DNA from: Armatimonadota bacterium
GTDB lineage: Bacteria; Armatimonadota; Fimbriimonadia; Fimbriimonadales; ATM1
Length of the DNA stretch: 64,000 nucleotides
Assembly: GCA_021324165.1 (NCBI GenBank)
Contig: JAJPJR010000040.1
Span: 62,001 to 126,000, forward strand
Reading direction: 5' to 3'
The position numbers and the translations under genes were made by a program. Positions 1 to 64,000 of the stretch are shown one piece after another. Below the pieces are notes generated by a model. That model saw only the letters and a list, made by a program, of their open reading frames with translations. It was not told the DNA's origin and searched no databases. Within the stretch, counting starts at the first letter, position 1; every line of letters begins with the position of its first letter.

Positions 1-161
1 ACGCAAAGCCGTCCACGCCGAAGATTTCATTATGAGAAAAGGACGGTGATTTTCACACCGATGCCTGGCGCCATGCTGAACGTGAACACAACGGCCGAAA
101 CGTGAGCGAACGGTGAAAATTGTGTTTCACGTTAAACGCAGGGTAAAACTCTTCCCGAAAT
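1..161. other. Left-edge intergenic region with an imperfect inverted repeat
   Basis: No convincing coding frame. An imperfect inverted repeat (arms 79-91 and 120-133, one-base bulge) lies about 30 bases before the reductase gene at 162 and could be an operator or a hairpin. No clear Shine-Dalgarno precedes the ATG at 162. Confidence 0.35.
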
Positions 162-731
162 ATGGGACAGATAGCCGCATTCGAGTTCGTTTCCGTTGAC
201 GGTTTTTTCGCCGGGCCGAACGGCGAAATTGACTTTTTCAAAGAGATCAAGCCCGACGCGGAATGGCATGAATACTCTCACCAGCAAGCGTCTGCGGCCG
301 CCAACACGCTGCTTCTTGGAAGAATCACCTATGAGATGATGAAAAGTTGGTGGCCCACCGATATGGCGATACAAATGGATCCGGTGATGGCCAAAGTGAT
401 GGACGAGAGTCCAAAGGTTGTGATTTCGAAATCGCTGGAACCCGAGCAGCAAGAAGGAAACTGGAAAAACGTTCGCATCTTGCGTTCAATCGCTCGCAAT
501 GAAATCGAAGCGATCAAAGAAAGCGGCGGCATCACGATCTTAGGAAGCGGAACGATCGTTCAGCAGATGACCAATTTCGGTTTGATTGATCGCTATGAAC
601 TTGTGGTTGTGCCAACGGTGCTTGGCGCGGGCAAAGCGCTGTTCCATGGAGTGTCGAAGCAGGATTTCCGCCTGACGAAGTCGCGCCCGTTTGGCAACGG
701 CATTGCGCTTCTGCGGTATGAACGTGCCTAA
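162..731 (+). CDS. Dihydrofolate reductase family protein (RibD C-terminal-like)
   Basis: A 189-residue protein of the bacterial 'dihydrofolate reductase family' (RibD_C fold), distinct from classical FolA. Visible family marks are the N-terminal strand leading to DGFFAGPNGEIDF (about 14-26), LLLGRITYEMM (about 50-60), the GSGTIVQQM nucleotide-binding turn (about 128-136) and LVVVPTVLGAGKALF (about 147-161). Members bind NADPH; most have no proven substrate, so the reaction is unassigned. It is monocistronic and converges on hspR, overlapping it by four bases. The ATG at 162 is the first start in frame, but no ribosome binding site is visible. Confidence 0.85.
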   Translation: MGQIAAFEFVSVDGFFAGPNGEIDFFKEIKPDAEWHEYSHQQASAAANTLLLGRITYEMMKSWWPTDMAIQMDPVMAKVMDESPKVVISKSLEPEQQEGNWKNVRILRSIARNEIEAIKESGGITILGSGTIVQQMTNFGLIDRYELVVVPTVLGAGKALFHGVSKQDFRLTKSRPFGNGIALLRYERA

Positions 732-1132
732 AGATCCACGTTTTTTTTGACAACGATCCGCGGCACGGGCAGATTGAATAGATCGCGCGGGACGGGCGCC
801 GTCGGGTTTTTCATGATCGAGGCCATGCGCCGCTCCATCTCTTGCAGATACTCCGACATCTGCGATTCCATGTCGCGCCGCGCGGCTTCCAATTCATCAA
901 TCAACCTGAGAATCACTTCAACCCCTGCAAGGTTCACACCCATATCGCGCGTGAGCCGTTGAATTCTGCGCACACGCTCCACATCTTCATCGCTATACAG
1001 CCTGTTTTTTTCGCCTTCGCGCGAAGGCCTGATGAACCCCATGCGTTCATAAGCGCGCAGCGTTTGCGGGTGCACCCCGCAAAGATGCGCCGCAACTCCA
1101 ATTCTATATACAGGTTCGTTTTTACTCTTCAT
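728..1132 (-). CDS. hspR: HspR-type MerR-family heat-shock repressor
   Basis: A 134-residue MerR-family regulator. The N-terminal winged helix (about 8-75) contains YRIGVAAHLCGVHPQTLRAYE and SREGEKNRLYSDEDVERVRRI-type segments, followed by a helical tail (about 85-120). Last gene of dnaK-hsp20-dnaJ-hspR, the usual place for HspR, which represses the dnaK promoter by binding HAIR repeats with DnaK as co-repressor. A HAIR-like site lies upstream of dnaK in this window, which strongly supports the call. AAGGA lies about 9 bases before the ATG. The 39-base gap to dnaJ fits cotranscription. Confidence 0.9.
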   Translation of the reverse strand: MKSKNEPVYRIGVAAHLCGVHPQTLRAYERMGFIRPSREGEKNRLYSDEDVERVRRIQRLTRDMGVNLAGVEVILRLIDELEAARRDMESQMSEYLQEMERRMASIMKNPTAPVPRDLFNLPVPRIVVKKNVDL

Positions 1133-1171
1133 CGCGTTGTTCCTTTGTGTTCAAACAACATGAACAAGGGG

Positions 1172-2230
1172 CTAATGTTTCAATCTGACTTCCGAAATCT
1201 GTTTCAACAAACGTTTTTCTTCATCGCTGGCCTGTTTTGGCACGGTGATCATCGCACGCACAAGCAGGTTGCCAAAGCCGCCCGACATTTTCCGCATCCC
1301 TTGGCCTGCAAGGCGAAACACCTGGCCGCTTTGCGTTCCAGCAGGAATGGTCATTTCTGCCGAACCGCGAAGCGTCTCGACTGTATGCTTTCCACCCAAC
1401 GCCGCCGTAAGATAATCAATTCTGGTTTCGGTTTCCAGGTCGTCGCCTTTTCGCTTGAACTTGGGATCTTTAATTTCTCGAATCACAACGTACAAATCGC
1501 CTCGACGTCCGCCTGCTCCCGATGCGCCGCCGCCCGCGACGCGCAAACGCGCACCATCAGCAATTCCGGCGGGAATTTTCACCTCGATGCGTTTGGTTGT
1601 GGGAAGCACCGCCGCGCCTTTGCACGTCGGACACTGTTCGCGCGAAGTCATTCCTGTTCCATCGCACCTTGGGCACCGCTGCGCAAAGCCGAGCAATCCT
1701 TTCAGCGTTCCGGTGCCGCCGCATTGAGGACACGAGGTGCGGTTTTTGGTCGGCACCGAACCTGTGCCGCCGCATGTTGCGCACGCATCATCCACGCGAT
1801 AAGTAAGGGTTCTGGTCGAGCCGGAGTCAATCTCGCGGAGCGTCAGGTCAATCGTTTGCTCGACATCGTAAGCCTGAGCGCGAGGGGGCGCTTGCGGTGA
1901 AAACCCAAACCCGGAAAAAAGGTCGCCGAACACACCTTCGAAATCCGAAACGTCGCCGAAATTGACGTTCTGTTTGAAATTGAATGTGTCTCCGACTTTT
2001 GATGCGGCTTCCCAATTGTCTCCGAACTGATCATAAAGTTTCCGCTTCTTCTCGTCGCTCAAAACTTCATAAGCTTCCGAAATCTCTTTGAACTTTTTTG
2101 CCGCCTGCGCGTTGTTGGGGCTGACATCGGGGTGGTATTTTCTGGCAAGTTTTCTATACGCCGATTTGATCTGCTTCGCATCGGCGGTCTTTGGCAAACC
2201 AAGCACTGCGTAGTAGTCTTTTTTTGCCAT
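1172..2230 (-). CDS. dnaJ: Chaperone DnaJ (Hsp40)
   Basis: A 352-residue type I J-protein that delivers clients to DnaK and stimulates its ATPase. The J-domain (1-70) has the HPD motif in YHPDVSPNN. Four zinc-finger repeats follow (about 150-210): [24 protein letters not shown] and CPTCKGAA, the last degenerate after the second cysteine. The C-terminal substrate domains (about 215-350) contain [17 protein letters not shown]. The Gly/Phe linker is short. AAGG lies just before the ATG. It sits between hsp20 and hspR in the operon. Confidence 0.97.
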
Positions 2231-2281
2231 TTTATGCCTTAGGTGTGCGCAAGCGGCGGCATCCGCCGCCTGCGCCGAAGG

Positions 2282-2704
2282 TTAGTTGTTTCCGCTCGCA
2301 ATGGCGATTTTGTGCGTCGCGTCGCCATTCGTTTTTGGCAGAACGAGCGTAAGGATTCCATCCTTATAGGTCGCTTTGATCTCGTCGCGCTTGATGGACG
2401 AACCAATGCTGAACGTTCTTTCAAACGAGCCGTATCGGCGTTCCACGCGAATGTAGTTCTCCTTTTTGTCCTCTTCGGAAAACTCGCGTTTGCCGCGAAT
2501 GACAAGAGTTCGACCATCGAACTCCACATCAATGTCTTCCTGCTTCATTCCCGGCAGTTCAACGTGGAATGTAATTTCGCTGTTGGTTTCTTTCACGTCA
2601 ACACGCGGTGTCCACACATTCATCACGCGATCCGATCCCATCAACGAATCGAACAATTTTTCGAACTCGTTGAAGCGATCCAAAGGTGAGTATCTTACGA
2701 TCAT
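2282..2704 (-). CDS. Small heat-shock protein, Hsp20/alpha-crystallin family
   Basis: A 140-residue ATP-independent holdase. The alpha-crystallin domain (about 38-130) contains VELPGMKQEDIDVEFDGR-type sequence and the C-terminal GILTLVLPK motif. I chose the ATG at 2704 because an AAGGAGG site lies nine bases upstream; a TTG at 2713 is also in frame. It begins 23 bases after dnaK, where grpE commonly sits in dnaK operons, so it should be made together with DnaK and DnaJ under HspR control. Confidence 0.93.
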   Translation of the reverse strand: MIVRYSPLDRFNEFEKLFDSLMGSDRVMNVWTPRVDVKETNSEITFHVELPGMKQEDIDVEFDGRTLVIRGKREFSEEDKKENYIRVERRYGSFERTFSIGSSIKRDEIKATYKDGILTLVLPKTNGDATHKIAIASGNN

Positions 2705-2727
2705 GGTATGCAACCTCCTTTTTCTGT

Positions 2728-4638
2728 TTATTCTTTGTTTTCTTTGAATTCCGCGTCAATCACGTCCTCGGTAGAAGATCCGTCCGATTCGGCGCCTACG
2801 TTCGCGGTTTCGGCTTGGCTTGGCGTTTCCTGCGCCTTGCTTTCATAAAGTTTTTGAGCAATCAGGTGCTGCTCCTGCTCCAAGTCGGCTTGCTTCGATC
2901 GAATCTCTTCGATGTTTCCATCTGCAATCGCTTTTCGCAGCGCGGCAACCTTCTCTTCGATGCGCGTCTTGTCGTTCGCATCAAGTTTGTCGCCCAAATC
3001 TCGAATCGTCCGCTCGACGCCATAGGCCAAACTGTCTGCGCTGTTTTTGGTTTCTGCCGCTTCGCGAGCAGCGCGGTCATCTTCTGCATAACGCTGAGCC
3101 TCCGCAACCATCCGGTCCACTTCTTCGCGGTTCAAAGTTCCGCTTCCGGTAATGGTAATCGCCTGCTCTTTGCCTGTGGCCATGTCTTTGGCCTTCACAT
3201 TCAAAATGCCGTTCGCGTCAATGTCAAACGTAACTTCGACTTGCGGCACGCCTCGCGGCGCAGGCGGAATGCCCACCAGGTGGATTCTGCCAAGCGACTT
3301 GTTGTCGCTCGCCCTGGTTCGTTCGCCTTGCAAAACGTGAATCTCAACTTCCTGTTGATTGTCTTGAGCGGTTGTGTAAATGCGGCTCTTTTTGGTGGGG
3401 ATGGTTGTGTTGCGCTCGATAACCGCATCCATAATTCCGCCCAAAGTTTCAACGCCAAGGCTCAACGGCGTAACGTCCAGCAAAACGATGTCTTTCACTT
3501 CGCCGCCCAAAACGCCCGCTTGAATCGCCGCGCCAACCGCAACAACCTCGTCGGGATTTACTCCACGATGCGGCTCTTTGCCGGTGAGTTTTTTCACCAA
3601 CTCTTGCACCATTGGCATGCGCGTTGATCCGCCGACCAAAATCACCTCGTCAATATCGGTCGGTGAAAGTTTCGCAAGTTTCAGCGCATTTTCAAACGGA
3701 CCGCGCAAACGCTCCACTAAATCACGCGTCATCTCTTCAAACTGCGCTCGCGAGAGAGTGGTTTCCAAGTGGCGCGGCTCGTTATCAACCGCCGTGATAT
3801 AGGGCAGACTGATCTGCGCGCTCACCTGACTCGAAAGTTCGATCTTCGCCTTTTCTGCGGCCTCGCGCAGACGCTGAAGCGCCGCCCTGTCTTTTCGCAA
3901 ATCAATGCCCTGATCTTTTTTGAACTGATCGGCCAAAAAGTCAACGATTTTGTTGTCCCAATCGTCGCCTCCCAAATGCGTGTCGCCGTCGGTCGAGCGG
4001 ACCTCAAAAACGCCTTCGCCCACATCGAGAATCGAAACGTCGAAGGTGCCGCCGCCCAAATCGAACACCAAAATCGTTTCGTTTTTGGTTTTTCCCAAAC
4101 CGTAGGCAAGCGATGCCGCCGTCGGTTCGTTGATGATCCGAAGCACTTCCAGGCCTGCGATTTCGCCGGCGTGCTTGGTGGCGGTTCGCTGCGCGTCGTT
4201 GAAATAGGCAGGAACGGTAATGACCGCTTTGGTCACCTTCTCGCCCAAATACGCCTCGGCATCGGCCTTCAACTTTTGTAAAATCATTGCCGAAATCTCT
4301 TCGGGTGTGAACTCTTTTCCCGCGGCGGGAATCTCGACCGCGGCGTTGCCCTTCGAATCGCGCTTCACCTTATAAGGCATCCGCGCGGCTTCGGCCTCCG
4401 CGTCCGCCATCGAACGGCCCATGAACCGCTTGATCGAATACACGGTGTTCTCTGGGTTCATCACGGCTTGGCGCTTGGCAATCACGCCCACCAGGCGTTC
4501 GCCGTTCGGCTTGAACGCGACGACGCTGGGCATGGTGCGCCCGCCCTCGGCGGTGGGGATGACGACGGGCTCACCACCCTCCATAACGGCGACCACCGAG
4601 TTGGTGGTGCCCAAATCAATACCTACTGTCTTGGCCAC
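2728..4638 (-). CDS. dnaK: Molecular chaperone DnaK (Hsp70)
   Basis: A 636-residue Hsp70. The nucleotide-binding domain opens with [18 protein letters not shown] and has [15 protein letters not shown] and [12 protein letters not shown]. The substrate-binding domain follows (about 385-500), then the helical lid and an acidic tail. The start is GTG at 4638, with GGAGG eight bases upstream. First gene of the operon; the promoter and a HAIR-like operator lie 30-60 bases upstream. No grpE gene lies in the window, so the nucleotide exchange factor must be elsewhere or different. Confidence 0.99.
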
Positions 4639-4665
4639 GAATAAATCCTCCGATTGTTTAGCAGG

Positions 4666-4700
4666 TCAAGTTCATACTACTTGAGTCTGTATCTGTCAAG
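4666..4700 (-). promoter_or_regulatory. dnaK promoter overlapped by a HAIR-like HspR operator
   Basis: On the minus strand TTGACA (4699-4694) and TATGAA (4676-4671) are separated by exactly 17 bases. The -35 box lies inside CTTGACA-N7-ACTCAAG (4700-4680), which matches the known HspR HAIR consensus CTTGAGT-N7-ACTCAAG except at two bases. A second perfect inverted repeat, TCAAGT-N7-ACTTGA (4666-4684), overlaps it across the spacer and -10. Binding here would block polymerase, giving HspR repression. Confidence 0.85.
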
Positions 4701-4739
4701 TATAACCCAATTGTCGGTAGAAAAGTTCCCAAAGGTTCA

Positions 4740-4910
4740 GTGAGCCGACAGCCGTGATTGTCCAGATTTTGTGGGTTTTTTTGATCGTATGCCTTAGAAA
4801 CTCTCGAAAAAAAAAGGCTGGAAGGCGATGTTTTAGTGCTGCTGGCGGCTGTTTTTTTCAGTCTTGAAGTTGGATTTTGAGCCCGAAATAGGGTGTTTAG
4901 GGTAGGGTAG
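4740..4910 (+). promoter_or_regulatory. Putative CRISPR leader
   Basis: Non-coding stretch immediately upstream of the first CRISPR repeat, with runs of T and A (near 4777, 4808 and 4852) and lower GC than its surroundings. No ORF is supported. The repeats are oriented with their ATTGCAAC end to the right, and the degenerate repeat is at the far right end of the array. Both place the leader here. Boundaries are approximate. Confidence 0.55.
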
Positions 4911-5012
4911 GTTGTGTCTCCCGGTCAAACGGGGGCCGATTGCAACGATGTATTCATTTTTCATTCTATCCTCCTGGTTGTGTCTCCCGGTCAAACGGGG
5001 GCCGATTGCAAC
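4911..5012 (+). CRISPR. CRISPR array, leader-proximal part (2 repeats, 1 spacer)
   Basis: Two identical 36-bp repeats (4911-4946 and 4977-5012) flank one 30-bp spacer (4947-4976). The repeat begins GTTGTGTCTCCCGG, has a CCCG/CGGG stem around GTCAAA and ends GATTGCAAC, similar to the ATTGAAAC-type 5' handles of type III and type I crRNAs. The same repeat recurs at 6866-7231. The 1,853 bases between the two blocks are RHS-type coding DNA. Confidence 0.97.
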
Positions 5013-5088
5013 GGAGTCGCATAGAGCCAGGCGGATCGCTAACGACGCTCATTAATGACGGTGCGTACATAATCGAGGAAAGAAGCTG

Positions 5089-6204
5089 ATGGCGGTCACG
5101 ACGTATCGGTACAACGTTCCGGGAAACCTCGCGATGGAGAATCGCGGTGGAACGAAAAGCGCGTACCGTTTCGACGCAAGGGGCAGCACGACTCAGCTCA
5201 TCAACACGAGCGCAACGGTCACGGATACCTTTCAGTTCGACTCGTTTGGAAATCAGGTCTCAAGAACTGGAACGACAGCAACACCATTCACGTTTATGGC
5301 TGGCATTTCGATGTATATGCCAAGCGGCATTTCTCCGGTGTTTGGTGTCTTCGGACCGCTCAGATGGGATCCAAAAACTGGAGGGTTTACGAACGCAGGG
5401 GACGCGATTGCTGGTTGGATGCTGTGGCAGATGTGGCAGGTGCGACTGGCGCTTCTCAGAGCTGAGCTAAACCGGCTGTTCCCGTGGGGGCTTTTACCGG
5501 GATGGCCCTGGCTCGAAATAATCGGCGTGGGCCGGGGGTACCGAACACCAACCCCGCGAGTCGCTCCGCCGATTCCGGTTCAGCCGTCTCCCGGCCCTAT
5601 TCCGCCGCCGCGCAGAGTTTCCCCGCCCTCTAATCCCGCGCCGCGCAGACGTGGTCCGATCGGGCCACGCCCTGCGAGCCGAACGGTTGGAGGGCGATGC
5701 GGAGAGAGTGATCCAATCGGTGCCTTTCAAGGATTTTTGGTTCTGTTCGCTGGAATCGCAAAGTGCACGATCGGGGTGATTTGTGACCCAGCAGGCTGGA
5801 CAATAGACGCATTCGAGATCCTATGGAATTGGGTGGTTTACGATGAACTTCCGGGCGGCGATGCGTGCGAGCTTGGGGCAGACATCGGCTTAAACAGAGC
5901 AGAAGAATCGTTCGAAGAGCAATTTGCTGGCAAAGTCGGTTACGTCGGCGGCAAGTTGCTTGACATCCATTGTTTTGTGAAAACAGTGTCGGATGCCAAG
6001 AAGGCTGCTGGGGCAGTTCCCTCCACTTATGTGGGTTGTAACTACGCTTGCAACTGCGACCAGTGCTGTGCCGACATGTGTAACCAGGACGGTTCATACC
6101 CCATGACAAAGTGGTACAGGTGCGTAACAGCATGCACAAAAGAATGTTGCCCTGGAGATGACGCCGCCATGTTCCCTGTACCTCGGAACGCAGGAGTACA
6201 ATGA
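5089..6204 (+). CDS. RHS-repeat core protein with cysteine-rich C-terminal tip
   Basis: A 371-residue 5'-truncated RHS-type protein. Residues 1-70 match the RHS-associated core (TYRYNVPGNLA, AYRFDARGSTTQLI, DSFGNQVSRTG). After a hydrophobic stretch (about 105-145) comes a proline-rich linker (about 153-200) and a unique tip (205-371) with ten cysteines between 317 and 354. In RHS polymorphic toxins the region after the core is the variable toxin. No toxin family is recognised here; the cysteines may bind metal or form disulfides. A GAGGAAAG site precedes the ATG, so the fragment could be translated alone. Upstream RHS sequence is missing or frameshifted (TGA at 5056 in this frame). Its stop overlaps the next start. 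Confidence 0.65.
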   Translation: MAVTTYRYNVPGNLAMENRGGTKSAYRFDARGSTTQLINTSATVTDTFQFDSFGNQVSRTGTTATPFTFMAGISMYMPSGISPVFGVFGPLRWDPKTGGFTNAGDAIAGWMLWQMWQVRLALLRAELNRLFPWGLLPGWPWLEIIGVGRGYRTPTPRVAPPIPVQPSPGPIPPPRRVSPPSNPAPRRRGPIGPRPASRTVGGRCGESDPIGAFQGFLVLFAGIAKCTIGVICDPAGWTIDAFEILWNWVVYDELPGGDACELGADIGLNRAEESFEEQFAGKVGYVGGKLLDIHCFVKTVSDAKKAAGAVPSTYVGCNYACNCDQCCADMCNQDGSYPMTKWYRCVTACTKECCPGDDAAMFPVPRNAGVQ

Positions 6205-6653
6205 GGACGTTTCTGATTCTTCTCGTTGTTGGTGCGGTTTGCGTGAGTTCGTGCACATCAAAGGGGGGCTTGGAATCAAAAGGAACCGGGGGCCAAGATA
6301 TTCAACCCGCCCTTCCAGCGCCCATTCGCGATGGAACAGTGTTGATCACTATCCCAGCGACGTACATTTCGTCCGGCGGCAAAGAAACCCTAGTGTGGGT
6401 GCCACAACCTTACGAGCAGGTTAAGCGCAAGTTCGACGAAAGTACTGCGGCGGTGAGAACTCCCGCACCGACCGGCGCCCAGCAATTCGAATTTAGCACA
6501 TACAAACTCGAATCTGGAAGAACTATGGCGGCCGTTATGTCGGTCAATCATTTCCACAAGTTTTGGAACGACGCCGACCCACGAGAAGTTGACGTCGCTA
6601 AGACCAAAAGTACAGGAACTTTCATTGTTCTAACACAACTCAATGGCGGTTGA
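6201..6653 (+). CDS. Small lipoprotein, candidate immunity partner of the RHS tip
   Basis: A 150-residue protein with a lipoprotein signal (hydrophobic 3-14, lipobox VSSC with Cys18), then a Gly/Ser linker and a mature domain (about 45-150) that I do not recognise. Its ATG overlaps the RHS stop as ATGA, so the two genes are translationally coupled. In RHS loci the gene directly after the toxin tip is normally the immunity gene, and envelope immunity proteins are often lipoproteins. The role is therefore inferred from position only. Confidence 0.6.
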   Translation: MRTFLILLVVGAVCVSSCTSKGGLESKGTGGQDIQPALPAPIRDGTVLITIPATYISSGGKETLVWVPQPYEQVKRKFDESTAAVRTPAPTGAQQFEFSTYKLESGRTMAAVMSVNHFHKFWNDADPREVDVAKTKSTGTFIVLTQLNGG

Positions 6654-6865
6654 ACAAATTGCTCAAAACTCTGCTGCCACTGATTCGCGTGGAAAAGTCA
6701 CCACCAACACCTACGACACGCTCAATCGCCTGCAAACCAGCACCGATCCGCTCAGCCGCAAAACAACCTACACCTACGACGCCGGGGATCATGTGGTCAG
6801 CATCACCAACCCGATGGGCGAGCAGACGCAGTATATTTACGACGGATGTTTGCTGCAGCAGGCGG
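6643..6865 (+). pseudogene. RHS YD-repeat fragment ending at the CRISPR repeat
   Basis: The frame encodes YD-repeat units (TNTYDTLNRLQTSTDPL, TTYTYDAGDHVVSITNPMG and QYIYDG) typical of the RHS shell, then runs straight into the CRISPR repeat at 6866, where the meaningful sequence ends. It has no start of its own; the nominal ATG overlaps the lipoprotein's end. YD repeats normally lie upstream of the core, so here the RHS parts are out of order (core, tip, lipoprotein, YD). This suggests rearrangement, or the start of a next, truncated RHS unit. Confidence 0.7.
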
Positions 6866-7231
6866 GTTGTGTCTCCCGGTCAAACGGGGGCCGATTGCAA
6901 CGCCTGCTTTGATGCCCGCGCCTGCTTTGATGTTGTGTCTCCCGGTCAAACGGGGGCCGATTGCAACTGTGGCCTTTGGAACCTGCGCCAATGTTTTGTT
7001 GTGTCTCCCGGTCAAACGGGGGCCGATTGCAACTTTGCGCCCCTCATATTGTCAACAGATTGCGTTGTGTCTCCCGGTCAAACGGGGGCCGATTGCAACC
7101 CTTATACTCTGCATCAATAAAATCACTGGGTTGTGTCTCCCGGTCAAACGGGGGCCGATTGCAACTTGCGTCCAGATTTCCTTATAGCAACGCCTGTTGT
7201 GTCTCCCGGTCAAACGGGGGCCGATTGAGGC
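6866..7231 (+). CRISPR. CRISPR array, leader-distal part (6 repeats, 5 spacers)
   Basis: 36-bp repeats start at 6866, 6932, 6998, 7064, 7130 and 7196, with five spacers all exactly 30 bp. The sixth repeat keeps about 31 bases, then changes from TTGCAAC to TTGAGG, the decay expected at the leader-distal end. The sequence matches the block at 4911-5012. Spacer 6902-6931 is internally repeated (GCCTGCTTTGAT twice). The 66-bp period is divisible by three, which creates long spurious open frames here. The array and the cas operon converge. Confidence 0.98.
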
Positions 7232-7240
7232 TTTTGGAGT

Positions 7241-7260
7241 GCGCGAAGCTTGCTTCGCGC
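7241..7260. terminator. Hairpin between array end and cas operon end
   Basis: GCGCGAAGC and GCTTCGCGC form a nine-base perfect stem around TT. It lies between the last CRISPR repeat and the stop of the convergent cas operon, so it could end transcription from either side. No strong T-run follows. Nothing else is seen in 7232-7331. Confidence 0.5.
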
Positions 7261-7331
7261 TTTCCGGCTTTGCCCCAACGGAATGCGGTCTCAGCCCGAA
7301 GAGCCCCGCGACTCACACTGGATGCGCGTCT

Positions 7332-7937
7332 TCAGCTGCCGCGTCGTGCTTGGCCAACAATGCTCGCTTCGATCTTTACTTCCAACCCGCTGTTCTTGCT
7401 GCCAAACCACCAAATTCCACAAAGGTTCTTCAAAAGGAACAGGTTCAGCAACTGTTCAGAATTAAACTTCGTCACCCAAGGATCAACTTCAACGTTCCCG
7501 ATCCGCCTGCTTTTTCCAAACTCCCATCCAGTCAGGCTGTCCTTCCACAAAACCGAAATCTCTCCTTGGAACCTTCCGCCCATCTTCTTCAACATTCCTA
7601 CCGACACAAACCCGACTAAACCTTGCGCCCCGAACAGATAGCAGCAGGGGCACACTTCGTTTGGGTTTTGCTCATCGAATGCGCACACCGGCTTCAATTC
7701 AAGTGCTCTCTCATCGTCAGTGAGTGAGTTCGCGTCTGCCGGAATGCAAGCGCGCCGCAGCCACGATAGGCCGCGTTTCTTTTGCAGTTCGGCTAAGTAC
7801 AGTTCGACCGACGATCGCAGCGCGCCCTTCAGCGTCGAGCCCGGGATGCAATCACGCCCGTTGACTCTTTGAATGATGTTGTTGGGCAATGGTCCGACTG
7901 CGGAAACAGTAACGTTAATCCGACGAGGTTCAATCAT
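7332..7937 (-). CDS. cas7: Type III CRISPR Cas7-family RAMP protein, probable non-catalytic copy
   Basis: A 201-residue Cas7 (Csm3/Cmr4-like) RAMP backbone subunit. It shows the IPGSTLKGALR loop (about 31-41) and CPCCYLFGAQGLVGFV (about 96-111), closely resembling the neighbouring Cas7. Where Csm3-type proteins have GGID and the neighbour has GGVDNP (catalytic aspartate for target RNA cleavage), this copy reads GPLPNNI, so it probably lacks that RNase activity. Last gene of the cas operon; its ATG overlaps the previous stop as ATGA. The subtype of this Cas7 is not resolved. Confidence 0.88.
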   Translation of the reverse strand: MIEPRRINVTVSAVGPLPNNIIQRVNGRDCIPGSTLKGALRSSVELYLAELQKKRGLSWLRRACIPADANSLTDDERALELKPVCAFDEQNPNEVCPCCYLFGAQGLVGFVSVGMLKKMGGRFQGEISVLWKDSLTGWEFGKSRRIGNVEVDPWVTKFNSEQLLNLFLLKNLCGIWWFGSKNSGLEVKIEASIVGQARRGS

Positions 7938-8662
7938 TGTTCTGTGATTTCGACTTTTACTTCGCCAAAGCCTTTCGACTTATATCCACCGATCATCTTG
8001 ATGCTCTGCAGCCGCTTTACCACCAACTCTTCAAGGATCTGTTCTTGGGACTTATCTTTGAAAGGTTCGCAGGTGAGCCACAAGTCCACCTGCCCTTCTT
8101 TTACCCGCCTTGGCTTACCGAACGTCCACCCGCTGGGCGTTTCCAAATCAACGGTAACGTTTCCCGTAAACTGTGTGCCGGGAGCAGCGAATTGATAGGA
8201 TCGGTTGGCGCCTTTCGCCACGGTCGCCGTTGCACGATCAATCCGCGCGGAATACAAGGTTTGCGGGCGGCTTTGCTTTTCGGCAAAAAGAAAAGGTACA
8301 GAAACAAAACCAACTAACCCTTGGGCGCCCAAAATGTAACATACTGGACAGATTGAATTGCCATCAATTTTGCAGGCCTCCTTACGATATCTGGGCGCCG
8401 AACCTTTTTCTGCATCGGAAGGATTAGGAGATGCCAGGCAGGGACAAAGATTTTCCCAACCGTCTTCACTGTCTTCATTGCGACATTGTTCGAACAGATA
8501 CCGTTCCAGTTGGTATCGGTACGCTCCTTTTAGGCTCGGGCCGGGAATGCACATTCTGTCGCCCACCATGGCGATCGGATTGTCAACTCCTCCAAGCGGT
8601 TCGTCCATTCCGCCGATACGGATCGGGCTTACTGCGGTCAAGGTTATGCGATATGTTTTCAT
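7934..8662 (-). CDS. cas7: Type III CRISPR Cas7-family RAMP protein, Csm3-like, catalytic Asp retained
   Basis: A 242-residue Cas7 subunit that would line the crRNA and cut bound target RNA. It has GGVDNP (Asp27, aligning by eye with the Csm3 catalytic aspartate), IPGPSLKGAYR (about 39-49), a cysteine cluster from CPCLASP to CPVCYILGAQGLVGFV, and the C-terminal GGYKSKGFGEV loop. I chose the ATG at 8662 because GGAGG lies eight bases upstream and the codon overlaps the cas11 stop (ATGA); an in-frame ATG at 8677 has no such support. Confidence 0.9.
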   Translation of the reverse strand: MKTYRITLTAVSPIRIGGMDEPLGGVDNPIAMVGDRMCIPGPSLKGAYRYQLERYLFEQCRNEDSEDGWENLCPCLASPNPSDAEKGSAPRYRKEACKIDGNSICPVCYILGAQGLVGFVSVPFLFAEKQSRPQTLYSARIDRATATVAKGANRSYQFAAPGTQFTGNVTVDLETPSGWTFGKPRRVKEGQVDLWLTCEPFKDKSQEQILEELVVKRLQSIKMIGGYKSKGFGEVKVEITEQ

Positions 8663-8943
8663 CTTTGAATCCTCCATGCATCGAACGATTTGATAATCAG
8701 TCTTCCAATTTCGGGAGAGCGTTCGATCTCCGGCGACGCCTGTAACGCCTTGATGATCGTCTTCCCAAACTCTTTATCTTTGCGCCCTCTGGCTCTTGAT
8801 GCATCCAGCCTTCTTAGCGTTTCCTCGGGCCCGAAGAGCACAAACGCATCGCCAAGTTCATTCAGGAACTTGGCCGAAAACCTTGCTTCGCGAAAGTTCG
8901 ATCGAAGATCCGCTTGGATCTCTCTTATGCACTCATCGAACAT
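8659..8943 (-). CDS. cas11: Type III CRISPR small subunit (Cas11-like)
   Basis: A 94-residue, apparently all-helical basic protein between the cas5- and cas7-type genes, the place and size of Csm2/Cmr5 small subunits that form the inner filament of type III complexes. Sequence alone is too diverged for a family call, so identity rests on size, predicted helicity and operon position. AAGGAG lies seven bases before the ATG. It overlaps cas5 by 11 bases and cas7 by 4, consistent with translational coupling. Confidence 0.7.
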   Translation of the reverse strand: MFDECIREIQADLRSNFREARFSAKFLNELGDAFVLFGPEETLRRLDASRARGRKDKEFGKTIIKALQASPEIERSPEIGRLIIKSFDAWRIQR

Positions 8944-9883
8944 CCGTTTCTCCTTCGCCCAGAGCGGGCAGGCATTTGATGATGGCGGCGCCTATCGAGC
9001 GCTCCGCCGAAAGTTGCTGTTTGAACTGTTTCAACGCATCCAGCACATTGAGCAAAACCTGCGCGCCATTTCGCGTTCTGGTTTGATTCTGCTTGGTGAG
9101 CAGATACAGCCGCGTCACTTCAAAACCGTATTGCTCGAACACCTGGGCGGTATTGTTGCGAAAACTCGAACCAGGGCACCGTCTTCCACTGATGGCCCCC
9201 ACAACCGCTTTCAAGATCGGCGCAACATCGTCGGTCTTTTTTGGGCTCTCTGCATCTTGACTCAAAAGAAAGTGATGCGCCGCAACTTCGCTTCCTTCGA
9301 GCAGCGCGCGTTCATAATGCCCATGCTTCCCATGATCAGGAACGAACAGGTAACCGTATCGTGGATGGATGACATTTCTAATCCCCCATTGTTCAAGTGC
9401 CTTCTGGTCATGCAAACACCGAACGGCCAAATCACCTACCTCGGGATTGCCAGGATCAATGCTGGTTTCTTCCAAAGTCACCCGGCAGCGCCCAAAACCG
9501 CTCGATTTCATCCCGCCAAGCTGCAGTTCGAATTCCTCGGGCATTTCTTTGCACGTGAAATCGTTCAGCTGCAAGTGCATTTCGGCTTTAACATCAGCCA
9601 GGTATTCGATCTGCAAAGGCACTTTGCTCACGTTGTGCACCCGATCTCGCGGCGAATAGACTAGTGATTCGGCACGGAAGCTGATAAATCGAGCCGACGC
9701 TACGAATGGACGGTAGTGAGCGGGAAATCTGGCGTTCAATGCTCCAACCAGGCTCGTTGTGGTGAACACTTTCAGGCAAGGTCGAAATGTGGATGCACGC
9801 ATACGCTCCCCCAAGCAGAGCAGATCAACTTCGAGTGAGTACCGCGCATACCGAATACCGTTTTCCTGTTGGTATTTATCCAT
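8933..9883 (-). CDS. cas5: Type III CRISPR Cas5-family RAMP protein (Csm4/Cmr3/Csx10-like)
   Basis: A 316-residue RAMP protein next to cas10. In type III complexes Cas5 caps the backbone and holds the crRNA 5' handle beside Cas10. The first half has RAMP-like strands (RYSLEVDLLCLGE, TTSLVGALNARF) and the glycine-rich loop LGGMKSSGFGRCRV (about 120-133). The second half is unassigned. I chose the ATG at 9883: AAAGGAG lies upstream and the codon overlaps the cas10 stop by eight bases. The longer frame from 9949 lies inside cas10. Confidence 0.82.
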   Translation of the reverse strand: MDKYQQENGIRYARYSLEVDLLCLGERMRASTFRPCLKVFTTTSLVGALNARFPAHYRPFVASARFISFRAESLVYSPRDRVHNVSKVPLQIEYLADVKAEMHLQLNDFTCKEMPEEFELQLGGMKSSGFGRCRVTLEETSIDPGNPEVGDLAVRCLHDQKALEQWGIRNVIHPRYGYLFVPDHGKHGHYERALLEGSEVAAHHFLLSQDAESPKKTDDVAPILKAVVGAISGRRCPGSSFRNNTAQVFEQYGFEVTRLYLLTKQNQTRTRNGAQVLLNVLDALKQFKQQLSAERSIGAAIIKCLPALGEGETDVR

Positions 9884-11699
9884 CTTTGCTCCTTTTGTCA
9901 GAGAGATTGACCAAAACTTTTGCGGTTTCAAACGAAAGTTGTCCTTCATTTAGCAAAGTTCCGAGTTCTGTGTCGCAAGTATCCTTGTTTTTCATCACCA
10001 GTTTAGCCAGCGATTCAGAACGATTTGCAACGGATGCAAGCAGATGGACGGCGTGAGCCTTCATGCTGCTGATGGCGTTGAGTACTTTCTCGGCGTCTTT
10101 GATCTTCAAGGAAGCCGTACCGCTTGCCACGAGGTTAATAATGAGTTCATCGGAAGGGTTTTCCAAATACCGCCAATGGTCAAAAAACGGATGCTTCGCG
10201 TTGGACACGGAAAGTCCAAATCGGATCGGACACTCAATGTCGCCGATCAGTTTTGGAAAGCTGTTCTTCATTTCATTGCAGATTCGTCGCAGGATGAAAT
10301 TCACTTTCGTTCGGTCATCATGCAAATGGCAGCACCACAACCATGGCGCGTTGTTCGTGGCCGCAACTTGTTGAACGCAGTCGACTGTCAAGAGGTCTAT
10401 GAGCATTTTGTTAACCGAGTCTAAGAAGCAGGAATAGTCCGTCAAAAAATCAACGACTGTTGGAATCGGCACATACAGGTTGTTACCGAGTCCTTCATTC
10501 GGCGTCTTTAGTTTGCTTTCAAGGTATTCCTTATGGAGATACGTGAGGGACGAGTGTAGTTGATTCAAATCTAAGTGCGTCCGCACCCAGACGACCGATC
10601 CCGTCTGCCAGTTCTGCAGTTTGGTGAGCGAGAGTGCTTGCTCGCGAATCTCGTAACAATCTTCACAAAGATCTTCTTGCGGTTCTTCCGGCATGCGGCG
10701 CTGCGGCCACACTTTGTCTGCGTGTGCCGCCTGGCAGTTTTCGCAGATCGGCAAGTCAATCCTCTCAGCAGGCTCTGATTCGCACAATCTTCGGTCGGAT
10801 TGTGCGAGTGTTTCAAGCGGAGACTGATTGCTTTGAAGTGATCCCAGTTGCCAATTACCCTCCATGACAAACGGACGCAACTTTTCGCGAAACATTTCGA
10901 TGAGTTTTTCGTTCTCGTACACAACAATCATCTGGTTTTCCACAACAGCCAGCACATGATCAGGAAACTCTTTGCGGGTTTCCTCGATGCGTTGCGCAAC
11001 AGCCGCGAACACGCCAAGATCGCGGGCTCGATAAGGCCGCTGTTTGAATGCCGCCTCGATCCGCGCAGCCCAAAGCCTCATCCCGCCTGCAAGTGGGTTG
11101 ATATCGCGCCATTCTGCTCCGGCCTTGACAGCGGACCAGTCCATTTTGGCGATCACGCGCGCCAGCTTGCCAGCAACTTCAGAATGCGCCAGCAAAGTTG
11201 TAACATTCATTCCGCCGCGGCGTATCTCCGGTCGAGATAACAGGTGTGATTTGTACTTTTCTTTGGTTTCGTCCCAACTAGGATCCTTGTTGAGAAACTG
11301 AATGAGATCTTTGAGGTCACTTTTTGTGGTGATGAAGGTAGTTCTGCGACATTTGTTTGTCCACAGGCAGTAGTAGTGATACTCTGGATCCGCATTAACT
11401 TGGTGTTCGGGCACCGTTCTGCCGAAGCCTGCCGCCAGGTGGTCTGCGAAACTCACGAAGAGCCAAGCGTTGGAGTCCTTGTAATGTTTTTCCAGGAGCT
11501 CGGTGTTCTTTCTGGAAATGCATCGCCAGCACGCGTTGCTATCCAGGCGCAGGTCCCACTGATCGGGATGTTTGAGGCATTTCTCGAACTCGTGCGGGTC
11601 TGGCTCAGATGTCTCTCGCAACCCAACCGCTGTCCAATCAACGATCTTGCCGATGTCGTGGAAGTCGGCCTTCGGGTCGTCTGGCGTGCTCTCTTTCAC
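9876..11699 (-). CDS. cas10: Cas10-like type III large subunit with HD motif but no GGDD motif
   Basis: A 607-residue diverged Cas10. The N-terminal HD nuclease part shows DFHDIGK (His14, Asp15) and FADHLAA (84-90), a typical Cas10 pairing. A zinc ribbon has CENC (319-322) and CEDC (345-348). The palm region keeps FGLSVSNAKHPFFDHW (494-509), like the segment after the active site in other Cas10s, but GGDD is absent; the aligned spot seems to read LHDD (459-462). DNA cleavage may thus be kept and cyclic-oligoadenylate synthesis lost, as described for subtypes III-C and III-F. An upstream in-frame stop at 11706-11708 fixes GTG 11699 as the start. It is shorter than most Cas10s and heads a five-gene coupled operon. 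Confidence 0.85.
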   Translation of the reverse strand: MKESTPDDPKADFHDIGKIVDWTAVGLRETSEPDPHEFEKCLKHPDQWDLRLDSNACWRCISRKNTELLEKHYKDSNAWLFVSFADHLAAGFGRTVPEHQVNADPEYHYYCLWTNKCRRTTFITTKSDLKDLIQFLNKDPSWDETKEKYKSHLLSRPEIRRGGMNVTTLLAHSEVAGKLARVIAKMDWSAVKAGAEWRDINPLAGGMRLWAARIEAAFKQRPYRARDLGVFAAVAQRIEETRKEFPDHVLAVVENQMIVVYENEKLIEMFREKLRPFVMEGNWQLGSLQSNQSPLETLAQSDRRLCESEPAERIDLPICENCQAAHADKVWPQRRMPEEPQEDLCEDCYEIREQALSLTKLQNWQTGSVVWVRTHLDLNQLHSSLTYLHKEYLESKLKTPNEGLGNNLYVPIPTVVDFLTDYSCFLDSVNKMLIDLLTVDCVQQVAATNNAPWLWCCHLHDDRTKVNFILRRICNEMKNSFPKLIGDIECPIRFGLSVSNAKHPFFDHWRYLENPSDELIINLVASGTASLKIKDAEKVLNAISSMKAHAVHLLASVANRSESLAKLVMKNKDTCDTELGTLLNEGQLSFETAKVLVNLSDKRSKDG

Positions 11700-11828
11700 G
11701 CTCTGTCAGTTCGGCAGCCCTTCTGCAACCCCCTGCTTTAGGTACCTTGTAATTTGGCTGGCTTGGGGGTTGTTTGCCTGCAGAAATGGGTTGTGATGCG
11801 AATCTGGCCTAAGGCCAGAGGCTCAACG

Positions 11829-12788
11829 TTATCCCCCGCCGGAGCCGGGCTTATAGTTCCCGTGCCCGAACCCGCCGCCTCCGAATCCGCCTCCGAATCC
11901 GCCCGAGCCGGCTTCGAAGCCGCGCACCCCGCCCGAAAGATAATAAACCCCCTCGCGCGCAACGCGCGAGGCTGAAACGATCTTCTGCAAGAACGCCTCG
12001 CACGCCTTCAAATCCGGCGGAACGTTTTTCTTGACTGACAGCAGTTCCGCATCCGCGGCATAACTTTTGATCACCTTCAGCCCGCTCGCTGCAAAAAGAT
12101 CGTGGTTCGAAAACAGGTCAGCCGAATTCACGCTGCCGTTCAGCGTGCAGATGACTCCGATCACGTTGTCATCGCCCACAACCCCCGCAAACAGTTTGGA
12201 TGCAACTGCGCTGATTCGCTTTTGCACTTCGGGGTCGCTCAGTGTGGCTTGAATCGTTCCGGTATCGGCGGTCTTGCCCGCCTTAGCGTTGGTTTCGGCC
12301 ACTTTGTTCCAAACTTCCTGCTGATTTTTGGATTGCGCGGCTGCTTGGCGGACTTCGTCGTTCACCAACATTCCGGAATCGCCGAATGAAAGCTTTTCTC
12401 CCCGCCACCTGCCGTGCTCCACGCAAAAAACTGGCACTTGCAAACTGGATCGCGGCGGAACGATGGTGTCTTTCCCCACAATGCGATCTTGTTTGCCTCC
12501 CAACAAAAGTTCGCCGGCAAACAGCAGCAAGGGCAGTTCGGCGCGGTTGCGGACTTCGAGCGAATTCACCTGCTCCATTCCGGGCACTTCGATAATTTCA
12601 ACCAACTTTTGGCGGATCGCTTCCGAAAGCGTGATGTATTTCTCGCGCGAAATCGGCTTTTCGCTAATGACAGGAACCAGCGCGATGCATCCCTCTTGCA
12701 CCGGTTTGCCCAAAGAAAACTTTGGGGGCGAGAGCGGCGTGTGTACCGTTTGAGCCAATAGCGCTCCGATCAGAAAAACCTCTTTCAT
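11829..12788 (-). CDS. ARPP-1 (DUF6569) domain protein
   Basis: A 319-residue protein with a weak signal-like N-terminus (MKEVFLIGALLAQTVHT). The core carries the ARPP-1/DUF6569 signature: LPLLLFAGELLLGGKQDRIV and PPRSSLQVPVFCVEHGRW. The C-terminus is glycine-rich (about 280-319). The family is widespread but functionally uncharacterised; it is named for co-occurrence with ADP-ribosylglycohydrolase and rhodanese-phosphatase domains. I chose the ATG at 12788 (GGAGG seven bases upstream) over a TTG at 12803. It lies about 130 bases from the cas10 start and is not part of the cas operon. Confidence 0.8.
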   Translation of the reverse strand: MKEVFLIGALLAQTVHTPLSPPKFSLGKPVQEGCIALVPVISEKPISREKYITLSEAIRQKLVEIIEVPGMEQVNSLEVRNRAELPLLLFAGELLLGGKQDRIVGKDTIVPPRSSLQVPVFCVEHGRWRGEKLSFGDSGMLVNDEVRQAAAQSKNQQEVWNKVAETNAKAGKTADTGTIQATLSDPEVQKRISAVASKLFAGVVGDDNVIGVICTLNGSVNSADLFSNHDLFAASGLKVIKSYAADAELLSVKKNVPPDLKACEAFLQKIVSASRVAREGVYYLSGGVRGFEAGSGGFGGGFGGGGFGHGNYKPGSGGG

Positions 12789-12845
12789 CAGATGCCTCCG
12801 CAACGTTCGGACGCCCGAAAGGCGGCAGGGTTTCGCCGCTCGGCG

Positions 12846-13331
12846 TCAATCGGCTAACGCCCTGCCGTATCCGTCGTACTGTACGGCTCCGGCAAGAATC
12901 AGAATCCCGTCTACCCAAGACCAAATTGTCATGATGCCGCACGTGAAAATCGCCAGCACAAGCTGCAACACCCCGATCGCGGCGTACCCCAAATACATTC
13001 TGCCGACTCCAGGAATCAGTTGAAGCAGCCCCGCCAAAACTCGGCTGGAAGAACTGTATTGGGTTGCACCCCGCACCGGCGGCGGAGTTTTGTCGGCCCG
13101 GCCGCCAGCGGGATAAGAAGGAACGCCCGCCGAAGGGAGCGGCGGCGGCGTGGAAGGAGTCAAACTTTGGCTGAATTCGGGCACCGAAGAGGCGAGCGTC
13201 CAGTCGGCCATTCCGCGTTTCCACACGTAGGTCTCACGCGAAATGACGCCTGATTCTATCAACTCGGCCATCTGCTCACCGCTAAGCGGCCCGAGTTGTC
13301 CGAACTGACCCACGTAGTACCACTCGAACAA
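12846..13331 (-). CDS. GYF_2 and TM2 domain membrane protein
   Basis: A 161-residue protein. Residues 3-52 form a GYF_2-type domain (WYYVGQFGQLGPLSGEQM, then KRGMADWTLA). A Pro/Ser-rich linker (about 57-95) follows, then a TM2 domain with two membrane helices (about 98-150: LLQLIPGVGRMYLGY, LVLAIFTCGIMTIWSWVDGI). Such proteins are inner-membrane anchored; their role is unknown. It is 57 bases upstream of the ARPP-1 gene on the same strand, possibly cotranscribed. The 100 bases after its start (13332-13432) hold no gene. Confidence 0.88.
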   Translation of the reverse strand: MFEWYYVGQFGQLGPLSGEQMAELIESGVISRETYVWKRGMADWTLASSVPEFSQSLTPSTPPPLPSAGVPSYPAGGRADKTPPPVRGATQYSSSSRVLAGLLQLIPGVGRMYLGYAAIGVLQLVLAIFTCGIMTIWSWVDGILILAGAVQYDGYGRALAD

Positions 13332-13432
13332 AAGTGCGCTCCCTAAACCGGTTTTTACCGCGAAGTCGGCTTGCCGGTTGTGCTCTATTATTCTTTATGG
13401 ATAGATGGTCCCGAAGGCCAGGGGAAAAAGCC

Positions 13433-14560
13433 CTATCCGTTTTGGCGCTGTCTTCGCAAAAAGGCGGGGATATCCAGGTTGGTTGCGGAGGCCGCGGCCA
13501 TGTCTTCCTGCTCCACCCGTTCGAAACCGTCGAAAAACTCGGGAATGTTCAGCTCGGGCTCTTCGACGAACTGCGGCTCGGCTTTTCGAACTGTGGGCAC
13601 AGCCTTCCTGGTTCCCATTCCAGCGGCCAGAATCGTTACGCGAACCTCGTCGCCCATCTCTTCTCTTACCACGTGCCCCATGATGATCTCGGCCTCGTCG
13701 GGCTCGGTGAACTGCACCAGGTATTCCATTACTTCGTTGGCTTCGGTCAAGGTGAAACCGCTTCCCGAGGAGATATTCACCAGCAGTCGCGTGGCGCCTT
13801 CGATGCTTGTTTCGAGCAGTTTGGAAGCCGCGGCGGCTTCGGCGGCGCGTTTGGCTCTGCCTTCGCCTTTTGCTCTTCCCAGGCCCATCAGCGCGGCTCC
13901 GGCGTTTTTCATGATGCTGCGCACGTCGGCGAAATCCACATTGATGATTCCTGGAACCAGAATGATTTCGCTGATGCCTTGCACGCCCTGACGCAGCACG
14001 TCGTCTGCCGAGGAGAACGCTTCGTCTAAAGTCGCGCGCTTTTCGGTAACTTCGAGCAGGCGGTCGTTGGGAACCGAGATCAGGGTGTCAACGGTCTCCT
14101 TCAGTTTTTCGGCTCCGATCTCGGCGTTTTGTCGGCGCTTCGGGCCCTCGAAACGGAACGGCTTGGTTACGACTCCCACCGTGAGAATCCCTTTGGACTT
14201 GGCGATTTCTGCCACCACCGGGGCTGCTCCGGTTCCGGTGCCTCCTCCCATTCCTGCCGCGACGAACACCATATCTGCGCCCAAAACCAGTTTTTCGATC
14301 TCTTTTGCGCTCTCTTTTGCCGACTGCGCACCGATTTCCGGGTCGCCGCCCGATCCCAAGCCGTGGGTGAGAGATTCACCGAGTTGAAGTCTGGTCGAGG
14401 CGCGCGAAGTGGCGAGCACCTGCGCGTCGGTGTTCATCGCAATGAACGAAACCCCGCTCACCCGCTCTAAAATCATCCGATTGATCGCGTTGCAGCCGGC
14501 TCCGCCGACGCCGATCACTTTTATGTTTGCTCTGGCCTGAAAGAGATGATCCGAATACAT
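13433..14560 (-). CDS. ftsZ: Cell division GTPase FtsZ
   Basis: A 375-residue tubulin homologue that forms the Z ring. Visible features are [15 protein letters not shown], the [17 protein letters not shown] tubulin signature, [11 protein letters not shown] (T7 loop region) and a C-terminal conserved peptide, [10 protein letters not shown], for FtsA/ZipA-type partners. A short variable linker lies at about 320-355. No ftsA or mur genes flank it, so it is outside a classical dcw cluster. No Shine-Dalgarno is evident before the ATG. Confidence 0.98.
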
Positions 14561-14684
14561 CGTTTTTTCGCTGTGTGCCTTCCTTGCCGAAGTTGAGGCT
14601 AACCAAGAGACGATAACGAACGGTTAATCGCACCGGCATTCGCGGTGGATATTGCAGCGGCGGGCGGGAAGCGCGGCGAGCGGA

Positions 14685-14690
14685 TAGAAT
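14685..14690 (+). promoter_or_regulatory. Leaderless-type -10 box before the Gfo/Idh gene
   Basis: TAGAAT ends six bases before the ATG at 14697 and no Shine-Dalgarno is present. A transcript begun at the usual distance from this -10 would start at or within a base or two of the ATG. It lies in the 136-base gap between divergent ftsZ and this gene. Confidence 0.6.
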
Positions 14691-14696
14691 TGGCTC

Positions 14697-15851
14697 ATGG
14701 CAAAGCGCAGAGTAAGGATCGGGCTGATCGGTTATAAATTCATGGGCAAGGCGCATTCGAACGCCTATCGGCAGGCGCCCCGGTTCTTCGATATGGAGTG
14801 GGAGCCGGAACTTGCGGTGATCTGCGGGCGGGACGAACGGGCGTTGAAAGCCGCAGCTGACAAGTTTGGCTGGCAGGAGTGCGAGACGGATTGGCGGCGC
14901 GTCATCGAGCGGCAGGATATTGATCTGATTGACGTTTCGACTCCGGGCGATCTGCACGCTCCGATTGCGATCGCGGCGGCGAACGCGGGCAAAACCGTTT
15001 GGTGTGAAAAGCCTTTGGCAAACAGTTTGGAAGAAGCGCGTTCGATGCGCCAGGCGGTGGAAAAGGCTGGAGTGTTTCATGCGGTGTTTCATAACTACCG
15101 CTACTGTCCCGCGGTTGCGCTGGCTTTCAACATGATTCAAGACGGGCTGCTTGGAAAGATCTATCATTTTCGCGCGGTGTATTTGCAGGATTGGATCGCC
15201 GATCCTTCGTTTCCGTTGGTTTGGCGATTGGATAAACATTCGGCGGGTTCGGGTGCGCATGGCGACATCAATTCGCACATCATTGACTTGGGAAGGTATT
15301 TGGTGGGTGAAATCGCCGAAGTGAGCGGGCATTTGGAAACTTTTGTGAAGCAGAGACCGAAGCTGGCTGCAACCGACGATCGGTTGGGCGGAACGGCTTC
15401 GACGGAAATGGGCGAAGTTACGGTGGACGACGCGGCGATGTTTTTGGCGAAGTTTGAGAACGGCGCCTTAGGGACGTTCGAAGCGACCCGGTTTGCGCTG
15501 GGGAGAAAAAACCACAACAGATTTGAAATCAACGGCTCGCGCGGTTCGATCGTCTTCAATTTAGAACGGATGAACGAGCTGGAGTTTTACAGCAACGACG
15601 ATGCCGAGGCGCACCGCGGCTTTCGCACCATTCAGGTTACCGACGGGGTGCACCCGTTCACGGGCAGCTGGTGGCCGGCGGGGCATATCATCGGCTATGA
15701 GCATACGTTCACGCATCTGGTGGTATCGGGGTTTGAACGGATGGCGAAAGGCGAGAACCCGACGCCGGATTTCGAGGACGGGCTGCGCAATCAACGGGTG
15801 TTGGACGCGGTGACGCGTTCGAGCGCGAGCAGGAAGTGGGAATGCGTGTGA
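14697..15851 (+). CDS. Gfo/Idh/MocA-family NAD(P)-dependent oxidoreductase
   Basis: A 384-residue sugar or inositol dehydrogenase-type enzyme. The N-terminal Rossmann fold begins [29 protein letters not shown] (about 105-115) is the family's EKP motif. The C-terminal alpha/beta domain (about 125-370) includes [19 protein letters not shown] with the family's Asp/His pair. The substrate is unknown. Its last codons overlap the next gene. A 16-base stretch near its 3' end (15811-15826) is repeated exactly at 16428-16443, beyond the next gene. Confidence 0.93.
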
Positions 15852-16420
15852 AACGAAAGGCGCTGTTGGTTCTGATCGCTGCAGGAAGTGCCGTCGTCTG
15901 GGTTTGGCCGCTCGATTTTTTTCCGTTCTTTCTGTTCTCGGGCAGCCGCGCCGAGGCGCTGAATTCGCCGGAACCGAAGCCCGTCGGGGGTGCCGCCGCA
16001 AAACTGTTGGATAAGTCGGTTGTTACTTGGAGTTCTGCGTACTTGAGATTGACGACGGCTGAGGGGCTTTTGCAACAAGCAGAATCTGTTCGCGATGTCG
16101 GGGATTACTGCGCGGTGCCGACAGCGGATTGGAAAAGAAACTTTGATGCGTATTCGTATCGGCTATTGGAACTTGCGAGCCGCCAGGGGATGGATGCCAA
16201 GTCGCTGGAAATCTGCTTGAAGCGAATATTGAAAGTGAGTACGCCTCATGTCGCGGTGCTGCCGATTGCCGCAGTATATGGGCGAACGGAATTATGCCGA
16301 TCGTGGGCGATCACCTGCACTTGGGAGTACCCCGAGAACGACCTGACATTTGGTCACATTGCCGTGTGGGTGTTTAGGGCAAGCGATCAGAAGGAATTGG
16401 CGTTTATGACGTGCGATTAA
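15842..16420 (+). CDS. Hypothetical protein with N-terminal membrane anchor
   Basis: A 192-residue unrecognised protein. One hydrophobic segment follows basic residues (about 6-33: [21 protein letters not shown]), so it is probably membrane-anchored or secreted. The rest is mixed alpha/beta with four scattered cysteines. The ATG at 15842 overlaps the 3' end of the oxidoreductase gene and has AGGAAG upstream. The gene lies between two copies of a 16-base direct repeat, so it may be inserted DNA. Confidence 0.6.
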
Positions 16421-16426
16421 GTTTCA

Positions 16427-16492
16427 CTGACGCGTTCGAGCGCAACGTTTGAAGCGCCGGTGTTTTGGCAGTTTTTGCGAACGGAGATTTAG
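16427..16492 (+). other. Possible displaced 3' end of the Gfo/Idh gene
   Basis: The second copy of the 16-base repeat (16428-16443) continues in an open frame, LTRSSATFEAPVFWQF and onward to TAG at 16490. This reads like an alternative C-terminus of the upstream oxidoreductase (which reads [10 protein letters not shown]). It is probably a remnant left by an insertion or partial duplication. Confidence 0.4.
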
Positions 16493-16549
16493 GGTGCGCC
16501 TTGTTGTCCGTCTGATTCTGTCGTTTCGGACGTGCTGCGTTCTTTATTT

Positions 16550-16581
16550 GCGTTGAGGTTCTTGGATTCGAGAACCAACGC
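16550..16581. terminator. Hairpin between convergent genes
   Basis: GCGTT-GA-GGTTCT (16550-16562) pairs with AGAACC-AACGC (16571-16581) around an eight-base loop, with a two-base bulge. It directly follows the stop of the minus-strand gene at 16582 and faces the plus-strand gene ending at 16420. There is no strong T-run, so terminator function is tentative. Confidence 0.45.
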
Positions 16582-16902
16582 CTAGAGGGCTTGGCGCCAT
16601 TTGTACGCTTGACGAACTTCGCTGTCGTCGAGCGATCCCTGTGATCGAATTTTAGCGATGCAGGCTTCCAAAAATCCGTCGAGCGCATAAAGCAGCGAAA
16701 GGTTTGCTCCAGTGAGTCCTCGGAGCGACCATTCGAGGTACTGCCTGGCCTGCGATGCAAGCAGATCGAGGTGGTCTTTGGGAAGTTCTTTCGCCCCGGA
16801 TGCGATCTTGCCCATGTTAGAGGCGATATGTCCGATTTTCATTTCAAACGGAAATGCCCTAAAACGGTCTTCGTGTTTCAATGTTTCAGACAAGATGATC
16901 AT
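16582..16902 (-). CDS. Small helical hypothetical protein, partner of the DUF5674 gene
   Basis: A 106-residue protein with no signal peptide, apparently all alpha-helical (two long amphipathic helices, about 18-60 and 62-104). I do not recognise a family. Its ATG overlaps the DUF5674 stop by four bases, so the pair is co-translated. The two-gene, small-protein layout resembles toxin-antitoxin or regulator pairs, but nothing in the sequence shows such activity. Confidence 0.6.
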   Translation of the reverse strand: MIILSETLKHEDRFRAFPFEMKIGHIASNMGKIASGAKELPKDHLDLLASQARQYLEWSLRGLTGANLSLLYALDGFLEACIAKIRSQGSLDDSEVRQAYKWRQAL

Positions 16903-17204
16903 GATCGAAAACTTTTCGGACGATCGTTTCGACTTTGGTTCTGTTCAACTGCGAAATTGATCAGCGACTCGAATCGGACCGTGCGGGTGGAGGGTACCCA
17001 GTCTGCCCCCCAAATGTCGCTTTGTTCACTGCCGTGGTTTAGGAGTGCTTTTTCGGAGTCTGCGGGCCACTCGCCGCCCGCTGCAAGCACGCCTGCTGCA
17101 ATGTCTACGGCAAGCTTCACGAAGCCTCCCTTTTGCCATTCGAGAAGTTCACGCATTTGCACGGGAGTTGGGGGTTCGCTCAGCACTAAAATCGTCATCT
17201 TCAA
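16899..17204 (-). CDS. DUF5674 family protein
   Basis: A 101-residue protein matching DUF5674 as I remember it: start MTILVLSE, central VKLAVDIAAGVLAAGGEWPADSE-type segment, the QSDIWGADW motif (about 61-69), and a C-terminus with RFESLINFAVEQNQSRN. The function is unknown; these proteins are cytoplasmic and often lie beside small genes. It directly follows asnS (stop 17205) on the same strand with no gap, so it may be the second gene of an asnS-DUF5674-hypothetical transcript. Confidence 0.75.
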   Translation of the reverse strand: MKMTILVLSEPPTPVQMRELLEWQKGGFVKLAVDIAAGVLAAGGEWPADSEKALLNHGSEQSDIWGADWVPSTRTVRFESLINFAVEQNQSRNDRPKSFRS

Positions 17205-18593
17205 TCAAAACTCAGCGCTGCCGGGAACGCGATAAAAAGGAATCACATCGCGAATGTTTTTCATGCCCGTAACGTACATAAGCATGCGCTCAAGGCCCAG
17301 GCCGAAGCCGGAGTGCGGCGCGCTTCCGTACTTTCGAAGATCGAGGTACCACCAGTACGGTTCCTCGGGCAGACCGGCTTCTCGAATGCGATGGAGCAGA
17401 ACGTCGTGGCGCTCTTCGCGCTGCGATCCGCCGATGATTTCGCCGATGCGCGGCACGAGCACATCCATTGCGCGGACGGTCTTTTCATCATCGTTCATGC
17501 GCATATAAAACGCTTTGATCTGTTTGGGATAATCGGTTACGATCACCGGTTTGCCGATTTTCTTTTCGGTAAGATACCGCTCGTGTTCGCTTTGCAGATC
17601 GCAGCCCCATGAGACTGGATATTCAAACGTTTCTCCGCTTTGTTCAAGCAGTTTGATGGCTTCGGTATAGGTGATTCTTTCAAATGCGGACTCTCTTACG
17701 TGTTCAAGCGTTTCGATCACGGTCGGCTCGATGCGCTGATTGAAAAACGCGAGGTCTTGCGCGCAGTTTTGCAGCACGTGTTCGATCAGGTATTTCAGAT
17801 ACTCTTCGGCAAGGTTTATGTTGCCTTCGAGGTCGCAGAACGCCTGTTCGGGTTCGATCATCCAAAACTCGGCAAGGTGCCTTGCCGTGGATGAGTTTTC
17901 GGCGCGGAACGTGGGGCCGAATGTGTAACAGTTTGTGAACGCCTGCGCAAAACATTCCACATTCAACTGTCCCGACACGGTGAGATAGGCTTGGCGCGCA
18001 AAAAAGTCTTGTGCAAAGTCCACCTTTTCGTTTTTGCGGGGCGGGTTTTCAAGATCGAGCGTTGTAACGGTGAACATCGCGCCGGCGCCTTCGCAATCGC
18101 TTGCCGAAATAATCGGCGTGTGCACATAAAGAAACCCGCGATCGTGAAAGAACTTGTGCGTGGCCCAAGAAAGTTCGTTTCTTATGCGGAAGACGGCGCC
18201 GAACGTGTTGCCGCGGACGCGCAGGTGAGAGATTTCTCGAAGGAACTCGAACGATGCACCCTTTTTTTGAAGCGGATAAGACACAGGGTCGGCATCCCCG
18301 AAGATTTCGACATGTTTTGCCGTGAGTTCGACCCGCTGGCCGCTTGCGGGCGATTCGACCAGGTCGCCTTCGAACCGCACGCATGCACCCACGGTGATCC
18401 GCTTGATCAGGTCTTCGGCAATCGCTCCATCGGGAATGACAACTTGAAGATCGGCGAAGCAGCTGCCATCGTTGATCTGCACAAAGTGCACACCTTTGCT
18501 GTCGCGGCGGGTTTTCACCCAACCGTATGCAGAAACCGACTGTTTCGGCTGCGATTCGAGCAGATGTTTGATATAGTTGCGGCGATAGTCCAT
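17205..18593 (-). CDS. asnS: Asparaginyl-tRNA synthetase
   Basis: A 462-residue class IIb synthetase that charges tRNA-Asn. The OB-fold anticodon-binding domain (about 15-105, [16 protein letters not shown]) precedes the catalytic core with [21 protein letters not shown] (motif 2) and [13 protein letters not shown] (motif 3). The core reads as AsnS rather than AspS. I chose the ATG at 18593; the open frame extends to 18917 but that part lies across mnmG and has no family match. No ribosome site is visible. The start is only 40 bases from the divergent mnmG start. Confidence 0.96.
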
Positions 18594-18607
18594 GCGATGG
18601 GAAAGTT

Positions 18608-18620
18608 TACCAAGTTGGTA
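18608..18620. promoter_or_regulatory. Palindrome and -10-like sites between divergent asnS and mnmG
   Basis: TACCAAGTTGGTA is a perfect 13-base palindrome in the 40 bases separating the two starts. On the plus strand TACAAT (18619-18624) lies eight bases before GTG 18633, fitting a leaderless mnmG mRNA. On the minus strand TAAACT lies ten bases before the asnS ATG. The palindrome could be a shared operator. Confidence 0.4.
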
Positions 18621-18632
18621 CAATTGCAGTTG

Positions 18633-20528
18633 GTGCGCAGTTTCGATGTGATTGTGATCGGATCGGGCCACGCGGGAATCGAAGCCGCGCTGGCCTGCGC
18701 GCGCATGGGTGTTTCTACGGCGTGCGTAACTTTGCGCATTGATCGGAGCGGGCACATGCCGTGCAACTGCAGCATCGGAGGGCCCGCGAAAGGCAACCTC
18801 GCACGCGAAGTTGATGCGCTCGGCGGACAGATGGCCGTAACCACCGATCACACGCTGACGCATATCCGCATCGTGGGCAACAGCAAAGGCCCGGCGGTGC
18901 AAACGCTTCGCGCGCACGCATGCAAATCGCTTTATCCATCGTTCATGCAGAACGTCTTGCGCTCGCAGGGAAGTTTAGAATTGATCGAAGCCGAAGTTGA
19001 AACGGTTTTGCAGGAAGGAGGACGCGTGACGGGAGTCAGGCTTGCAAACGGCGAACAGATTGCTTGCTCTGCGGTGGTGATGACAACCGGCACATTTTTG
19101 AACGGCACGTGTCACGAAGGGATGAACAAGCGCACGGCTGCCCGCCACGGCGATAAGGCCGTAAGCGGACTCAGCGGATTCTTATCGGAGATTGGGGTGC
19201 GCATCAAAAGGTTTAAAACAGGCACCACGCCGCGCGTGAGTTTGAAAACCGTTGACCTCGACCGGGTGGGAGTTCAGCCGTTTGAACCGGACTGCGGCCC
19301 GTTTTCATTTATGCACGAAAGGGTGATGCCGCGGCATAAAATGTACGACTGTTTCGAGACGCGCACCAACGATCGAACGCACAAACTGATTGCCGACAAC
19401 ATTCATTTGAGCGCGGTTTATGGCAAAAAGATTGAAGGCGTGGGGCCGCGATACTGCCCCAGCATCGAAGATAAAATCGTACGGTTTCCTGCCAAGCGTT
19501 CGCACCCTGTTTTTTTGGAGATCGAAGAGTGGACCGGAGATTCGGTTTATGTGCAAGGAACCAGCACCAGTCTGCCTGCCGAAGTTCAGTTGGAGTTTCT
19601 GAAAACGATGCCTGGCTTGGAGAACGTGCAGATGCTTCGAGCCGGTTATGCGGTGGAATATGACATGGCAGATCCGACGCAGCTGCGCGTGACTTTGGAA
19701 AGCAAACTTTGCGGCGGGTTGTTTTTGGCAGGGCAGGTGAACGGCACCAGCGGATATGAAGAGGCCGCAGCGCAAGGGATCGTCGCGGGAATCAATGCCG
19801 CGCGCATGGCGAAAGGCGAACCTGAGTTTGTGCTGACGCGCCACAACAGTTTCATCGGTGTGATGATTGACGATTTGGTGACCAAAGGCGTGGACGACCC
19901 TTATCGGATGCTGACCGCAAGAAGCGAATACCGTTTGCATCTGCGTCATGACAACGCAGACATGCGCTTGACTCCTCTCGGCCGCGAGGTTGGTCTTGTT
20001 AGTGACGAACGATGGCACCGGTTTTGCGAAAAGAAAAACGCTTTGGAATCCAAACTTTTCTGGTTGAATTCAATTCAGTTCGGCGTGAATCACAATCCGA
20101 TTTTTGAAAGCGTTAATATGGCGGGAGTGAAAACAAAGACGACCGGATTTGACGTTTTGCGAAGGCCGAACACGCGGTTTTGTCAGGTGGTAGAGATTGC
20201 CGAAAAAGCGGGGTTTGCGCCCGCTCGATGTGCGCGCGATGCGAGCATTGAACGCGAAGCGGAAGCGCAGGCCGAAGTTCTGGCCAAATATGACGGGTTT
20301 TTCAAACGGCAGGATCACGAAATCGCGCGCCAGCGCCGCTTGGAATCGTTACAAATCCCGCGCGATTTCGATTACGCTTGCATAAAAGGGATCAGCTTCG
20401 AATCACTCGAAAAATTCTCTCGTATTCGGCCCGAAACGGTGGCACGCGCCAGCCGGATTCCTGGAATCCGCCCGACCGACGTTGCGATTCTCATTGGTCA
20501 CTTGCGAAAACTTGCGGTGAAGGCTTAG
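18633..20528 (+). CDS. mnmG: tRNA uridine-5-carboxymethylaminomethyl modification enzyme MnmG (GidA)
   Basis: A 631-residue FAD enzyme that, with MnmE, modifies wobble U34 of several tRNAs. The FAD-binding site is [18 protein letters not shown]. The MnmG signature [22 protein letters not shown] (two cysteines) and [17 protein letters not shown] are present. The GTG at 18633 gives the normal N-terminus and sits eight bases after TACAAT; ATG 18597 is in frame but only three bases from the asnS start codon. The open frame runs further upstream without homology. Its 3' end overlaps the convergent transferase by 38 bases. Confidence 0.97.
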
Positions 20529-21249
20529 CCCGCAAGCGCAGGAAGTGCGGATGCAGATGCCGCTTGAGTACCGCCCATAACAGTTCAGACCTTTTGAGAG
20601 CGCCGCGCTGCATCGCGATCAGCAGATGCCGCTGCCAAATTTCGGTGAGAGGATGCCGGGGATTGCGCCAAGGCTGCGAGGCGACGTGAGTAAAGTGGAT
20701 GAGTTTGGTGTCCTCGCGCAGAATGTTCATGTGGTTCCAGCGTGGATCGAGCGGCTCCAAACCGTTCAAATCGAACCATTTCAGGTACATAAAATCGCCG
20801 TAATGAATCTGTCCATCTTGCAGCGGGGATTTGTCAGAAACCACGTTATTGAAAATCGTGTGCGGGTCCCATGCCTTCAGCCGCTCGCAATTCATCACCA
20901 TCACGCTGGTGTGGTTTGCCTGTTTTACGGGCCGATTGCCAAACATTCCTTCGCCGCCTTGCACGAAGGCGAGGTCTTTGTCATCGGGCAGAGAGTCCCA
21001 AAGGCCGCGGATGTCTTGCAAAACCAGTTGATCGGCATCCAAATAGATCGCTTTGCCCTGGAAGTTGCAATACGAAGGAACCATGAACCTTACGAAGCCG
21101 AAGTTGGTTCCGCCAACCCGCTTTTGCTGTTGAAAACAGAAACGGATTTCAACCGGCGACGAGGTGCTCCGGCGAATGGAATCTGCCAAAACGGTTTGCG
21201 CTATGTACTGTTTTGGCTCGGTGCCGATGAACACCCGAATTGGCTCCAT
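20491..21249 (-). CDS. Glycosyltransferase, family 8-like
   Basis: A 252-residue GT-A-fold transferase. The start [22 protein letters not shown], a central [18 protein letters not shown] with the metal-binding DxD (about 70-76) and a C-terminal [15 protein letters not shown] are typical of GT8-type (glycogenin/LgtC-like) enzymes. Donor and acceptor are unknown. GGGAGA precedes the ATG, and TATATT lies about 22 bases upstream. Its last 38 bases overlap mnmG. Confidence 0.85.
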
Positions 21250-21310
21250 TCTCCCGATTCCCCGAGAGAATATACCGCGCGGCCGCAGGTTGTTATTTCG
21301 ACGCCGTGCT

Positions 21311-22975
21311 TTAGCCCCGAGGCGCGATGACCACCGGAAGCCGCCCTTGCCGCAACGTGTAAACCCACGCTTCGTAAACGGTGGGAATGCCGCGTCCGCT
21401 CAACATTTTTTCGTCCAACTTTCCGGCAACATCCACCATTTTCACTGCGCCGCTTGCGTCTTTGTTTTTGTTGCGCGCTGCGGCGAGTGTGAAATAAGCC
21501 CACGGATATTCGGGGCCAGCCTTTGCGGCTGCTTCGGCCATATCCAAACCTTCTTTGTCTTTGTCTTGATTAAGCAAAACCAAAGCGAGGCCGTTCAGCG
21601 CTTCGGCGGAATCCGGTTTGGCCAATCGCGCGAGTTCCATGTAATCGTAAGCCATCTGCAACAGATACTCTTTGTCGGAAGCGAATGCGGGTGTCAGCGC
21701 CTGGTTCAGAGCGTCGTAACCGCGTTGAAGATAAGCGTCGGTAAACAGCGGGTTTTGAATCACAGCCTTGCGAAAGTTCTCGCGCGAACTGATGAAATCG
21801 CCCGTCCAGAACTGCAGCAGCGAAAGGTAGTAATACACCTCGGGATCGGTGATGTTTTTCGACAGCAGCTGCGTGATCTGGCTCGCAATCGCTTTTGAAT
21901 CGTTCTTTCGCACCGCCGTAAACGCCGCGGCGGTCATCACCGAAGGCGATTCGGAATCCGAAAGGATCGCCTGCTTCAGCGCGTCGGCGGCCTTGTCGTA
22001 GTTGCGGTAGTACGCGTATCCAGCCGAGGTGAGCGCCCACATAACCGCATCGCGCGCCGACCGCTTTTGAACGTTTTCGCTGATGGCGGTCGCTTCCATC
22101 ATTCGGCCCGATCGCATGCAGGCGAACATCAGCCGGTCAGCCACCGCCGCATCAGGCTCAAACTCGTTGTAAGCCTTTTTCAAAATCCTAATCGCCGTGG
22201 AAAACTCGTTGTTGGCGATGTAAAGGTCGGCGAGTTTAATCCGATTCGCATCCGTTTCGGCGCCCATCGCCTTGATGCGCAGCTGCATCGCCTTATGCTT
22301 GTTGGCAATCGCTGCGGAAAAATCGTCGAACGTCTGTTTGAGGAGCTGGTTCTTATCGGTGCTCGAAGGCACAAATTTGAACGCCCTTTCCATGTGCACG
22401 GCGGCGACCAGGTCGCATGTGTCCGGATTCTCATCCATCACCATCGCATCTTCCGACCATTTTTGTGCTTCATCCAAAATCCCTGCGCCAAGATATGCCC
22501 GTGCGAGCGTAATGCGAGCCGGTACTGAATCTTCATCGGCCTTTAAGGCGATCCGAGCGGCATTGATCGCGTCGTAAAACTTCGAATTGTTCAAAAACGT
22601 GTTGGCGTTGGCCAAGTGATATGCCGAGCCCTTCTTCAACTGGTTGTCAACGGTCAAATTCAGCGTGACCTTTTTGCTGCTTCCATCTGAGGCGTAAGCC
22701 GCGATGACGAGCGTCAGCGGGCCCTCTTTTTCGGCGATCGTGTCGAGTTTCATTGTATAGGGCGTGCTGCGATCGGTTTCGCGCAGCTGATCTCCCACAT
22801 AAAACTCCACCTGATTAATGCTCACGGGAGCATCAACCGTAACCGAAATCTCCAACACGCCGCTAAGGCGGTCGCCGTTCTTCAGAGAACTGTTAATGAC
22901 GATGTCGCGGGCAAAAGCCGGCGTCGAAACGGCTGCCAAAAGGCAGAGTGCAAACGATGCGTTTTTCAATTTCAT
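21311..22975 (-). CDS. Exported Ig-like and TPR-repeat protein
   Basis: A 554-residue protein with a signal peptide (1-22, ending STPAFA), an Ig-like domain (about 24-110; RLSGVLEISVTVDAPVSINQVEFYV is typical of bacterial Ig folds) and a long TPR-like helical array (about 120-554). It is probably a periplasmic or outer-membrane scaffold; partners are unknown. AGGAGC precedes the ATG. It starts 44 bases after the P-II gene on the same strand, so the two may be cotranscribed. Confidence 0.8.
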   Translation of the reverse strand: MKLKNASFALCLLAAVSTPAFARDIVINSSLKNGDRLSGVLEISVTVDAPVSINQVEFYVGDQLRETDRSTPYTMKLDTIAEKEGPLTLVIAAYASDGSSKKVTLNLTVDNQLKKGSAYHLANANTFLNNSKFYDAINAARIALKADEDSVPARITLARAYLGAGILDEAQKWSEDAMVMDENPDTCDLVAAVHMERAFKFVPSSTDKNQLLKQTFDDFSAAIANKHKAMQLRIKAMGAETDANRIKLADLYIANNEFSTAIRILKKAYNEFEPDAAVADRLMFACMRSGRMMEATAISENVQKRSARDAVMWALTSAGYAYYRNYDKAADALKQAILSDSESPSVMTAAAFTAVRKNDSKAIASQITQLLSKNITDPEVYYYLSLLQFWTGDFISSRENFRKAVIQNPLFTDAYLQRGYDALNQALTPAFASDKEYLLQMAYDYMELARLAKPDSAEALNGLALVLLNQDKDKEGLDMAEAAAKAGPEYPWAYFTLAAARNKNKDASGAVKMVDVAGKLDEKMLSGRGIPTVYEAWVYTLRQGRLPVVIAPRG

Positions 22976-23019
22976 TTTCGCTCCTGCGTCTGACGTTTGG
23001 CGCCGTTGGCGCGGTTCGA

Positions 23020-23358
23020 TCAGACCGCGGTCTCTCCTCTCTCTCCAGTTCGAATCCGAATGCAGTCGAGTTCCCGTTGCAGCACAATTTTGCCGTCTCC
23101 CGGCCGGCCCGACCTTGCACTGCCTGCGATCGCCTCGACGACGGCCTCGGCCATGTCGTCGCGAACCACGGTTTCCAGTTTCAGCCTTGCGGGAAGCGGG
23201 ATGACATACTCTTTTCCCAGCATCCAGTCGCTCGGTTCGGCTGAAGATCCACAGCCCCTAACCTCGGAAACCGTAATCCCGGTAACCCCACGCTCCGCGA
23301 GCGCCGATTTGACCTCCTCGAGCCTGTGCGGCCTCACATAAGCGACCACTCGGATCAC
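23020..23358 (-). CDS. glnB: Nitrogen regulatory protein P-II family
   Basis: A 112-residue P-II trimer-type signalling protein that senses ATP/ADP and 2-oxoglutarate. Motifs are VTGITVSEVRGCG (family: T-x-x-V/G), a T-loop with GKEYVIPLPARLK carrying the tyrosine uridylylated in proteobacteria, and RSGRPGDGKI plus IRIRTGERG. No amtB or glnA is adjacent, so GlnB and GlnK cannot be told apart. It starts with GTG, five bases after TAAAAT. Confidence 0.92.
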   Translation of the reverse strand: MIRVVAYVRPHRLEEVKSALAERGVTGITVSEVRGCGSSAEPSDWMLGKEYVIPLPARLKLETVVRDDMAEAVVEAIAGSARSGRPGDGKIVLQRELDCIRIRTGERGETAV

Positions 23359-23363
23359 GGCAC

Positions 23364-23369
23364 ATTTTA
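23364..23369 (-). promoter_or_regulatory. Leaderless-type -10 box of the P-II gene
   Basis: TAAAAT on the minus strand, followed by five bases and the GTG at 23358, with no Shine-Dalgarno. The expected transcription start falls at the start codon. Confidence 0.55.
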
Positions 23370-23501
23370 CCGGCTGCGTCCGCCCCGCGCGGCAGGCAGC
23401 CCGAAAGCCTAAAGCCGCATGGCAGCCTCGCCGAAAATCTTAGGCAGAGGGCAGGCTTTTTGGGCCGGCCCCCACAATTCAAAAAAGAACGGAGGCAGAT
23501 T

Positions 23502-24179
23502 TTGGCCAAATACAGTTTTCCGAAGACCGAAAAGGAATTCCACGCGTGGTTCAGCAACTTTCAGCAAACCTTCGCGTCGAACTACAAAAAATACGGGTTC
23601 ACGTCGCGCGACGTGGCAGCCGTCAACAAGTTTTTCAAGAGTTGGCAGAACTCTTATAACTTTTGGAACGGATTCAACCAGTTTTATGCCTGGTACACCA
23701 AATACCACACCACCGAATTCGCAAACTTCAAAACGTTCGTCGCCGGCTTTTGGAACACCATTCAAAACAGCTCAAAATTCGACGGCAACTGGCAGCGATG
23801 GTTCGGCGTTACAGCGCCCAAATCAACCAAAAGCACCACGAAAACCAAAAGCACAAGCAGAAAGAAATCGAACGGCACCGGCACTACGCCGACCCTGCTC
23901 ACCGAATGGAAGAACGGCAAACTTTATCTTTATGTGAAGCCCGGAACCACCGGCAAGCCCACGTGGGCCACAGGATGCACCGTTCAATACAAAACGACCG
24001 GCGGAACTTGGAAAACGGTTGGCAAAGGCGCCAAAACGACGTTTGCGCACGGTTTCAACGGCACGAAGAAAGTTTCGTACCGCGCGTGCTGGTACGGATC
24101 GGGCAAAACCAGCGGCTGGAGCAAAACCAGCTCCTATAACTGGGGAACGACCAAAACAGGCTTGAAGAAAGCGGCGTAG
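23502..24179 (+). CDS. Aromatic-rich hypothetical protein
   Basis: A 225-residue protein with no family I recognise. Residues 1-102 form a helical-looking domain very rich in Phe, Trp, Tyr and Asn (FKSWQNSYNFWNGFNQFYAW). A Thr/Ser/Lys linker follows (about 104-130), then a beta-rich domain with repeated Trp and Tyr (about 133-220), perhaps FN3-like. No signal peptide; net positive. I chose TTG 23502 because GGAGG lies at 23491-23495; the longer frame from 23460 has no site. A terminator hairpin follows inside the convergent gene. Confidence 0.7.
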   Translation: MAKYSFPKTEKEFHAWFSNFQQTFASNYKKYGFTSRDVAAVNKFFKSWQNSYNFWNGFNQFYAWYTKYHTTEFANFKTFVAGFWNTIQNSSKFDGNWQRWFGVTAPKSTKSTTKTKSTSRKKSNGTGTTPTLLTEWKNGKLYLYVKPGTTGKPTWATGCTVQYKTTGGTWKTVGKGAKTTFAHGFNGTKKVSYRACWYGSGKTSGWSKTSSYNWGTTKTGLKKAA

Positions 24180-24200
24180 CCAAACGCCTCTTGCCAAACG

Positions 24201-24701
24201 TTACCGAGCGGATTTCGATTTCGAAGTCCGCTCGCTCTTTTTGGTTGAACCTTTTCTCGAAGTGAGCGCGCGTTCGTAGATGTTTACGTACTCATCCACG
24301 GTTACCCGTTTGATCAACTTTCCGATTTCGGCGAGGGGCAGGTCGTCGGCGTTTTTGAACCGAATGCAAGCCTTTCCCATATCGAGTTTTTTGCCCATCT
24401 TTTTGGCGGCGGCTTGAAGGGATTCGGCCAGCGGCGGATTCATATAAACGCACATCAGATGCAAGGACATGCCTGATTTGTTCGAAGCCAACGCTGCAAA
24501 CGGCAGGGGCTGCTTCGGATCGCAGTGATACCCATTCGGATAAACTTTGTGCGGAATGTAGTAGCCGATGCAGTTGTATTGAATCCCTTCCTCGAACTTT
24601 GGGTCGAGGTTTTTCAAAATCACCGCCCGCACTTTTTGGATCTGCTCCAAACGGTCTTTTGGCAGAGAATTCAAATAGGCATCAACGGTGGTTGGCTTCA
24701 T
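24201..24701 (-). CDS. DUF1801 (YdhG-like) domain protein
   Basis: A 166-residue protein with a DUF1801 domain (about 1-130): start TVDAYLNSLPKDRLEQIQKVR, EEGIQYNCIGYYIPHK, and GKKLDMGKACIRFKNADDLP. This is a frataxin-like fold of unknown function. The last 22 residues are Lys/Ser/Arg-rich. Its start overlaps the iscA-type gene by 20 bases, so it ends the Suf operon, although the family has no established Fe-S role. Confidence 0.88.
   Translation of the reverse strand: MKPTTVDAYLNSLPKDRLEQIQKVRAVILKNLDPKFEEGIQYNCIGYYIPHKVYPNGYHCDPKQPLPFAALASNKSGMSLHLMCVYMNPPLAESLQAAAKKMGKKLDMGKACIRFKNADDLPLAEIGKLIKRVTVDEYVNIYERALTSRKGSTKKSERTSKSKSAR
24205..24242 (+). terminator. Rho-independent terminator for the aromatic-rich gene
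   Basis: CGAGCGGA (24205-24212) pairs with TCCGCTCG (24227-24234), extended inward to a 14-base stem with one G-U pair, then CTCTTTTT. It lies inside the 3' coding end of the convergent DUF1801 gene. Confidence 0.8.
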
Positions 24702-25056
24702 TCTCTTTCTTTCCTTTTGGTGTGAAACTCGTCCCGCAGCCGCAGCTTCGTTTTGCGTTTGGGTTATCGAATCTAAATCCGCCGCCGATGAGGTTTCCCG
24801 TATAATCCAGCGAACTCCCGTGCAGATAAATCGCCGATTTTACGTCGCACACGAGCGTTATTCCATCGAATTCCGCATGAAGGTCGTGCGGTTTGCGCGC
24901 GGCATCGAGCATTAGAACGTATTCCAGCCCCGAGCATCCGCCGCCCTTCACTCCGATGCGCAAAGCGACGTCGGCGCGGCCGTCTTTTGCAATCAAACGT
25001 TTGATCTGTTCGATCGCGGCGGCGGTGGGAGTTACGGGAAACTGTTGGCTCGACAT
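24682..25056 (-). CDS. A-type iron-sulfur carrier (IscA/SufA/ErpA family)
   Basis: A 124-residue HesB/IscA protein that carries Fe-S clusters to apoproteins. The three conserved cysteines are present: one in GGCSGLEY (about 37-44) and the C-terminal pair in RSCGCGTSF (about 102-110). The very C-terminus is lysine-rich. It follows rrf2 with a one-base gap and overlaps DUF1801. IscA, SufA and ErpA cannot be separated by sequence here; the Suf context favours SufA. Confidence 0.93.
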   Translation of the reverse strand: MSSQQFPVTPTAAAIEQIKRLIAKDGRADVALRIGVKGGGCSGLEYVLMLDAARKPHDLHAEFDGITLVCDVKSAIYLHGSSLDYTGNLIGGGFRFDNPNAKRSCGCGTSFTPKGKKENEANHR

Positions 25057-25057
25057 G

Positions 25058-25525
25058 CTACTGTTTGATGATGGTCATCTGCGTGAGCGCATCGCGTGAT
25101 TTCGGCGATGCTTCGGGCGGAAGAAGGTCGGCGAGCGTTACGTTTTCCAAAACGTCATCCACCGCGCGCTGAAGTTTGTTCCAAAGCGACCGCACCGAAC
25201 AGGTGGAATCATGAATGCACGTTTCCAAATAGCCGGAATGCCGGTCGCAAAACTGGTCATCGTACAAACGGCCGCCAAGCGCCGTCAGCACGTTTTTGAT
25301 TTTGATCTCAGCGGCGGGAGCCGCCAAAGCGTAGCCGCCCGACTGTCCGCGCGTAGATTTCACAAACCCATCGCGGCGCAAGGAGTTCACAAGTTTTGCG
25401 ACGTTGGGAATGGTGAGGCCCTCGGCCCTCGAAATCTCCGCAACGGTAATGCTTCCGTTTTCGCCCGCCCTCCCAATGGCGATGAGGCAGCGAAGTCCGT
25501 ACTCTTCTTGCGCGCTGAATTTCAT
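25058..25525 (-). CDS. Rrf2-family regulator, probable Fe-S-sensing repressor of the suf operon
   Basis: A 155-residue Rrf2 regulator. The winged helix (about 1-75) has EEYGLRCLIAIGR, NVAKLVNSLRRDGFVKSTRG and GGYALA. Three cysteines in FCDRHSGYLETCIHDSTCSV (about 90-108) are spaced much like the [2Fe-2S] ligands of IscR/RsrR-type proteins, so it likely senses cluster supply and controls the operon it lies in. The unusual mid-operon position means it would be made with its targets. The start overlaps the sufT stop as ATGA. Confidence 0.9.
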   Translation of the reverse strand: MKFSAQEEYGLRCLIAIGRAGENGSITVAEISRAEGLTIPNVAKLVNSLRRDGFVKSTRGQSGGYALAAPAAEIKIKNVLTALGGRLYDDQFCDRHSGYLETCIHDSTCSVRSLWNKLQRAVDDVLENVTLADLLPPEASPKSRDALTQMTIIKQ

Positions 25526-25863
25526 AACAAACCAAGAGCGAGTTTTGCTTCGTCGCTCATCCTCTCAATCGAAAACGGCGGGTCCCAAGTCAGTTCCACT
25601 GCGGCATCCGCAACGCCCGGCGTACTCCTTACTGCGTCCTCAATTTCCTGGGGAAGCGTCTGCGCGACCGGACAGTTCGGAGAAGTGAGTGTCATCACGA
25701 CTCTCACCGTGGCATCGTCATGCACTTCCACTTCATAAATCAGCCCTAAATCGTAAACGTTCAGCGGGATTTCCGGATCATAAACGTTGCGAAGCGATTC
25801 GATTACTGCGTTTTCAAGCAGGCTTTTTGATATCGTGTTCAGGTTTTCAATCGGCTTAGGCAT
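25522..25863 (-). CDS. sufT: SufT / MIP18-type Fe-S assembly protein (DUF59)
   Basis: A 113-residue MIP18/DUF59 protein involved in Fe-S cluster maturation or delivery. It shows ESLRNVYDPEIPLNVYDLGL (about 22-42), TLTSPNCPVAQTLP with the conserved cysteine, and a C-terminal VELTWDPPFS. It overlaps sufU by eight bases and the rrf2 start by four, so it is coupled to both. Confidence 0.93.
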   Translation of the reverse strand: MPKPIENLNTISKSLLENAVIESLRNVYDPEIPLNVYDLGLIYEVEVHDDATVRVVMTLTSPNCPVAQTLPQEIEDAVRSTPGVADAAVELTWDPPFSIERMSDEAKLALGLL

Positions 25864-26314
25864 CGCTTTCAGTTGTCACCGTTTGGTTGGGGTTATTGAG
25901 CGCGGCTTCCAAAGTATGCCACGCCAAAGTAGCGCATTTCACTCGCATCGGAAACTCGCGCGTGCCCGAAAGCGCAGACAGTTTGCCCAGCGACGACGTG
26001 TCGCACGCACCCGTCAGCATCTCGTGAAACTTCCTAAACATCAGTTCGGCTTCTTGAACCGTTTTTCCTTTGATCGCTTCGGACATCAGCGACGCGCTGG
26101 CGACCGAAATCGCACATCCCGATGACTGAAACTTGACATCTGCAATCACGCCATCTTTCACCTCCAGCATCAAAACGATCTGATCTCCGCACAGCGGATT
26201 GTGTCCGACCGCTCTTCGATTGGCGGAATCGAGAGACCCCGCGTTGCGCGGGTGCTTGCTGTGATCCAGAATGACCTGTTGATACAGATCGCTCAGTTCG
26301 CCTTCGAACGTCAC
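25856..26314 (-). CDS. sufU: SufU-type Fe-S scaffold / sulfur acceptor (NifU-like N-terminal)
   Basis: A 152-residue SufU. Zinc/sulfur-site cysteines are seen in HNPLCGDQI, SSGCAISVASASLMSEAIKGK, and VKCATLAWHTL near the C-terminus. SufU accepts persulfide sulfur from SufS. The spacer between the second and third cysteine is long, as in SufU rather than IscU. It starts with GTG overlapping the sufS stop (GTGA). Confidence 0.95.
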   Translation of the reverse strand: MTFEGELSDLYQQVILDHSKHPRNAGSLDSANRRAVGHNPLCGDQIVLMLEVKDGVIADVKFQSSGCAISVASASLMSEAIKGKTVQEAELMFRKFHEMLTGACDTSSLGKLSALSGTREFPMRVKCATLAWHTLEAALNNPNQTVTTESDA

Positions 26315-27561
26315 TGAAAAATCTCCCTGACTTTTTTCAATCCCTCGATCAGCCGTTCAACCTCAGTTTTGGTGTTATACACGCCGAACGAAGCGCGCGT
26401 GGTGCCGTTGATTCCAAGCCGCTTCATCAGCGGCATGTTACAATGGTGCCCCGAACGCACAGCAACTCCGATGGAATCGAGAATGGTCGCCACGTCGTGC
26501 GGATGGGCGCATTCGATTAAAAACGCCACAATCCCGGCTCTGTTTTTTGGGTTGCCGATCGTTTTGACATCGGGCTCAGCATTCAAAGATTGAACTGCGA
26601 AATCCGTCAACTCTTTCTCGTGCGCAAAAATGCGATCCAATCCGATACGTTGAACATACTCAATCGCCTGCCTGAAAGCCACAACGCCTGCCACGTTCGG
26701 CGTTCCCGCCTCGAACCGATACGGGAGATCGTTGTAAGTCGTTCGGTCGAAACTTACGGTGCGAATCATATCTCCGCCACCCTGATAAGGCGGCATCTGT
26801 TCCAAAACAGATTCGCGCACATAAAGCACCCCCACGCCCGTGGGGCCGTACAGTTTGTGCGCCGAAAGCGCATAAAAATCGGCATCAATTAACTGCATGT
26901 CCAGCGGCGTCCGTGCCGCGGCCTGCGCGCCGTCAATCAAAACTTTCGCGCCCGCAGCATGGCATTGGGCAATCACCTGTTTGATCGGATTGATCGTCCC
27001 GGTGCCGTTGGCGATGTGCGTCAGCGCAACGATTTTGGTTCTTTCGGAAAGAAGTTCATCCAGACCGCCCTGCATCAGATCGCAGTTTTCGTCAATATCC
27101 CACACTCTCAAAACCGCACCCGTGCGCTCGGCAATCAGCTGCCAGGGAACGATGTTCGAATGGTGTTCGAGTTGCGAAAGAACGATCTCATCGCCCGGCT
27201 TCAAAAACTTCGCTCCCCACGAATGCGCCACAAGGTTAATGGATTCTGTACACCCTTTTGTAAACACGATTTCGCGGCGCGATTTTGCGTTCAAAAACCT
27301 CCTAACGGTTTCTCTGGCATCTTCGAAAAGTTCGGTTGCAATCTGGCTGAGATAATGCACTCCCCGATGCACGTTGGCGTTCTGAGTGCGATAAAACGCC
27401 GCTTCCGCCTCGATCACCGCAGCAGGCTTTTGCGTTGTGGCGGCATTATCCAGATATGCAAGGTTTTGGCCTCGAACCTTTAGGCCCAGCGCTGGAAAAT
27501 CTGCACGAATGGCTTCAAGCTCGGTGTCAGAAAACGGCGCAACGAGCGAACGGTGGGGCAT
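26311..27561 (-). CDS. sufS: Cysteine desulfurase SufS
   Basis: A 416-residue PLP enzyme that releases sulfur from cysteine as persulfide. AYLDNAATTQKP lies near the start, SQLEHHSNIVPWQ and DGAQAAARTPLDMQ follow, and DFYALSAHKLYGPTGVGVLY holds the PLP lysine. RSGHHCNMPLM (about 370-380) carries the catalytic cysteine. Class II (SufS/CsdA) type. It starts immediately after sufD. Confidence 0.97.
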   Translation of the reverse strand: MPHRSLVAPFSDTELEAIRADFPALGLKVRGQNLAYLDNAATTQKPAAVIEAEAAFYRTQNANVHRGVHYLSQIATELFEDARETVRRFLNAKSRREIVFTKGCTESINLVAHSWGAKFLKPGDEIVLSQLEHHSNIVPWQLIAERTGAVLRVWDIDENCDLMQGGLDELLSERTKIVALTHIANGTGTINPIKQVIAQCHAAGAKVLIDGAQAAARTPLDMQLIDADFYALSAHKLYGPTGVGVLYVRESVLEQMPPYQGGGDMIRTVSFDRTTYNDLPYRFEAGTPNVAGVVAFRQAIEYVQRIGLDRIFAHEKELTDFAVQSLNAEPDVKTIGNPKNRAGIVAFLIECAHPHDVATILDSIGVAVRSGHHCNMPLMKRLGINGTTRASFGVYNTKTEVERLIEGLKKVREIFQ

Positions 27562-28845
27562 CTACATCTCCTCGATCGAAGACGCGTTTCTTTCGAATTT
27601 GTTCATCAACATGTTTTGCAAAGATTCCCGAACCGATTCGCACCGCACATTTTCGAAAACTTCACCGACGAAAGCCTGCACCAAAATCGCTTTGGCCTGC
27701 TTTTCAGGAATGCCCCGCGCGCGAAGGTAAAACATCGCATCCTCGCGCAGCTGGCCCACGGTTGCGCCGTGCGTGCATTTCACGTCGTCCGCAAGAATCT
27801 CCAACTGCGGTTTGGTGTTCACAGTCGCTTGCTTCGAAAGCAGCAGCGCTTGGTTGGTCTGTTTTGCGTCGGTCTTTTGCGCGTCTTGGTGCACAAAAAT
27901 TTTGCCGTTGAAAACTCCCGTTGACCTGCCGGCAAGAATCCCTTTATATAGTTCAAACGAGTTGCAGTTGGGCTTGGCGTGATCCAGCCGGGTGTGGTTG
28001 TCAATCACCTGTTCGCCGGCCGCAAAATATGCGCCGTTCATCAAACAGTGACAGTTTTCGCCGTTCAAAAACACGTTCAAATCGGTTCGAGCCAATCTTC
28101 CGCCGAACGCCGTATTGGTAGATCGCAAATCGCTCCCAGATTCCTGCCAAACTTCCGTCCATCCAAAGTCAAACACAGTTTCCGAACGCGTTTGAATCCG
28201 AATATGTTCAAGCGCGGAGTCCTGATTCAAATGTATTTCGGAAACGGAGTTGACAAAGCTCGCTCCAGCACCCGCATGCGATTCGATCACCGCGGCCCGC
28301 GCCCCAGGCGCTAACTCGATCCAAACTCGAGGATGCGAATGCCCGTCTCCCACGCACACGAAAATCAGATGGATCGGTTGAGCCGCCGTTCCGTTCACCG
28401 AAACGAACGCACCGTCGTCCAGGTGCGCTGTGTTCAAATCCACAAACGGATTCTTGCCAACTTTCGCGAGACTTCCGATGTCCTCAAAGTCAAACCCCGG
28501 CGCCAAAGAAAACGGCTGCACAATCACGCCTGGCTCGGCATCCAAATGCGAAAGACGCTCATTCCACCGCCCGTTCACAAAAACAAGCCGGGGGCCATCG
28601 GTGTCCGCCAAACCGAAGTTCTGCAAATCAGATTCCGTGCAGTCGAACGCGGTCGGCGCTCCAAAATGCTTCGAAACCATCTCGCGAAACGAAAGATATT
28701 TATACTCTTCGTTTTTTGGTGCAGGAATGCCGGCTTCAAGAAACGATCTCCACGCCGATTCGCTCATCGGCCGCAGTCTGCCGATCTCCGCCGGCTGCAG
28801 GCTGGCATAAAAATCACTGCTTCTTTCCGTTGCGATCGAGGCCAT
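27562..28845 (-). CDS. sufD: Fe-S assembly protein SufD
   Basis: A 427-residue beta-helix scaffold partner of SufB and SufC. The N-terminal helical part contains IPAPKNEEYKYLSFREM. The C-terminal core has VKCTHGATVGQLREDAMFYLRARG and AFVGEVFENV, both characteristic. It reads as SufD rather than SufB (length, and no SufB-type N-terminus). I chose the ATG at 28845, two bases after the sufC stop; the frame extends 12 codons further into sufC. Confidence 0.94.
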   Translation of the reverse strand: MASIATERSSDFYASLQPAEIGRLRPMSESAWRSFLEAGIPAPKNEEYKYLSFREMVSKHFGAPTAFDCTESDLQNFGLADTDGPRLVFVNGRWNERLSHLDAEPGVIVQPFSLAPGFDFEDIGSLAKVGKNPFVDLNTAHLDDGAFVSVNGTAAQPIHLIFVCVGDGHSHPRVWIELAPGARAAVIESHAGAGASFVNSVSEIHLNQDSALEHIRIQTRSETVFDFGWTEVWQESGSDLRSTNTAFGGRLARTDLNVFLNGENCHCLMNGAYFAAGEQVIDNHTRLDHAKPNCNSFELYKGILAGRSTGVFNGKIFVHQDAQKTDAKQTNQALLLSKQATVNTKPQLEILADDVKCTHGATVGQLREDAMFYLRARGIPEKQAKAILVQAFVGEVFENVRCESVRESLQNMLMNKFERNASSIEEM

Positions 28846-28847
28846 CG

Positions 28848-29612
28848 CTATCGAGCGCTCCCTTGCGCCGCTTCCACCCAACTGTAGCCTTGCGCTTCAA
28901 GTTCCAAAGCGAGTTCCTTGCCGCCCGATCGAACAATCTTTCCTTCCACCATCACATGAACGAAATCAGGAACGATGTAATTCAAAAGCCTCTGATAGTG
29001 CGTAATCACCAAAAATCCGCGGTCAGCAGACCGCAATCCGTTCACACCGTCCGCCACAATCCGCAGCGCGTCAATATCAAGACCGCTGTCGGTTTCATCC
29101 AAAATGCACATCTTGGGCTGCAAAACAGCCATCTGAAAAATCTCGTTCCGCTTCTTCTCGCCGCCGCTGAATCCTTCGTTCACCGATCGCTGCAGCATGG
29201 CTGCGTCAAGGCCCAACGCCTGCGCTTTCTCTTTGGCCAAAGCCGAAAAGTCAAACGCGTCGAGTTCCGGTTCGCCCCGATGCTTGCGCGCGGCGTTCAC
29301 GGCAGCTTTCAAAAAATACAGATTCGAAACCCCAGGAATCTCCACAGGATATTGAAACGCCATGAACAGACCCTCGGCTGCCCTCACTTCGGGATCCATC
29401 TCCAAAAGGTCGTTCCCCAAATATCGCACCGAGCCGCCGGTAACCTCATAGGCGTCGTTTCCGGCCAAAACCTGCGCCAGCGTGCTCTTGCCGCTTCCGT
29501 TCGGGCCCATGATCGCGTGCACTTCGCCGGGCCCGATCCCAAGGGTAACGCCTTTGAGAATCTGCTTCTCCTCGACCTTCGCCTCGAGCCGTTCAATCTC
29601 CAATAGTTTCAT
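28848..29612 (-). CDS. sufC: Fe-S assembly ATPase SufC
   Basis: A 254-residue ABC-type ATPase that drives the SufBCD scaffold. Walker A is GPNGSGKSTLAQVLAG; the signature is FSGGEKKRNEIFQM; Walker B is MCILDETDSGLDIDALR. First gene of the operon. The next gene upstream diverges at 29680, so sufB is not here. No good ribosome site precedes the ATG; TAGTAAAGATTC lies directly upstream. Confidence 0.97.
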   Translation of the reverse strand: MKLLEIERLEAKVEEKQILKGVTLGIGPGEVHAIMGPNGSGKSTLAQVLAGNDAYEVTGGSVRYLGNDLLEMDPEVRAAEGLFMAFQYPVEIPGVSNLYFLKAAVNAARKHRGEPELDAFDFSALAKEKAQALGLDAAMLQRSVNEGFSGGEKKRNEIFQMAVLQPKMCILDETDSGLDIDALRIVADGVNGLRSADRGFLVITHYQRLLNYIVPDFVHVMVEGKIVRSGGKELALELEAQGYSWVEAAQGSAR

Positions 29613-29666
29613 GAATCTTTACTATTTTGTCATGATTCGGCCCCGGAATGCACCCCTACGGGGTAG

Positions 29667-29689
29667 TTTCTGCCTGAAAATGGCAGAAA
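29667..29689 (+). promoter_or_regulatory. Hairpin covering the start codon of the methyltransferase gene
   Basis: TTTCTGCC (29667-29674) and GGCAGAAA (29682-29689) are perfect eight-base inverted arms around TGAAAAT; the ATG at 29680 bridges loop and stem. It could limit translation start, or mean that the second ATG (29689) is used. TAGTTT at 29664 could be a -10 box. Confidence 0.35.
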
Positions 29690-30855
29690 TGGGATCGGTG
29701 GTCATCCGCCCGGGGCGGGAAAAAAAGATCCGATCGCGCTATCCGTGGGTTCAGCGCGAGGAGGTGTGCGCCGTCGAGGGGCCGGTCGAGCCGGGGGGTC
29801 TCGCTCATCTCCGCTCTACGAAAGGCGAATTCTTGGCGGTCGGCACGTTCAACCCTTCGTCGAGGTTTCCGTTCCGAGTCCTCAGCCTCGAGCCGGGGCC
29901 GATTGACGAGGCTTTCTTCCGCGCAAGGTTCGAAGCCGCACGCGACCTCCGCGCCGCCGTTGTGAAAGATGCCGACGGCTGCCGCTTTCTGTTTTCAGAA
30001 GCCGACGGTGTGCCGGGCCTCATTGCCGACCAGTATGGCGGCGTTCTCATCGTTCAGGTCCGCACGCTTGGAATGGAAAAACTCAAAAACGTCTGGCTCA
30101 ACCCGTTGATCCAAGTCTCCGGCGCGCAATGCGTATTCGAAAAAAGCGACATGCCCGGCAGAAAAGAAGAACGGTTGGAAAACCAAGTCGGACCGCTCTT
30201 CGGCACGCTTCCCGAGCGGATCGAAACGCACGAGTCGGGGCTCGTCTTCGAAGTTGACGTATTGCGCGGCCTGAAAACCGGATTCTATTTCGATCATCGA
30301 GAAAACCGCAGAAAACTTGCGCGCGAAATCACACCGGGTGAGCGCGTGGCCGATCTGTTCTGTTATTCGGGAGCATTCGCCCTGTATGCCGCGCGCGCGG
30401 GAGCCGAAACCGTGGGTGTTGATATCAATGCGCAAGCCATTCAAACGGCTTCACGCAACGCGCAAAAAAACGGAATGAATCTTGAGTTTGTGTGCGCCAA
30501 CGCGTTTGAATGGCTGGAACAGGCGGCTGCAGACAACAAGGTCTTCGATCGCATCATCCTCGATCCGCCCGCCATCGCCAAATCGCGCGGCGAAAGAAAC
30601 TCCTTGAAATGGGCGATCTGGAAACTCACCTATCTGAGTGCGCCCGTTTTGCGCACTGGCGGCAGGCTTCTTGTCTGCAACTGCTCCTACCAGCTCAGTT
30701 TGGTTGAAACGCTTGAAACGATCCGCCTTGCCGCGAGCGACCGCGGACGAAAGGCATTCCTACAAGACGTGTCGTTTCAGGCGCCCGATCACCCCGCGCT
30801 GCTGCAATTCCCCGAAAGTTTGTATCTGAAATGCGCCTGGGTTCGTCTTGAATAA
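29680..30855 (+). CDS. Class I SAM-dependent rRNA methyltransferase, RlmI/PUA type
   Basis: A 391-residue enzyme. The N-terminal PUA domain (about 5-80: VVIRPGREKKIRSRYPWV) binds RNA. The Rossmann methyltransferase domain has VADLFCYSGAFALYAARAG (SAM-binding motif I), GVDINAQAI, and DRIILDPPAIAKSRGE (DPP catalytic motif). The architecture matches RlmI, which makes m5C1962 in 23S rRNA; the target here is inferred. ATG 29680 or 29689 may be the start. Its end overlaps the WD40 gene by eight bases. Confidence 0.9.
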   Translation: MAEMGSVVIRPGREKKIRSRYPWVQREEVCAVEGPVEPGGLAHLRSTKGEFLAVGTFNPSSRFPFRVLSLEPGPIDEAFFRARFEAARDLRAAVVKDADGCRFLFSEADGVPGLIADQYGGVLIVQVRTLGMEKLKNVWLNPLIQVSGAQCVFEKSDMPGRKEERLENQVGPLFGTLPERIETHESGLVFEVDVLRGLKTGFYFDHRENRRKLAREITPGERVADLFCYSGAFALYAARAGAETVGVDINAQAIQTASRNAQKNGMNLEFVCANAFEWLEQAAADNKVFDRIILDPPAIAKSRGERNSLKWAIWKLTYLSAPVLRTGGRLLVCNCSYQLSLVETLETIRLAASDRGRKAFLQDVSFQAPDHPALLQFPESLYLKCAWVRLE

Positions 30856-31801
30856 CGATTCAATGTTGAGTGTTTTGACATCAGTCTTCTGTTTTTCGGG
30901 CGCAGCGGCCGGGCCCGATCTCACGTGCGTTGCGTTCCTTCCCGGCGAAACCAGAATCGCGGCGGGCGGGTGGGACAACGTCGTCCGCATCTGGACGTGT
31001 CCCGAAGGCCGCAGCATCAAAACGCTTACCGGCCACAAGGATCACATCACAGGAATCGCGTGCAGCGCCAACGGAAAATGGCTCGCCAGTTCCAGCGCCG
31101 ACGGAACCATCAAAATCTGGAAGACCGATGATCTCTCGCTTTATAAATCCATTCCCGCAGGCACCAGCTACGTTTCCGGAGTTGCGTTTTCGAACGATTC
31201 CAAATTGGTGCTTTCGTCGGGCTATGACAACAAAGTCAAAACTTGGGATATCGCTTCCGGCAAACTCATGAAAACCCTCATCGGATTGGAATCGGATGCG
31301 TACTGTTTGGCTGCGAGCCGCTCGACGCCCCATGCGGCAGCAGGCGGCCCCGACAAAACCGTCCGCATTTGGAACACCGTCACAGGAAAACTGGTGCGCA
31401 GTTTCACGAATCTCGGAAGCGATGTGTTCGGCGTTGCGTTCAGCAAAGACGGTTTGCGCATCGCCTGCTGCGGAAACTCCGACCGCGTGCAACTGTTCAG
31501 CCTGCAAAACGGCAAGCAGATCGTGGCATTGAAATCCGGCGCAGACTGCATGGATGACGTGAAGTTCAGCCCAACCGGACATGTGGTTGCCGCGGCCACG
31601 CGAAGCGGCACCGTTGAACTGTGGCCGCTCGAAAACCCGCGAGCCTCGATCACCCTGAGCGGATTGAACGAAACGGTTTCGGCGGTGGCCTTCAGCGAAA
31701 GCGGCAGGCTGCTCGCGGCGGTGAGTTTTGGCGGAAAGCTGATGGTGTGGCGCACTTCCGATTGGGATGTGCAGCTCGCCATCGAACTTTCCGACCGATA
31801 G
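30848..31801 (+). CDS. WD40-repeat beta-propeller protein
   Basis: A 317-residue protein built of about seven WD40 repeats, each ending in W/V-x-W motifs such as DNVVRIWTCPEG, DGTIKIWKTDD, DNKVKTWDIASG and DKTVRIWNTVTG. A hydrophobic N-terminus (about 6-22) may be a signal peptide. WD40 propellers are protein-binding platforms; no catalytic domain is attached and no partner can be named. It overlaps the methyltransferase gene by eight bases and converges on the Tricorn-like gene. Confidence 0.88.
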   Translation: MNNDSMLSVLTSVFCFSGAAAGPDLTCVAFLPGETRIAAGGWDNVVRIWTCPEGRSIKTLTGHKDHITGIACSANGKWLASSSADGTIKIWKTDDLSLYKSIPAGTSYVSGVAFSNDSKLVLSSGYDNKVKTWDIASGKLMKTLIGLESDAYCLAASRSTPHAAAGGPDKTVRIWNTVTGKLVRSFTNLGSDVFGVAFSKDGLRIACCGNSDRVQLFSLQNGKQIVALKSGADCMDDVKFSPTGHVVAAATRSGTVELWPLENPRASITLSGLNETVSAVAFSESGRLLAAVSFGGKLMVWRTSDWDVQLAIELSDR

Positions 31802-31804
31802 TTC

Positions 31805-34800
31805 TCACCCGCCGGAACCCGGATACTTCGGAAGCGTCGGTTTTTTATAGCCGGTCTTTTTCAGCTGATCTTTCAGATAATTAATTGCGGCATCCAGCTG
31901 CGCATCCTCGCCTCTTGCCACGTCGTCCGGTTTGTTGTCCACTTCGATGTCGGGCGGAACTCCCAAGTTTTCAACCGCCCAATGCGCCTGACCGTTTGCA
32001 TCCACATCCCAAAAAGCGAACTGCGGCACCGTAATTCCCCCGCCGATCATCAGATCGCGCCTGCCGGTTATGCCGATCAAACCGCCCCAAGTGCGCGTGC
32101 CGATCAGCGGCCCGATTTTTCGTTTTCTAAAGAAGAACGGAAATGCGTCGCCGCCCGATCCGGCATACGAGTTGATCAGCATCACTTTCGGACCGAAATT
32201 GCCGCCGCCCGGAATCTGCTGGCCTTCCATCCCGCGCGGTGTGAAACCTCCAAGCGGCGTCCTTCCAAGTTTTTCAACGAAAAAGTCGGGAATGAATCCG
32301 CCGCTGTTGTATCGCTCATCAATGATCAGCGCGTCTTTGTCCACCTGCGCGAAATACATCCGCCAAAACTCCACCACGCCGTCCACCGACGTGCTCGGAA
32401 CGTGCACATATCCGATGCGGCCGCCGCTCTGCTTTTCCACATACAACCGATTGTTAGTCACCCAATCGGCATACCGCAGTCCCAAATCGTCGCTGGTTGT
32501 TCTCACCAAAATCCGCCGGGCGCCGGTTTCGCTGTTCGTTGAGTTCACTTTCAGTTCGACCAGTTTGTCGGCTTTGCCTTGAAGAAGATCATCCACGCTT
32601 ACACCGGGTCCAAGTTTTTCGCCGTCAATCGAAATCAGATAATCGCCCTCGTTCACGTTCAATCCGGGTTCGCCCAGCGGTGCGCGTCTTCCGCTGTCCC
32701 ACGGCTGCCCGCGATAAATCTTTTTGAATCGAACTCCGCTCGAGGTTACATCGTAATCAGCGCCCAGAAGCCCAACCGCTATCGGACGAATTCGGCTGGC
32801 GGGAGCTGGAGTCAAATATGCGTGCCCCGTTCCCAAATCGGCGAGCAGTTCCCACAACAGTTGATCCAGATCGCTGCGATGCGCCACATAAGGCAGCCAC
32901 TTCGCATATCTTTCGCCGACCGCGCGCCAATTCATTCCGTTCATGTTTTCGTTCCAAAAGTAGTCGCGCACGTAACGCCACGCTTCCCAATACGCCTGTT
33001 TCCATTCCGCACGCGGTTCGGTAACGGCCATCATGTCGCCGGTGTTCACCTTTCCGCCTCCGATTTGACCTCCGGGTGCGGCAGGCAGAACACCCACTAC
33101 CCCGCCTGGGCCGATGTAAGCGAATTTGTCGTAATTCGGAGTGAAATCGAGCGCCGAGGCTCCCGAAATCACAGGCGAAGAGCCTTTGGAATTGAAATCG
33201 AACTGCATCAGCGCGCCGTCCGACGCATACAAAACTCTTCCGGCCGGTGCTCCGACAAGCGTAAGCGTTCCCGCCGGAATCGGCACCGAAAACAGCCGCG
33301 CCTTGGCGCCCGCCAAATCCCAAGGTTTGTTTTCCTGCGATCCAGCCTCGCCCGCAGGCTTCGCATCGCCGATCTTTTCGTTATCGTCCTTGGGAGCAAA
33401 CGGCGTCGGAGTGTCGGTGCGCAGCGTCCAACCCAGAATCACGGAAGGATTTGTCGCAACCGGCAGAAACTCATAAGCATCGGTTGTGAACCCCACATTC
33501 CTTTGCGAAACAAAAAACAGATAGTTGCCTTTCGCATCAAATACCGGGTTCGAATCGGCAAACATTCCATCGCCCATAAGCGTTTCTTCTTTGGTTTCCA
33601 CGTTAAGAAGAGCGATGCGCGAAAGCTGCGTCCTCCCGCTGGAATATGCGATCCACTTCGAATCCGGCGACCACACCGCATCCTGATACGAAGGGTATGC
33701 GGTTTTTGGAATCGTGGTTTTTGAGCCGGTGCCGATGTCCACAATGTTCAAACGGTATTCGGTGTCGGTGAAAAAGAACTTCTTGCTGTCGGGCGACCAG
33801 ACCGGGTTCAACGGGAACGTTCCCGCCGCCGAAGCGATCACTTTTGCAGGTTCCGAGAGGTCGGACTTTTGCAGGAAGAACTCATATTCGCCTGAGCGGT
33901 CGCTTGCAAAAAGAATCCATTTGCCATCGGGCGACCATCTGGGATAACGTTCCCGTGCTCCAGGCGTGTTGGTGATGTTGTGCGTCAAGCCTTCTCTTAC
34001 AGGAACGCTGAAAATCTCGCCCCGCGCTTCGATCGCCAATCGCACACCGTTGGGGGAGATCGAAACGTCGCCCGCAGAATTCGCCAACGACATCGTCGAA
34101 GAGCGCGTCTCAGGAAGATCCGATAGAATCGAAACTTTCACGTCGGAAACTTTGCCCGTATCGGTGTGATACACCCACAGTTTCGCATCCCGAACGAACA
34201 CAATTTCGCCAGTCCCGATGCTGGGCCAGCTCACGTCGTATTCGGTAAATTTCGTCAGCTGAGTCTGCGCGTTCGTTTTTGGATCGAACGCCCAAAGATT
34301 GCGGATGTTGTCGGCATCGCCCACGTAATAAAGCTTGTCTTTTCCCCACATCGGCCACATCTGCGCCGAGCGGTCTCGCTTCATCTCCCAATATTTGTGC
34401 TGCTGAAGATCATAAAACGATATCCAGCTTTGCAGGCCGCCGCGATACCTTTTCCATGTGGCGTTTTCGGTGGGCATGCGGTTATAGGCGAAGGTGTGCC
34501 CGTCGGGGCTTGGTGAAACCTGTCCGCATTCCTCCATCGGCAAAGCCTGCGGCGTGCCCCCTGCCGCCGGCACCACAAATGCGCCGGCATAGCGTCCGTT
34601 TTTCGATTCCCTCGATGATCGGAAGATGATCTGTTTTCCGTCGGCGCTCCAATCCAAAACCTGATCGGGCCGCGGGTGCGATGTCAAACGCTTCGGTTCG
34701 CCGCCTTCGCTCGGCATCACATAAACGTCCATGTTCCCGTCGTAATCTGCCGAAAACGCGATCCATTTGCCATCGGGTGAAAACTTCGGCCAGGTTTCAA

Positions 34801-34975
34801 CGCCCGGGCTCGTGGTGATCCTCCGCGCAACTCCCCCTTCGGTCGAAACCAGCCACAAATCTCCGCCATATTGAAACACGATTCTGTTTTCATAAATGTC
34901 AGGGAATTTCATCAAGCGGGCGTCAGCCGAAATCTGACTGAGCGACAATACGCTAAGCAATGCTGCAGTTACCAT
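31805..34975 (-). CDS. Tricorn-like protease (beta-propeller, PDZ, S41 peptidase)
   Basis: A 1,056-residue exported Tricorn-core homologue. A signal-like start (MVTAALLSVLSLSQISA) is followed by two WD40-like propellers (about 20-640; repeated FSPDGKWIAFSAD-type units), a PDZ-like segment (about 745-830) and a tail-specific S41 peptidase domain with NSYAGSGGDAFPFFF (nucleophile serine) and GGLIGITGRRDLMIGGG. Such enzymes degrade oligopeptides. I chose the ATG at 34975 (AAGGAGATTCG before it); the frame opens at 35017. The extreme C-terminus ends PKYPGSGG. Confidence 0.93.
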   Translation of the reverse strand: MVTAALLSVLSLSQISADARLMKFPDIYENRIVFQYGGDLWLVSTEGGVARRITTSPGVETWPKFSPDGKWIAFSADYDGNMDVYVMPSEGGEPKRLTSHPRPDQVLDWSADGKQIIFRSSRESKNGRYAGAFVVPAAGGTPQALPMEECGQVSPSPDGHTFAYNRMPTENATWKRYRGGLQSWISFYDLQQHKYWEMKRDRSAQMWPMWGKDKLYYVGDADNIRNLWAFDPKTNAQTQLTKFTEYDVSWPSIGTGEIVFVRDAKLWVYHTDTGKVSDVKVSILSDLPETRSSTMSLANSAGDVSISPNGVRLAIEARGEIFSVPVREGLTHNITNTPGARERYPRWSPDGKWILFASDRSGEYEFFLQKSDLSEPAKVIASAAGTFPLNPVWSPDSKKFFFTDTEYRLNIVDIGTGSKTTIPKTAYPSYQDAVWSPDSKWIAYSSGRTQLSRIALLNVETKEETLMGDGMFADSNPVFDAKGNYLFFVSQRNVGFTTDAYEFLPVATNPSVILGWTLRTDTPTPFAPKDDNEKIGDAKPAGEAGSQENKPWDLAGAKARLFSVPIPAGTLTLVGAPAGRVLYASDGALMQFDFNSKGSSPVISGASALDFTPNYDKFAYIGPGGVVGVLPAAPGGQIGGGKVNTGDMMAVTEPRAEWKQAYWEAWRYVRDYFWNENMNGMNWRAVGERYAKWLPYVAHRSDLDQLLWELLADLGTGHAYLTPAPASRIRPIAVGLLGADYDVTSSGVRFKKIYRGQPWDSGRRAPLGEPGLNVNEGDYLISIDGEKLGPGVSVDDLLQGKADKLVELKVNSTNSETGARRILVRTTSDDLGLRYADWVTNNRLYVEKQSGGRIGYVHVPSTSVDGVVEFWRMYFAQVDKDALIIDERYNSGGFIPDFFVEKLGRTPLGGFTPRGMEGQQIPGGGNFGPKVMLINSYAGSGGDAFPFFFRKRKIGPLIGTRTWGGLIGITGRRDLMIGGGITVPQFAFWDVDANGQAHWAVENLGVPPDIEVDNKPDDVARGEDAQLDAAINYLKDQLKKTGYKKPTLPKYPGSGG

Positions 34976-35035
34976 CGAATCTCCTTCGTTATTGAATCTT
35001 GCGAATGCGAACCACAATCCGGTTCGTAAAACGTC

Positions 35036-36055
35036 TCAGATGCCGCGGTCCTTCATCAGTTTGATCAGATCGGCGATGCGGCACGAATAGCCCCATTCGT
35101 TGTCATACCATCCCACCACTTTGGCCATTCTTTCGCCCATGCGCATTGTGAGCGCCGAATCCAAAATTGCGCTGTGATTGTCGCCGATAAAGTCGGTGCT
35201 CACAAGAGGCTCGTCCGAAACAGCCAGAATTCCGCGCATCCTGCCGCCCGCCGCCTCGCGCATTGCGGCGTTGATCTCATCCGCCGACGCCGGTTTCGAA
35301 AGATTCACCACCAGATCAACGATCGAGACCGTTGCCGTAGGTGTGCGGATCGCAAAGCCGTGCATCTTTCCGTTCAGTTCCGGCACCACCAGACCGATCG
35401 CCTTGGCCGCGCCCGTGCTTGTGGGAATCAGGTTTTGGCCAGCCGCCCTCGCCCGGCGGAGATCACGATGCTCCTGATCCTGCACCCTCTGGTCGTTCGT
35501 ATAACTATGCACCGTGGTCATCAGCCCGGATTCCACTCCGAACGCATCCACCAGCACCTTTGCGATCGGTGCAAGGCAGTTCGTTGTGCAGCTGGCGTTG
35601 CTCACAATATGGTGCTTTTCCGGGTCGTACTTCGCATCGTTCACTCCGAGCACCAGCGTGATGTCCTCGCCCTTGGCTGGGGCGCTGATAACCACCTTTT
35701 TCACGCTGCCCCTAATGTGCGCCCGAGCTTTTTCGGCATCGGTGAAAAGCCCCGTCGCCTCCAGCACGAGTTCGACGCCCGCGCCGCTCCAGTCAATTTT
35801 CGCCGGGTCTTTTTCGCTGAAGCAGTGGATCGCCGCCGCGTTGACGGTGATCGAGTCCCCGCCAGCCTTCACATCCCCGCGAAATTCTCGATAGGTACTG
35901 TCGTGCTTGAACAGGTGGGCGCTCGTCTGAGGGTCGGCAAGGTCGTTGATCGCCACGACCTCCAGCTCGTTCGGGTGCCTTTCAAGAATCGTCCTCAGGC
36001 TGAGCCGTCCGATGCGCCCGAATCCGTTGATTCCCACTTTGAGTTTTGCGGCCAT
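35036..36055 (-). CDS. gap: Glyceraldehyde-3-phosphate dehydrogenase
   Basis: A 339-residue glycolytic GAPDH. The NAD fold begins LKVGINGFGRIGRLSLR. The active-site NASCTTNCLAPIAKVL holds the catalytic cysteine, and the C-terminus has WYDNEWGYSCRIADLI. Aspartate in NDLADP at the end of the second strand suggests NAD preference. I chose the ATG at 36055, the family start; the frame runs on to 36148 without homology. No Shine-Dalgarno is seen. Confidence 0.98.
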   Translation of the reverse strand: MAAKLKVGINGFGRIGRLSLRTILERHPNELEVVAINDLADPQTSAHLFKHDSTYREFRGDVKAGGDSITVNAAAIHCFSEKDPAKIDWSGAGVELVLEATGLFTDAEKARAHIRGSVKKVVISAPAKGEDITLVLGVNDAKYDPEKHHIVSNASCTTNCLAPIAKVLVDAFGVESGLMTTVHSYTNDQRVQDQEHRDLRRARAAGQNLIPTSTGAAKAIGLVVPELNGKMHGFAIRTPTATVSIVDLVVNLSKPASADEINAAMREAAGGRMRGILAVSDEPLVSTDFIGDNHSAILDSALTMRMGERMAKVVGWYDNEWGYSCRIADLIKLMKDRGI

Positions 36056-36064
36056 GAGTTGACA

Positions 36065-36070
36065 AGTATA
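36065..36070 (-). promoter_or_regulatory. Leaderless-type -10 box of the GAPDH gene
   Basis: TATACT on the minus strand ends nine bases before the ATG at 36055; no ribosome site is present. The mRNA leader would be about two bases. Confidence 0.55.
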
Positions 36071-36192
36071 TTCGCTTGGAACAGGGAACGGAATCCCCCA
36101 CCGCAAAATAACCTGGGAACCCGCCGCGGGGGGATATCGTCTCTCCAAATAGCAGAGGATTAGGTCCTACCAGTCCCTCTCCCCAAAAGAGA

Positions 36193-36232
36193 AAACCCCG
36201 GCCAGCCTCCCCCCGCCGGGGTTTCTATTTCT
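36193..36232 (-). terminator. Rho-independent terminator after the CoA-transferase gene
   Basis: AAACCCCGGC (36193-36202) and GCCGGGGTTT (36215-36224) form a perfect ten-base stem with a 12-base loop. On the minus strand it is followed by TTTTCTCTTTT. It separates the CoA-transferase gene from gap, so gap has its own promoter. Confidence 0.85.
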
Positions 36233-36886
36233 TCAAAGCGACATCGGCTGAGGATCGGCTTGCAGTTCGAAAGGAGCCGTGCAGCCGCGGAGCTCCTCGA
36301 TCGTGCAGTCGGGGTGAATCTCTCGAATCACGATCCCTCCTTCGGGCTTCACGTCGAACACCGCTTTTTCGGTAATGATCCGATTGACCACCTTTTTGCC
36401 GGTAAGCGGCAGGCGGCATTTTTCCAGGATTTTGGGCGAGCCGTCTTTGGCGGTGTGAGTCTGAATGACCACCACATACTTGGCGCTCGCTACCAAGTCC
36501 ATCGCGCCTCCCATGCCTTTGACCATCTTGCCGGGAATCATGTAGTTGGCAAGGTCGCCGTCCACGCTCACTTCCATTCCTCCAAGGATGCTTAGGTCAA
36601 TGTGCCCGCCGCGGATCATGGCAAAGGAGTCGGCGCTGCTGAAAAAACTCGCTCCGGGAGCCTCGGTGATCGTCTGTTTGCCGGCGTTGATCAGGTCGGG
36701 ATCAACCTCGGACTCTTTCGGAAACGGCCCGATGCCGAGCAAGCCGTTTTCGGATTGAAGCACCACTTCGATTCCTGGCGGAATCAGGTTGGCGATGAGG
36801 GTAGGCATTCCGATTCCCAAATTCACATACATCCCATCTTTCAGCTCTTTGGCCGCGCGGCGGACAATGATCTCTCTGGCATCCAT
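36233..36886 (-). CDS. 3-oxoacid CoA-transferase subunit B
   Basis: A 217-residue beta subunit of a SCOT/AtoA-type CoA-transferase, moving CoA between succinyl-CoA (or acetyl-CoA) and a 3-oxoacid. [12 protein letters not shown] opens the fold; [10 protein letters not shown] holds the catalytic glutamate; [14 protein letters not shown] and [16 protein letters not shown] are family blocks. The matching A subunit is not adjacent, which is unusual because the two are normally a pair. I chose the ATG at 36886; a TTG nine codons upstream (36913) is possible. Confidence 0.93.
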
Positions 36887-37007
36887 CTTGGCTGCGAGGT
36901 TACCCAGAGTCAACGGATTAACATCCCATTAATCTTGGGATCACGGTTCGTTAATTCGGCGATTGAATTCTCCCTATCGTTTGATTTCTTTGAAAGGGGA
37001 GGACATT

Positions 37008-38576
37008 TTGAAAAAGTTCAAAGCCGTGTTGTGGTTGTGTGCATGTGTGTTGGCGCTGCCGATGTGGGCACAGCAAACCGCGTCGCAACAGTTTCCTGAC
37101 AACGCCGCAAACCATTGGGCGTATGCCGCGATCGCAGACCTCGCGGATCGCGGCCTTGTGAAAGGCTACAAAGATTCGAAGGCGATCCCGATGAGTGATC
37201 TTTCACGCATCGAGTTTGCTTCGCTCGTCAACCGCGTTTTGGAAACGCTTGATGCGATCGCATCTAAAGACAAGTCGGCGCCGAGCGCAAAAACGCTCAC
37301 GCAAGACACGCTGAATCAGATCCAAGCGCTGAAAGACGCATTCGAAGAGCAGTTGAAGCAGATTCAAACCGATCTCAAAAAGGCGCAGGATGATATCGAA
37401 GCGCTGCGATCCGATGTGGTGGATGCCAAAGAGATGGCCAATAAAGCGATCAAGAGCGCCGATTCCGCCTATGGCGCTGGAAACCGCAAGTTCGCAATCG
37501 GTGGATACATCCAAACGCGGTATTTGATGGTCGGCGACAACAGCGGAGCGAACTTTCCAAACGGCGCGCCGCCCAGCAGCAGCAGTTACAACGGAACCTA
37601 CATGCAAGGAACGAACGGTGAATCGTTCGTCATCCGCCGCTCGCGCCTCAAGTTCACAGGTTCGCTCACTCCGAACACCAAATATGCGGCGCAAATTGAC
37701 GCTTCGGGCTTGACGAACGGAACTAACCAAGCGGTTACCGTGCGCGAAGGCAACCTGACGTTCACTCCCGGCGACGGCTCGGCGAAGTACCCATCGTTTA
37801 CAGTCGGCTTGTTCGCAAACCCGTTCGGCTACATGCTTCCGCTTTCTGGTGCGAACACGTATTCAACCGAAAAGCCGCTCGCATTCAACGAAACGTCGGC
37901 AGGGTTATTCGCAAGCCAGGATTATGACCGCGGCCTGCAAGTCGCGTATTCGCAGGGGCAGATGAAATACGTCGCTGCGTTTGTGAACGGATCTGGTGTC
38001 GGTACCAACGACACCGATCGCCGGGTGGATGAGATTCTGCGAATCTCTTATCAAAGTGTAGACAAAACGCTTGGGCTCGGCGTGTCGTTTTACAACGGCA
38101 ATATCTCGTTTTCGGGCGCACTGCCTTACGTTCCACGCAAAAAGCAGCTGTTCGGAATTGATGCGCAGTACAACTCGCCGCAGGGCGCGTTCATTCTGGC
38201 CGAACTGGTAGCCGGAACGTTCGAACAGCGGACGTATTTCGACCAGCCGACCTTGAAACTCTCCACGTCGGCAGCACCCGACAACAAGGTGCTTGGTTAT
38301 TACGTTCAGGCAGGATACACGTTCGATCAGAAAGGCGCGCATCCGTGGACGATCGCGATGAGTTATGACGTGTTCAGACGATCCACCGATGGCGAGGCCG
38401 ACAGCGGCAGCAGTTGGGACGACGTGAACTTCGGCATCGGCGCCGCAATCAACCTGGATTCGGCTTCCAGGCTGAAGCTTTGGTACATCAGCCCAAGCAA
38501 AGTGGCGCATCCGCCCGCGCAGCCATCACCCAAAAAGATCTCGATGATCACGCTGGAATACCAGGTGAAGTTCTGA
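37008..38576 (+). CDS. SLH-domain outer-membrane porin
   Basis: A 522-residue envelope protein. A signal peptide (1-22, ending MWAQQ) is followed by an SLH domain (about 29-85: FPDNAANHWAYAAIADLADRG), a coiled coil (about 105-160) and a phosphate-selective-porin-like beta barrel (about 165-522) ending in LEYQVKF with a terminal Phe. SLH anchoring to the cell wall plus a barrel is the OmpM/Slp plan of diderms such as Thermus-Deinococcus and Negativicutes. The TTG start has GGGGAGG six bases upstream. It lies 28 bases before pstS, suggesting a role in phosphate entry. Confidence 0.88.
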   Translation: MKKFKAVLWLCACVLALPMWAQQTASQQFPDNAANHWAYAAIADLADRGLVKGYKDSKAIPMSDLSRIEFASLVNRVLETLDAIASKDKSAPSAKTLTQDTLNQIQALKDAFEEQLKQIQTDLKKAQDDIEALRSDVVDAKEMANKAIKSADSAYGAGNRKFAIGGYIQTRYLMVGDNSGANFPNGAPPSSSSYNGTYMQGTNGESFVIRRSRLKFTGSLTPNTKYAAQIDASGLTNGTNQAVTVREGNLTFTPGDGSAKYPSFTVGLFANPFGYMLPLSGANTYSTEKPLAFNETSAGLFASQDYDRGLQVAYSQGQMKYVAAFVNGSGVGTNDTDRRVDEILRISYQSVDKTLGLGVSFYNGNISFSGALPYVPRKKQLFGIDAQYNSPQGAFILAELVAGTFEQRTYFDQPTLKLSTSAAPDNKVLGYYVQAGYTFDQKGAHPWTIAMSYDVFRRSTDGEADSGSSWDDVNFGIGAAINLDSASRLKLWYISPSKVAHPPAQPSPKKISMITLEYQVKF

Positions 38577-38604
38577 ATTACGAAACAACAAGGAGGCAAT
38601 CACG

Positions 38605-39597
38605 ATGAAAACGTTCAAAACCGCAGCATTGATAGGAATCGCCGCAAGTTCTGTTCTTGGTCAGGCACAAGCACTCACAGGAGCAGGATCAACGTTTATC
38701 AATCCTATCATGCAAACTTGGATCGCCCGATATCGGCAGGCGACTGGAGTCAGCATCAACTATCAGTCCATCGGATCGGGTGGAGGCATTTCGGCTCTCA
38801 TCAACAAAACGGTTGACTTTGCAGGAAGCGATGCGCCGATGAACCCCGCCGAGATGCAGCAGGCCGGAAGGCCCGTCTTGCACATTCCGGCAGTCGTCGG
38901 AACCGTGGCAGTTGCATACAACGTTCCCGGATTGGGACAAGGGCTGAATCTAACGGGGCCGGTTCTCGCTGACATTTATCTGGGCAACATTCAGTATTGG
39001 GATGCACCCCAAATCGCAAATCTGAACCGAGGAATGCGTCTGCCGCATGCACGCATCTTCGTGGCGCACCGCTCTGACGGTTCGGGCACAACATTCATCT
39101 TCACCGACTATCTTTCCAAAATCAGTTCCGAATGGTCATCGCGCGTGGGAACTGGAAAAGCGGTGCACTGGCCCGTGGGCCTCGGCGGCAAAGGAAACGA
39201 AGGTGTGGCAGGGCTCATCAAAACGCACCCGAACTCCATCGGATATGTGGAACTTGCTTATGCAACGCAAAACCAGATGACTTATTGCAAAATGGCGAAC
39301 GCAAAGGGCAGATTCATCGCACCTTCTGCCGAAAGCGGGTCGCTTGCCGCAGCCGGAGTGCCGATGCCTGCTGATATGAGGGTCTCGATCACCAACACGA
39401 GCAATCCGAACGGATATCCGATCAGCGGCTTTACTTGGCTCATCGTTTATCAAAACCCGGCACGCGGCGCGGAAATCAAACGGTTCCTGAATTGGGTCAT
39501 CGCCGAGGGCCAAAGTTTCACGGCCCAGTTGCAATATGCGCCCGTTCCCGAAAACGTGCGCGCAAAACTCAAAGCGATGATCAATTCGATCCGCTGA
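38605..39597 (+). CDS. pstS: Phosphate ABC transporter substrate-binding protein PstS
   Basis: A 330-residue periplasmic phosphate-binding protein. After the signal peptide (about 1-22) come GAGSTFINPIMQTW, GSGGGISALINKTVDFAGSDAPM and SDGSGTTFIFTDYLSK, the phosphate-contacting loops of PstS. AAGGAGG lies nine bases before the ATG. It starts a pstS-pstC-pstA run; no Pho-box could be recognised. Confidence 0.97.
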   Translation: MKTFKTAALIGIAASSVLGQAQALTGAGSTFINPIMQTWIARYRQATGVSINYQSIGSGGGISALINKTVDFAGSDAPMNPAEMQQAGRPVLHIPAVVGTVAVAYNVPGLGQGLNLTGPVLADIYLGNIQYWDAPQIANLNRGMRLPHARIFVAHRSDGSGTTFIFTDYLSKISSEWSSRVGTGKAVHWPVGLGGKGNEGVAGLIKTHPNSIGYVELAYATQNQMTYCKMANAKGRFIAPSAESGSLAAAGVPMPADMRVSITNTSNPNGYPISGFTWLIVYQNPARGAEIKRFLNWVIAEGQSFTAQLQYAPVPENVRAKLKAMINSIR

Positions 39598-39622
39598 ATT
39601 TGACACCCAACCCCACAAGCGC

Positions 39623-40627
39623 ATGGGCATTGATCGGTCGCAACACTCCCAGCCTCGAGCCCCGCTCAGCCGTCAATCGCCCTTGCGCTCCAAAAACTCA
39701 AAACTGCTTGCAGTTGACAGTTGGTACGGCTTTCTGCTGTTGTGCGCTTCGGCAGTTGTGCTGCTCATCATTCTGGCCATCATTCTTGAAATCTATCTGC
39801 AGTCGCGCCAATCCATGCACACGTTCGGCGCAAAGTTCCTGACGACAAAAGAGTGGGATCCGGTTGATGAGGTTTTCGGAGCGCGTGTCTTCATTCTTGG
39901 CACGATCTACACCTCGCTTTGGGCGCTGCTGCTTGCAATTCCCCTGAGTTTAGGAACCGCATTGCTGCTTGCCGACATCGCGCCCGCCTTGATTCGCAAG
40001 CCGGTCGGCTTCTTGATCGAACTGTTCGCCGCGATTCCAAGTGTGGTTTATGGAATGTGGGGAATTCTGGTTTTGGTGCCGTGGCTTCTGCAGCACGTAG
40101 AAACCCCGATCAGCGAGAGCCAGCGTTGGGGCCGATTCTTTCTTTTCGATGCGGCGCCCAACGGAAACGACTTTCTTGCGGCCTCGGTGCTTCTGTCCAT
40201 CATGGTCATTCCGATCATCACCGGAATTGCTCGAGATGTGATCCGCGCTGTTCCGCAAGAGATGCGCGAAGCAGCATATGCGCTCGGCTGCACCAAATGG
40301 GAAGTAATTCGAAAAGTGGTCGTTCCGTGTGCGAAAACCGGCATTGTTGGAGCCGTGATGCTTGGCCTTGGCCGGGCGCTTGGCGAAACCATGGCGGTCA
40401 CGATGGTCATTGGCAACAGTCCCGATTTTTCGCTGCCGCTGTTTAGCCCCGGATACACCATGCCCAGCGTGATCGCAAACGAATTCACCGAAGCGCCTTC
40501 GCCGCTGTACCGCTCGGCACTCATGGAGATCGCGCTCATTCTGTTGGTGGTTGCGATCTTGGTAAACGGTGCCGCGCGGCTGATGGTGTCGCTTACATCC
40601 AGAAGATTCCGCAGGGTGATCGCATGA
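39623..40627 (+). CDS. pstC: Phosphate ABC transporter permease PstC
   Basis: A 334-residue permease with about six membrane helices (from about residue 37). It shows FLIELFAAIPSVVYGMWGI and the EAA loop region MREAAYALGCTKWEVIRKVVVP (about 213-234), which contacts the ATPase. The N-terminal 30 residues are polar and the start is uncertain because no ribosome site precedes ATG 39623. It overlaps pstA by four bases. Confidence 0.95.
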   Translation: MGIDRSQHSQPRAPLSRQSPLRSKNSKLLAVDSWYGFLLLCASAVVLLIILAIILEIYLQSRQSMHTFGAKFLTTKEWDPVDEVFGARVFILGTIYTSLWALLLAIPLSLGTALLLADIAPALIRKPVGFLIELFAAIPSVVYGMWGILVLVPWLLQHVETPISESQRWGRFFLFDAAPNGNDFLAASVLLSIMVIPIITGIARDVIRAVPQEMREAAYALGCTKWEVIRKVVVPCAKTGIVGAVMLGLGRALGETMAVTMVIGNSPDFSLPLFSPGYTMPSVIANEFTEAPSPLYRSALMEIALILLVVAILVNGAARLMVSLTSRRFRRVIA

Positions 40628-41499
40628 TCTCCGGTTTTCGATTCAAATTCCGACTGTTTGTCCGCAAAGTGATGAACGTGATCGGGCTGAGCATCTGTTC
40701 ATTAGCCGGAGTTTTGGCAACGGCGGCGTTGTGCCTGGTGGTGGGCTACATCGTCAAGAACGGATATCAGGCCGTAAACTGGAAACTGATCACGCAAGGG
40801 CCCACGCCCATCGGCACCGAAGGCGGCGGGCTGCGAAACGCCATTGTTGGAACATTGGTGCTTCTGGCCGTTGCGTCATGCATCGGAGTTCCACTCGGCG
40901 TTCTTGCAGGAATCTATCAGGCCGAAAAGGCAGGAAAATTCGCAAAAACCGTCAGGTTTCTCGCAGATGTTTTGAACAGCGTTCCGAGCATCGTCATCGG
41001 TCTGTTCGTTTACGCGGTTGTGGTCATTCCGATCGCGCGCATGCACGAAGGAAACGGCTTCTCGGCTCTCGCAGGTGGAATCGCGCTCAGCATCATCATG
41101 ATCCCCATCATCATGACCGCCACCGAAGAGATTCTAAAAATGGTGCCGCGACGTTTGTACGAAGGATCGCTCGCGTTGGGCGCAACGCGATTTACCACCA
41201 TGTTTCGCGTGATCGTTCCCGCTGCGAAGGCCGGTCTGATTACCGGCATTATGCTCGCGGTGGCCCGCGTGGCTGGCGAAACCGCCCCGCTGCTGTTCAC
41301 CGCGTTCGGCAATGTAACGTTCAGCGTTCGGCTCGACAAGCCGATTGATTCTCTGCCGCTCAGCATTTTTTATAACGCCACGTCACCCTATGACTATCTG
41401 AAATCTCAAGCCATGGCTGGCTCGCTGATTCTGATGATGATTATTGCGGTTTTTAGACTGTCCGCGCGGCTTACCACGCGAAAATCGAAGATGGCATAG
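40624..41499 (+). CDS. pstA: Phosphate ABC transporter permease PstA
   Basis: A 291-residue second permease with about six membrane helices, the periplasmic segment AVNWKLITQGPTPIGTEGGG, VLNSVPSIVIGLFVYAVVV, and the EAA loop PRRLYEGSLALGATRFTTMFRVIVP. The ATG overlaps the pstC stop (ATGA). The next gene is an unrelated carboxypeptidase, so pstB (ATPase) and phoU are missing from this operon. Confidence 0.96.
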   Translation: MISGFRFKFRLFVRKVMNVIGLSICSLAGVLATAALCLVVGYIVKNGYQAVNWKLITQGPTPIGTEGGGLRNAIVGTLVLLAVASCIGVPLGVLAGIYQAEKAGKFAKTVRFLADVLNSVPSIVIGLFVYAVVVIPIARMHEGNGFSALAGGIALSIIMIPIIMTATEEILKMVPRRLYEGSLALGATRFTTMFRVIVPAAKAGLITGIMLAVARVAGETAPLLFTAFGNVTFSVRLDKPIDSLPLSIFYNATSPYDYLKSQAMAGSLILMMIIAVFRLSARLTTRKSKMA

Positions 41500-41541
41500 G
41501 GCGGGCAATCCAACGCGCGGCTCGGGAATACTGAGCACGAT

Positions 41542-42975
41542 ATGCCCGAAGACAAACCGTTAGAACCCCAAGAACAAAAGCGCTCTCTGGTGGAAGAGCA
41601 GCCCGTCATCACGCGGCACCAAATCAAAATCGGCAGCGAAACTCTCAAGTACACGGTTACAACCGGAATGATGCCGTTGAAAACCGAGTTCGGAGAACAC
41701 GAAGCGAACGTGTTCTTTATTGCATACACCAAAGACGGCGCACGCAAAAAGCGTCCGCTGATGTTCAGTTTCAACGGAGGGCCGGGAAGCGCTTCGCTTT
41801 GGCTGCATCTTGGAGCGCTCGGTCCGAAACGGGTGAGGCTTTTGGATGACGGCATGATGCCTGCACCACCCTATACCCTTGTGGACAATCCCCAATCGTG
41901 GCTCACCGAAACCGACATCGTTTTTCTCGATCCAGTCGGCACCGGCTACAGCAGACCCGTGGACAAAGAAACCGGCAAAAAGTTTTGGGGAGTGAAAGGC
42001 GACATCGAATCCATCGGCGAAGTGATCCGGCTTTACCTCACGCGGTTCGAACGTTGGGATTCGCCTCTTTTTCTGGTCGGAGAAAGTTATGGCACCACGC
42101 GCGCTGCCGGGCTTGCGGGCCATCTCATTGACAAAGGCATCGCCTTCAACGGCATTGTGCTTGTGTCATCCATTTTAAATTTTTTGACGGCGCGGTTCAT
42201 CAAAGGCAACGATCTGCCGTACATTCTGTTTCTTCCAACGTATTGCGCAACCGCCCATTTTCACGGAAAGATAACAGGCCGGCTTCGCGACCTGTTGCGC
42301 GATTGCGAACATTTCGCCGCCGGAGAATACACGCAGCTGTTGGCAAAAGGCGACACCATCACCGCCGCCGAAAAAAAGAGGCTGATCGAACGCGTGTCGC
42401 ACTTCACCGGACTTTCAAAAGAGTTTGTAGACAACTGCAACATGCGCGTCAACATCCATCAGTTTTGCAAAGAGCTTTTGCGCGACGAAAAACGAACCGT
42501 GGGACGGCTCGACAGCCGGTTCAAAGGGATGGACGCCCTTGCAACGGGCGAAGTGCCCGAACATGACCCCAGCATAACCGCCATCCGCCCGCCCTACACC
42601 AGCATGATCAACGATTACATCCGCACGCAGTTGAATTACATAACCGATCTCAACTACAACGTGCTGGGCGAAGGAATCGAAGAGCCGTGGGATTGGGGCA
42701 ACGCACGCGACGGCTATCCCGACACGAGCGAAGCGCTCCGCGCCGCTTTTGCCAAAAACCCGCACATGCGCGTGTTCGTGGCGAGCGGCTACTACGATTT
42801 GGCAACGCCCTATTTCGCCACGCAATACACCCTCGCGCACATGGGGCTCGATCCTTCGCTGCGCGATCGAATCAGAACCGAATACTATCCTGCTGGACAC
42901 ATGATGTATGTGCACACAAAATGCTTGGCCGATTTGAAAAGTCACGTGGCCGAGTTTATCGAAGACGCGGTTTAG
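41542..42975 (+). CDS. Serine carboxypeptidase-like peptidase, family S10
   Basis: A 477-residue S10 peptidase. SFNGGPGSASLWLHLGALGP forms the oxyanion region, VGESYGTTRAAGLAGHL holds the nucleophile serine, ASGYYDLATPYF the aspartate and YPAGHMMYVH the histidine, so the triad is complete. No signal peptide is seen (the N-terminus is polar), unlike most S10 enzymes, so it may act in the cytoplasm or be exported another way. It ends overlapping the convergent pntB by four bases. Confidence 0.92.
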   Translation: MPEDKPLEPQEQKRSLVEEQPVITRHQIKIGSETLKYTVTTGMMPLKTEFGEHEANVFFIAYTKDGARKKRPLMFSFNGGPGSASLWLHLGALGPKRVRLLDDGMMPAPPYTLVDNPQSWLTETDIVFLDPVGTGYSRPVDKETGKKFWGVKGDIESIGEVIRLYLTRFERWDSPLFLVGESYGTTRAAGLAGHLIDKGIAFNGIVLVSSILNFLTARFIKGNDLPYILFLPTYCATAHFHGKITGRLRDLLRDCEHFAAGEYTQLLAKGDTITAAEKKRLIERVSHFTGLSKEFVDNCNMRVNIHQFCKELLRDEKRTVGRLDSRFKGMDALATGEVPEHDPSITAIRPPYTSMINDYIRTQLNYITDLNYNVLGEGIEEPWDWGNARDGYPDTSEALRAAFAKNPHMRVFVASGYYDLATPYFATQYTLAHMGLDPSLRDRIRTEYYPAGHMMYVHTKCLADLKSHVAEFIEDAV

Positions 42976-44363
42976 TAACTGTCAATAGCGGTGTTGAGTT
43001 TCGCGATCACGCCTTTCGCATCGCCGAAAACCATCACCGTGTTAGGCAGATAAAACAGTTCGTTTTCGATCCCAGCGAACCCCGTGTTCATGCTTCGCTT
43101 GATCACGATGCACGTCTTGGCTTTGTCCACATCCAAAATCGGCATGCCATAAATCTGCGAAGACGGATCGGATCGCGCCGCAGGGTTCACCACGTCGTTG
43201 GCTCCGACCACAAGTGCAACATCGGTTTCAGGAAACATCGTGTTAATGTCGTCTAAATCATAAAGCAGTTCATAGGGCACGTCGGCTTCGGCCAGCAGCA
43301 CGTTCATGTGTCCCGGCATTCTGCCTGCAACCGGATGAATCGCGAATTTCACATCAATTCCGCGCGCCTGAAGTTTGGTCATCAGCTCCTTCAAAACGTG
43401 CTGCGCCTGCGCGACAGCCATGCCATATCCGGGCACAATGATCACCGAATCCGCATTGCTGAAAATGATCGCTGCATCTTCCACACTGTAATTGCGAACG
43501 GTTTTTCCTTCGGCAAGGCTTCCCGCGGCCGCGGATTGCGCACCGAATGCGCCGAAAATCACATTCTCGAGCGAACGGTTCATCGCCCGGCACATTTCAA
43601 TGGTTAGAATCAGTCCGCTCGCGCCGACAAGTCCGCCTCCAATCAACAATGCGGTATTGGCAAGCACGAACCCGGCAAGGCCCGCCGCCGTGCCCGTAAA
43701 CGAGTTCAACAGCGAAATTACAACGGGCATATCTGCGCCGCCGATCGGAATCACAATCGAAACCCCCACGATCAGCGAAACAACCACAAGCGCCGCAAAC
43801 AGCACGACCAACGGTTTGCCCGCAACGATCAAAACCGCCAGCGCCGCAACCGAAGCAAGCAGCACCAAGTTCACAGCCTTTTGTCCTGGAAACACAATCG
43901 CTCTGCTCGGCAAAACCTCCTGCAGTTTTCCAAACGCGATCAAACTTCCAGCAAAACTGATGCATCCGATGATCGCGCTCAAAACCGTCGTCACCAACGG
44001 AACGATCGGCCAATCGGCGCCGATAGAAGATTGTCGGATGAACTCTACAAGCGAAACCAGCGCAACTGCCCCGCCGCCCAATCCGTTGAGCAGTGCCACC
44101 ATCTGCGGCATTCCCGTCATCGGAACCGAACGCGAAGGCAGAATGCTCAGTGCGGCTCCAACCAAAATCGCTCCGATAATCCATCCGAAATTCTCTCGGG
44201 CGATCCCTTCGTCGAAGAACGTCAACGCAATCGCAATGAACATTCCGCCCGCGGCGAGCCAGTTCCCATGCCGCGCGGTTACCGGAGACTTCATCAACTT
44301 CAGCGCAAGAATGAAACTTATCGCCGCAAGAAGATAACCGACCGGAATCCAATTCTGATTCAT
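42972..44363 (-). CDS. pntB: NAD(P) transhydrogenase subunit beta
   Basis: A 463-residue membrane subunit of the proton-translocating transhydrogenase, which makes NADPH from NADH using the proton gradient. About eight to nine helices (1-265) are followed by the NADP-binding domain III with VIIVPGYGMAVAQAQH, GRMPGHMNVLLAEA and VVGANDVVNPAA. The ATG overlaps the pntAB stop by four bases; it is the last gene of the operon. Confidence 0.97.
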   Translation of the reverse strand: MNQNWIPVGYLLAAISFILALKLMKSPVTARHGNWLAAGGMFIAIALTFFDEGIARENFGWIIGAILVGAALSILPSRSVPMTGMPQMVALLNGLGGGAVALVSLVEFIRQSSIGADWPIVPLVTTVLSAIIGCISFAGSLIAFGKLQEVLPSRAIVFPGQKAVNLVLLASVAALAVLIVAGKPLVVLFAALVVVSLIVGVSIVIPIGGADMPVVISLLNSFTGTAAGLAGFVLANTALLIGGGLVGASGLILTIEMCRAMNRSLENVIFGAFGAQSAAAGSLAEGKTVRNYSVEDAAIIFSNADSVIIVPGYGMAVAQAQHVLKELMTKLQARGIDVKFAIHPVAGRMPGHMNVLLAEADVPYELLYDLDDINTMFPETDVALVVGANDVVNPAARSDPSSQIYGMPILDVDKAKTCIVIKRSMNTGFAGIENELFYLPNTVMVFGDAKGVIAKLNTAIDSY

Positions 44364-44653
44364 CCGCCTTTACTCCGCGGCTTCTTCCGAAACATCTCGA
44401 GCATCCTGTCGGTAACGATGAAGCCGCCCAAAACGTTCATCGTGCCGAACGCAACCGCCGCAAACCCCAACAGGTGCGCCGCAAGCGAATCCGCAGAACC
44501 CAAAACCAAAATGCCCCCAACCAAAATCACGCCATGAATCGCGTTCGTCGCCGACATTAAAGGTGTGTGCAACGTTTGCGGCACCTTGGCGATCACCTCG
44601 AGCCCCACAAAAACTGCCAACACGAAAACGGTGAACAAAGCAAGCAAAGTCAT
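44360..44653 (-). CDS. pntAB: NAD(P) transhydrogenase subunit alpha, membrane part (PntAB)
   Basis: A 97-residue protein with three membrane helices equal to the C-terminal membrane part of PntA (FVGLEVIAKVPQTLHTPLMSATNAIHG is the family signature region). Here the alpha subunit is split in two genes, the three-subunit layout known from Rhodospirillum and others. Its ATG overlaps the pntAA stop. Confidence 0.96.
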   Translation of the reverse strand: MTLLALFTVFVLAVFVGLEVIAKVPQTLHTPLMSATNAIHGVILVGGILVLGSADSLAAHLLGFAAVAFGTMNVLGGFIVTDRMLEMFRKKPRSKGG

Positions 44654-45789
44654 GCGCCGCCTCCATGCTCTAATGCCAACCGCGTTGGGTCGTGTGCGAT
44701 CCTGCCCTCACACGTCACCAACGTTGCCTTCACGATCTCATCTTGAAGGTCGAATTCCAAACGGTCTTTGGGTGCCAGCAGTTTCAAAAACTCCGATAAG
44801 TTTTTTGAATACATCCGGCTTGCATCGGCGGCCATCGAAGAAACCAGATCGAGCGGCGCCAGAATCGTGATGCCGTCTTCGTGCGTGGTTTGTCCGGGAA
44901 CGGTTGACTCGCAATTCCCGCCGGCAGGCGCAGCCAAGTCCACGATCACCGAACCTTTCGGCATCGTTTTCGCCATTTCGCGAGTGATCAAAATCGGAGC
45001 GCGCTTTCCGGGAATCAGCGCCGTGGTAATCACCACATCGGTTTTCGGCAGCCGCGATGCGATCAGTTCGAGCTCCTTGCCATGCGTGTCGGCGGAAACC
45101 TCTTTCGCATAGCCGCCCGCATCCTCGGCCTCTTCTGCCAGCAGATTGATTCCCACAAATCTGCCGCCCAAACTCTCGACCTGCTCTTTCGCGGCTGGAC
45201 GAACGTCGAACGCTTCAACCTGCGCGCCGAGCCGTTTGCATGTTGCAATCGCCTGCAAACCCGCAACTCCTGCTCCGATCACGAACACTTTCGCTGGCGG
45301 CGTCGTCCCTGCCGCCGTCATCAGCATCGGAAAAAACTTGGGAAGCGCGTCCGCCGCCAACAGCGCCGCCTTGTAACCGGCTATCGAAGACATCGCGCTC
45401 AACGCATCCATGCTCTGCGCCCTCGTGATCCGGGGCATCAACTCCATCGCAAACGAACAGACGCTCCGCTCGTTGAACGCTTCCACCAAACCCGGATTCG
45501 AGGTCGGATACAAAAAACCCACGTAAGCAGAACGCTCGGCAAGGCGGCGAGCCTCTTCGATGCTTGGAGGAGCGACTTTCAAAACGACATCAGGGCGCCT
45601 AGCGAAAACATCGTCCACGATTCCTGCACCCGCGCCGGCATACGCGTCGTCGTCAAACCCCGCACCCTCGCCCGCTCCCCGCTCCACCAAAACCTCCACT
45701 CCGCGGGAAACGATGCCGCTCACCCCTTCCGGCGTAAGCGCCACGCGCCGTTCGCCAGGAACGGTCTCTTTGGGAACGGCAGCAACCAC
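44650..45789 (-). CDS. pntAA: NAD(P) transhydrogenase subunit alpha, NAD-binding part (PntAA)
   Basis: A 379-residue soluble NAD(H)-binding domain I, alanine dehydrogenase-like. It starts VPKETVPGERRVALTPEGV, has SIAGYKAALLAAD, and the Rossmann loop AKVFVIGAGVAGLQAIATCKRLGA (about 165-188). It heads pntAA-pntAB-pntB. The start is GTG, with TATCGT six bases upstream and a run of T between, and no Shine-Dalgarno, fitting a leaderless mRNA. Confidence 0.97.
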   Translation of the reverse strand: MVAAVPKETVPGERRVALTPEGVSGIVSRGVEVLVERGAGEGAGFDDDAYAGAGAGIVDDVFARRPDVVLKVAPPSIEEARRLAERSAYVGFLYPTSNPGLVEAFNERSVCSFAMELMPRITRAQSMDALSAMSSIAGYKAALLAADALPKFFPMLMTAAGTTPPAKVFVIGAGVAGLQAIATCKRLGAQVEAFDVRPAAKEQVESLGGRFVGINLLAEEAEDAGGYAKEVSADTHGKELELIASRLPKTDVVITTALIPGKRAPILITREMAKTMPKGSVIVDLAAPAGGNCESTVPGQTTHEDGITILAPLDLVSSMAADASRMYSKNLSEFLKLLAPKDRLEFDLQDEIVKATLVTCEGRIAHDPTRLALEHGGGA

Positions 45790-45795
45790 AAAAAA

Positions 45796-45801
45796 ACGAT
45801 A
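45796..45801 (-). promoter_or_regulatory. Leaderless-type -10 box of the pnt operon
   Basis: TATCGT on the minus strand, then six T, then GTG at 45789. It fits TANNNT spacing and lies in the 22-base gap after msrB. Confidence 0.45.
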
Positions 45802-45811
45802 CCCGGAGCCG

Positions 45812-46321
45812 TCAGCGTTTCTTGAAGGTCATCGCCGCCGAGTTCATGCAAAACCGCAGGCCGGTCGGCTTCGGCCCGTCGTCAAAAACGTGCCCCAAAT
45901 GCCCTTCGCACCTTGCGCACAGCACTTCGGTGCGATCCATGCCGTGGCTCAAGTCGCGCCTCAAAATCACCCGGTTTTTGTTGATCGGTTTCCAAAAACT
46001 CGGCCAGCCGGTGCCCGATTCGAATTTCGTGTCCGAAGAAAAAACGTCCAAGCCGCATGCGGCGCAAAAATACGTGCCCTTTTCGTGATTGTTCCAATAT
46101 CTGCCGGAAAACGGAGCTTCGGTGCCGGCGTTGCGCAGAATCTCATACTGCTCGCTGCTCAAAATCCGCTTCCACTCCGCGTCCGATTTCAACTGCTTCT
46201 TGATCGGCGGCTCGGGCGTCTCGGCATATTTCAACACGATCTGCCCCTGCCCTAAGGTCGCGCACGCGGCGGCGGACAGCCCCGCCAGAACAAACGCCGA
46301 AACTGACTGATAGGTTTTCAT
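45812..46321 (-). CDS. msrB: Peptide-methionine (R)-S-oxide reductase MsrB, exported
   Basis: A 169-residue repair enzyme for oxidised methionine. A signal-like N-terminus ([21 protein letters not shown], possibly a lipobox at AAAC) implies a periplasmic location. The catalytic domain has zinc cysteines in [10 protein letters not shown] and [12 protein letters not shown], the GTGWPSFW motif and the catalytic cysteine in [10 protein letters not shown] chose the ATG at 46321 over the upstream frame start (46342), because it gives the signal peptide. Confidence 0.95.
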
Positions 46322-46364
46322 GCCAATAGGAAATACGTTCACCCCGTCATCGGTTCCGTTCGAA

Positions 46365-47249
46365 TTATTGCGGGTTCTCTACGAAATCGCCGCCGCGGCA
46401 AGCCTTGAGGTAGTGCAGCGACCGCACTTGGCCGGTCATCTCCAGCTCGTCGCGATACACCGGGTCGTGCCACCCTTCGATGTCAATCGCCCCGCGATAG
46501 CCGCCTTTCCGGAGAATCGTGATGATATCCGTCCAGTTCGAATCGCCAAACCCCGGAGTTCGGTGCCAGATGCTCGGCACGCCCGATCTCAGCCCTTCGG
46601 TTCGAATGATGTCCCAGTTCACGGTCGCGTCTTTGCCATGAATGTGATAGATTCGCGGCAGATATTTTCTGAGCTGAGGGATCGGGTCAATCAGCGAGAC
46701 CATCTGATGACATGGCTCCCACTCAAGGCCGATCGTTTCGCCAGGAACTTCGGTGAACATCATCTCCCACGCTCGCGGCGCATGGGCGATGTTCCATTTC
46801 GGCGATTCCCAACTGCCTCCCATATCGCAGTTCTCGAAAGCGATTTTCACGCCGCACTCTTCGGCCACTTTTGCGATTTTGCCGAAAACCTGTTTGAACC
46901 GCGGCATGTTCTCCTCCACGCTCCGATCCTCCACCGCTCCCGCGAATCCGCACACAACGCTGCACCCAAACAGATGCGCCGAGCGGATCAACGTTTCCCA
47001 ATCGGCGGCGGTCTGGTCATCGGTCAGCGGGTTCCCATAAAGCCCCACGCTGCTGATCACCGCTTTTCCGGCAACCGCTTCCAGGCACTCCTGGGCAGTT
47101 CTTTCCAGGTCGAGCCCGCCGATATACTGCCACAAGGTCAGTTCGAACGATTCGAACCCGTGCCCTGCCACCTGCCGAAGGTACGCCGCACCCTTATCCA
47201 TCGGCGCCAACGTGCCGATTTTGATATCTTGATGGCCGGCTCGAGACAT
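46365..47249 (-). CDS. Sugar phosphate isomerase/epimerase-like TIM-barrel protein
   Basis: A 294-residue xylose-isomerase-like TIM barrel (AP endonuclease family 2 fold). Metal ligands are suggested by [28 protein letters not shown] and [11 protein letters not shown]. Substrates of this family vary (inositol, tagatose, hydroxypyruvate) and none can be fixed here. The ATG at 47249 is preceded by TAACCT nine bases upstream, without a ribosome site. Confidence 0.88.
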
Positions 47250-47291
47250 AGGGTGCGCAGGTTACCCCTGGCTGATCGTCCCCTTGGGCGG

Positions 47292-47297
47292 TATACT
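47292..47297 (+). promoter_or_regulatory. -10 box upstream of rpsU
   Basis: TATACT lies 41 bases before the rpsU GTG, leaving room for a leader. No convincing -35 is seen. Confidence 0.4.
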
Positions 47298-47338
47298 ATC
47301 GCTTGCCGGCGGCAGCGCGCCGAGGCAAAGGCATCACA

Positions 47339-47506
47339 GTGATCGAAGTCGTCGTACAGTCATCAGAATCCATTGACAGCGCCCTGAAGCGGTTCAACAC
47401 AAAACTTCAGCAGGCCGGTCTGTTAAGACAGATCAAAGAACACATGTACTACGAAAAACCATGCGAAAAACGCAGGCGAGCGAAGCGCACCCGTCGAACC
47501 AGGTAG
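47339..47506 (+). CDS. rpsU: 30S ribosomal protein S21
   Basis: A 55-residue basic S21, a small-subunit protein that helps mRNA binding. VVVQSSESIDSALKRF and MYYEKPCEKRRRAKRTRR match the family from end to end. I chose GTG 47339, which gives the standard N-terminus; an AAGG site lies upstream. S21 often sits near ybeY and the PgpH-like gene region, as here. Confidence 0.93.
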   Translation: MIEVVVQSSESIDSALKRFNTKLQQAGLLRQIKEHMYYEKPCEKRRRAKRTRRTR

Positions 47507-47573
47507 TTCGCAGGCCTGGCGCAGGCCGAAAATGCGCCGCGGAACGCCTTCGCTCCTAAGCCGAAGGCCAAAT

Positions 47574-49121
47574 ATGAGCGCAATACGCCTCAAACTCCCA
47601 GCTATAGCCAAAACGGCCCAACTGATCAACAGGATGCCTAAGCCGGTTCTTGTGTGGGCTCAAACCGTGTTGTGCGCCCTGACGCTGGCTGCGGCCCTCC
47701 TGGCTCGGCGCATCCCTCCTTTCGATCTCAAACTTGCCCTGGGAGCGCTCGGAATCTGCCTGGCTGGGGTCGTGGTTTCCCGCTGGCATCTGCGGGTTTT
47801 TCCAACCAAAGGGGTGGAGCCTGCCATCGCAGAGCGCATTGTCTGGTTCTCTGGACTCCTCACGGTGTTCGGCCTTCAGATCGGCGCCCAGGCGATCGGT
47901 GCGAGCCCGAGTCCTTCGCATGAGGTTTCGCCGCTGGCCGCGGCTCCGTTGGTAAGTTTGGGGATGCTGGTGAGCGGCCTGCTCGGCCCGGCGAAAGGGA
48001 TTTTTACGGTAGGGATGGTGGCGGCGGCGGCTGTGGGAGCTGGAATCGCCGACCCGCCGTTGGTTGCCGGTGCGACGCTTGCGGCCTGGATCGGGGCTCA
48101 CGCCGTGAACCCGATGCGGCAGCGGAACGACCTGTTTCGAGCGACTTACGTTACGAGCCTTGCATATGCGGCGATGGCGATGGTAACGGCGCTTTTGGTG
48201 GGCAGAACATGGGCCGAATCTTTCTGGTTCGCCGGCTGGGGATTGGCCGGCGGCGTGGGCGCAACCGCGCTTTTTTGGCTTGCGGTGGCCGCGTTCGAAA
48301 AGGCGTTCGGAGTGGTTTCCGACTGGTCGCTGCTCGAGCACTGCAATCCCGATCAGCCCCTGCTGAGAAAGCTGATGATTCAGGCGCCGGGAACGTACGC
48401 TCACAGCGTAATGGTGGGGAATTTGGCCGACCAGGCAGCGCCGTTGATCGGCGCGAACGCTTTGTTGTGCCGAGCGATGGCCTATTATCACGACATTGGC
48501 AAGATGCGCAGACCGGAGTTTTTCATAGAAAACAAACTCGCCGACAACCCGCACGACCGCCTGAACCCAACATTGAGTGCGAAAATCATCGCCGCGCATG
48601 TTCGGGACGGGCTGAAAATGGCGGATGAGGCGGGGCTGCCCAACGCCATCAAAGCGGGCATCGCAGAGCATCACGGCACCAGCCTGATTTCTTATTTTTA
48701 TCATCTGCATTCGCAGGAAACCGGCGTGAGCGATCCGATTTTGGAACTGCATTTCCGTTATCCTGGTCCGCGTCCGCATTCTAAGGAGACCGCCGTGCTG
48801 ATGCTTGCGGATCGAGTCGAGGCGGCCACCCGCACGATGCCAAGCGCATCTCCGGGCAGGCTGCGCGCATTGGTTTGGGAAATTGTGCAAGACGTTCGCG
48901 ACGATGGCCAGTTGGACGATTCAGCGCTCAACTTTCGCGATCTGCAAACGATCGTGGATTCGTTTGTTAACTCCCTGACAGCACTTCGACACGAACGGAT
49001 TGATTATCCTGGAAGCAGTTTAGAGGGTTTGGATGAGGAAACATCGTATACAGATCGTCAATCGTTCGATGCGCCGTCTGAGAACCTCTCCGATCAAAAG
49101 AGCCTTAATCGCGATGCTTGA
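47574..49121 (+). CDS. PgpH-like membrane HD-domain phosphohydrolase
   Basis: A 515-residue protein. About six or seven membrane helices (about 22-235) precede a C-terminal HD domain with TYAHSVMVGNLAD, AYYHDIGKM (about 303-311) and GIAEHHGTSLISYFY. This matches the core of PgpH/YqfF c-di-AMP phosphodiesterases, also by its position before ybeY. The large extracellular 7TMR-HDED domain of PgpH is missing, so it is shorter than the roughly 700-residue norm. c-di-AMP as substrate is inferred. Its 3' end overlaps ybeY by 89 bases. Confidence 0.85.
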   Translation: MSAIRLKLPAIAKTAQLINRMPKPVLVWAQTVLCALTLAAALLARRIPPFDLKLALGALGICLAGVVVSRWHLRVFPTKGVEPAIAERIVWFSGLLTVFGLQIGAQAIGASPSPSHEVSPLAAAPLVSLGMLVSGLLGPAKGIFTVGMVAAAAVGAGIADPPLVAGATLAAWIGAHAVNPMRQRNDLFRATYVTSLAYAAMAMVTALLVGRTWAESFWFAGWGLAGGVGATALFWLAVAAFEKAFGVVSDWSLLEHCNPDQPLLRKLMIQAPGTYAHSVMVGNLADQAAPLIGANALLCRAMAYYHDIGKMRRPEFFIENKLADNPHDRLNPTLSAKIIAAHVRDGLKMADEAGLPNAIKAGIAEHHGTSLISYFYHLHSQETGVSDPILELHFRYPGPRPHSKETAVLMLADRVEAATRTMPSASPGRLRALVWEIVQDVRDDGQLDDSALNFRDLQTIVDSFVNSLTALRHERIDYPGSSLEGLDEETSYTDRQSFDAPSENLSDQKSLNRDA

Positions 49122-49488
49122 TTCCGAAAATCAACCTCCTTCCGAACTCGACGTGCTCATCACCATGTCTGAAGAGATAGCCGATCTCAATTATCGTTTT
49201 CGCGGATTGAACGAGCCGACGGATGTTCTGAGTTTTCCTTCGACAAATTTCGAACCGCATTTGGGAGACATCGCCATCAACTTGGAACAGGCAGAACGTC
49301 AGGCAGCCGAACACAAAATAGAACTAACGGATGAGCTGTGCTGCCTTGCGGTGCACGGCGGGCTGCATCTGTTGGGCTTCGATCACAAAACCGCCGCTCG
49401 AGAGCGCGAAATGCACCGAAAAATGAACCGTGCGCTCGCGCTGGCGGGGCTGCGGCAGGTCGAAGACTGGTCGTCGGAGGCGCACTGA
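49033..49488 (+). CDS. ybeY: Endoribonuclease YbeY (16S rRNA maturation)
   Basis: A 151-residue metalloendoribonuclease for 16S rRNA 3' processing and ribosome quality control. The zinc motif HGGLHLLGFDH is complete, and LNYRFRGLNEPTDVLSFP precedes it. The long overlap with the PgpH-like gene is unusual, but the ATG at 49033 has AGAGGG upstream and gives a normal N-terminus. Next gene after three bases. Confidence 0.97.
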   Translation: MRKHRIQIVNRSMRRLRTSPIKRALIAMLDSENQPPSELDVLITMSEEIADLNYRFRGLNEPTDVLSFPSTNFEPHLGDIAINLEQAERQAAEHKIELTDELCCLAVHGGLHLLGFDHKTAAREREMHRKMNRALALAGLRQVEDWSSEAH

Positions 49489-49491
49489 TCC

Positions 49492-50199
49492 ATGGCAAGG
49501 AATCTTCTCAAACCGTTCTCGGTCGCCATGTCGGGCGTGGTGTATGCGTTCCGAACGCAAAGGCACATGCGGTTTCATCTTTACGCGGTTGTGTTTTGCG
49601 TGTTGATGGGAATCTTTTTGGATTTGCGCCTTCGCGAAATGATCGTCGTGCTGTTCATGATCAGCCTTGTTGTGGTTGCCGAGATGTTCAATTCGGCGAT
49701 CGAGGCGGTGGTTGATCTTGTGCATCCAACGTTTCATCCCCTGGCCAAGCTTGCAAAAGATATGGCCGCCGGCGCGGTTCTTATCACAACGAGCACTGCT
49801 TTGGTGGTTGCGCTGCTGTTGTTTTTGGGTGATGGAAGGTGGGAAGAGATCGCTTTGCAGCTCACTTCGAAAGAGCGTCAGCAGCAGTTTGTGCCAAAAA
49901 TCTTTTTGGGAGTGTTTTTGTTGTTTATTCTTGTGGTGATCGGCAAAGGGATAGGAAAGCGGGGACAAGTTCTGAAAGGCGGGATTGTGAGCGGCCATGC
50001 CGCATTCGGGTTTTTCCTTGCGGGCGCTGTGGTGTTTTTAACCAATAACGTGGTGGCATCGGGAATCGCGATCTTTCTGGCCGTTATGATTGCGCAAAGC
50101 CGGTGGGAAGCGAAGATTCATTCGCTGTTTGAACTCACGACGGGTGCGGCGCTTGGGAGCGCGCTGTCCATCATTCTGTTCGGGATCGCATCGAAATGA
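49492..50199 (+). CDS. Diacylglycerol/undecaprenol kinase fused to a PAP2-like phosphatase domain
   Basis: A 235-residue membrane protein. The DgkA-type kinase (about 1-115) has FRTQRHMRFHLYA and the EMFNSAIEAVVDLV motif. The C-terminal part (about 135-235) has GGIVSGHAAFGFFLAG and RWEAKIHSLFELTTGA, a PAP2-like histidine motif. Kinase plus phosphatase suggests undecaprenyl-phosphate recycling for the cell wall. It overlaps the next start by four bases. Confidence 0.9.
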   Translation: MARNLLKPFSVAMSGVVYAFRTQRHMRFHLYAVVFCVLMGIFLDLRLREMIVVLFMISLVVVAEMFNSAIEAVVDLVHPTFHPLAKLAKDMAAGAVLITTSTALVVALLLFLGDGRWEEIALQLTSKERQQQFVPKIFLGVFLLFILVVIGKGIGKRGQVLKGGIVSGHAAFGFFLAGAVVFLTNNVVASGIAIFLAVMIAQSRWEAKIHSLFELTTGAALGSALSIILFGIASK

Positions 50200-51530
50200 T
50201 CGCGCAGCTTCCTTATTCTCTTACTTCGGCAGAAACCGCGTTTGCGTGTGTGCTGATCGTTCTTTTTTTGACGTTGAACGCCCTGCTTCATGCGGCGGAG
50301 GCTGGCGTTGCGTCGCTCCGCCGTGTGCGGATCGAAGAGTTGGAAGCAGCAAACGACCCAAGCGCAGCGAAACTACGCAGCCTTTACGAATCTCAGCAGG
50401 AGTATTTCGCCACCTGCCAAGTCGGCTTCCAATTCGCGCGGCTTGGCATCGTCGCCGTCTGTTTTTTGGTGGCGCCTGCCATCGCCGAAAGGTTCGGCGG
50501 CTCGCAATACAGCGGCATGATGCTTTTCTTCACGCTGCTGATTCTTATTCTGCCGATCGGAATTCTGAATCTGCTGTTTGCCGAGCTGATGTTTCGATCG
50601 CTCGGAAAAAAGAAGCCCGAAAAGTGGGCCGGCAGGCTGTACCGGTTTCTGCGGGTTTGCAAATGGGTGTTTGCGCCGGCCGTTTGGGTTGTGCGGATCA
50701 TCGGAACACTCATCATGAAGCGGCTGGGTTTCGGCGAAGTGTTCGGCCCGCAGATCATCACCGAAGAGGAGATCGTGGAGATCGTAACTGCCGGAGCCGA
50801 ATCCAGCGAACTGATCGAAGATGAACGCCAGATGATTCACTCGATCATTGAATTCACCAACACCGTTGCGCGGGAAATCATGACTCCGCGCATTGACATC
50901 AACGCCTGCGATGTGAACGATACGCCGGAGATGGTCGCCGACCTCATCAAGCAGACCGGGCACACACGCATTCCCGTTTACAAAAACAACATTGACACGA
51001 TTGTGGGAATCGTGCACGCAAAGGATCTGCTGCAAGCGATCGTGGAAGGAAACGGCTGCAAAATATCGGATATCGCGCGGCCCCCCTATTTCATTCCGGA
51101 AAGCAAAAGTTTGCACGAGCTGCTCACGGAATTTCGCCGCGGCCGAACCCAAATGGCGATCGTCCAAGATGAGTACGGTGGGACGTCCGGTTTGGTCACC
51201 ATCGAGGACGTCGTCGAGGAGATCGTGGGCGATATCGTTGACGAATACGACACCGAAGAGCAGCCCGTTGTCAGGCTCGATGATGGAAGTTGGCTGATTC
51301 AAGGCAAACTGCACCTTTGGGATGTGAACGAAGCGATCGGGTCGCACTTCGAAAGCGAAGAGTTTGATACCATCGGCGGCTTGTTGTTCGGCATGTTCGG
51401 CAGGCAGCCAGAGATCGGCGATGTGATTGACAGCAACGGATGGACGCTGAAAGTTGTGGAAACCGATGGCCGGCGTGTGCTGCGCATCAACGCAAGGCGC
51501 AATCTTCCCGTTGCGAGCGAGGGCGCATAA
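50196..51530 (+). CDS. CNNM/CorC-family transporter protein (DUF21, CBS pair, CorC_HlyC)
   Basis: A 444-residue membrane protein. The DUF21 transmembrane domain (about 1-190) includes four helices; two CBS domains (about 215-335: VAREIMTPRIDI, TRIPVYKNNIDTIVGIVHAKDLL) precede a CorC_HlyC domain (about 350-440: EEQPVVRLDDGSWLIQGK). Family members export magnesium or regulate ion efflux; the older name hemolysin C is misleading. Co-located with ybeY and dgkA, as in many bacteria. ATGA overlap with the kinase gene. Confidence 0.94.
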   Translation: MIAQLPYSLTSAETAFACVLIVLFLTLNALLHAAEAGVASLRRVRIEELEAANDPSAAKLRSLYESQQEYFATCQVGFQFARLGIVAVCFLVAPAIAERFGGSQYSGMMLFFTLLILILPIGILNLLFAELMFRSLGKKKPEKWAGRLYRFLRVCKWVFAPAVWVVRIIGTLIMKRLGFGEVFGPQIITEEEIVEIVTAGAESSELIEDERQMIHSIIEFTNTVAREIMTPRIDINACDVNDTPEMVADLIKQTGHTRIPVYKNNIDTIVGIVHAKDLLQAIVEGNGCKISDIARPPYFIPESKSLHELLTEFRRGRTQMAIVQDEYGGTSGLVTIEDVVEEIVGDIVDEYDTEEQPVVRLDDGSWLIQGKLHLWDVNEAIGSHFESEEFDTIGGLLFGMFGRQPEIGDVIDSNGWTLKVVETDGRRVLRINARRNLPVASEGA

Positions 51531-51534
51531 ATCT

Positions 51535-52584
51535 TTGATCGTGGAGATTGACGGCCGGCACGGCGAAGGCGGAGGCTGCATCGTGCGAACGGCTCTTGCG
51601 ATGTCCTCGCTCACTTCCATGCCCGTTACGATTCAAAACGTGCGCGCAGGACTGCGGCGTCGAGGCGTCAACGGCATGGATCTCGGCATGGCCGATGCGT
51701 TTCGACAAGCAACCGGAGCCGCAGTGCACACCGAATTAGGTTCGGATCAAATGACGTTCGCGCCTTCTCATCCGATCCGCGCGCTGCGCGCGCGCATTGA
51801 TCTTTCCAGTTTTGCGAACAGGTCTCATTCTGGAAGCGCCGTTCTGCTGATTCAGACGCTGCTGGCTCCGCTTGCGCGTGCAGGCGCGGTTTCGGAGGTT
51901 ACGATCTTAGGCGGCACGCACATCCCTTACGCTCCAACTTATGACTATTTTCGTTTGGTAACGATTCCGGCGATGCAAAGGTTGGGCATCTACGCAGCGT
52001 TGAGCATCCAAACGGCAGGCTATTCGAACGGCGGCAAAGGCGAACTGAATGTGGAGATCGAACCGAGCGCGCTGCAGCCGTTCGACTTTTCAAACCCCGG
52101 GCAAGTGCAATCGCTCAAATGCTGCATCACAACCAGCGAACTTTCGGATGCTGTCGGAAAACGTGCGATCAAACATGTGGGAGCGCTGGCGCACAAAGAC
52201 GGACTGAGCATCCGCACGGAGTTCGTGAAGGTGCGATCCGAATCTCCGGGTGCCGCGGTGAGTTTCGGCGCAGTGTTGAAATCAGGATTCGGCGGCACGC
52301 AAAGCATTGGAGAAAAGGGAAGACGGATGGAAGAAGTTGTCGAGGACGCATATTATGCGTTCGTTCATTGGCTCAACGGCTCCAGCGGCGTTGACGAGTT
52401 TTTGGCAGATCAACTGATCGTTCCTGCCGTTTTGTGCGGCGAGCCGTGCGCCTTCAGCACGCCGCGCGTCACAAAAACGCTCCTCAGCACTGCGTGGGTG
52501 GTCAAACAGTTTATGCCTGCTAAAATAACGATCTTAGGATCAGAAGGAGAACCCGGCGAGGTGAAAGTTCATGCCGATTTATGA
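51535..52584 (+). CDS. RNA 3'-terminal phosphate cyclase-like protein, catalytic His position altered
   Basis: A 349-residue RtcA/RCL1-family protein. RHGEGGGCIVRTALAMS (8-24) matches the RtcA start, and LRARIDLSSFANRSHSGSAVLLIQ and VDEFLADQLIVPA are family blocks. In RtcA the adenylated nucleophile histidine lies in a C-terminal HLLTN-like motif; here the aligned position is Thr315 (KTLLSTAWVVKQF). It may therefore be inactive as a cyclase, like RCL1, or use another residue. No rtcB is adjacent. Start TTG 51535 or GTG 51541; both lack a well-spaced ribosome site. Confidence 0.88.
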   Translation: MIVEIDGRHGEGGGCIVRTALAMSSLTSMPVTIQNVRAGLRRRGVNGMDLGMADAFRQATGAAVHTELGSDQMTFAPSHPIRALRARIDLSSFANRSHSGSAVLLIQTLLAPLARAGAVSEVTILGGTHIPYAPTYDYFRLVTIPAMQRLGIYAALSIQTAGYSNGGKGELNVEIEPSALQPFDFSNPGQVQSLKCCITTSELSDAVGKRAIKHVGALAHKDGLSIRTEFVKVRSESPGAAVSFGAVLKSGFGGTQSIGEKGRRMEEVVEDAYYAFVHWLNGSSGVDEFLADQLIVPAVLCGEPCAFSTPRVTKTLLSTAWVVKQFMPAKITILGSEGEPGEVKVHADL

Positions 52585-52855
52585 ATACGTTCATACCTCT
52601 GATCGCGGGCCGGACTGCGCCGAAACGATCGAGGTGATGCAGGGAATCAAAGAGAAGCCGCTGACGCGCTGCCCCACCTGCGGCAAGCCGGTTCGCAAAG
52701 CCGTCAGCCGCCCGATGAAAGCGATTATGAACGGCGGCAAACTCACAGACAGCCGCATTTCAAAAAGCGGTTTGACGAAGTACGTCAAGACTGGAGAAGG
52801 CACCTATGAAAAGGCTGCAGGGCCGGATGACTCCCCCTCAAAAATCGGGGAATGA
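52571..52855 (+). CDS. FmdB-type zinc ribbon protein
   Basis: A 94-residue small protein beginning MPIYEYVHTSD and having CPTCGK (about 37-42), the FmdB zinc-ribbon plan. Of the usual two CxxC pairs the first is incomplete (only DCAET is left), so zinc binding may be altered. FmdB family members are proposed regulators. It starts inside the 3' end of the RtcA-like gene (14-base overlap). Confidence 0.85.
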   Translation: MPIYEYVHTSDRGPDCAETIEVMQGIKEKPLTRCPTCGKPVRKAVSRPMKAIMNGGKLTDSRISKSGLTKYVKTGEGTYEKAAGPDDSPSKIGE

Positions 52856-52867
52856 AGGAGACCGGCT

Positions 52868-55108
52868 TTGCCAAGCCGAACTGATTGCGCTGTGCGGTCA
52901 TTTCTTATTGCAGTGTGCCTCGGTGCGTTTTTCGCAGCGCACTCTCAGCCCGTGAACGGTGACGTCGTTTGGAACTCCCCAAGCAAAGACGCGTCGGGAT
53001 CCATGCCGCTTGGAAACGGCAATGTTGGAATCAATGTTTGGGTGGAACAAGACGGCGACTTGTTGATGTACCTTTCCCGTACCGATGCGATCAGCGAAGC
53101 GAGCCGTTTTTTGAAACTCGGGCGGGTTCGCATGCATTTCGATCCAAATCCGTTCGCCGCGGGCAGACCGTTTACTCAGCGTTTGAATCTGCACGATGGG
53201 TGCATCCAGATTCATGCCGACGACCTTGATCTGAAACTGTTGGTTGCTTCGGATCAAGACGTTGTGAGAATCGCAGGAACCAGCGCAACGCCGCGCACCG
53301 TCAAGGCATCCGTTGAAATTTGGCGCACCGCCAAGCACTCCCTTGCGGGTGAAGAACTTCAGTCGTCGTGGACGATGCTCAACGCCCCAGCCGATATTCC
53401 CGTGATCGAGAGCCCCGACGTTGTGCTCGATCTCAATGACGCGTCGGTCGCCTGGTATCACCACAACGAAAGTTCGGCGGTGCCGTTCAGTTTGAAGCAT
53501 CAGGGCATCGAGGCGCTGTCGCCGTTGGCGCAAGATCCGATCATCAATCGCACCTTTGGCGGCTTGATGTTGGGAACGCCTTTCAAGCGCAGTTCCACAA
53601 CAAGCGTTGCAACGAGCGATCGCGTTTTGAACTTTGATCTCAGCATTGTAACCGCTTCGATTCAAGCCCCGCCGATAGAATGGAAACAGAACGTGCAGCG
53701 CATGGCGGCAGGTTTGCCGGCCTTCAGTGAAGCAGCTGTGCGCACCGCAAACTGGTGGCACGACTTTTGGAACCGAAGTTGGATTGTGGTGAGCGGCGAT
53801 GCCGATGCGGATCGGATCACTCAGGCGTATGCGCTCCAACGGTTCGTTGCGGCGTGCTCAGGCAGGGGGTCGTTTCCCATCAAATTCAACGGCAGCATTT
53901 TCACGGTCGAGCCGAAGTTCGCAGGTGGGCCTGATTTCGATGCGGATTGGCGGCGCTGGGGCGACTGCTACTGGTGGCAGAACACACGCCTGCCCTATGC
54001 GCCGCTTGCAATGACAGGCGATGAAGACATTCTGCGAAGTTTGTTCGACTTCTATCTCCGCCTCACGCCGCTTTGCAAAGCAAGAGCCAAACTGTATTAC
54101 GGCGCGAAAGGGGTGTATTACCCAGAAACCATGACGCCGTTTGGAACGTATGCGAACGGCGATTACGGCTGGAGCCGCGAAGGCAAACCCGCATCCCAAA
54201 TTGATTCGCCTTGGTGGCAATACGCTTGGCAGCAAGGATTGGAACTTCTTACGTTGATGCTGGACAGTTATGAAATCGAAAAAGATGAACCGCTTCTAAC
54301 AAACGACATTCTGCCGCTTGCGCAAGACGTTCTTGGATATTACGACACGCGCTTTAAGCGCGATGAATTTGGAAAGATGATCATCTCTCCAACCCAAGCG
54401 GTGGAAACGTATTGGACGAACGTCGTGAACGACACGCCCAGCGTCGCGGGTCTCATTTCGGTTCTCGATCGGCTTCTCAGCATCAGGTCGGGTGCGATCA
54501 ACCGCGTTCAGCGCGCTTATTTTCAGGAGTTGCGCAAAAGCGTGCCTGCACTTCCCACAGCCACAATTGATGGAAAAATCAGGATTCTTCCGGCGCAGAA
54601 GTACGATCCAAAACGCACCAATGTAGAAAACCCAGAACTGTATGCGATTTGGCCATACCGGCTCATTACGATGCACGACAAAAACGCCGATGTGGGAGTG
54701 AACACGTTTCTTGCAAGGCAGGAACATGCCGAAGCGGGATGGTCTTACGACGGTCAATGTGCGGCGCTTCTCGGGCTCGGCGACGAGGCGAAGCGCCAGC
54801 TCATTTCAAAATCCAAAAACTCCAATCCTCGGTACCGATTCCCCGCCACGTGGGGGCCGAACTACGATTGGCTGCCCGACCAAACTCACGGCGGCAATCT
54901 GATGCTCACGCTTCAATATATGCTGATGCAGTTTCAGGGCGGAGAGATCTATCTTCTGCCCGCATGGCCGAAAGGGTGGGACGTCGCCTTCAAACTCCAC
55001 GGCCCCGATCACACCACGGTCATCTGCGAGGCGAAATCCGGCAGGATCGTTCGGCTGGAAGTTTCCCCGGCCAAACGGCGGGGCGCCGTTCATCCGCCTC
55101 CACGCTAA
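52868..55108 (+). CDS. DUF5703 / glycoside-hydrolase-like exported protein
   Basis: A 746-residue exported protein. Signal peptide (about 8-27), then a DUF5703 N-terminal domain (about 30-290: VVWNSPSKDASGSMPLGNGNVG) and an alpha-alpha barrel-like region (about 295-700) resembling GH95-type hydrolases (YYPETMTPFGTYANGDYGW, NLMLTLQYMLMQF, GGEIYLLPAWP). It probably acts on plant or algal polysaccharide, but the substrate is unknown. TTG start with AAGGAG seven bases upstream. Confidence 0.82.
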   Translation: MPSRTDCAVRSFLIAVCLGAFFAAHSQPVNGDVVWNSPSKDASGSMPLGNGNVGINVWVEQDGDLLMYLSRTDAISEASRFLKLGRVRMHFDPNPFAAGRPFTQRLNLHDGCIQIHADDLDLKLLVASDQDVVRIAGTSATPRTVKASVEIWRTAKHSLAGEELQSSWTMLNAPADIPVIESPDVVLDLNDASVAWYHHNESSAVPFSLKHQGIEALSPLAQDPIINRTFGGLMLGTPFKRSSTTSVATSDRVLNFDLSIVTASIQAPPIEWKQNVQRMAAGLPAFSEAAVRTANWWHDFWNRSWIVVSGDADADRITQAYALQRFVAACSGRGSFPIKFNGSIFTVEPKFAGGPDFDADWRRWGDCYWWQNTRLPYAPLAMTGDEDILRSLFDFYLRLTPLCKARAKLYYGAKGVYYPETMTPFGTYANGDYGWSREGKPASQIDSPWWQYAWQQGLELLTLMLDSYEIEKDEPLLTNDILPLAQDVLGYYDTRFKRDEFGKMIISPTQAVETYWTNVVNDTPSVAGLISVLDRLLSIRSGAINRVQRAYFQELRKSVPALPTATIDGKIRILPAQKYDPKRTNVENPELYAIWPYRLITMHDKNADVGVNTFLARQEHAEAGWSYDGQCAALLGLGDEAKRQLISKSKNSNPRYRFPATWGPNYDWLPDQTHGGNLMLTLQYMLMQFQGGEIYLLPAWPKGWDVAFKLHGPDHTTVICEAKSGRIVRLEVSPAKRRGAVHPPPR

Positions 55109-55110
55109 AT

Positions 55111-55155
55111 ACGGGCACGCTGAAAACGGGCACGCTGAAAACTGGCGAACTTCCG
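55111..55155. repeat. Short 15-bp tandem repeat
   Basis: ACGGGCACGCTGAAA occurs twice in tandem (55111-55125, 55126-55140), followed by a diverged partial third copy. It lies just after the DUF5703 gene stop and is in-frame with a Thr-Gly-Thr-Leu-Lys reading, so it might be part of a decayed coding tail. Confidence 0.6.
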
Positions 55156-55186
55156 CCCCCGTTTTTGCGTAATACTTTTCACAATC

Positions 55187-56110
55187 ATGCGCTTTAATGC
55201 CCGTTACAGTCTGCCGATCTCCATGGGGTTGGCGTTGCCGTTATTCGTCGTTTTGGAGCAAGGCTCCGGCCTGGATCCGATGCTCAGCACCCACGAGGCC
55301 CGCTTGCAAGAGGCAAAATCGCTCACCGCAAAGTTCACGGTGCAGCGCCTGCCAGCCGCGCCGGTTGAATACACCTTGGCGTATTCCAAAGACGGTTCGA
55401 TGAAGATTGACGGGCCCGATAAGCTGATTGTGCTCGACGGCAAAACCGCAACCGTGCTCGACAAAGCCAAAAACAGTTACACGCAGGAGCCAATGGACGA
55501 GAAAACTTTGCTCGCAAAATCGGGTGAAGATTCTGTGATCTCGTGGGCGGCGTTTTTTGGCAAAGACCGTTTGAAAGATGCCAAAGGCTCTAAGCCGGGA
55601 GCGAAGCGCAGCATTAAAGGAAATCTGGTTACCGAATTCACGTTTTCGCGCAATGAAGGGAAGCAGATTATCACGCTGTATCTCGATCAAAAACTCGGAA
55701 TCGCACGCGGCGCTTCGATCAAAAACGGAAGCGATGAGATGCTCATCATCGCATCGGATCTTGTGTTGAGCGATAAACCGCTCGATCCTTCAGTATTCGC
55801 GTTCACCCCGCCGGCGGGTGCGACAAAAGCCGAGCCCGCTGCCGATGTTATCACCTATGCGCAAGTCGCTCCGATTTTCAAAGCGCGCTGCGTCAGTTGT
55901 CACAGCGCGGGATCGCCTTCGGGCGGTTTAGACCTGTCGAGTTACGCCGGAGTCCGCGGCGGCGGCAGAGCCGTGGTTCCCGGAAACTCGCGCGCAAGCG
56001 GAGTCGTGCGATCCATGCGGTCGGGCACGATGCCCAAATCGGGAGCGCGCGTTCCTGATGATGAGATAGATCTGATCGCCAAATGGATTGACCAAGGCGC
56101 AAAAGAGTAG
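55187..56110 (+). CDS. LolA-like/DUF2092 domain fused to a cytochrome c-type domain
   Basis: A 307-residue exported protein. A hydrophobic N-terminus (about 9-23) is followed by a DUF2092/LolA-like beta sheet (about 30-205), then a cytochrome-type domain (about 220-307) with RCVSCHSAGSPSGGLDLSSY (CxxCH haem site) and a distal methionine candidate in SGTMPKSG. The C-terminal part matches planctomycete-type cytochrome domains. The electron partner is unknown. TACTTT lies eight bases before the ATG. Confidence 0.82.
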   Translation: MRFNARYSLPISMGLALPLFVVLEQGSGLDPMLSTHEARLQEAKSLTAKFTVQRLPAAPVEYTLAYSKDGSMKIDGPDKLIVLDGKTATVLDKAKNSYTQEPMDEKTLLAKSGEDSVISWAAFFGKDRLKDAKGSKPGAKRSIKGNLVTEFTFSRNEGKQIITLYLDQKLGIARGASIKNGSDEMLIIASDLVLSDKPLDPSVFAFTPPAGATKAEPAADVITYAQVAPIFKARCVSCHSAGSPSGGLDLSSYAGVRGGGRAVVPGNSRASGVVRSMRSGTMPKSGARVPDDEIDLIAKWIDQGAKE

Positions 56111-56114
56111 TTTG

Positions 56115-57317
56115 GTGAATAACGACACGCTTCGCGCATGGTGGTTTGCGAGGCAGGGTCTCGATGGTTCGCTGACTTCGGCGGGCGCATCCAAGGTGCT
56201 GGAGCGGGCCGGATGGTCGCGTTCGGTCGGCGGGGCGAGTCCGTATTTGGGTTTGTTCGCCCGCGCAGGCATCACGCGTGAGCAGGCCGACAAGGCCGTT
56301 TCCAAACTCGACATCCACGAACTTCCATCGGCGCGCGGATGCACCTACGTTGTGCCGAAATCGGATTTCGCGCTCGCGCTGAAAGTCGGTCAAACGTTTC
56401 AAGAATCCGGCGACATCGCGACGGCCAAACGGCACCTCGGCGTCACCGAGAAAGAGCTGGATAAACTTTCCGAAAAAGTTGTCCGCGCATTGGAAAAGAC
56501 TTCTCTCGATCCAAAAGAGTTGAAACAGCTGCTGGGAGATTCGGTGCGCAATCTGGGTGATGCGGGCAAAAAACGCGGAATGACGACAACACTGCCGCTC
56601 GTGCTCGGAAGGCTGCAATCGCAGGGAGAAATCCGGCGCGTTCCCGTTGATGGACGGTTGGATCAGCAGCGGTACAAATACGCGCGATGGAATCCAAATC
56701 CGCTCGCGAAATGCAAGTTGGATGACGATGAAGCGTTTATCGAACTCGCAAAAAAATACTTCCGCTGGATCGGCCCTGCATCCGTTGCCAACTTTCAGTG
56801 GTTTTCGGGTTTGGGAGTGAAAGCCGCCAAGGAAGCCGTGAGTTACTTGAATCTGGCGCCGATTGCACAAAACGATGATCGGATGATGTTCAAAGACGAT
56901 CTGGAACAATTGAAGGCGTTCAAGCCCCCGAAAAATGAACAGTACGCGCTGGTCGGGAGCATTGACTCCATCCTTCTGCATCGCCGCAACATCGCCGATC
57001 TGCTGGAAGACAAAGACACCGCCCAAAAAATGGTTGGTGAAAAAGGACTGCAGCAGATCGGACATCTGATGGACCTGACCAACCACGCCATTCTCGACCG
57101 GGGAAGGATCGTTGGATTGTGGGAATTCGACCCGTTCGCCGGCGAAATCGTTTGGTGCAGTTTCATCAAGCCGACACCCGCCATGAAAAAGGCCGTGAAA
57201 CAGATGCAGCAGTTCGTTTCTGATCAGCTTGGCGATGCGCGCTCGTTCAGCCTGGATGGGCCCGAAGCGCGCAAGCCCAAACTCGCGGCCCTTCGAAAAC
57301 TCGGCGGCATGGCGTAA
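56115..57317 (+). CDS. Winged-helix DNA-binding protein, AlkZ/YcaQ-like (HTH_42)
   Basis: A 400-residue protein resembling the HTH_42 family, which includes DNA glycosylases for crosslink repair (AlkZ/YcaQ) and uncharacterised relatives. Visible blocks are LRAWWFARQGLDG at the start, tandem winged-helix-like segments, and a C-terminal DPFAGEIVWCSF with an aromatic cluster. The catalytic QxQ-type motif of AlkZ was not found, so glycosylase activity is doubtful. Start GTG 56115 after the previous stop. Confidence 0.7.
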   Translation: MNNDTLRAWWFARQGLDGSLTSAGASKVLERAGWSRSVGGASPYLGLFARAGITREQADKAVSKLDIHELPSARGCTYVVPKSDFALALKVGQTFQESGDIATAKRHLGVTEKELDKLSEKVVRALEKTSLDPKELKQLLGDSVRNLGDAGKKRGMTTTLPLVLGRLQSQGEIRRVPVDGRLDQQRYKYARWNPNPLAKCKLDDDEAFIELAKKYFRWIGPASVANFQWFSGLGVKAAKEAVSYLNLAPIAQNDDRMMFKDDLEQLKAFKPPKNEQYALVGSIDSILLHRRNIADLLEDKDTAQKMVGEKGLQQIGHLMDLTNHAILDRGRIVGLWEFDPFAGEIVWCSFIKPTPAMKKAVKQMQQFVSDQLGDARSFSLDGPEARKPKLAALRKLGGMA

Positions 57318-57320
57318 ACT
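57315..57320 (+). promoter_or_regulatory. Leaderless-type -10 box of the NHL gene
   Basis: TAAACT overlaps the preceding stop codon and ends six bases before the ATG at 57327; no ribosome site is seen. Confidence 0.5.
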
Positions 57321-57326
57321 TCGCGC

Positions 57327-58355
57327 ATGGCGAAGAAAATCAGCCGCCGTGGATTCATCAAAGCCGCAGCTGCCGCGGCAGCCGCGCCCGCGCTCTCGAA
57401 AATTCAAACCAACAATCCGCCCAAAAGGCCGATCATCGGCCACGGCGAACACACTTACGAGGTGTATCACGATTGGGTGCAGCCGCCGCAGAACGTGCTG
57501 TGGGGCGACACCCACGGCCTTGCGCTCGATTCGCACGGGCGCATCTACATCGCGCATACCGTGCATCCATCGTCGGTCGGCTCCGACGCGGTCGCGGTGT
57601 ATGACCAAAAGGGAAGGCTTCTCGATTCGTGGGGAGCCGAGTTTCGCGGCGGCGCACACGGTTTAGATCTGCGCAAAGAAGGCAATGAACAGTTTTTGTA
57701 CCATTGCGACATACGGCGGCGCCTCGTCGTAAAAACCGATCTCAACGGCAAAGTTGTTTGGGAGCGCGGATATCCAAAAGAATCGGGAGTGTATCCCTCC
57801 GAAGATCGTTACTGCCCAACGAACGTCGCATTTCATCCCGATGGCGATCTGTTTGTCGGCGATGGATACGGATCGAGTTACATTCATCGCTTCACCAAAG
57901 ACGGCCCGTATGTGTCAACGATCGTTCCGCCAGGTTCCGAGGCGGGAGAAGTTTCCTGCCCGCACGGGCTGTGGGTTGATCAGCGCGGCAAACAACCGAA
58001 GCTCATCGTCGCCGATCGCGGCAACCGCCGTATTCAATATTTCACTCTCGAAGGACAGCACCTTTCATTCCTTACCGAAGGAATGCGCATGCCGTGCCAC
58101 ATCCATTTTCAAAAGAACTTAATGCTTGTGCCGGATTTGGAGAGTGTAGTTACCATTTTAGATAAAGACGACAAAGTCATCGCTTCGCTCGGCGATGGTC
58201 ATCCATCAAACCTTCGCGGCGCTCCCCGCGAACAGTTCATCCCAGGAAAGTTCATCCATCCGCACGCCGCAATTTGGATCAACAAACGGGACATCGTGGT
58301 GGTGGAATGGGTGCCGATCGGCAGGGTGACGCTGCTGAAAAAAGTGGAAGCCTGA
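57327..58355 (+). CDS. Tat-exported NHL-repeat beta-propeller protein
   Basis: A 342-residue protein. The N-terminus has a twin-arginine signal (SRRGFIKAAAAAAAAPA). A six-bladed NHL-type propeller follows (about 55-335) with HGLALDSHGRIYIAH, NVAFHPDGDLFVGDGYG and HGLWVDQRGKQPKLIVADRGNRRI. Tat export suggests a folded or cofactor-containing protein. It resembles peptidylamidoglycolate-lyase-like propellers, but the activity is unknown. Confidence 0.85.
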   Translation: MAKKISRRGFIKAAAAAAAAPALSKIQTNNPPKRPIIGHGEHTYEVYHDWVQPPQNVLWGDTHGLALDSHGRIYIAHTVHPSSVGSDAVAVYDQKGRLLDSWGAEFRGGAHGLDLRKEGNEQFLYHCDIRRRLVVKTDLNGKVVWERGYPKESGVYPSEDRYCPTNVAFHPDGDLFVGDGYGSSYIHRFTKDGPYVSTIVPPGSEAGEVSCPHGLWVDQRGKQPKLIVADRGNRRIQYFTLEGQHLSFLTEGMRMPCHIHFQKNLMLVPDLESVVTILDKDDKVIASLGDGHPSNLRGAPREQFIPGKFIHPHAAIWINKRDIVVVEWVPIGRVTLLKKVEA

Positions 58356-58371
58356 TCACGATCGGTGGTCT

Positions 58372-58920
58372 TCAGCCCGGAGCAAGGAACTGCTTGAACG
58401 CCTCGAGCTGTTTTCTAATCTGCGCCGTTCCCCGCTCATCAATCAGTCGCACTTTTTCATCGAACTTGTCTTTGGCATTCGGAATGAACACTTCGGGAAA
58501 CTGCATCTGTCGGCATTCCAAATAGCCCAACACCTGCCGCAAATGATATTGCGCGCGGCTTCCGCCCATCATTCCTGTCGAAGTTGATTGCAAAATTACA
58601 GGCTTATTGCGAAACGGCGTTTCGGTTATCGGACGCGATGCCCAGTCAATGGCGTTTTTCAAAACGCCCGAAAAAGAGTAGTTATGCTCAGGACACGCGA
58701 TCAGCACGCCGTCGGCCGATGCGATCGCCGCTTTGAAATCCAAAACGGGCTTCGGCCAATCGCTTTCCAAATCCATGTTATAAAGCGGAATCGGCGCAAG
58801 GTCAAACGCAAGAATCTCCATGCCCTCGGGCGCCAAACTCTTCGAAGTCTCGATCAGCCCCTTGTGCAAAGACCCTTTCCTGAGCGAGCCCGCAAACGCC
58901 AGCACTCTGACAACGTCCAT
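58372..58920 (-). CDS. NAD(P)H-dependent FMN reductase family protein
   Basis: A 182-residue flavodoxin-like reductase. The FMN phosphate loop is GSLRKGSLHKGL, and PEHNYSFSGVLKNAIDWASR is the family's second FMN-contact motif; QSTSTGMMGGSRAQYHLRQVL follows. It reduces FMN, quinones or chromate in related bacteria. I chose the ATG at 58920; the open frame upstream overlaps the divergent aldolase gene and is not real. Confidence 0.93.
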   Translation of the reverse strand: MDVVRVLAFAGSLRKGSLHKGLIETSKSLAPEGMEILAFDLAPIPLYNMDLESDWPKPVLDFKAAIASADGVLIACPEHNYSFSGVLKNAIDWASRPITETPFRNKPVILQSTSTGMMGGSRAQYHLRQVLGYLECRQMQFPEVFIPNAKDKFDEKVRLIDERGTAQIRKQLEAFKQFLAPG

Positions 58921-58956
58921 ATTGCGCAATTCTAACAGAAGGGGTATACACGGCGT
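58921..58956. promoter_or_regulatory. Compact divergent promoters with leaderless geometry
   Basis: The 36-base gap between two divergent start codons holds TAGAAT on the minus strand (58934-58929), eight bases before ATG 58920. On the plus strand it holds TATACA (58945-58950), six bases before GTG 58957, with TTGCGC 17 bases further upstream. Neither gene has a Shine-Dalgarno. Confidence 0.6.
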
Positions 58957-59811
58957 GTGTTCCCAGGCGCATACACGGCGATGGTCACGCCGTTTGACGA
59001 TCGAGGCCAAATTGATTGGCCGGGCGTCGCCAAACTGATCTCCTGGCACGAAGCGAACGGGATGCACGGCGTGGTGCTCGCCGGAACCAACGGCGAGGGG
59101 CCGTCGCTTTCCGCGATCGAAAAGCGCGATCTGGCGCGGTTTGGGGCGCAGCATGCGGGCAAAATGAAAATCATTTTGGGAGCGGGCACATGCTCGCTGC
59201 CCGAAGTGATTTGGCTTTGCGAACAAGCCGAAAAAGCAGGTGCGCAAGCCGCGTTGGTTCTGCCGCCGTTTTATTTTAAAGCAACCGATATCGGAATCGA
59301 AAACTGGTTTCGCGGCCTCCTCCAATCCACAAGTCTTCCGATCATCATCTACAACTTTCCGCAGACAACAGGCGTCACGCTTCGGCCCGAAATGATTGCG
59401 CGGCTGTTTTCGCAGTTTGAACATTGCATCGGAATCAAGGACAGTTCGGGCGATGAATCGTTGATGGATGCTTACCTGCAAGCAGGGGCAGAATTTCGGC
59501 GAGCGGTCTTGGTGGGGAATGAAACTTTGATTCTGAAATGTTTAAACCGCGGCGGATCGGGAACGATCAGCGGGCTCGCCAACGTGTTTCCGCGTCTGAT
59601 CAGCCGGCAGATTGAAGAGCGATCCGACGCCCTGCAGCACCTGATCAACGAAGCCGTCGCAGCGATAAAAAAACACCCACAGCCCGCGGTGCACAAAACG
59701 GTGCTGCGCTCGAAAGGTCTGCCTTGCGGAACCGTCCGCCCGCCGTTGGAGCCGCTCGATGAGGCCGCGCAGCGCGAGGTGATTGCGTTCGCCCAAACGT
59801 TTGGGTTTTAG
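58957..59811 (+). CDS. Dihydrodipicolinate synthase / N-acetylneuraminate lyase family aldolase
   Basis: A 284-residue class I aldolase. TAMVTPFDDRGQIDW and GTNGEGPSLS (pyruvate-binding loop), YNFPQTTG (proton-relay tyrosine) and GIKDSSGD (Schiff-base lysine, about 150) are all present. DapA, NanA and KDG aldolase functions cannot be separated by eye, and no pathway genes are adjacent. GTG start in a leaderless context. Confidence 0.9.
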   Translation: MFPGAYTAMVTPFDDRGQIDWPGVAKLISWHEANGMHGVVLAGTNGEGPSLSAIEKRDLARFGAQHAGKMKIILGAGTCSLPEVIWLCEQAEKAGAQAALVLPPFYFKATDIGIENWFRGLLQSTSLPIIIYNFPQTTGVTLRPEMIARLFSQFEHCIGIKDSSGDESLMDAYLQAGAEFRRAVLVGNETLILKCLNRGGSGTISGLANVFPRLISRQIEERSDALQHLINEAVAAIKKHPQPAVHKTVLRSKGLPCGTVRPPLEPLDEAAQREVIAFAQTFGF

Positions 59812-62273
59812 TCCTCTTCGGCCTCTTCGCCTTCGCCGGTGTCGCTCTCTTTCACCAGCCTTGCAATCGAAGCGACCTGATCTTCGGGCTTCAAATTAAT
59901 CAGTTTCACGCCTTGCGCGATCCGCCCGACGGTTCGAACCTCTTTTACGCGCAGCCGAATGGCTTGGCCGCGCACGGTCATCAGAACCAGTTGATCATCG
60001 TTTTCAACGATTTCGGCGCCAACCACTTTTCCTGTTTTTTCGGTAACGTTCATCGTAATGAGTCCGCGCCCGCCGCGCCTTTGCGCTCGATAATCTTTGA
60101 TTGGAGTGCGCTTGCCATAACCGTTTTGTCCGGCAACCAAAACCGTGGCGTTTTCATCGTCCACAATCGCCGCGCTTACCACAACGTCGCCTTTGTCCAA
60201 ACGGATTCCGCGAACCCCGCCTGCGGCGCGGCTTCGTCCCCGCAGTTCCGTTTCGTTGAATCGAATGCTCATTCCGTTTCGCGTAATCATCAGCAGATCC
60301 TGTTTTCCCGAACTTCGCAAAACCCATTCCAGTTCGTCGCCTTCTTCAATATCAAACGCGCGCAGGCCGTTCACGCGGATGTTCTGAAAATCGTTAATCG
60401 GCGTCCGCTTGATCTCGCCGAACTTCGTAACCATCACCAAATAACCTTCGCCTTTGATGTCGCGCACACTGATGGTGGCCGTCACTTTCTCGCCGCTTTC
60501 AATTTGAATGTAGTTGATGACCGGCGTGCCTTTGCTGTAGCGGCCGCTTTCGGGAATGTCATACGCGCGCAGCCGGTACACCCTCCCGCGATCCGTGAAG
60601 AATAAAATGTAGTTGTGCGTGCTCACCTGGAAAAGGTGCGCAACTTCGTCCATCTCTTTCATCGTGGCGCCGATTACGCCTTTTCCGCCGCGGCGCTGGC
60701 TCCTGTACGCATCGAAACTCACGCGTTTGATATATCCGTCGCGGCTGATCGAGATGATCGCTTCCTCGTCGGGAATCATGTCTTCATCGCCGATTTCGTC
60801 GGCTTCCATCGCGATGATCTTCGTCCGCCTTTCATCACCGTGCTTCTTCTTCAACTCTTCGAGTTCCGATTTCATCAACTCAATCAGCCGCTGCGGGTCG
60901 CTCAGAATGTCCATAAGATTTGCAACTTTACGAAGAACGTTCTTATAATCCTCCTCAAGCTTTTTCTGCTCCAGCCGCGTGAGGCGCCTTAGCTGCATAT
61001 TCAAAATGACATTCGCTTGAAACATCGTGAGCCCGAACCTTGTAACCAGTTCGCGGCGGGCGTCTTCGGGGTCGTCGCTGTTGCGAATCACTCTGATCAC
61101 TTCGTCCAAGTTCGCACGCGCGATCTGATAGCCCTCCAAAATGTGAGCCTCTTCCAACGTGCGATTGAGTTCGTATCGCGTCCGCCGCTCGATGACCGTC
61201 TTTCGGTGCAGAATGTATTCATCCAGAAGCATCGAAAGCGATGCAACGCGCGGAACGCCTTCGATCAAGCTGAGCATGATCGCACCGAACGTCGTGCGCA
61301 GCGAAGTGTGTTTCAGCAGATAGTTCAGGGCCTTGTTCGGATTGCCTTCGCGCTTGATGGTAACTTCAATGCGCATGCCGCGGCGGTCGGAGTAGTCGTC
61401 AATGCCGCTGATTGCATCCATCTTTTTGTTGCGGATGATGTCGGCAACTTGGCTGATCAACGTGCTTTTGTTCACTTGGAACGGAATTTCGCTGATCACA
61501 ATCACGCTGCGACCACCGTCGGTGGGTTCAATCGCCGTTTTTGCTTGCATCACGATGGATCCGCGCCCTGTTTCATACATACTTTTGATTCCGCGCGTGC
61601 CAAGAATCACGCCATACGTCGGAAAGTCGGGCCCCGGCAGATGCGTCATCAAATCGGCAATTGTGCAGTCCGGATGATCAATGCGATGCAAAATCGCATT
61701 CACCACTTCGGTCAAATTGTGGGGCGGAAGGTTGGTCGCCATACCCACGGCGATTCCCGATCCCCCGTTGCACAAAAGGTTGGGAAACTTCCCAGGAAGA
61801 ACCAAAGGCTCGTTGAGCGTTTGCGAATAGTTGGGCACCCAGTCTACGGTCTCGCGATCCAGGTCTTCAAGCAGTTCCATCGAAATGGGAGCGAGCCGCG
61901 CCTCCGTGTATCGCATGGCGGCGGGCGGGTCGCCGTCCACGCTTCCAAAATTGCCTTGCGGCGAGATGAGCGGATAGCGCATCGTAAAGTTTTGGGCCAG
62001 CCGCGCAAGGGTGGGGTACACAACGCCCTCGCCGTGGGGGTGATAATTGCCCGAGCACGCGCCGCAAATCTTCGCGCATTTGGTGCGAGGGCGGTCAGGC
62101 GTCAGGCCCTCTTCGAGCATCGTGTAAAGAATCCGCCTTTGAACCGGTTTCAGGCCGTCCCTCACGTCGGGCAGCGCTCTGGCCAGAAGCACGCTCATCG
62201 CGTAATTCAGATAGGAGCGCGACATCTCCTCGGCAATCGGAACGTTCTCTATCAACTGCTCGTTTTCGGCCAA
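59808..62273 (-). CDS. gyrA: DNA gyrase subunit A
   Basis: An 821-residue type IIA topoisomerase subunit. The breakage domain has LPDVRDGLKPVQRRILY, YHPHGEGVVYPTLARLAQ and AAMRYTEARLAPIS with the catalytic tyrosine. The C-terminal pinwheel includes the GyrA box QRRGGRG (in DYRAQRRGGRGLI), which separates it from ParC. The tail is acidic. TTG start; the upstream TATCAGG offers only a weak ribosome site. It overlaps the aldolase gene by four bases. No gyrB nearby. Confidence 0.97.
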   Translation of the reverse strand: MAENEQLIENVPIAEEMSRSYLNYAMSVLLARALPDVRDGLKPVQRRILYTMLEEGLTPDRPRTKCAKICGACSGNYHPHGEGVVYPTLARLAQNFTMRYPLISPQGNFGSVDGDPPAAMRYTEARLAPISMELLEDLDRETVDWVPNYSQTLNEPLVLPGKFPNLLCNGGSGIAVGMATNLPPHNLTEVVNAILHRIDHPDCTIADLMTHLPGPDFPTYGVILGTRGIKSMYETGRGSIVMQAKTAIEPTDGGRSVIVISEIPFQVNKSTLISQVADIIRNKKMDAISGIDDYSDRRGMRIEVTIKREGNPNKALNYLLKHTSLRTTFGAIMLSLIEGVPRVASLSMLLDEYILHRKTVIERRTRYELNRTLEEAHILEGYQIARANLDEVIRVIRNSDDPEDARRELVTRFGLTMFQANVILNMQLRRLTRLEQKKLEEDYKNVLRKVANLMDILSDPQRLIELMKSELEELKKKHGDERRTKIIAMEADEIGDEDMIPDEEAIISISRDGYIKRVSFDAYRSQRRGGKGVIGATMKEMDEVAHLFQVSTHNYILFFTDRGRVYRLRAYDIPESGRYSKGTPVINYIQIESGEKVTATISVRDIKGEGYLVMVTKFGEIKRTPINDFQNIRVNGLRAFDIEEGDELEWVLRSSGKQDLLMITRNGMSIRFNETELRGRSRAAGGVRGIRLDKGDVVVSAAIVDDENATVLVAGQNGYGKRTPIKDYRAQRRGGRGLITMNVTEKTGKVVGAEIVENDDQLVLMTVRGQAIRLRVKEVRTVGRIAQGVKLINLKPEDQVASIARLVKESDTGEGEEAEED

Positions 62274-62404
62274 ACCTGATACCCCTATGCCGACTCGACT
62301 TCACGCGGCAGATCGCGGCCTTCGAAGCGGAAATCGGCCCGGAAAGTGTACCTGGTAATCGGTCGAAGCGGCATCCACGAACACGCTTTTGGGGCAGGCG
62401 CGTC

Positions 62405-62410
62405 TATACT
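62405..62410 (+). promoter_or_regulatory. -10 box before the lipoprotein gene
   Basis: TATACT, 31 bases before the TTG start at 62442, with AAGGAG between. No clear -35. The rest of 62274-62404 holds nothing I can support. Confidence 0.4.
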
Positions 62411-62441
62411 GTACGTTCTTGGTTATCCAAAGGAGCAGGCG

Positions 62442-63188
62442 TTGAAAAGAGTCTTAGGAAGCATTGCGCTGAGTGCGGTTGTTTTCGCCGCGGGAGTGTT
62501 GATCGGCTGCGGCGGCGGTGGAGGCGGCGGAGGGAGCAACGGAGGAGGCGACCTCGTTCTTTTTCGCGTCGAGCTCCCCGGCCGTGACGCTCTCAACCTG
62601 ATCGTCGGCGACGACGTGCAGTTCGAACTGGCCGGCTACGATTCCAACAACAAAAGAACCAAACTAACCGCCGACTCTTGGGCACTGAGCAACGTGCAGG
62701 GCAACCCCGGAGTTTTGAGTTCCACCGGCGAGTTTTCCGCAACCGGAATTGGCAGTGCCGATGTTGTGGCCACATATAAGAACAAAAATGTGGTTCCGCT
62801 GCACTTGGTTGTGCATCCCGCAAACAACGCGTGGATCGCAGGCAGCGTAAAGTCCATTTATGGCGGCGCGGTTTCAAATGTAATCGTTGTGTTCTATGAC
62901 AACGGCAACACCGAAGTGGGCCGCGCACGGACCAACGCCAGTGGCGCGTTCGGCGCATCAGTGCCGCTGACCGCAACAAAAGTAAACCTCGATCCGAACC
63001 AGCTTCCTCCGGGTTGGTACAAAGAGTGGCTGTATCGAACGGTGCGCTACTCTTCGGTGATCGCAAACTGCCACGCGCTTGTGGTGTTGGATATGCCGTT
63101 ATCCAGCGGCGTTACCAGCCACATGAACGACCCGATTTATCTGACGCCGACCACCGACCCGCCCCCGCCCCCACCCGACGGTTGCTGA
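62442..63188 (+). CDS. Ig-like/carboxypeptidase-regulatory-like lipoprotein
   Basis: A 248-residue lipoprotein. Lipobox VLIGC (Cys23) follows the hydrophobic signal; a glycine-rich linker comes next, then a bacterial Ig-like domain (about 45-125: VGDDVQFELAGYDSNNKRTKL, TGEFSATGIGSADVVATYK) and a carboxypeptidase-regulatory-like beta domain (about 130-215). The C-terminus is Pro-rich. The TTG start has AAGGAG upstream. The function is unknown, probably at the cell surface. Confidence 0.8.
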   Translation: MKRVLGSIALSAVVFAAGVLIGCGGGGGGGGSNGGGDLVLFRVELPGRDALNLIVGDDVQFELAGYDSNNKRTKLTADSWALSNVQGNPGVLSSTGEFSATGIGSADVVATYKNKNVVPLHLVVHPANNAWIAGSVKSIYGGAVSNVIVVFYDNGNTEVGRARTNASGAFGASVPLTATKVNLDPNQLPPGWYKEWLYRTVRYSSVIANCHALVVLDMPLSSGVTSHMNDPIYLTPTTDPPPPPPDGC

Positions 63189-63264
63189 AGCCTTTAAAGC
63201 CCAGCGGTAGAGAGTGTGGGCGACTGGTAAAGTCGGACTCCCAGCTCAAAAGGAGTCTAATTAA

Positions 63265-63500
63265 GTGAAGAAATCGAAATACAGCGAGGAGCAGATCGCC
63301 CGCATTCTCGCCGATGCCTTATCGGGCACCAAAACGATCCGCGAGGTGTGCAAAGAGCACGGCGTCACCGACCACACCTTCTATTCTGGCGCAAAAAGTA
63401 TTCCGGAATGCAAACGGATGACATTCGCCACATGCGCAAGCTCGAAGCACAAAACGCAGCTCTCAAAAGAATCGTAGCGACCAGGCGCTTCTCATCGATT
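63265..63500 (+). pseudogene. IS3-family transposase orfA, frameshifted
   Basis: KKSKYSEEQIARILADALSG and REVCKEHGVTDHTFYS form the helix-turn-helix of IS3 OrfA. After FYS a single T appears lost near 63387; the next frame continues RKKYSGMQTDDIRHMRKL and LEAQNAALKRIV, the usual leucine-zipper part. Another one-base loss near 63477 separates the C-terminal piece DQALLIDSAKS. AAGGAG precedes the GTG start. Confidence 0.88.
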
Positions 63501-63540
63501 CCGCCAAAAGCGTGACGAGAAAAAACGGCATGGCGCTCCC

Positions 63541-64000
63541 CCAAAATGTCGGGGAGCGCAACTCTTAACGCAAAAAGGTGTTTCACAAAGAAACGTATGC
63601 CGGCTCGCAGGCATCTCGCGCCGAGGGTTTGCGCTGCATTCAAAGATGAGCAGCGACAACGATCTCATAGAGCGCTTATGAGAGATCTGGAGACCGAAAT
63701 TGGGCTATCGAATGGCGCACGCGCTTGTAAAAAAAGAGTTCGCTCCGTTGAACGTCAAGCGTGTGCGCAGGCTTTGGAAGGAGGAAAAGCTGGGCCGGAT
63801 AAAACGCTTTAGGAAGAAACGAACCGGCTCGGTTTTGCCATTAGCGCCATCAGCTCCCAATGAAGTGTGGTGCCTTGACTTTTGCTACGACACATGTCTT
63901 AACAGGACCAAACTGAAGATTCTTACGATCATCGACGAGTTCACGAGAGAATGTTTAGCGCTTGAAGTTGGAACGACGTTTCGCTCATTAAAGGTTCAGC
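63541..64000 (+). pseudogene. IS3-family transposase orfB, stop codon, truncated by window end
   Basis: One frame reads GVSQRNVCRLAGISRRGFA, then DNDLIERL, a TGA at 63679 where CGA (Arg) would be expected, then GYRMAHALVKKEFAPLNVKR and NEVWCLDFCYD with the first catalytic aspartate, and IIDEFTRECLALEV with the second. The final DDE glutamate lies beyond the window. Confidence 0.88.

What the first reader, a model, noticed from the sequence alone, without database searches (positions are those of the whole stretch)
5013..6865. RHS toxin cassette seated exactly between two intact CRISPR repeats
The sequence shows identical 36-bp repeats ending at 5012 and starting at 6866, with 1,853 bp of RHS core, tip, lipoprotein and YD fragment between them, where a 30-bp spacer should be. 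There is a leader-like region only on the left and a degenerate terminal repeat only on the right, so the two blocks look like one array that was split. The RHS parts are out of order (core-tip-lipoprotein-YD), as if a circular or recombined RHS fragment had been captured. Either DNA was inserted into a spacer, or two RHS-linked arrays recombined.
Basis: partly seen in the sequence, partly recalled or inferred. Interest (0 to 1): 0.72.

Follow-up and report, generated by a model that had tools for sequence, protein, structure and literature searches.

The report
RHS fragment interrupting a CRISPR array
A 1.85-kb piece of a bacterial toxin-type (RHS) locus sits where a 30-base spacer should be in a rare type III-F CRISPR array; it most likely got there by accidental recombination, but capture of a very long piece of DNA by the CRISPR integrase, or an assembly error, cannot be excluded.

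Summary
Seven identical 36-bp repeats plus a degenerate eighth lie at 4911-7231, every spacer but one is exactly 30 bp, and 1,853 bp of RHS-type DNA lies between the intact repeats ending at 5012 and starting at 6866. Leader-like side and degenerate terminal repeat lie on opposite sides, so this is one interrupted array, beside a type III-F cas operon (7332-11699). The repeat occurs nowhere else in the genome or in 290 other genomes of the phylum. The insert is not 'out of order' and needs no circle: YD end, TGATG-coupled tip ORF, lipoprotein, then the next truncated RHS core piece is the layout of tandem RHS loci. It carries no transposase, inverted repeats or second leader. RHS homology reaches to about 14 nt from the left repeat and 4 nt from the right, so no full split spacer remains. 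At the right end, the sequence with which RHS genes normally continue resembles the first 12 bp of the repeat, which favours microhomology-mediated insertion. Cas1-Cas2 capture of a kilobase 'spacer' is the interesting rival; the only Cas1 found lies beside a cas9 with a different repeat. Reads were not available, so misassembly remains open.

The parts
4711..4910 (+). leader-like AT-richer flank of the array; it also holds the upstream region of dnaK
   Evidence: 44.5% GC with A and T runs
4911..5012 (+). left block of the array: two intact 36-bp repeats and one 30-bp spacer (4947-4976)
5013..6865 (+). 1,853-bp RHS-derived insert in the place of a spacer
5015..5089 (+). last codons of an RHS YD frame (SRIEPGGSLTTLINDGAYIIEERS), ending in a TGA that overlaps the ATG of the tip ORF (TGATG)
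   Evidence: 54% identity over 24 aa to G021, which has the same junction
5089..6204 (+). RHS tip ORF, 371 aa; RHS-like N-terminal ~110 aa, cysteine-rich C-terminus of unknown family
   Evidence: 37-49% identity over the first ~80-110 aa to tips of relatives; no Pfam, NCBIfam or PADLOC match
6201..6653 (+). lipoprotein-like ORF, 150 aa, overlapping the end of the tip ORF; possible immunity gene, not shown
   Evidence: signal and SC motif seen directly; no homologue in 112 other genomes of the order
6676..6865 (+). 5'-truncated RHS core piece with YD repeats, cut off by the repeat
   Evidence: PF05593, E 5.9e-15; homologous stretches are always internal to long RHS frames
6866..7231 (+). right block of the array: five intact repeats, five 30-bp spacers and a degenerate terminal repeat (7196-7231)
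7332..11699 (-). type III-F cas operon: two Cas7f-like ORFs (7332-7937, 7934-8677), Cas11f (8659-8943), Cas5f with a Cas11f-like C-terminus (8933-9949), Cas10f (9876-11699)
   Evidence: PADLOC models

Best explanation
A contiguous 1.85-kb fragment of a tandem RHS locus was inserted into an existing type III-F CRISPR array by illegitimate, microhomology-assisted recombination and took the place of one spacer, or of one or more repeat-spacer units. The right crossover used the resemblance between an RHS 'VVDP' codon stretch (GTnGTGGAyCC) and the start of the repeat (GTTGTGTCTCC); the left crossover joined the end of a repeat to an RHS 'YDGDGxR' stretch. The result is one array split into a leader-proximal one-spacer block and a five-spacer block. 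The RHS ORFs, which lack the YD shell needed for delivery, point the same way as array transcription and are probably passengers. Shown: anatomy, single array, uniqueness, native RHS order, RHS homology to within a few nucleotides of both repeats. Inferred: donor sequence, route of recombination, lack of function.
For: RHS homology extends to about 4 nt from the right repeat and 14 nt from the left one. The natural RHS continuation at the right junction matches the first 12 nt of the repeat at 8 of 12 in the closest relative (reached by 0.05% of positions in the region; about 0.4% after allowing for 8 offsets), and this offset is best or tied in 6 of 7 relatives. Common RHS 'GNR' codons resemble the end of the repeat (8-9 of 12). 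No terminal inverted repeats and no transposase or integrase ORF inside. The order of parts is that of tandem RHS loci. Composition is typical of this genome.
Against: The donor is unknown, so the microhomology is inferred from relatives only, and it is out of register by 1-4 nt. The two relatives closest at the left end do not carry the GNR codons. Both joints lie at or within a few nucleotides of repeat edges, which a random event would seldom give. The assembly could not be checked with reads.
Confidence: 0.42

Rival explanations
1. Giant spacer: a Cas1-Cas2 integrase joined both ends of a 1.85-kb linear RHS fragment to the leader-end repeat and duplicated the repeat, as a casposase does with a casposon; one ordinary spacer was added afterwards at the leader.
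For: Exact repeat-insert-repeat anatomy, second position from the leader, no terminal repeats needed. Casposases, homologous to Cas1, integrate long elements with target-site duplication, and it is stated to be unclear whether the two pathways are mutually exclusive (PMC6977970).
Against: No cas1 in the III-F locus; the only Cas1 found in the genome lies beside a cas9 and an array with a different repeat. Every other spacer is exactly 30 bp. Cas1 should ignore the donor's flanking sequence, but that flank resembles the repeat.
Confidence: 0.17
2. Misassembly: the array and an RHS contig were wrongly joined in a short-read metagenome assembly.
For: The genome is in 83 contigs, and several other RHS loci lie within a few kb of contig ends. 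The rest of the donor RHS gene is not in the assembly.
Against: Two independent joints, each at the repeat, would be needed, and no loose copy of the repeat exists at any contig end. The insert occurs once and its composition fits the genome. Microhomology of 6-8 bp is too short to mislead an assembler.
Confidence: 0.25
3. Homologous recombination between CRISPR repeats: a circle or transferred segment that carried the RHS piece next to at least one copy of the same repeat integrated by crossover in the array.
For: It yields exact repeat-insert-repeat structures without any special enzyme. If the two ends of the insert are joined, the two YD pieces happen to be in frame (chance 1 in 3; from the frames).
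Against: It needs an earlier event that linked RHS DNA to the repeat. No second array or repeat copy is seen in the genome, the phylum set, genome contigs or viral contigs. The circular join would not restore the usual RHS sequence.
Confidence: 0.12

Closest known systems
Type III-F CRISPR-Cas
   Same: Cas10f, Cas5f, Cas7f and Cas11f are recognised by PADLOC; no adaptation genes in the locus.
   Different: Most III-F loci lack an array (PMC12669027); this one has an array, and it is interrupted.
Orphan RHS or CDI toxin-immunity modules (PMC3150448)
   Same: Core fragment, tip and small downstream gene in tandem, with truncated core pieces between modules.
   Different: It lies inside a CRISPR array, away from any complete RHS gene. 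Neither toxicity nor immunity is shown. The tip is a separate ORF coupled by TGATG.
CRISPR-Cas loci interrupted by insertion sequences (PMC10359306, PMC3839810)
   Same: Foreign DNA interrupts a CRISPR-Cas locus; IS disruption of single spacers is known in Sulfolobus.
   Different: The insert is not a mobile element, and its ends lie at or within a few nucleotides of two repeat edges.
Casposon integration by casposase (PMC6977970)
   Same: Long DNA flanked by a direct duplication of the target.
   Different: No terminal inverted repeats, no casposon genes and no linked Cas1; the duplication is a 36-bp CRISPR repeat.

Membership tests
Type III-F CRISPR-Cas | Cas10f, Cas5f, Cas7f and Cas11f subunits in one operon | tested here: met
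   Cas10a|Cas10f E 7.4e-55, Cas5_IIIf 2.9e-39, Cas7_IIIf 1.1e-56, Cas11f 4.9e-08
Type III-F CRISPR-Cas | no adaptation genes in the locus | tested here: met
   no cas1 among the ORFs scanned; single Cas1 of the genome on another contig
CRISPR array | identical repeats with regular unique spacers | tested here: met
   7 identical repeats, 6 spacers of 30 bp, one exception of 1,853 bp
RHS / YD-repeat proteins | YD repeats (PF05593) | tested here: met
   6676-6865 piece, E 5.9e-15
RHS toxin-immunity module | recognised toxin domain in the tip and a cognate immunity protein | tested here: inconclusive
   RHS-like N-terminus, but no family match for the tip or the lipoprotein and no homologue of the lipoprotein
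Transposon or IS insertion | transposase gene, terminal inverted repeats | tested here: not met
   best 15-mer match between the ends 8 of 15; no such ORF or family match
Cas1-Cas2 integration product | insert exactly between two full repeat copies | tested here: met
Cas1-Cas2 integration product | spacer-sized insert set by the Cas1-Cas2 ruler (30 bp in this array) | tested here: not met
   1,853 bp
Cas1-Cas2 integration product | cognate Cas1 present in the genome | tested here: inconclusive
   the only Cas1 (C68) adjoins a cas9 and a different repeat; the genome is 97% complete

The most novel reading that the evidence does not exclude
Cas1-Cas2 captured a 1.85-kb linear DNA as one 'spacer', with faithful duplication of the repeat: a casposon-like reaction by a CRISPR integrase that carried a whole RHS tip and lipoprotein gene pair into an array.
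Probability: 0.15. Interest if true: 0.8.

Novelty: new variant of a known kind. Interest (0 to 1): 0.4.

Why it matters
If it is a real Cas1-type event, it would show that the spacer ruler can be bypassed and would link CRISPR adaptation to casposon-like gene capture, a point left open in the casposase literature. If it is illegitimate recombination, as seems more likely, it is a well-delimited example of RHS DNA landing inside an immune array, and a case in which array-finding programs may report two arrays instead of one.

Tried and rejected
Split spacer with all 30 bp kept: rejected, because RHS-like coding sequence leaves at most about 18 nt for it. Transposon: rejected. Circular RHS element: not needed, because the order of parts is native. 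Two separate arrays: only one leader-like side and one degenerate end. Source of the insert elsewhere in the genome: none by DNA, no other copy of the right-hand RHS type, and the other RHS loci inspected are of other kinds. Same array in relatives: repeat absent from 290 other genomes of the phylum and from genome contigs; a III-F Cas10 relative was found in one other genome of the phylum and in one genome contigs record, SKW42, with no array in the held stretch. Two spacers and the repeat gave no exact match in viral contigs. The dnaK neighbourhoods of family members show no array. Cas6 was not found with one Pfam model that has low sensitivity in the controls. Literature searches found no report of a kilobase insert exactly between two repeats, but the library lacks most subscription papers.

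Full report
Observation. The window holds seven identical 36-bp repeats and a degenerate eighth. All spacers are 30 bp, except the interval 5013-6865, which is 1,853 bp. The window is part of contig C49 of a fragmented genome of 2.33 Mb in 83 contigs. The phylum is Armatimonadota by inference: a locus with nearly the same coordinates as the only other phylum hit for Cas10 (G230) comes from a record named Armatimonadetes bacterium SKW42. The repeat occurs only here, in this genome and among 291 genomes of the phylum.

One array, not two. The AT-richer, leader-like side is on the left (44.5% GC against 57% on the right), and the only degenerate repeat is at the right end. The cas operon to the right is type III-F (Cas10f, Cas5f, Cas11f, Cas7f). 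Cas10 shows an N-terminal HD motif (HDIGK) and no GGDD motif (seen directly). Most III-F loci are said to lack arrays (PMC12669027), so this is one of the exceptions.

What the insert is. From left to right it carries the last codons of an RHS YD frame, ending in TGATG; a tip ORF of 371 aa with an RHS-like N-terminus; a lipoprotein-like ORF; and a YD piece without its beginning. The closest relatives show the same junction between the YD end and the tip ORF (TGATG, TAATG or TAA-ATG), and rows of tips roughly 1.3-2.3 kb apart occur in several genomes of the order. The order is therefore native to tandem RHS loci and matches the published layout of orphan modules (PMC3150448). That the tip is a toxin is not shown: no family matched the tip or the lipoprotein-like ORF, and the lipoprotein has no homologue in the order.

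How the ends look. At the right, the homologous piece in relatives always continues inside a long RHS frame; here recognisable RHS sequence stops about 4 nt before the repeat. At the left, RHS-like coding sequence begins within about 14 nt of the repeat. A complete split spacer is therefore excluded; up to about 18 nt of one could remain. There are no terminal inverted repeats. The rest of the donor gene is not in the assembly.

A clue to the mechanism. In relatives the sequence that follows the right-hand piece (VVDP-type codons) resembles the first 12 nt of the CRISPR repeat. In the closest relative, G003, it matches at 8 of 12, a score that 0.05% of positions in that region reach, or about 0.4% after allowing for the 8 offsets tried; this offset is best or tied in 6 of 7 relatives. 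These relatives are not independent of each other. On the left, common RHS 'GNR' codons resemble the end of the repeat (8-9 of 12), but the two relatives closest there carry other codons. The pattern fits microhomology-assisted illegitimate recombination at repeat edges better than Cas1 integration, which should not depend on the donor's flank. It is indirect: the donor is unknown and the fit is out of register by one to four bases.

Rivals. Cas1-Cas2 capture of a long DNA would give exactly this anatomy, and the casposase paper says it is not clear whether the two integration pathways exclude each other (PMC6977970). But the locus has no cas1, the genome's only detected Cas1 sits beside a cas9 and a different repeat, and every other spacer is exactly 30 bp. 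Misassembly cannot be excluded without reads. Against it, RHS DNA would still have to abut this repeat at two joints, and no loose repeat copy exists in the assembly; the insert's composition is typical of the genome (74th percentile of distance among 240 windows). Repeat-to-repeat recombination with a circle needs an earlier linkage that is nowhere seen.

Verdict. A clear arrangement in the assembly, best read as a chance insertion of RHS DNA into one type III-F array. Interest is moderate, because the alternative (capture of a kilobase by a CRISPR integrase) would be striking and can be tested.

Noticed in passing
5081-5095; relatives L018, L019, L033, L042, L043: In this order the RHS tip is often a separate ORF whose ATG overlaps or closely follows the stop of the YD frame (TGATG, TAATG, TAA-ATG), as if shell and tip were translationally coupled rather than fused.
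   Followed up: partly
8659-9949: The Cas5f ORF carries a Cas11f-like C-terminus (residues 262-328) although a separate Cas11f ORF follows it, so the small subunit seems duplicated.
   Followed up: no
L059 259-6923: In Armatimonadetes SKW42 the III-F operon lies beside genes that look like a type I cas7, a cas4 and a cas1 (read from the translations), possibly the partner that supplies adaptation there.
   Followed up: no
L052 1-5798 (G000:C68): The same genome has a second system: cas9, cas1 and an array of at least 20 repeats with a different 36-bp repeat, at a contig end.
   Followed up: partly
7230-7260; G000:C49:131097-131127 and C60:7690-7717: A short sequence just after the array (AGGCTTTTGGAGTGCGCGAAGCTTGCTTCGC) recurs at 90% identity or more elsewhere in the genome; possibly a dispersed hairpin or terminator.
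   Followed up: no

Follow-up and report, generated by a model that had tools for sequence, protein, structure and literature searches.

Which subtype of type III CRISPR system does a compact operon of an Armatimonadota bacterium represent, and what could its additional subunits do? The window, by which we mean the whole 64,000-nucleotide stretch that was analysed, carries cas10, cas5, cas11 and two cas7 genes on the minus strand (positions 7332 to 11699) as five intact, overlapping ORFs, in agreement with an earlier reading of the sequence only. That reading listed Cas5, a Cas11-like protein and two Cas7 proteins next to Cas10; the genes are real, but the "Cas5" is a Cas5::Cas11 fusion, so that the locus has two Cas11 modules. 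Judging from its protein families, the locus is of subtype III-F, which is rare but already named, and we hold it to be probably an effector module of that subtype, in a variant form whose end subunits are position-specific. The earlier idea of a new variant survives, though in another form: the thumb-less extra Cas7 and the two Cas11 modules are unusual, but Cas10 is not, since HD-positive, cyclase-negative Cas10 proteins are already known.

Subtype assignment

In a profile search with PADLOC, Cas5 and both Cas7 proteins scored best with III-F models and both Cas11 modules with Cas11f. Cas10 (607 residues, GTG start, positions 9876 to 11699, minus strand) matched only the Cas10a|Cas10f model (7.4e-55), which is common to III-A and III-F and annotated CAS-III-A. 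The doubt raised earlier, that the locus may fit neither III-C nor III-F, is therefore lifted, as all four protein families fit III-F; to these are added the loss of the cyclase motif, the presence of HD and effector-free flanks. As for III-A, the cyclase motif is absent and Cas7a scored 1.1e-56 with Cas7_IIIf against 1.2e-17 with the best Csm3 model. As for III-C, Cas10 was matched by no other Cas10 model, and Cas7a gave 1.9e-7 at best with Cmr4 models, far below Cas7_IIIf. Neither an intact cyclase site elsewhere nor a best match to III-A, III-B or III-D, either of which was said beforehand to count against the proposal, was found.

We compared the locus with 11 other loci having the same gene families (numbered with L below), from Sumerlaeota, Chloroflexi, Armatimonadota and archaea; this sample holds no known Thermotogota locus, though the III-F reference locus lies in that phylum according to the part of PMC8036902 available. 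None of the 11 has two Cas7 proteins or both forms of Cas11; in L011, L013, L034 and L035, where the contig or stretch ends about 300 bases or less past cas7, a downstream cas7b was excluded through genome-wide searches only, and in L035 Cas11 was not detected. Such a gene content could speak for a new subtype instead of a III-F variant. However, every family scores III-F, and in the Cas5 tree the window protein lies inside a clade with L007, L009 and L036 (support 99/99), showing no separation from III-F. We thus rejected the new subtype, which we regard as very improbable. A tblastn search with Cas7a against PLSDB gave no plasmid relative, and none of 32 pattern matches in IMG/VR was confirmed as a relative.

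HD motif and cyclase site of Cas10

As had been claimed from the sequence, Cas10 has an HD motif (FHDIGK, residues 13 to 18, positions 11646 to 11663) and a zinc ribbon formed by two CxxC motifs (residues 319 to 322 and 345 to 348, positions 10734 to 10745 and 10656 to 10667). The motif HD[IV]GK is present in 10/10 relatives whose N-terminus is available (left out of the count are L010 and, for L009, its C-terminal half, where the region is missing), and GGDD in none. A motif scan of all 607 residues likewise found neither GGDD nor a listed active variant. In the AlphaFold2 (AF2) model (mean pLDDT 74; 87 and 92 for residues 441 to 450 and 451 to 460), strands 442 to 448 and 451 to 460 form the hairpin, and its turn, the place of GGDD at about residues 448 to 451, reads TNNA (positions 10347 to 10358). 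The cyclase site is absent, on both the scan and the predicted hairpin. The sequence-only reading had put LHDD (residues 459 to 462, positions 10314 to 10325) at the place matching GGDD; in the model it stands one strand beyond the turn, at the end of the second hairpin strand and before helix 465 to 480, and in the alignment of III-F Cas10 proteins it is opposite a non-conserved stretch. These two results rule out LHDD as a degenerate GGDD. Motif reading alone is misleading here, because the Cas10 of L007 contains a chance WGDD before the first Palm strand.

The model matches Csm1/Cas10 over residues 4 to 605 (best Z 14.7), with a helical C-terminus at residues 533 to 600 and a Csm1 alignment reaching residue 605. 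Nor is the protein short, as had been thought: uncut III-F Cas10 frames of the relatives measure about 599 to 688 residues from stop to stop. A search by sequence using Cas10 alone returned no solved relative, and the Cas10 profile gave a weak match to the III-D Cas10 8bmw_K. The statement that no effector is nearby was confirmed among the flanking genes scanned: PADLOC matched none of five flanking proteins, and no cyclic-oligoadenylate (cOA) effector gene was found. The best reading of these sequence features is DNA cleavage by HD without cOA signalling. This mechanism would not be new, because an HD-positive, cyclase-negative, effector-free Cas10 is already described for III-F in the accessible part of PMC11229360. 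Our searches of the literature, which mostly stopped short of full texts, found no experimental study of III-F, and the locus bears on whether HD alone gives immunity without cOA signalling.

Fused Cas11 and thumb-less Cas7

The cas5::cas11 ORF (positions 8933 to 9949, minus strand) encodes 338 residues from its first ATG, but translation likely starts at 9883, at an MDK that corresponds to the beginning of Cas5 in L009. Residues 34 to 230 match Cas5_IIIf (2.9e-39) and residues 262 to 328 (positions 8966 to 9166) Cas11f (5.6e-11, PADLOC); the C-terminal part also matches the free Cas11 of L008 (6.9e-14) and L036 (6.2e-13). The second, free cas11 (94 residues, positions 8659 to 8943, minus strand) matches Cas11f (4.9e-8) and the Cas11 of L014 (2.7e-8). 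A Cas5::Cas11 fusion of about 330 residues is also found in the archaeal loci L010 to L013; unlike the window locus, these lack a free Cas11 and have a single Cas7. Since their Cas5 proteins form a separate clade (support 100/100), the fusions look independent.

Two genes encode Cas7 paralogues on the minus strand: cas7a, the III-F backbone Cas7 (247 residues, positions 7934 to 8677), and cas7b (201 residues, positions 7332 to 7937, Cas7_IIIf 6.4e-23), whose start lies inside the cas7a stop (7934 to 7937). In phmmer alignments to Csm3 chains, Asp32 of Cas7a (positions 8582 to 8584) aligns to Csm3 Asp33, which we take to be the catalytic ribonuclease residue. Asp is found at this position in 9/12 main III-F Cas7 proteins (8/11 relatives plus Cas7a); the three exceptions, read by eye, have Lys (L035) or Glu (L008, L036). 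One could thus suppose that target-RNA cleavage by Cas7a is the main activity and HD a minor one, yet three of the 12 proteins lack the Asp, HD is kept in all ten testable relatives, and the available text of PMC8036902 predicts that III-F cleaves DNA; we find this order of importance quite unlikely. For the Cas7 of III-Dv, active-site Asp mutants have been made, as reported in the accessible part of PMC11026444.

Cas7b aligns best with Cas7a (40% identity over 181 columns, its highest against any row), retains the core residues that are invariant in the family, the Cys and Gly positions among them, and has Asn at the Csm3 Asp33 position. It has lost 33 residues forming the thumb hairpin, a name that we presume can be carried over from Csm3 anatomy (residues 131 to 163 of Cas7a, positions 8189 to 8287). 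In the Cas7 alignment, made without L035, the thumb columns are empty in Cas7b only and filled in the other 11 rows. The AF2 model of Cas7b (pLDDT 79, the other four of five models being at 45 to 67) is Csm3-like (Z 12.4); its best structural matches are the backbone protein Csm3, and Csm5 is not singled out.

Csm5 is the non-catalytic terminal Cas7 of III-A, standing beside the catalytic Csm3. The window locus resembles III-A in the Cas10 fold and would resemble it in this arrangement; it differs in that III-A Cas10 usually makes cOA and in that Cas7b is nearer to III-F Cas7 (6e-23) than to Csm5 models (8e-4). In the accessible portion of PMC11127173, type III filaments have one non-catalytic Cas7 alongside catalytic ones. 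III-Dv offers another likeness: the available part of PMC11026444 describes a Cas5 joined to Cas11, there inside a larger fusion, and a Cas7-insertion subunit that is the sole Cas7 not flipping bases by a thumb hairpin. III-Dv is otherwise distinct, with fused single-copy Cas7 proteins, Csx19 and different families.

By analogy with Csm5, Cas7b, thumb-less and catalytically substituted, is most likely a filament cap. In the complex that we favour, Cas5::Cas11 would hold the 5' end of the crRNA and a Cas7a filament the rest, free Cas11 would fill the minor filament, and Cas7b would most likely be the single cap at the 3' end. Pairing with target RNA would then license the HD nuclease of Cas10, which would cut transcribed DNA, no second messenger being made, and Cas7a may also cleave target RNA with its Csm3-type Asp. 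We further propose, tentatively and with rather less confidence than the effector module itself, that a III-F complex re-evolved end-specific subunits out of its own parts: one Cas7 duplicate would have lost its thumb and catalytic Asp and turned into a 3' cap resembling Csm5, and one of two Cas11 copies would have been joined to Cas5 at the 5' end. If so, III-F would illustrate the way in which a filament with a single kind of Cas7 acquires a cap, and signalling-free type III immunity would operate on a filament with fixed ends; this compact module, with its apparent own cap and tethered small subunit, would be a simple case for the origin of end subunits in type III filaments.

CRISPR array, possible decay and neighbourhood

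A CRISPR array adjoins the genes on the plus strand. Its left piece (positions 4911 to 5012) has two 36-nt repeats and one 30-nt spacer, and its right piece (6866 to 7231) six repeats, the last degenerate, and five 30-nt spacers; they are separated by a 1,853-bp Rhs-like insert (5013 to 6865; RHS_repeat 3e-14 in the ORF at 6643 to 6912). Because the degenerate repeat marks the opposite end of the array, we placed a putative AT-rich leader at 4770 to 4910. Elsewhere in the window the repeat gave short chance matches only, and Rfam found nothing in the window. As the array is split and Cas6 was looked for and not found, the source of crRNA is unsure.

These observations could also mean that the locus is decaying, with Cas7b and the second Cas11 as non-functional duplicates and a disrupted array. 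The branches of Cas7b (1.65), free Cas11 (2.37) and fused Cas11 (1.71) are long in trees that are mostly unresolved for Cas7 and Cas11 (Cas7b joins the long L035 branch), the locus has no Cas1 of its own, and the 22-base exact cores of the six spacers had no match in IMG/VR. On the other hand, the five ORFs are intact and overlapping, the cas7b start being set in the cas7a stop, the family's core residues are preserved in Cas7b, and all repeats but the last are identical. Moreover, cas6 is usually lacking in III-F (PMC8616872, in the part available), and most III-F loci, unlike this one, are without an array according to the accessible text of PMC12669027. We consider decay unlikely, though less so than a primary role of RNA cleavage, and retain the functional variant as our reading.

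A close comparison from the same phylum is the Armatimonadota SKW42 locus (L009), with the same gene order (cas10-cas5-cas11-cas7) and 53% identity in Cas5 over 207 columns; there, Cas5 is unfused, Cas11 and Cas7 are single, cas7c-cas4-cas1-like genes adjoin (by eye), and cas10 and cas7 contain frame breaks. For the window operon, the sole Cas1 belongs to a separate II-C-like locus, and the neighbours are Rhs pieces together with ARPP-1, GYF_2/TM2, FtsZ, DnaK and DnaJ (by eye).

Subunit composition of the operon

Five mutually overlapping ORFs run along the minus strand of the window from 11699 to 7332. The sequence-only reading had raised the possibility of a new variant and proposed subtype profiles as a check; PADLOC assigned the products to Cas10a|Cas10f (Cas10, 607 aa, 7.4e-55), Cas5_IIIf followed in a single chain by Cas11f (338 aa; 2.9e-39, and 5.6e-11 for residues 262-328), Cas11f (free Cas11, 94 aa, 4.9e-8) and Cas7_IIIf (Cas7a, 247 aa, 1.1e-56; Cas7b, 201 aa, 6.4e-23). 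By these assignments the 'Cas5' ORF is a Cas5::Cas11 fusion, with Cas11 and Cas7 each present twice. Its start is probably at 9883, where MDK matches the start of the relative in L009, an Armatimonadota SKW42 locus. In Pfam and NCBIfam, convincing matches were limited to the RAMP fold of both Cas7s. The operon is a true member of III-F, but its set of subunits is unusual; the new part, known from one genome, is the doubled and trimmed subunits. A full-text literature search, judged on titles and abstract openings, returned no III-F locus with two Cas7s or a Cas5::Cas11, which is weak evidence of absence. Directly upstream of cas10, on the same strand, lies an ARPP-1 domain protein with a glycine-rich tail (11829-12803, 1.1e-63).

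Cas10 and its Palm hairpin

Cas10 carries the HD motif FHDIGK (residues 13-18) and two zinc-ribbon pairs (residues 319-322 and 345-348). Neither GGDD nor any of the active-Cas10 variants listed in PMC11229360 was found in it. An AlphaFold2 model, built from ten III-F rows of which two were the halves of the broken L009 Cas10, had a mean pLDDT of 74.2 and a pTM of 0.82, and residues 4-605 aligned with Csm1/Cas10 structures (best Z 14.7, rmsd 5.7 over 514 residues). The aligner reports ranges, not residue pairs; GGDD was placed from hairpin topology. The predicted Palm hairpin consists of strands 442-448 and 451-460, and its turn (about 448-451), which we take to be the GGDD position of active Cas10, reads TNNA. 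LHDD (459-462) closes the second strand, runs into helix 465-480 and is unconserved in the III-F Cas10 alignment, and is thus ruled out as the GGDD equivalent. The earlier claim that the cyclase is absent stood, but not its reason, that LHDD occupies the matching place. The mechanism proposed with it, RNA-guided DNA cleavage without cyclic-oligoadenylate signalling, is already the accepted expectation for III-F.

Cas7b and the III-F relatives

When Cas7b was aligned with eleven III-F Cas7s (12 rows; L035 left out), the thumb columns were empty in Cas7b alone, residues 131-163 of Cas7a standing opposite the gap. By phmmer, the position of Csm3 Asp33 is Asp32 in Cas7a and Asn in Cas7b; in the 12 main III-F Cas7s it is Asp in 9/12, Glu in 2/12 (L008, L036) and Lys in 1/12 (L035, by eye). 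The best AF2 model of Cas7b (pLDDT 79.3; the other four, 45-67) is a Csm3-like Cas7 (Z 12.4). PMC11127173 describes type III filaments as catalytic Cas7s plus one non-catalytic Cas7, and PMC11026444 gives the III-Dv Cas7-insertion subunit as the exception that flips no base with a thumb hairpin. On the most economical reading, Cas7b would be a filament cap.

Scanning GTDB genomes with the Cas7 alignment gave 93 pattern hits and eight loci (L007-L014), and HMM searches added three, in G1085 (L034), G913 (L035) and G1110 (L036). A single III-F cas7 was detected in each of these 11 relatives, and a second in none (0/11); genome G295 has two weak Cas7 matches (about 1e-6) on a different contig. 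The four archaeal loci L010-L013 share the Cas5::Cas11 but have no free Cas11, whereas the window has both this and a second Cas7. Six others (L007, L008, L009, L014, L034, L036) have unfused Cas5 and free Cas11, no Cas11 was detected in L035, and fused and free forms together occur in 0/11. In the Cas5 tree the window groups with L007, L009 and L036 (99/99), separate from the fused archaeal clade (100/100), and because of this position the fusion probably arose twice.

HMM matches, with the centre genome counted and phyla as named for the centre locus, were found in 3/398 Thermoproteota, 2/40 Sumerlaeota and 3/400 Chloroflexota genomes (two of the last weak, 1.7e-12 and 4.2e-11, and left out), and in 1/227 genomes of the Asgard locus's phylum, centre genome again counted. 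In Armatimonadota 2/291 genomes matched, each by Cas10 and by Cas7: the window genome and G230, the latter on the contig of L009. From these low counts, III-F is rare. On L009's contig (L004:259-6923), III-F adjoins type I-C-like cas7c, cas4 and cas1 (named by eye), and the frame is broken in cas10 and cas7, by sequencing error or decay. Near the L036 operon lies a CRISPR array (L036:34-197) whose repeat we take to be type I-C-like, which suggests borrowed crRNAs.

Array, crRNA processing and adaptation

According to PMC12669027, which mentions III-F alongside III-H, arrays are absent from most III-F loci. Left of the window operon stands an array (4911-7231) of eight 36-nt repeats with 30-nt spacers. 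Repeat 2 is separated from repeat 3 by an Rhs-like stretch of 1,853 bp, either an insertion or an assembly join. Within this stretch (5089-6653) lies an Rhs-like C-terminal fragment (named by eye), then a small lipoprotein-like ORF; Pfam and PADLOC gave no match for these ORFs. With up to 3 mismatches allowed, the genome showed no further copy of the array's repeat. The degenerate repeat is the last, operon-proximal one, so AT-rich sequence ahead of 4911 is the probable leader. Searches for Cas6 (PF10040, TIGR01877), with positive controls included, found none, in keeping with III-F as described, without cas6, in PMC8616872, where Cas5 is suggested as the processing enzyme.

The sole Cas1 of the genome is on contig C68, in a II-C-like locus with Cas2 and Cas9 (subtype letter by eye). 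This second CRISPR system (L024:1-5798) comprises Cas9 (1040 aa), Cas1, Cas2 and an array of the same 36/30 geometry; its 36-nt repeat is unlike that beside the III-F operon, but the 66-bp period is identical, and a single adaptation machinery may serve both arrays.
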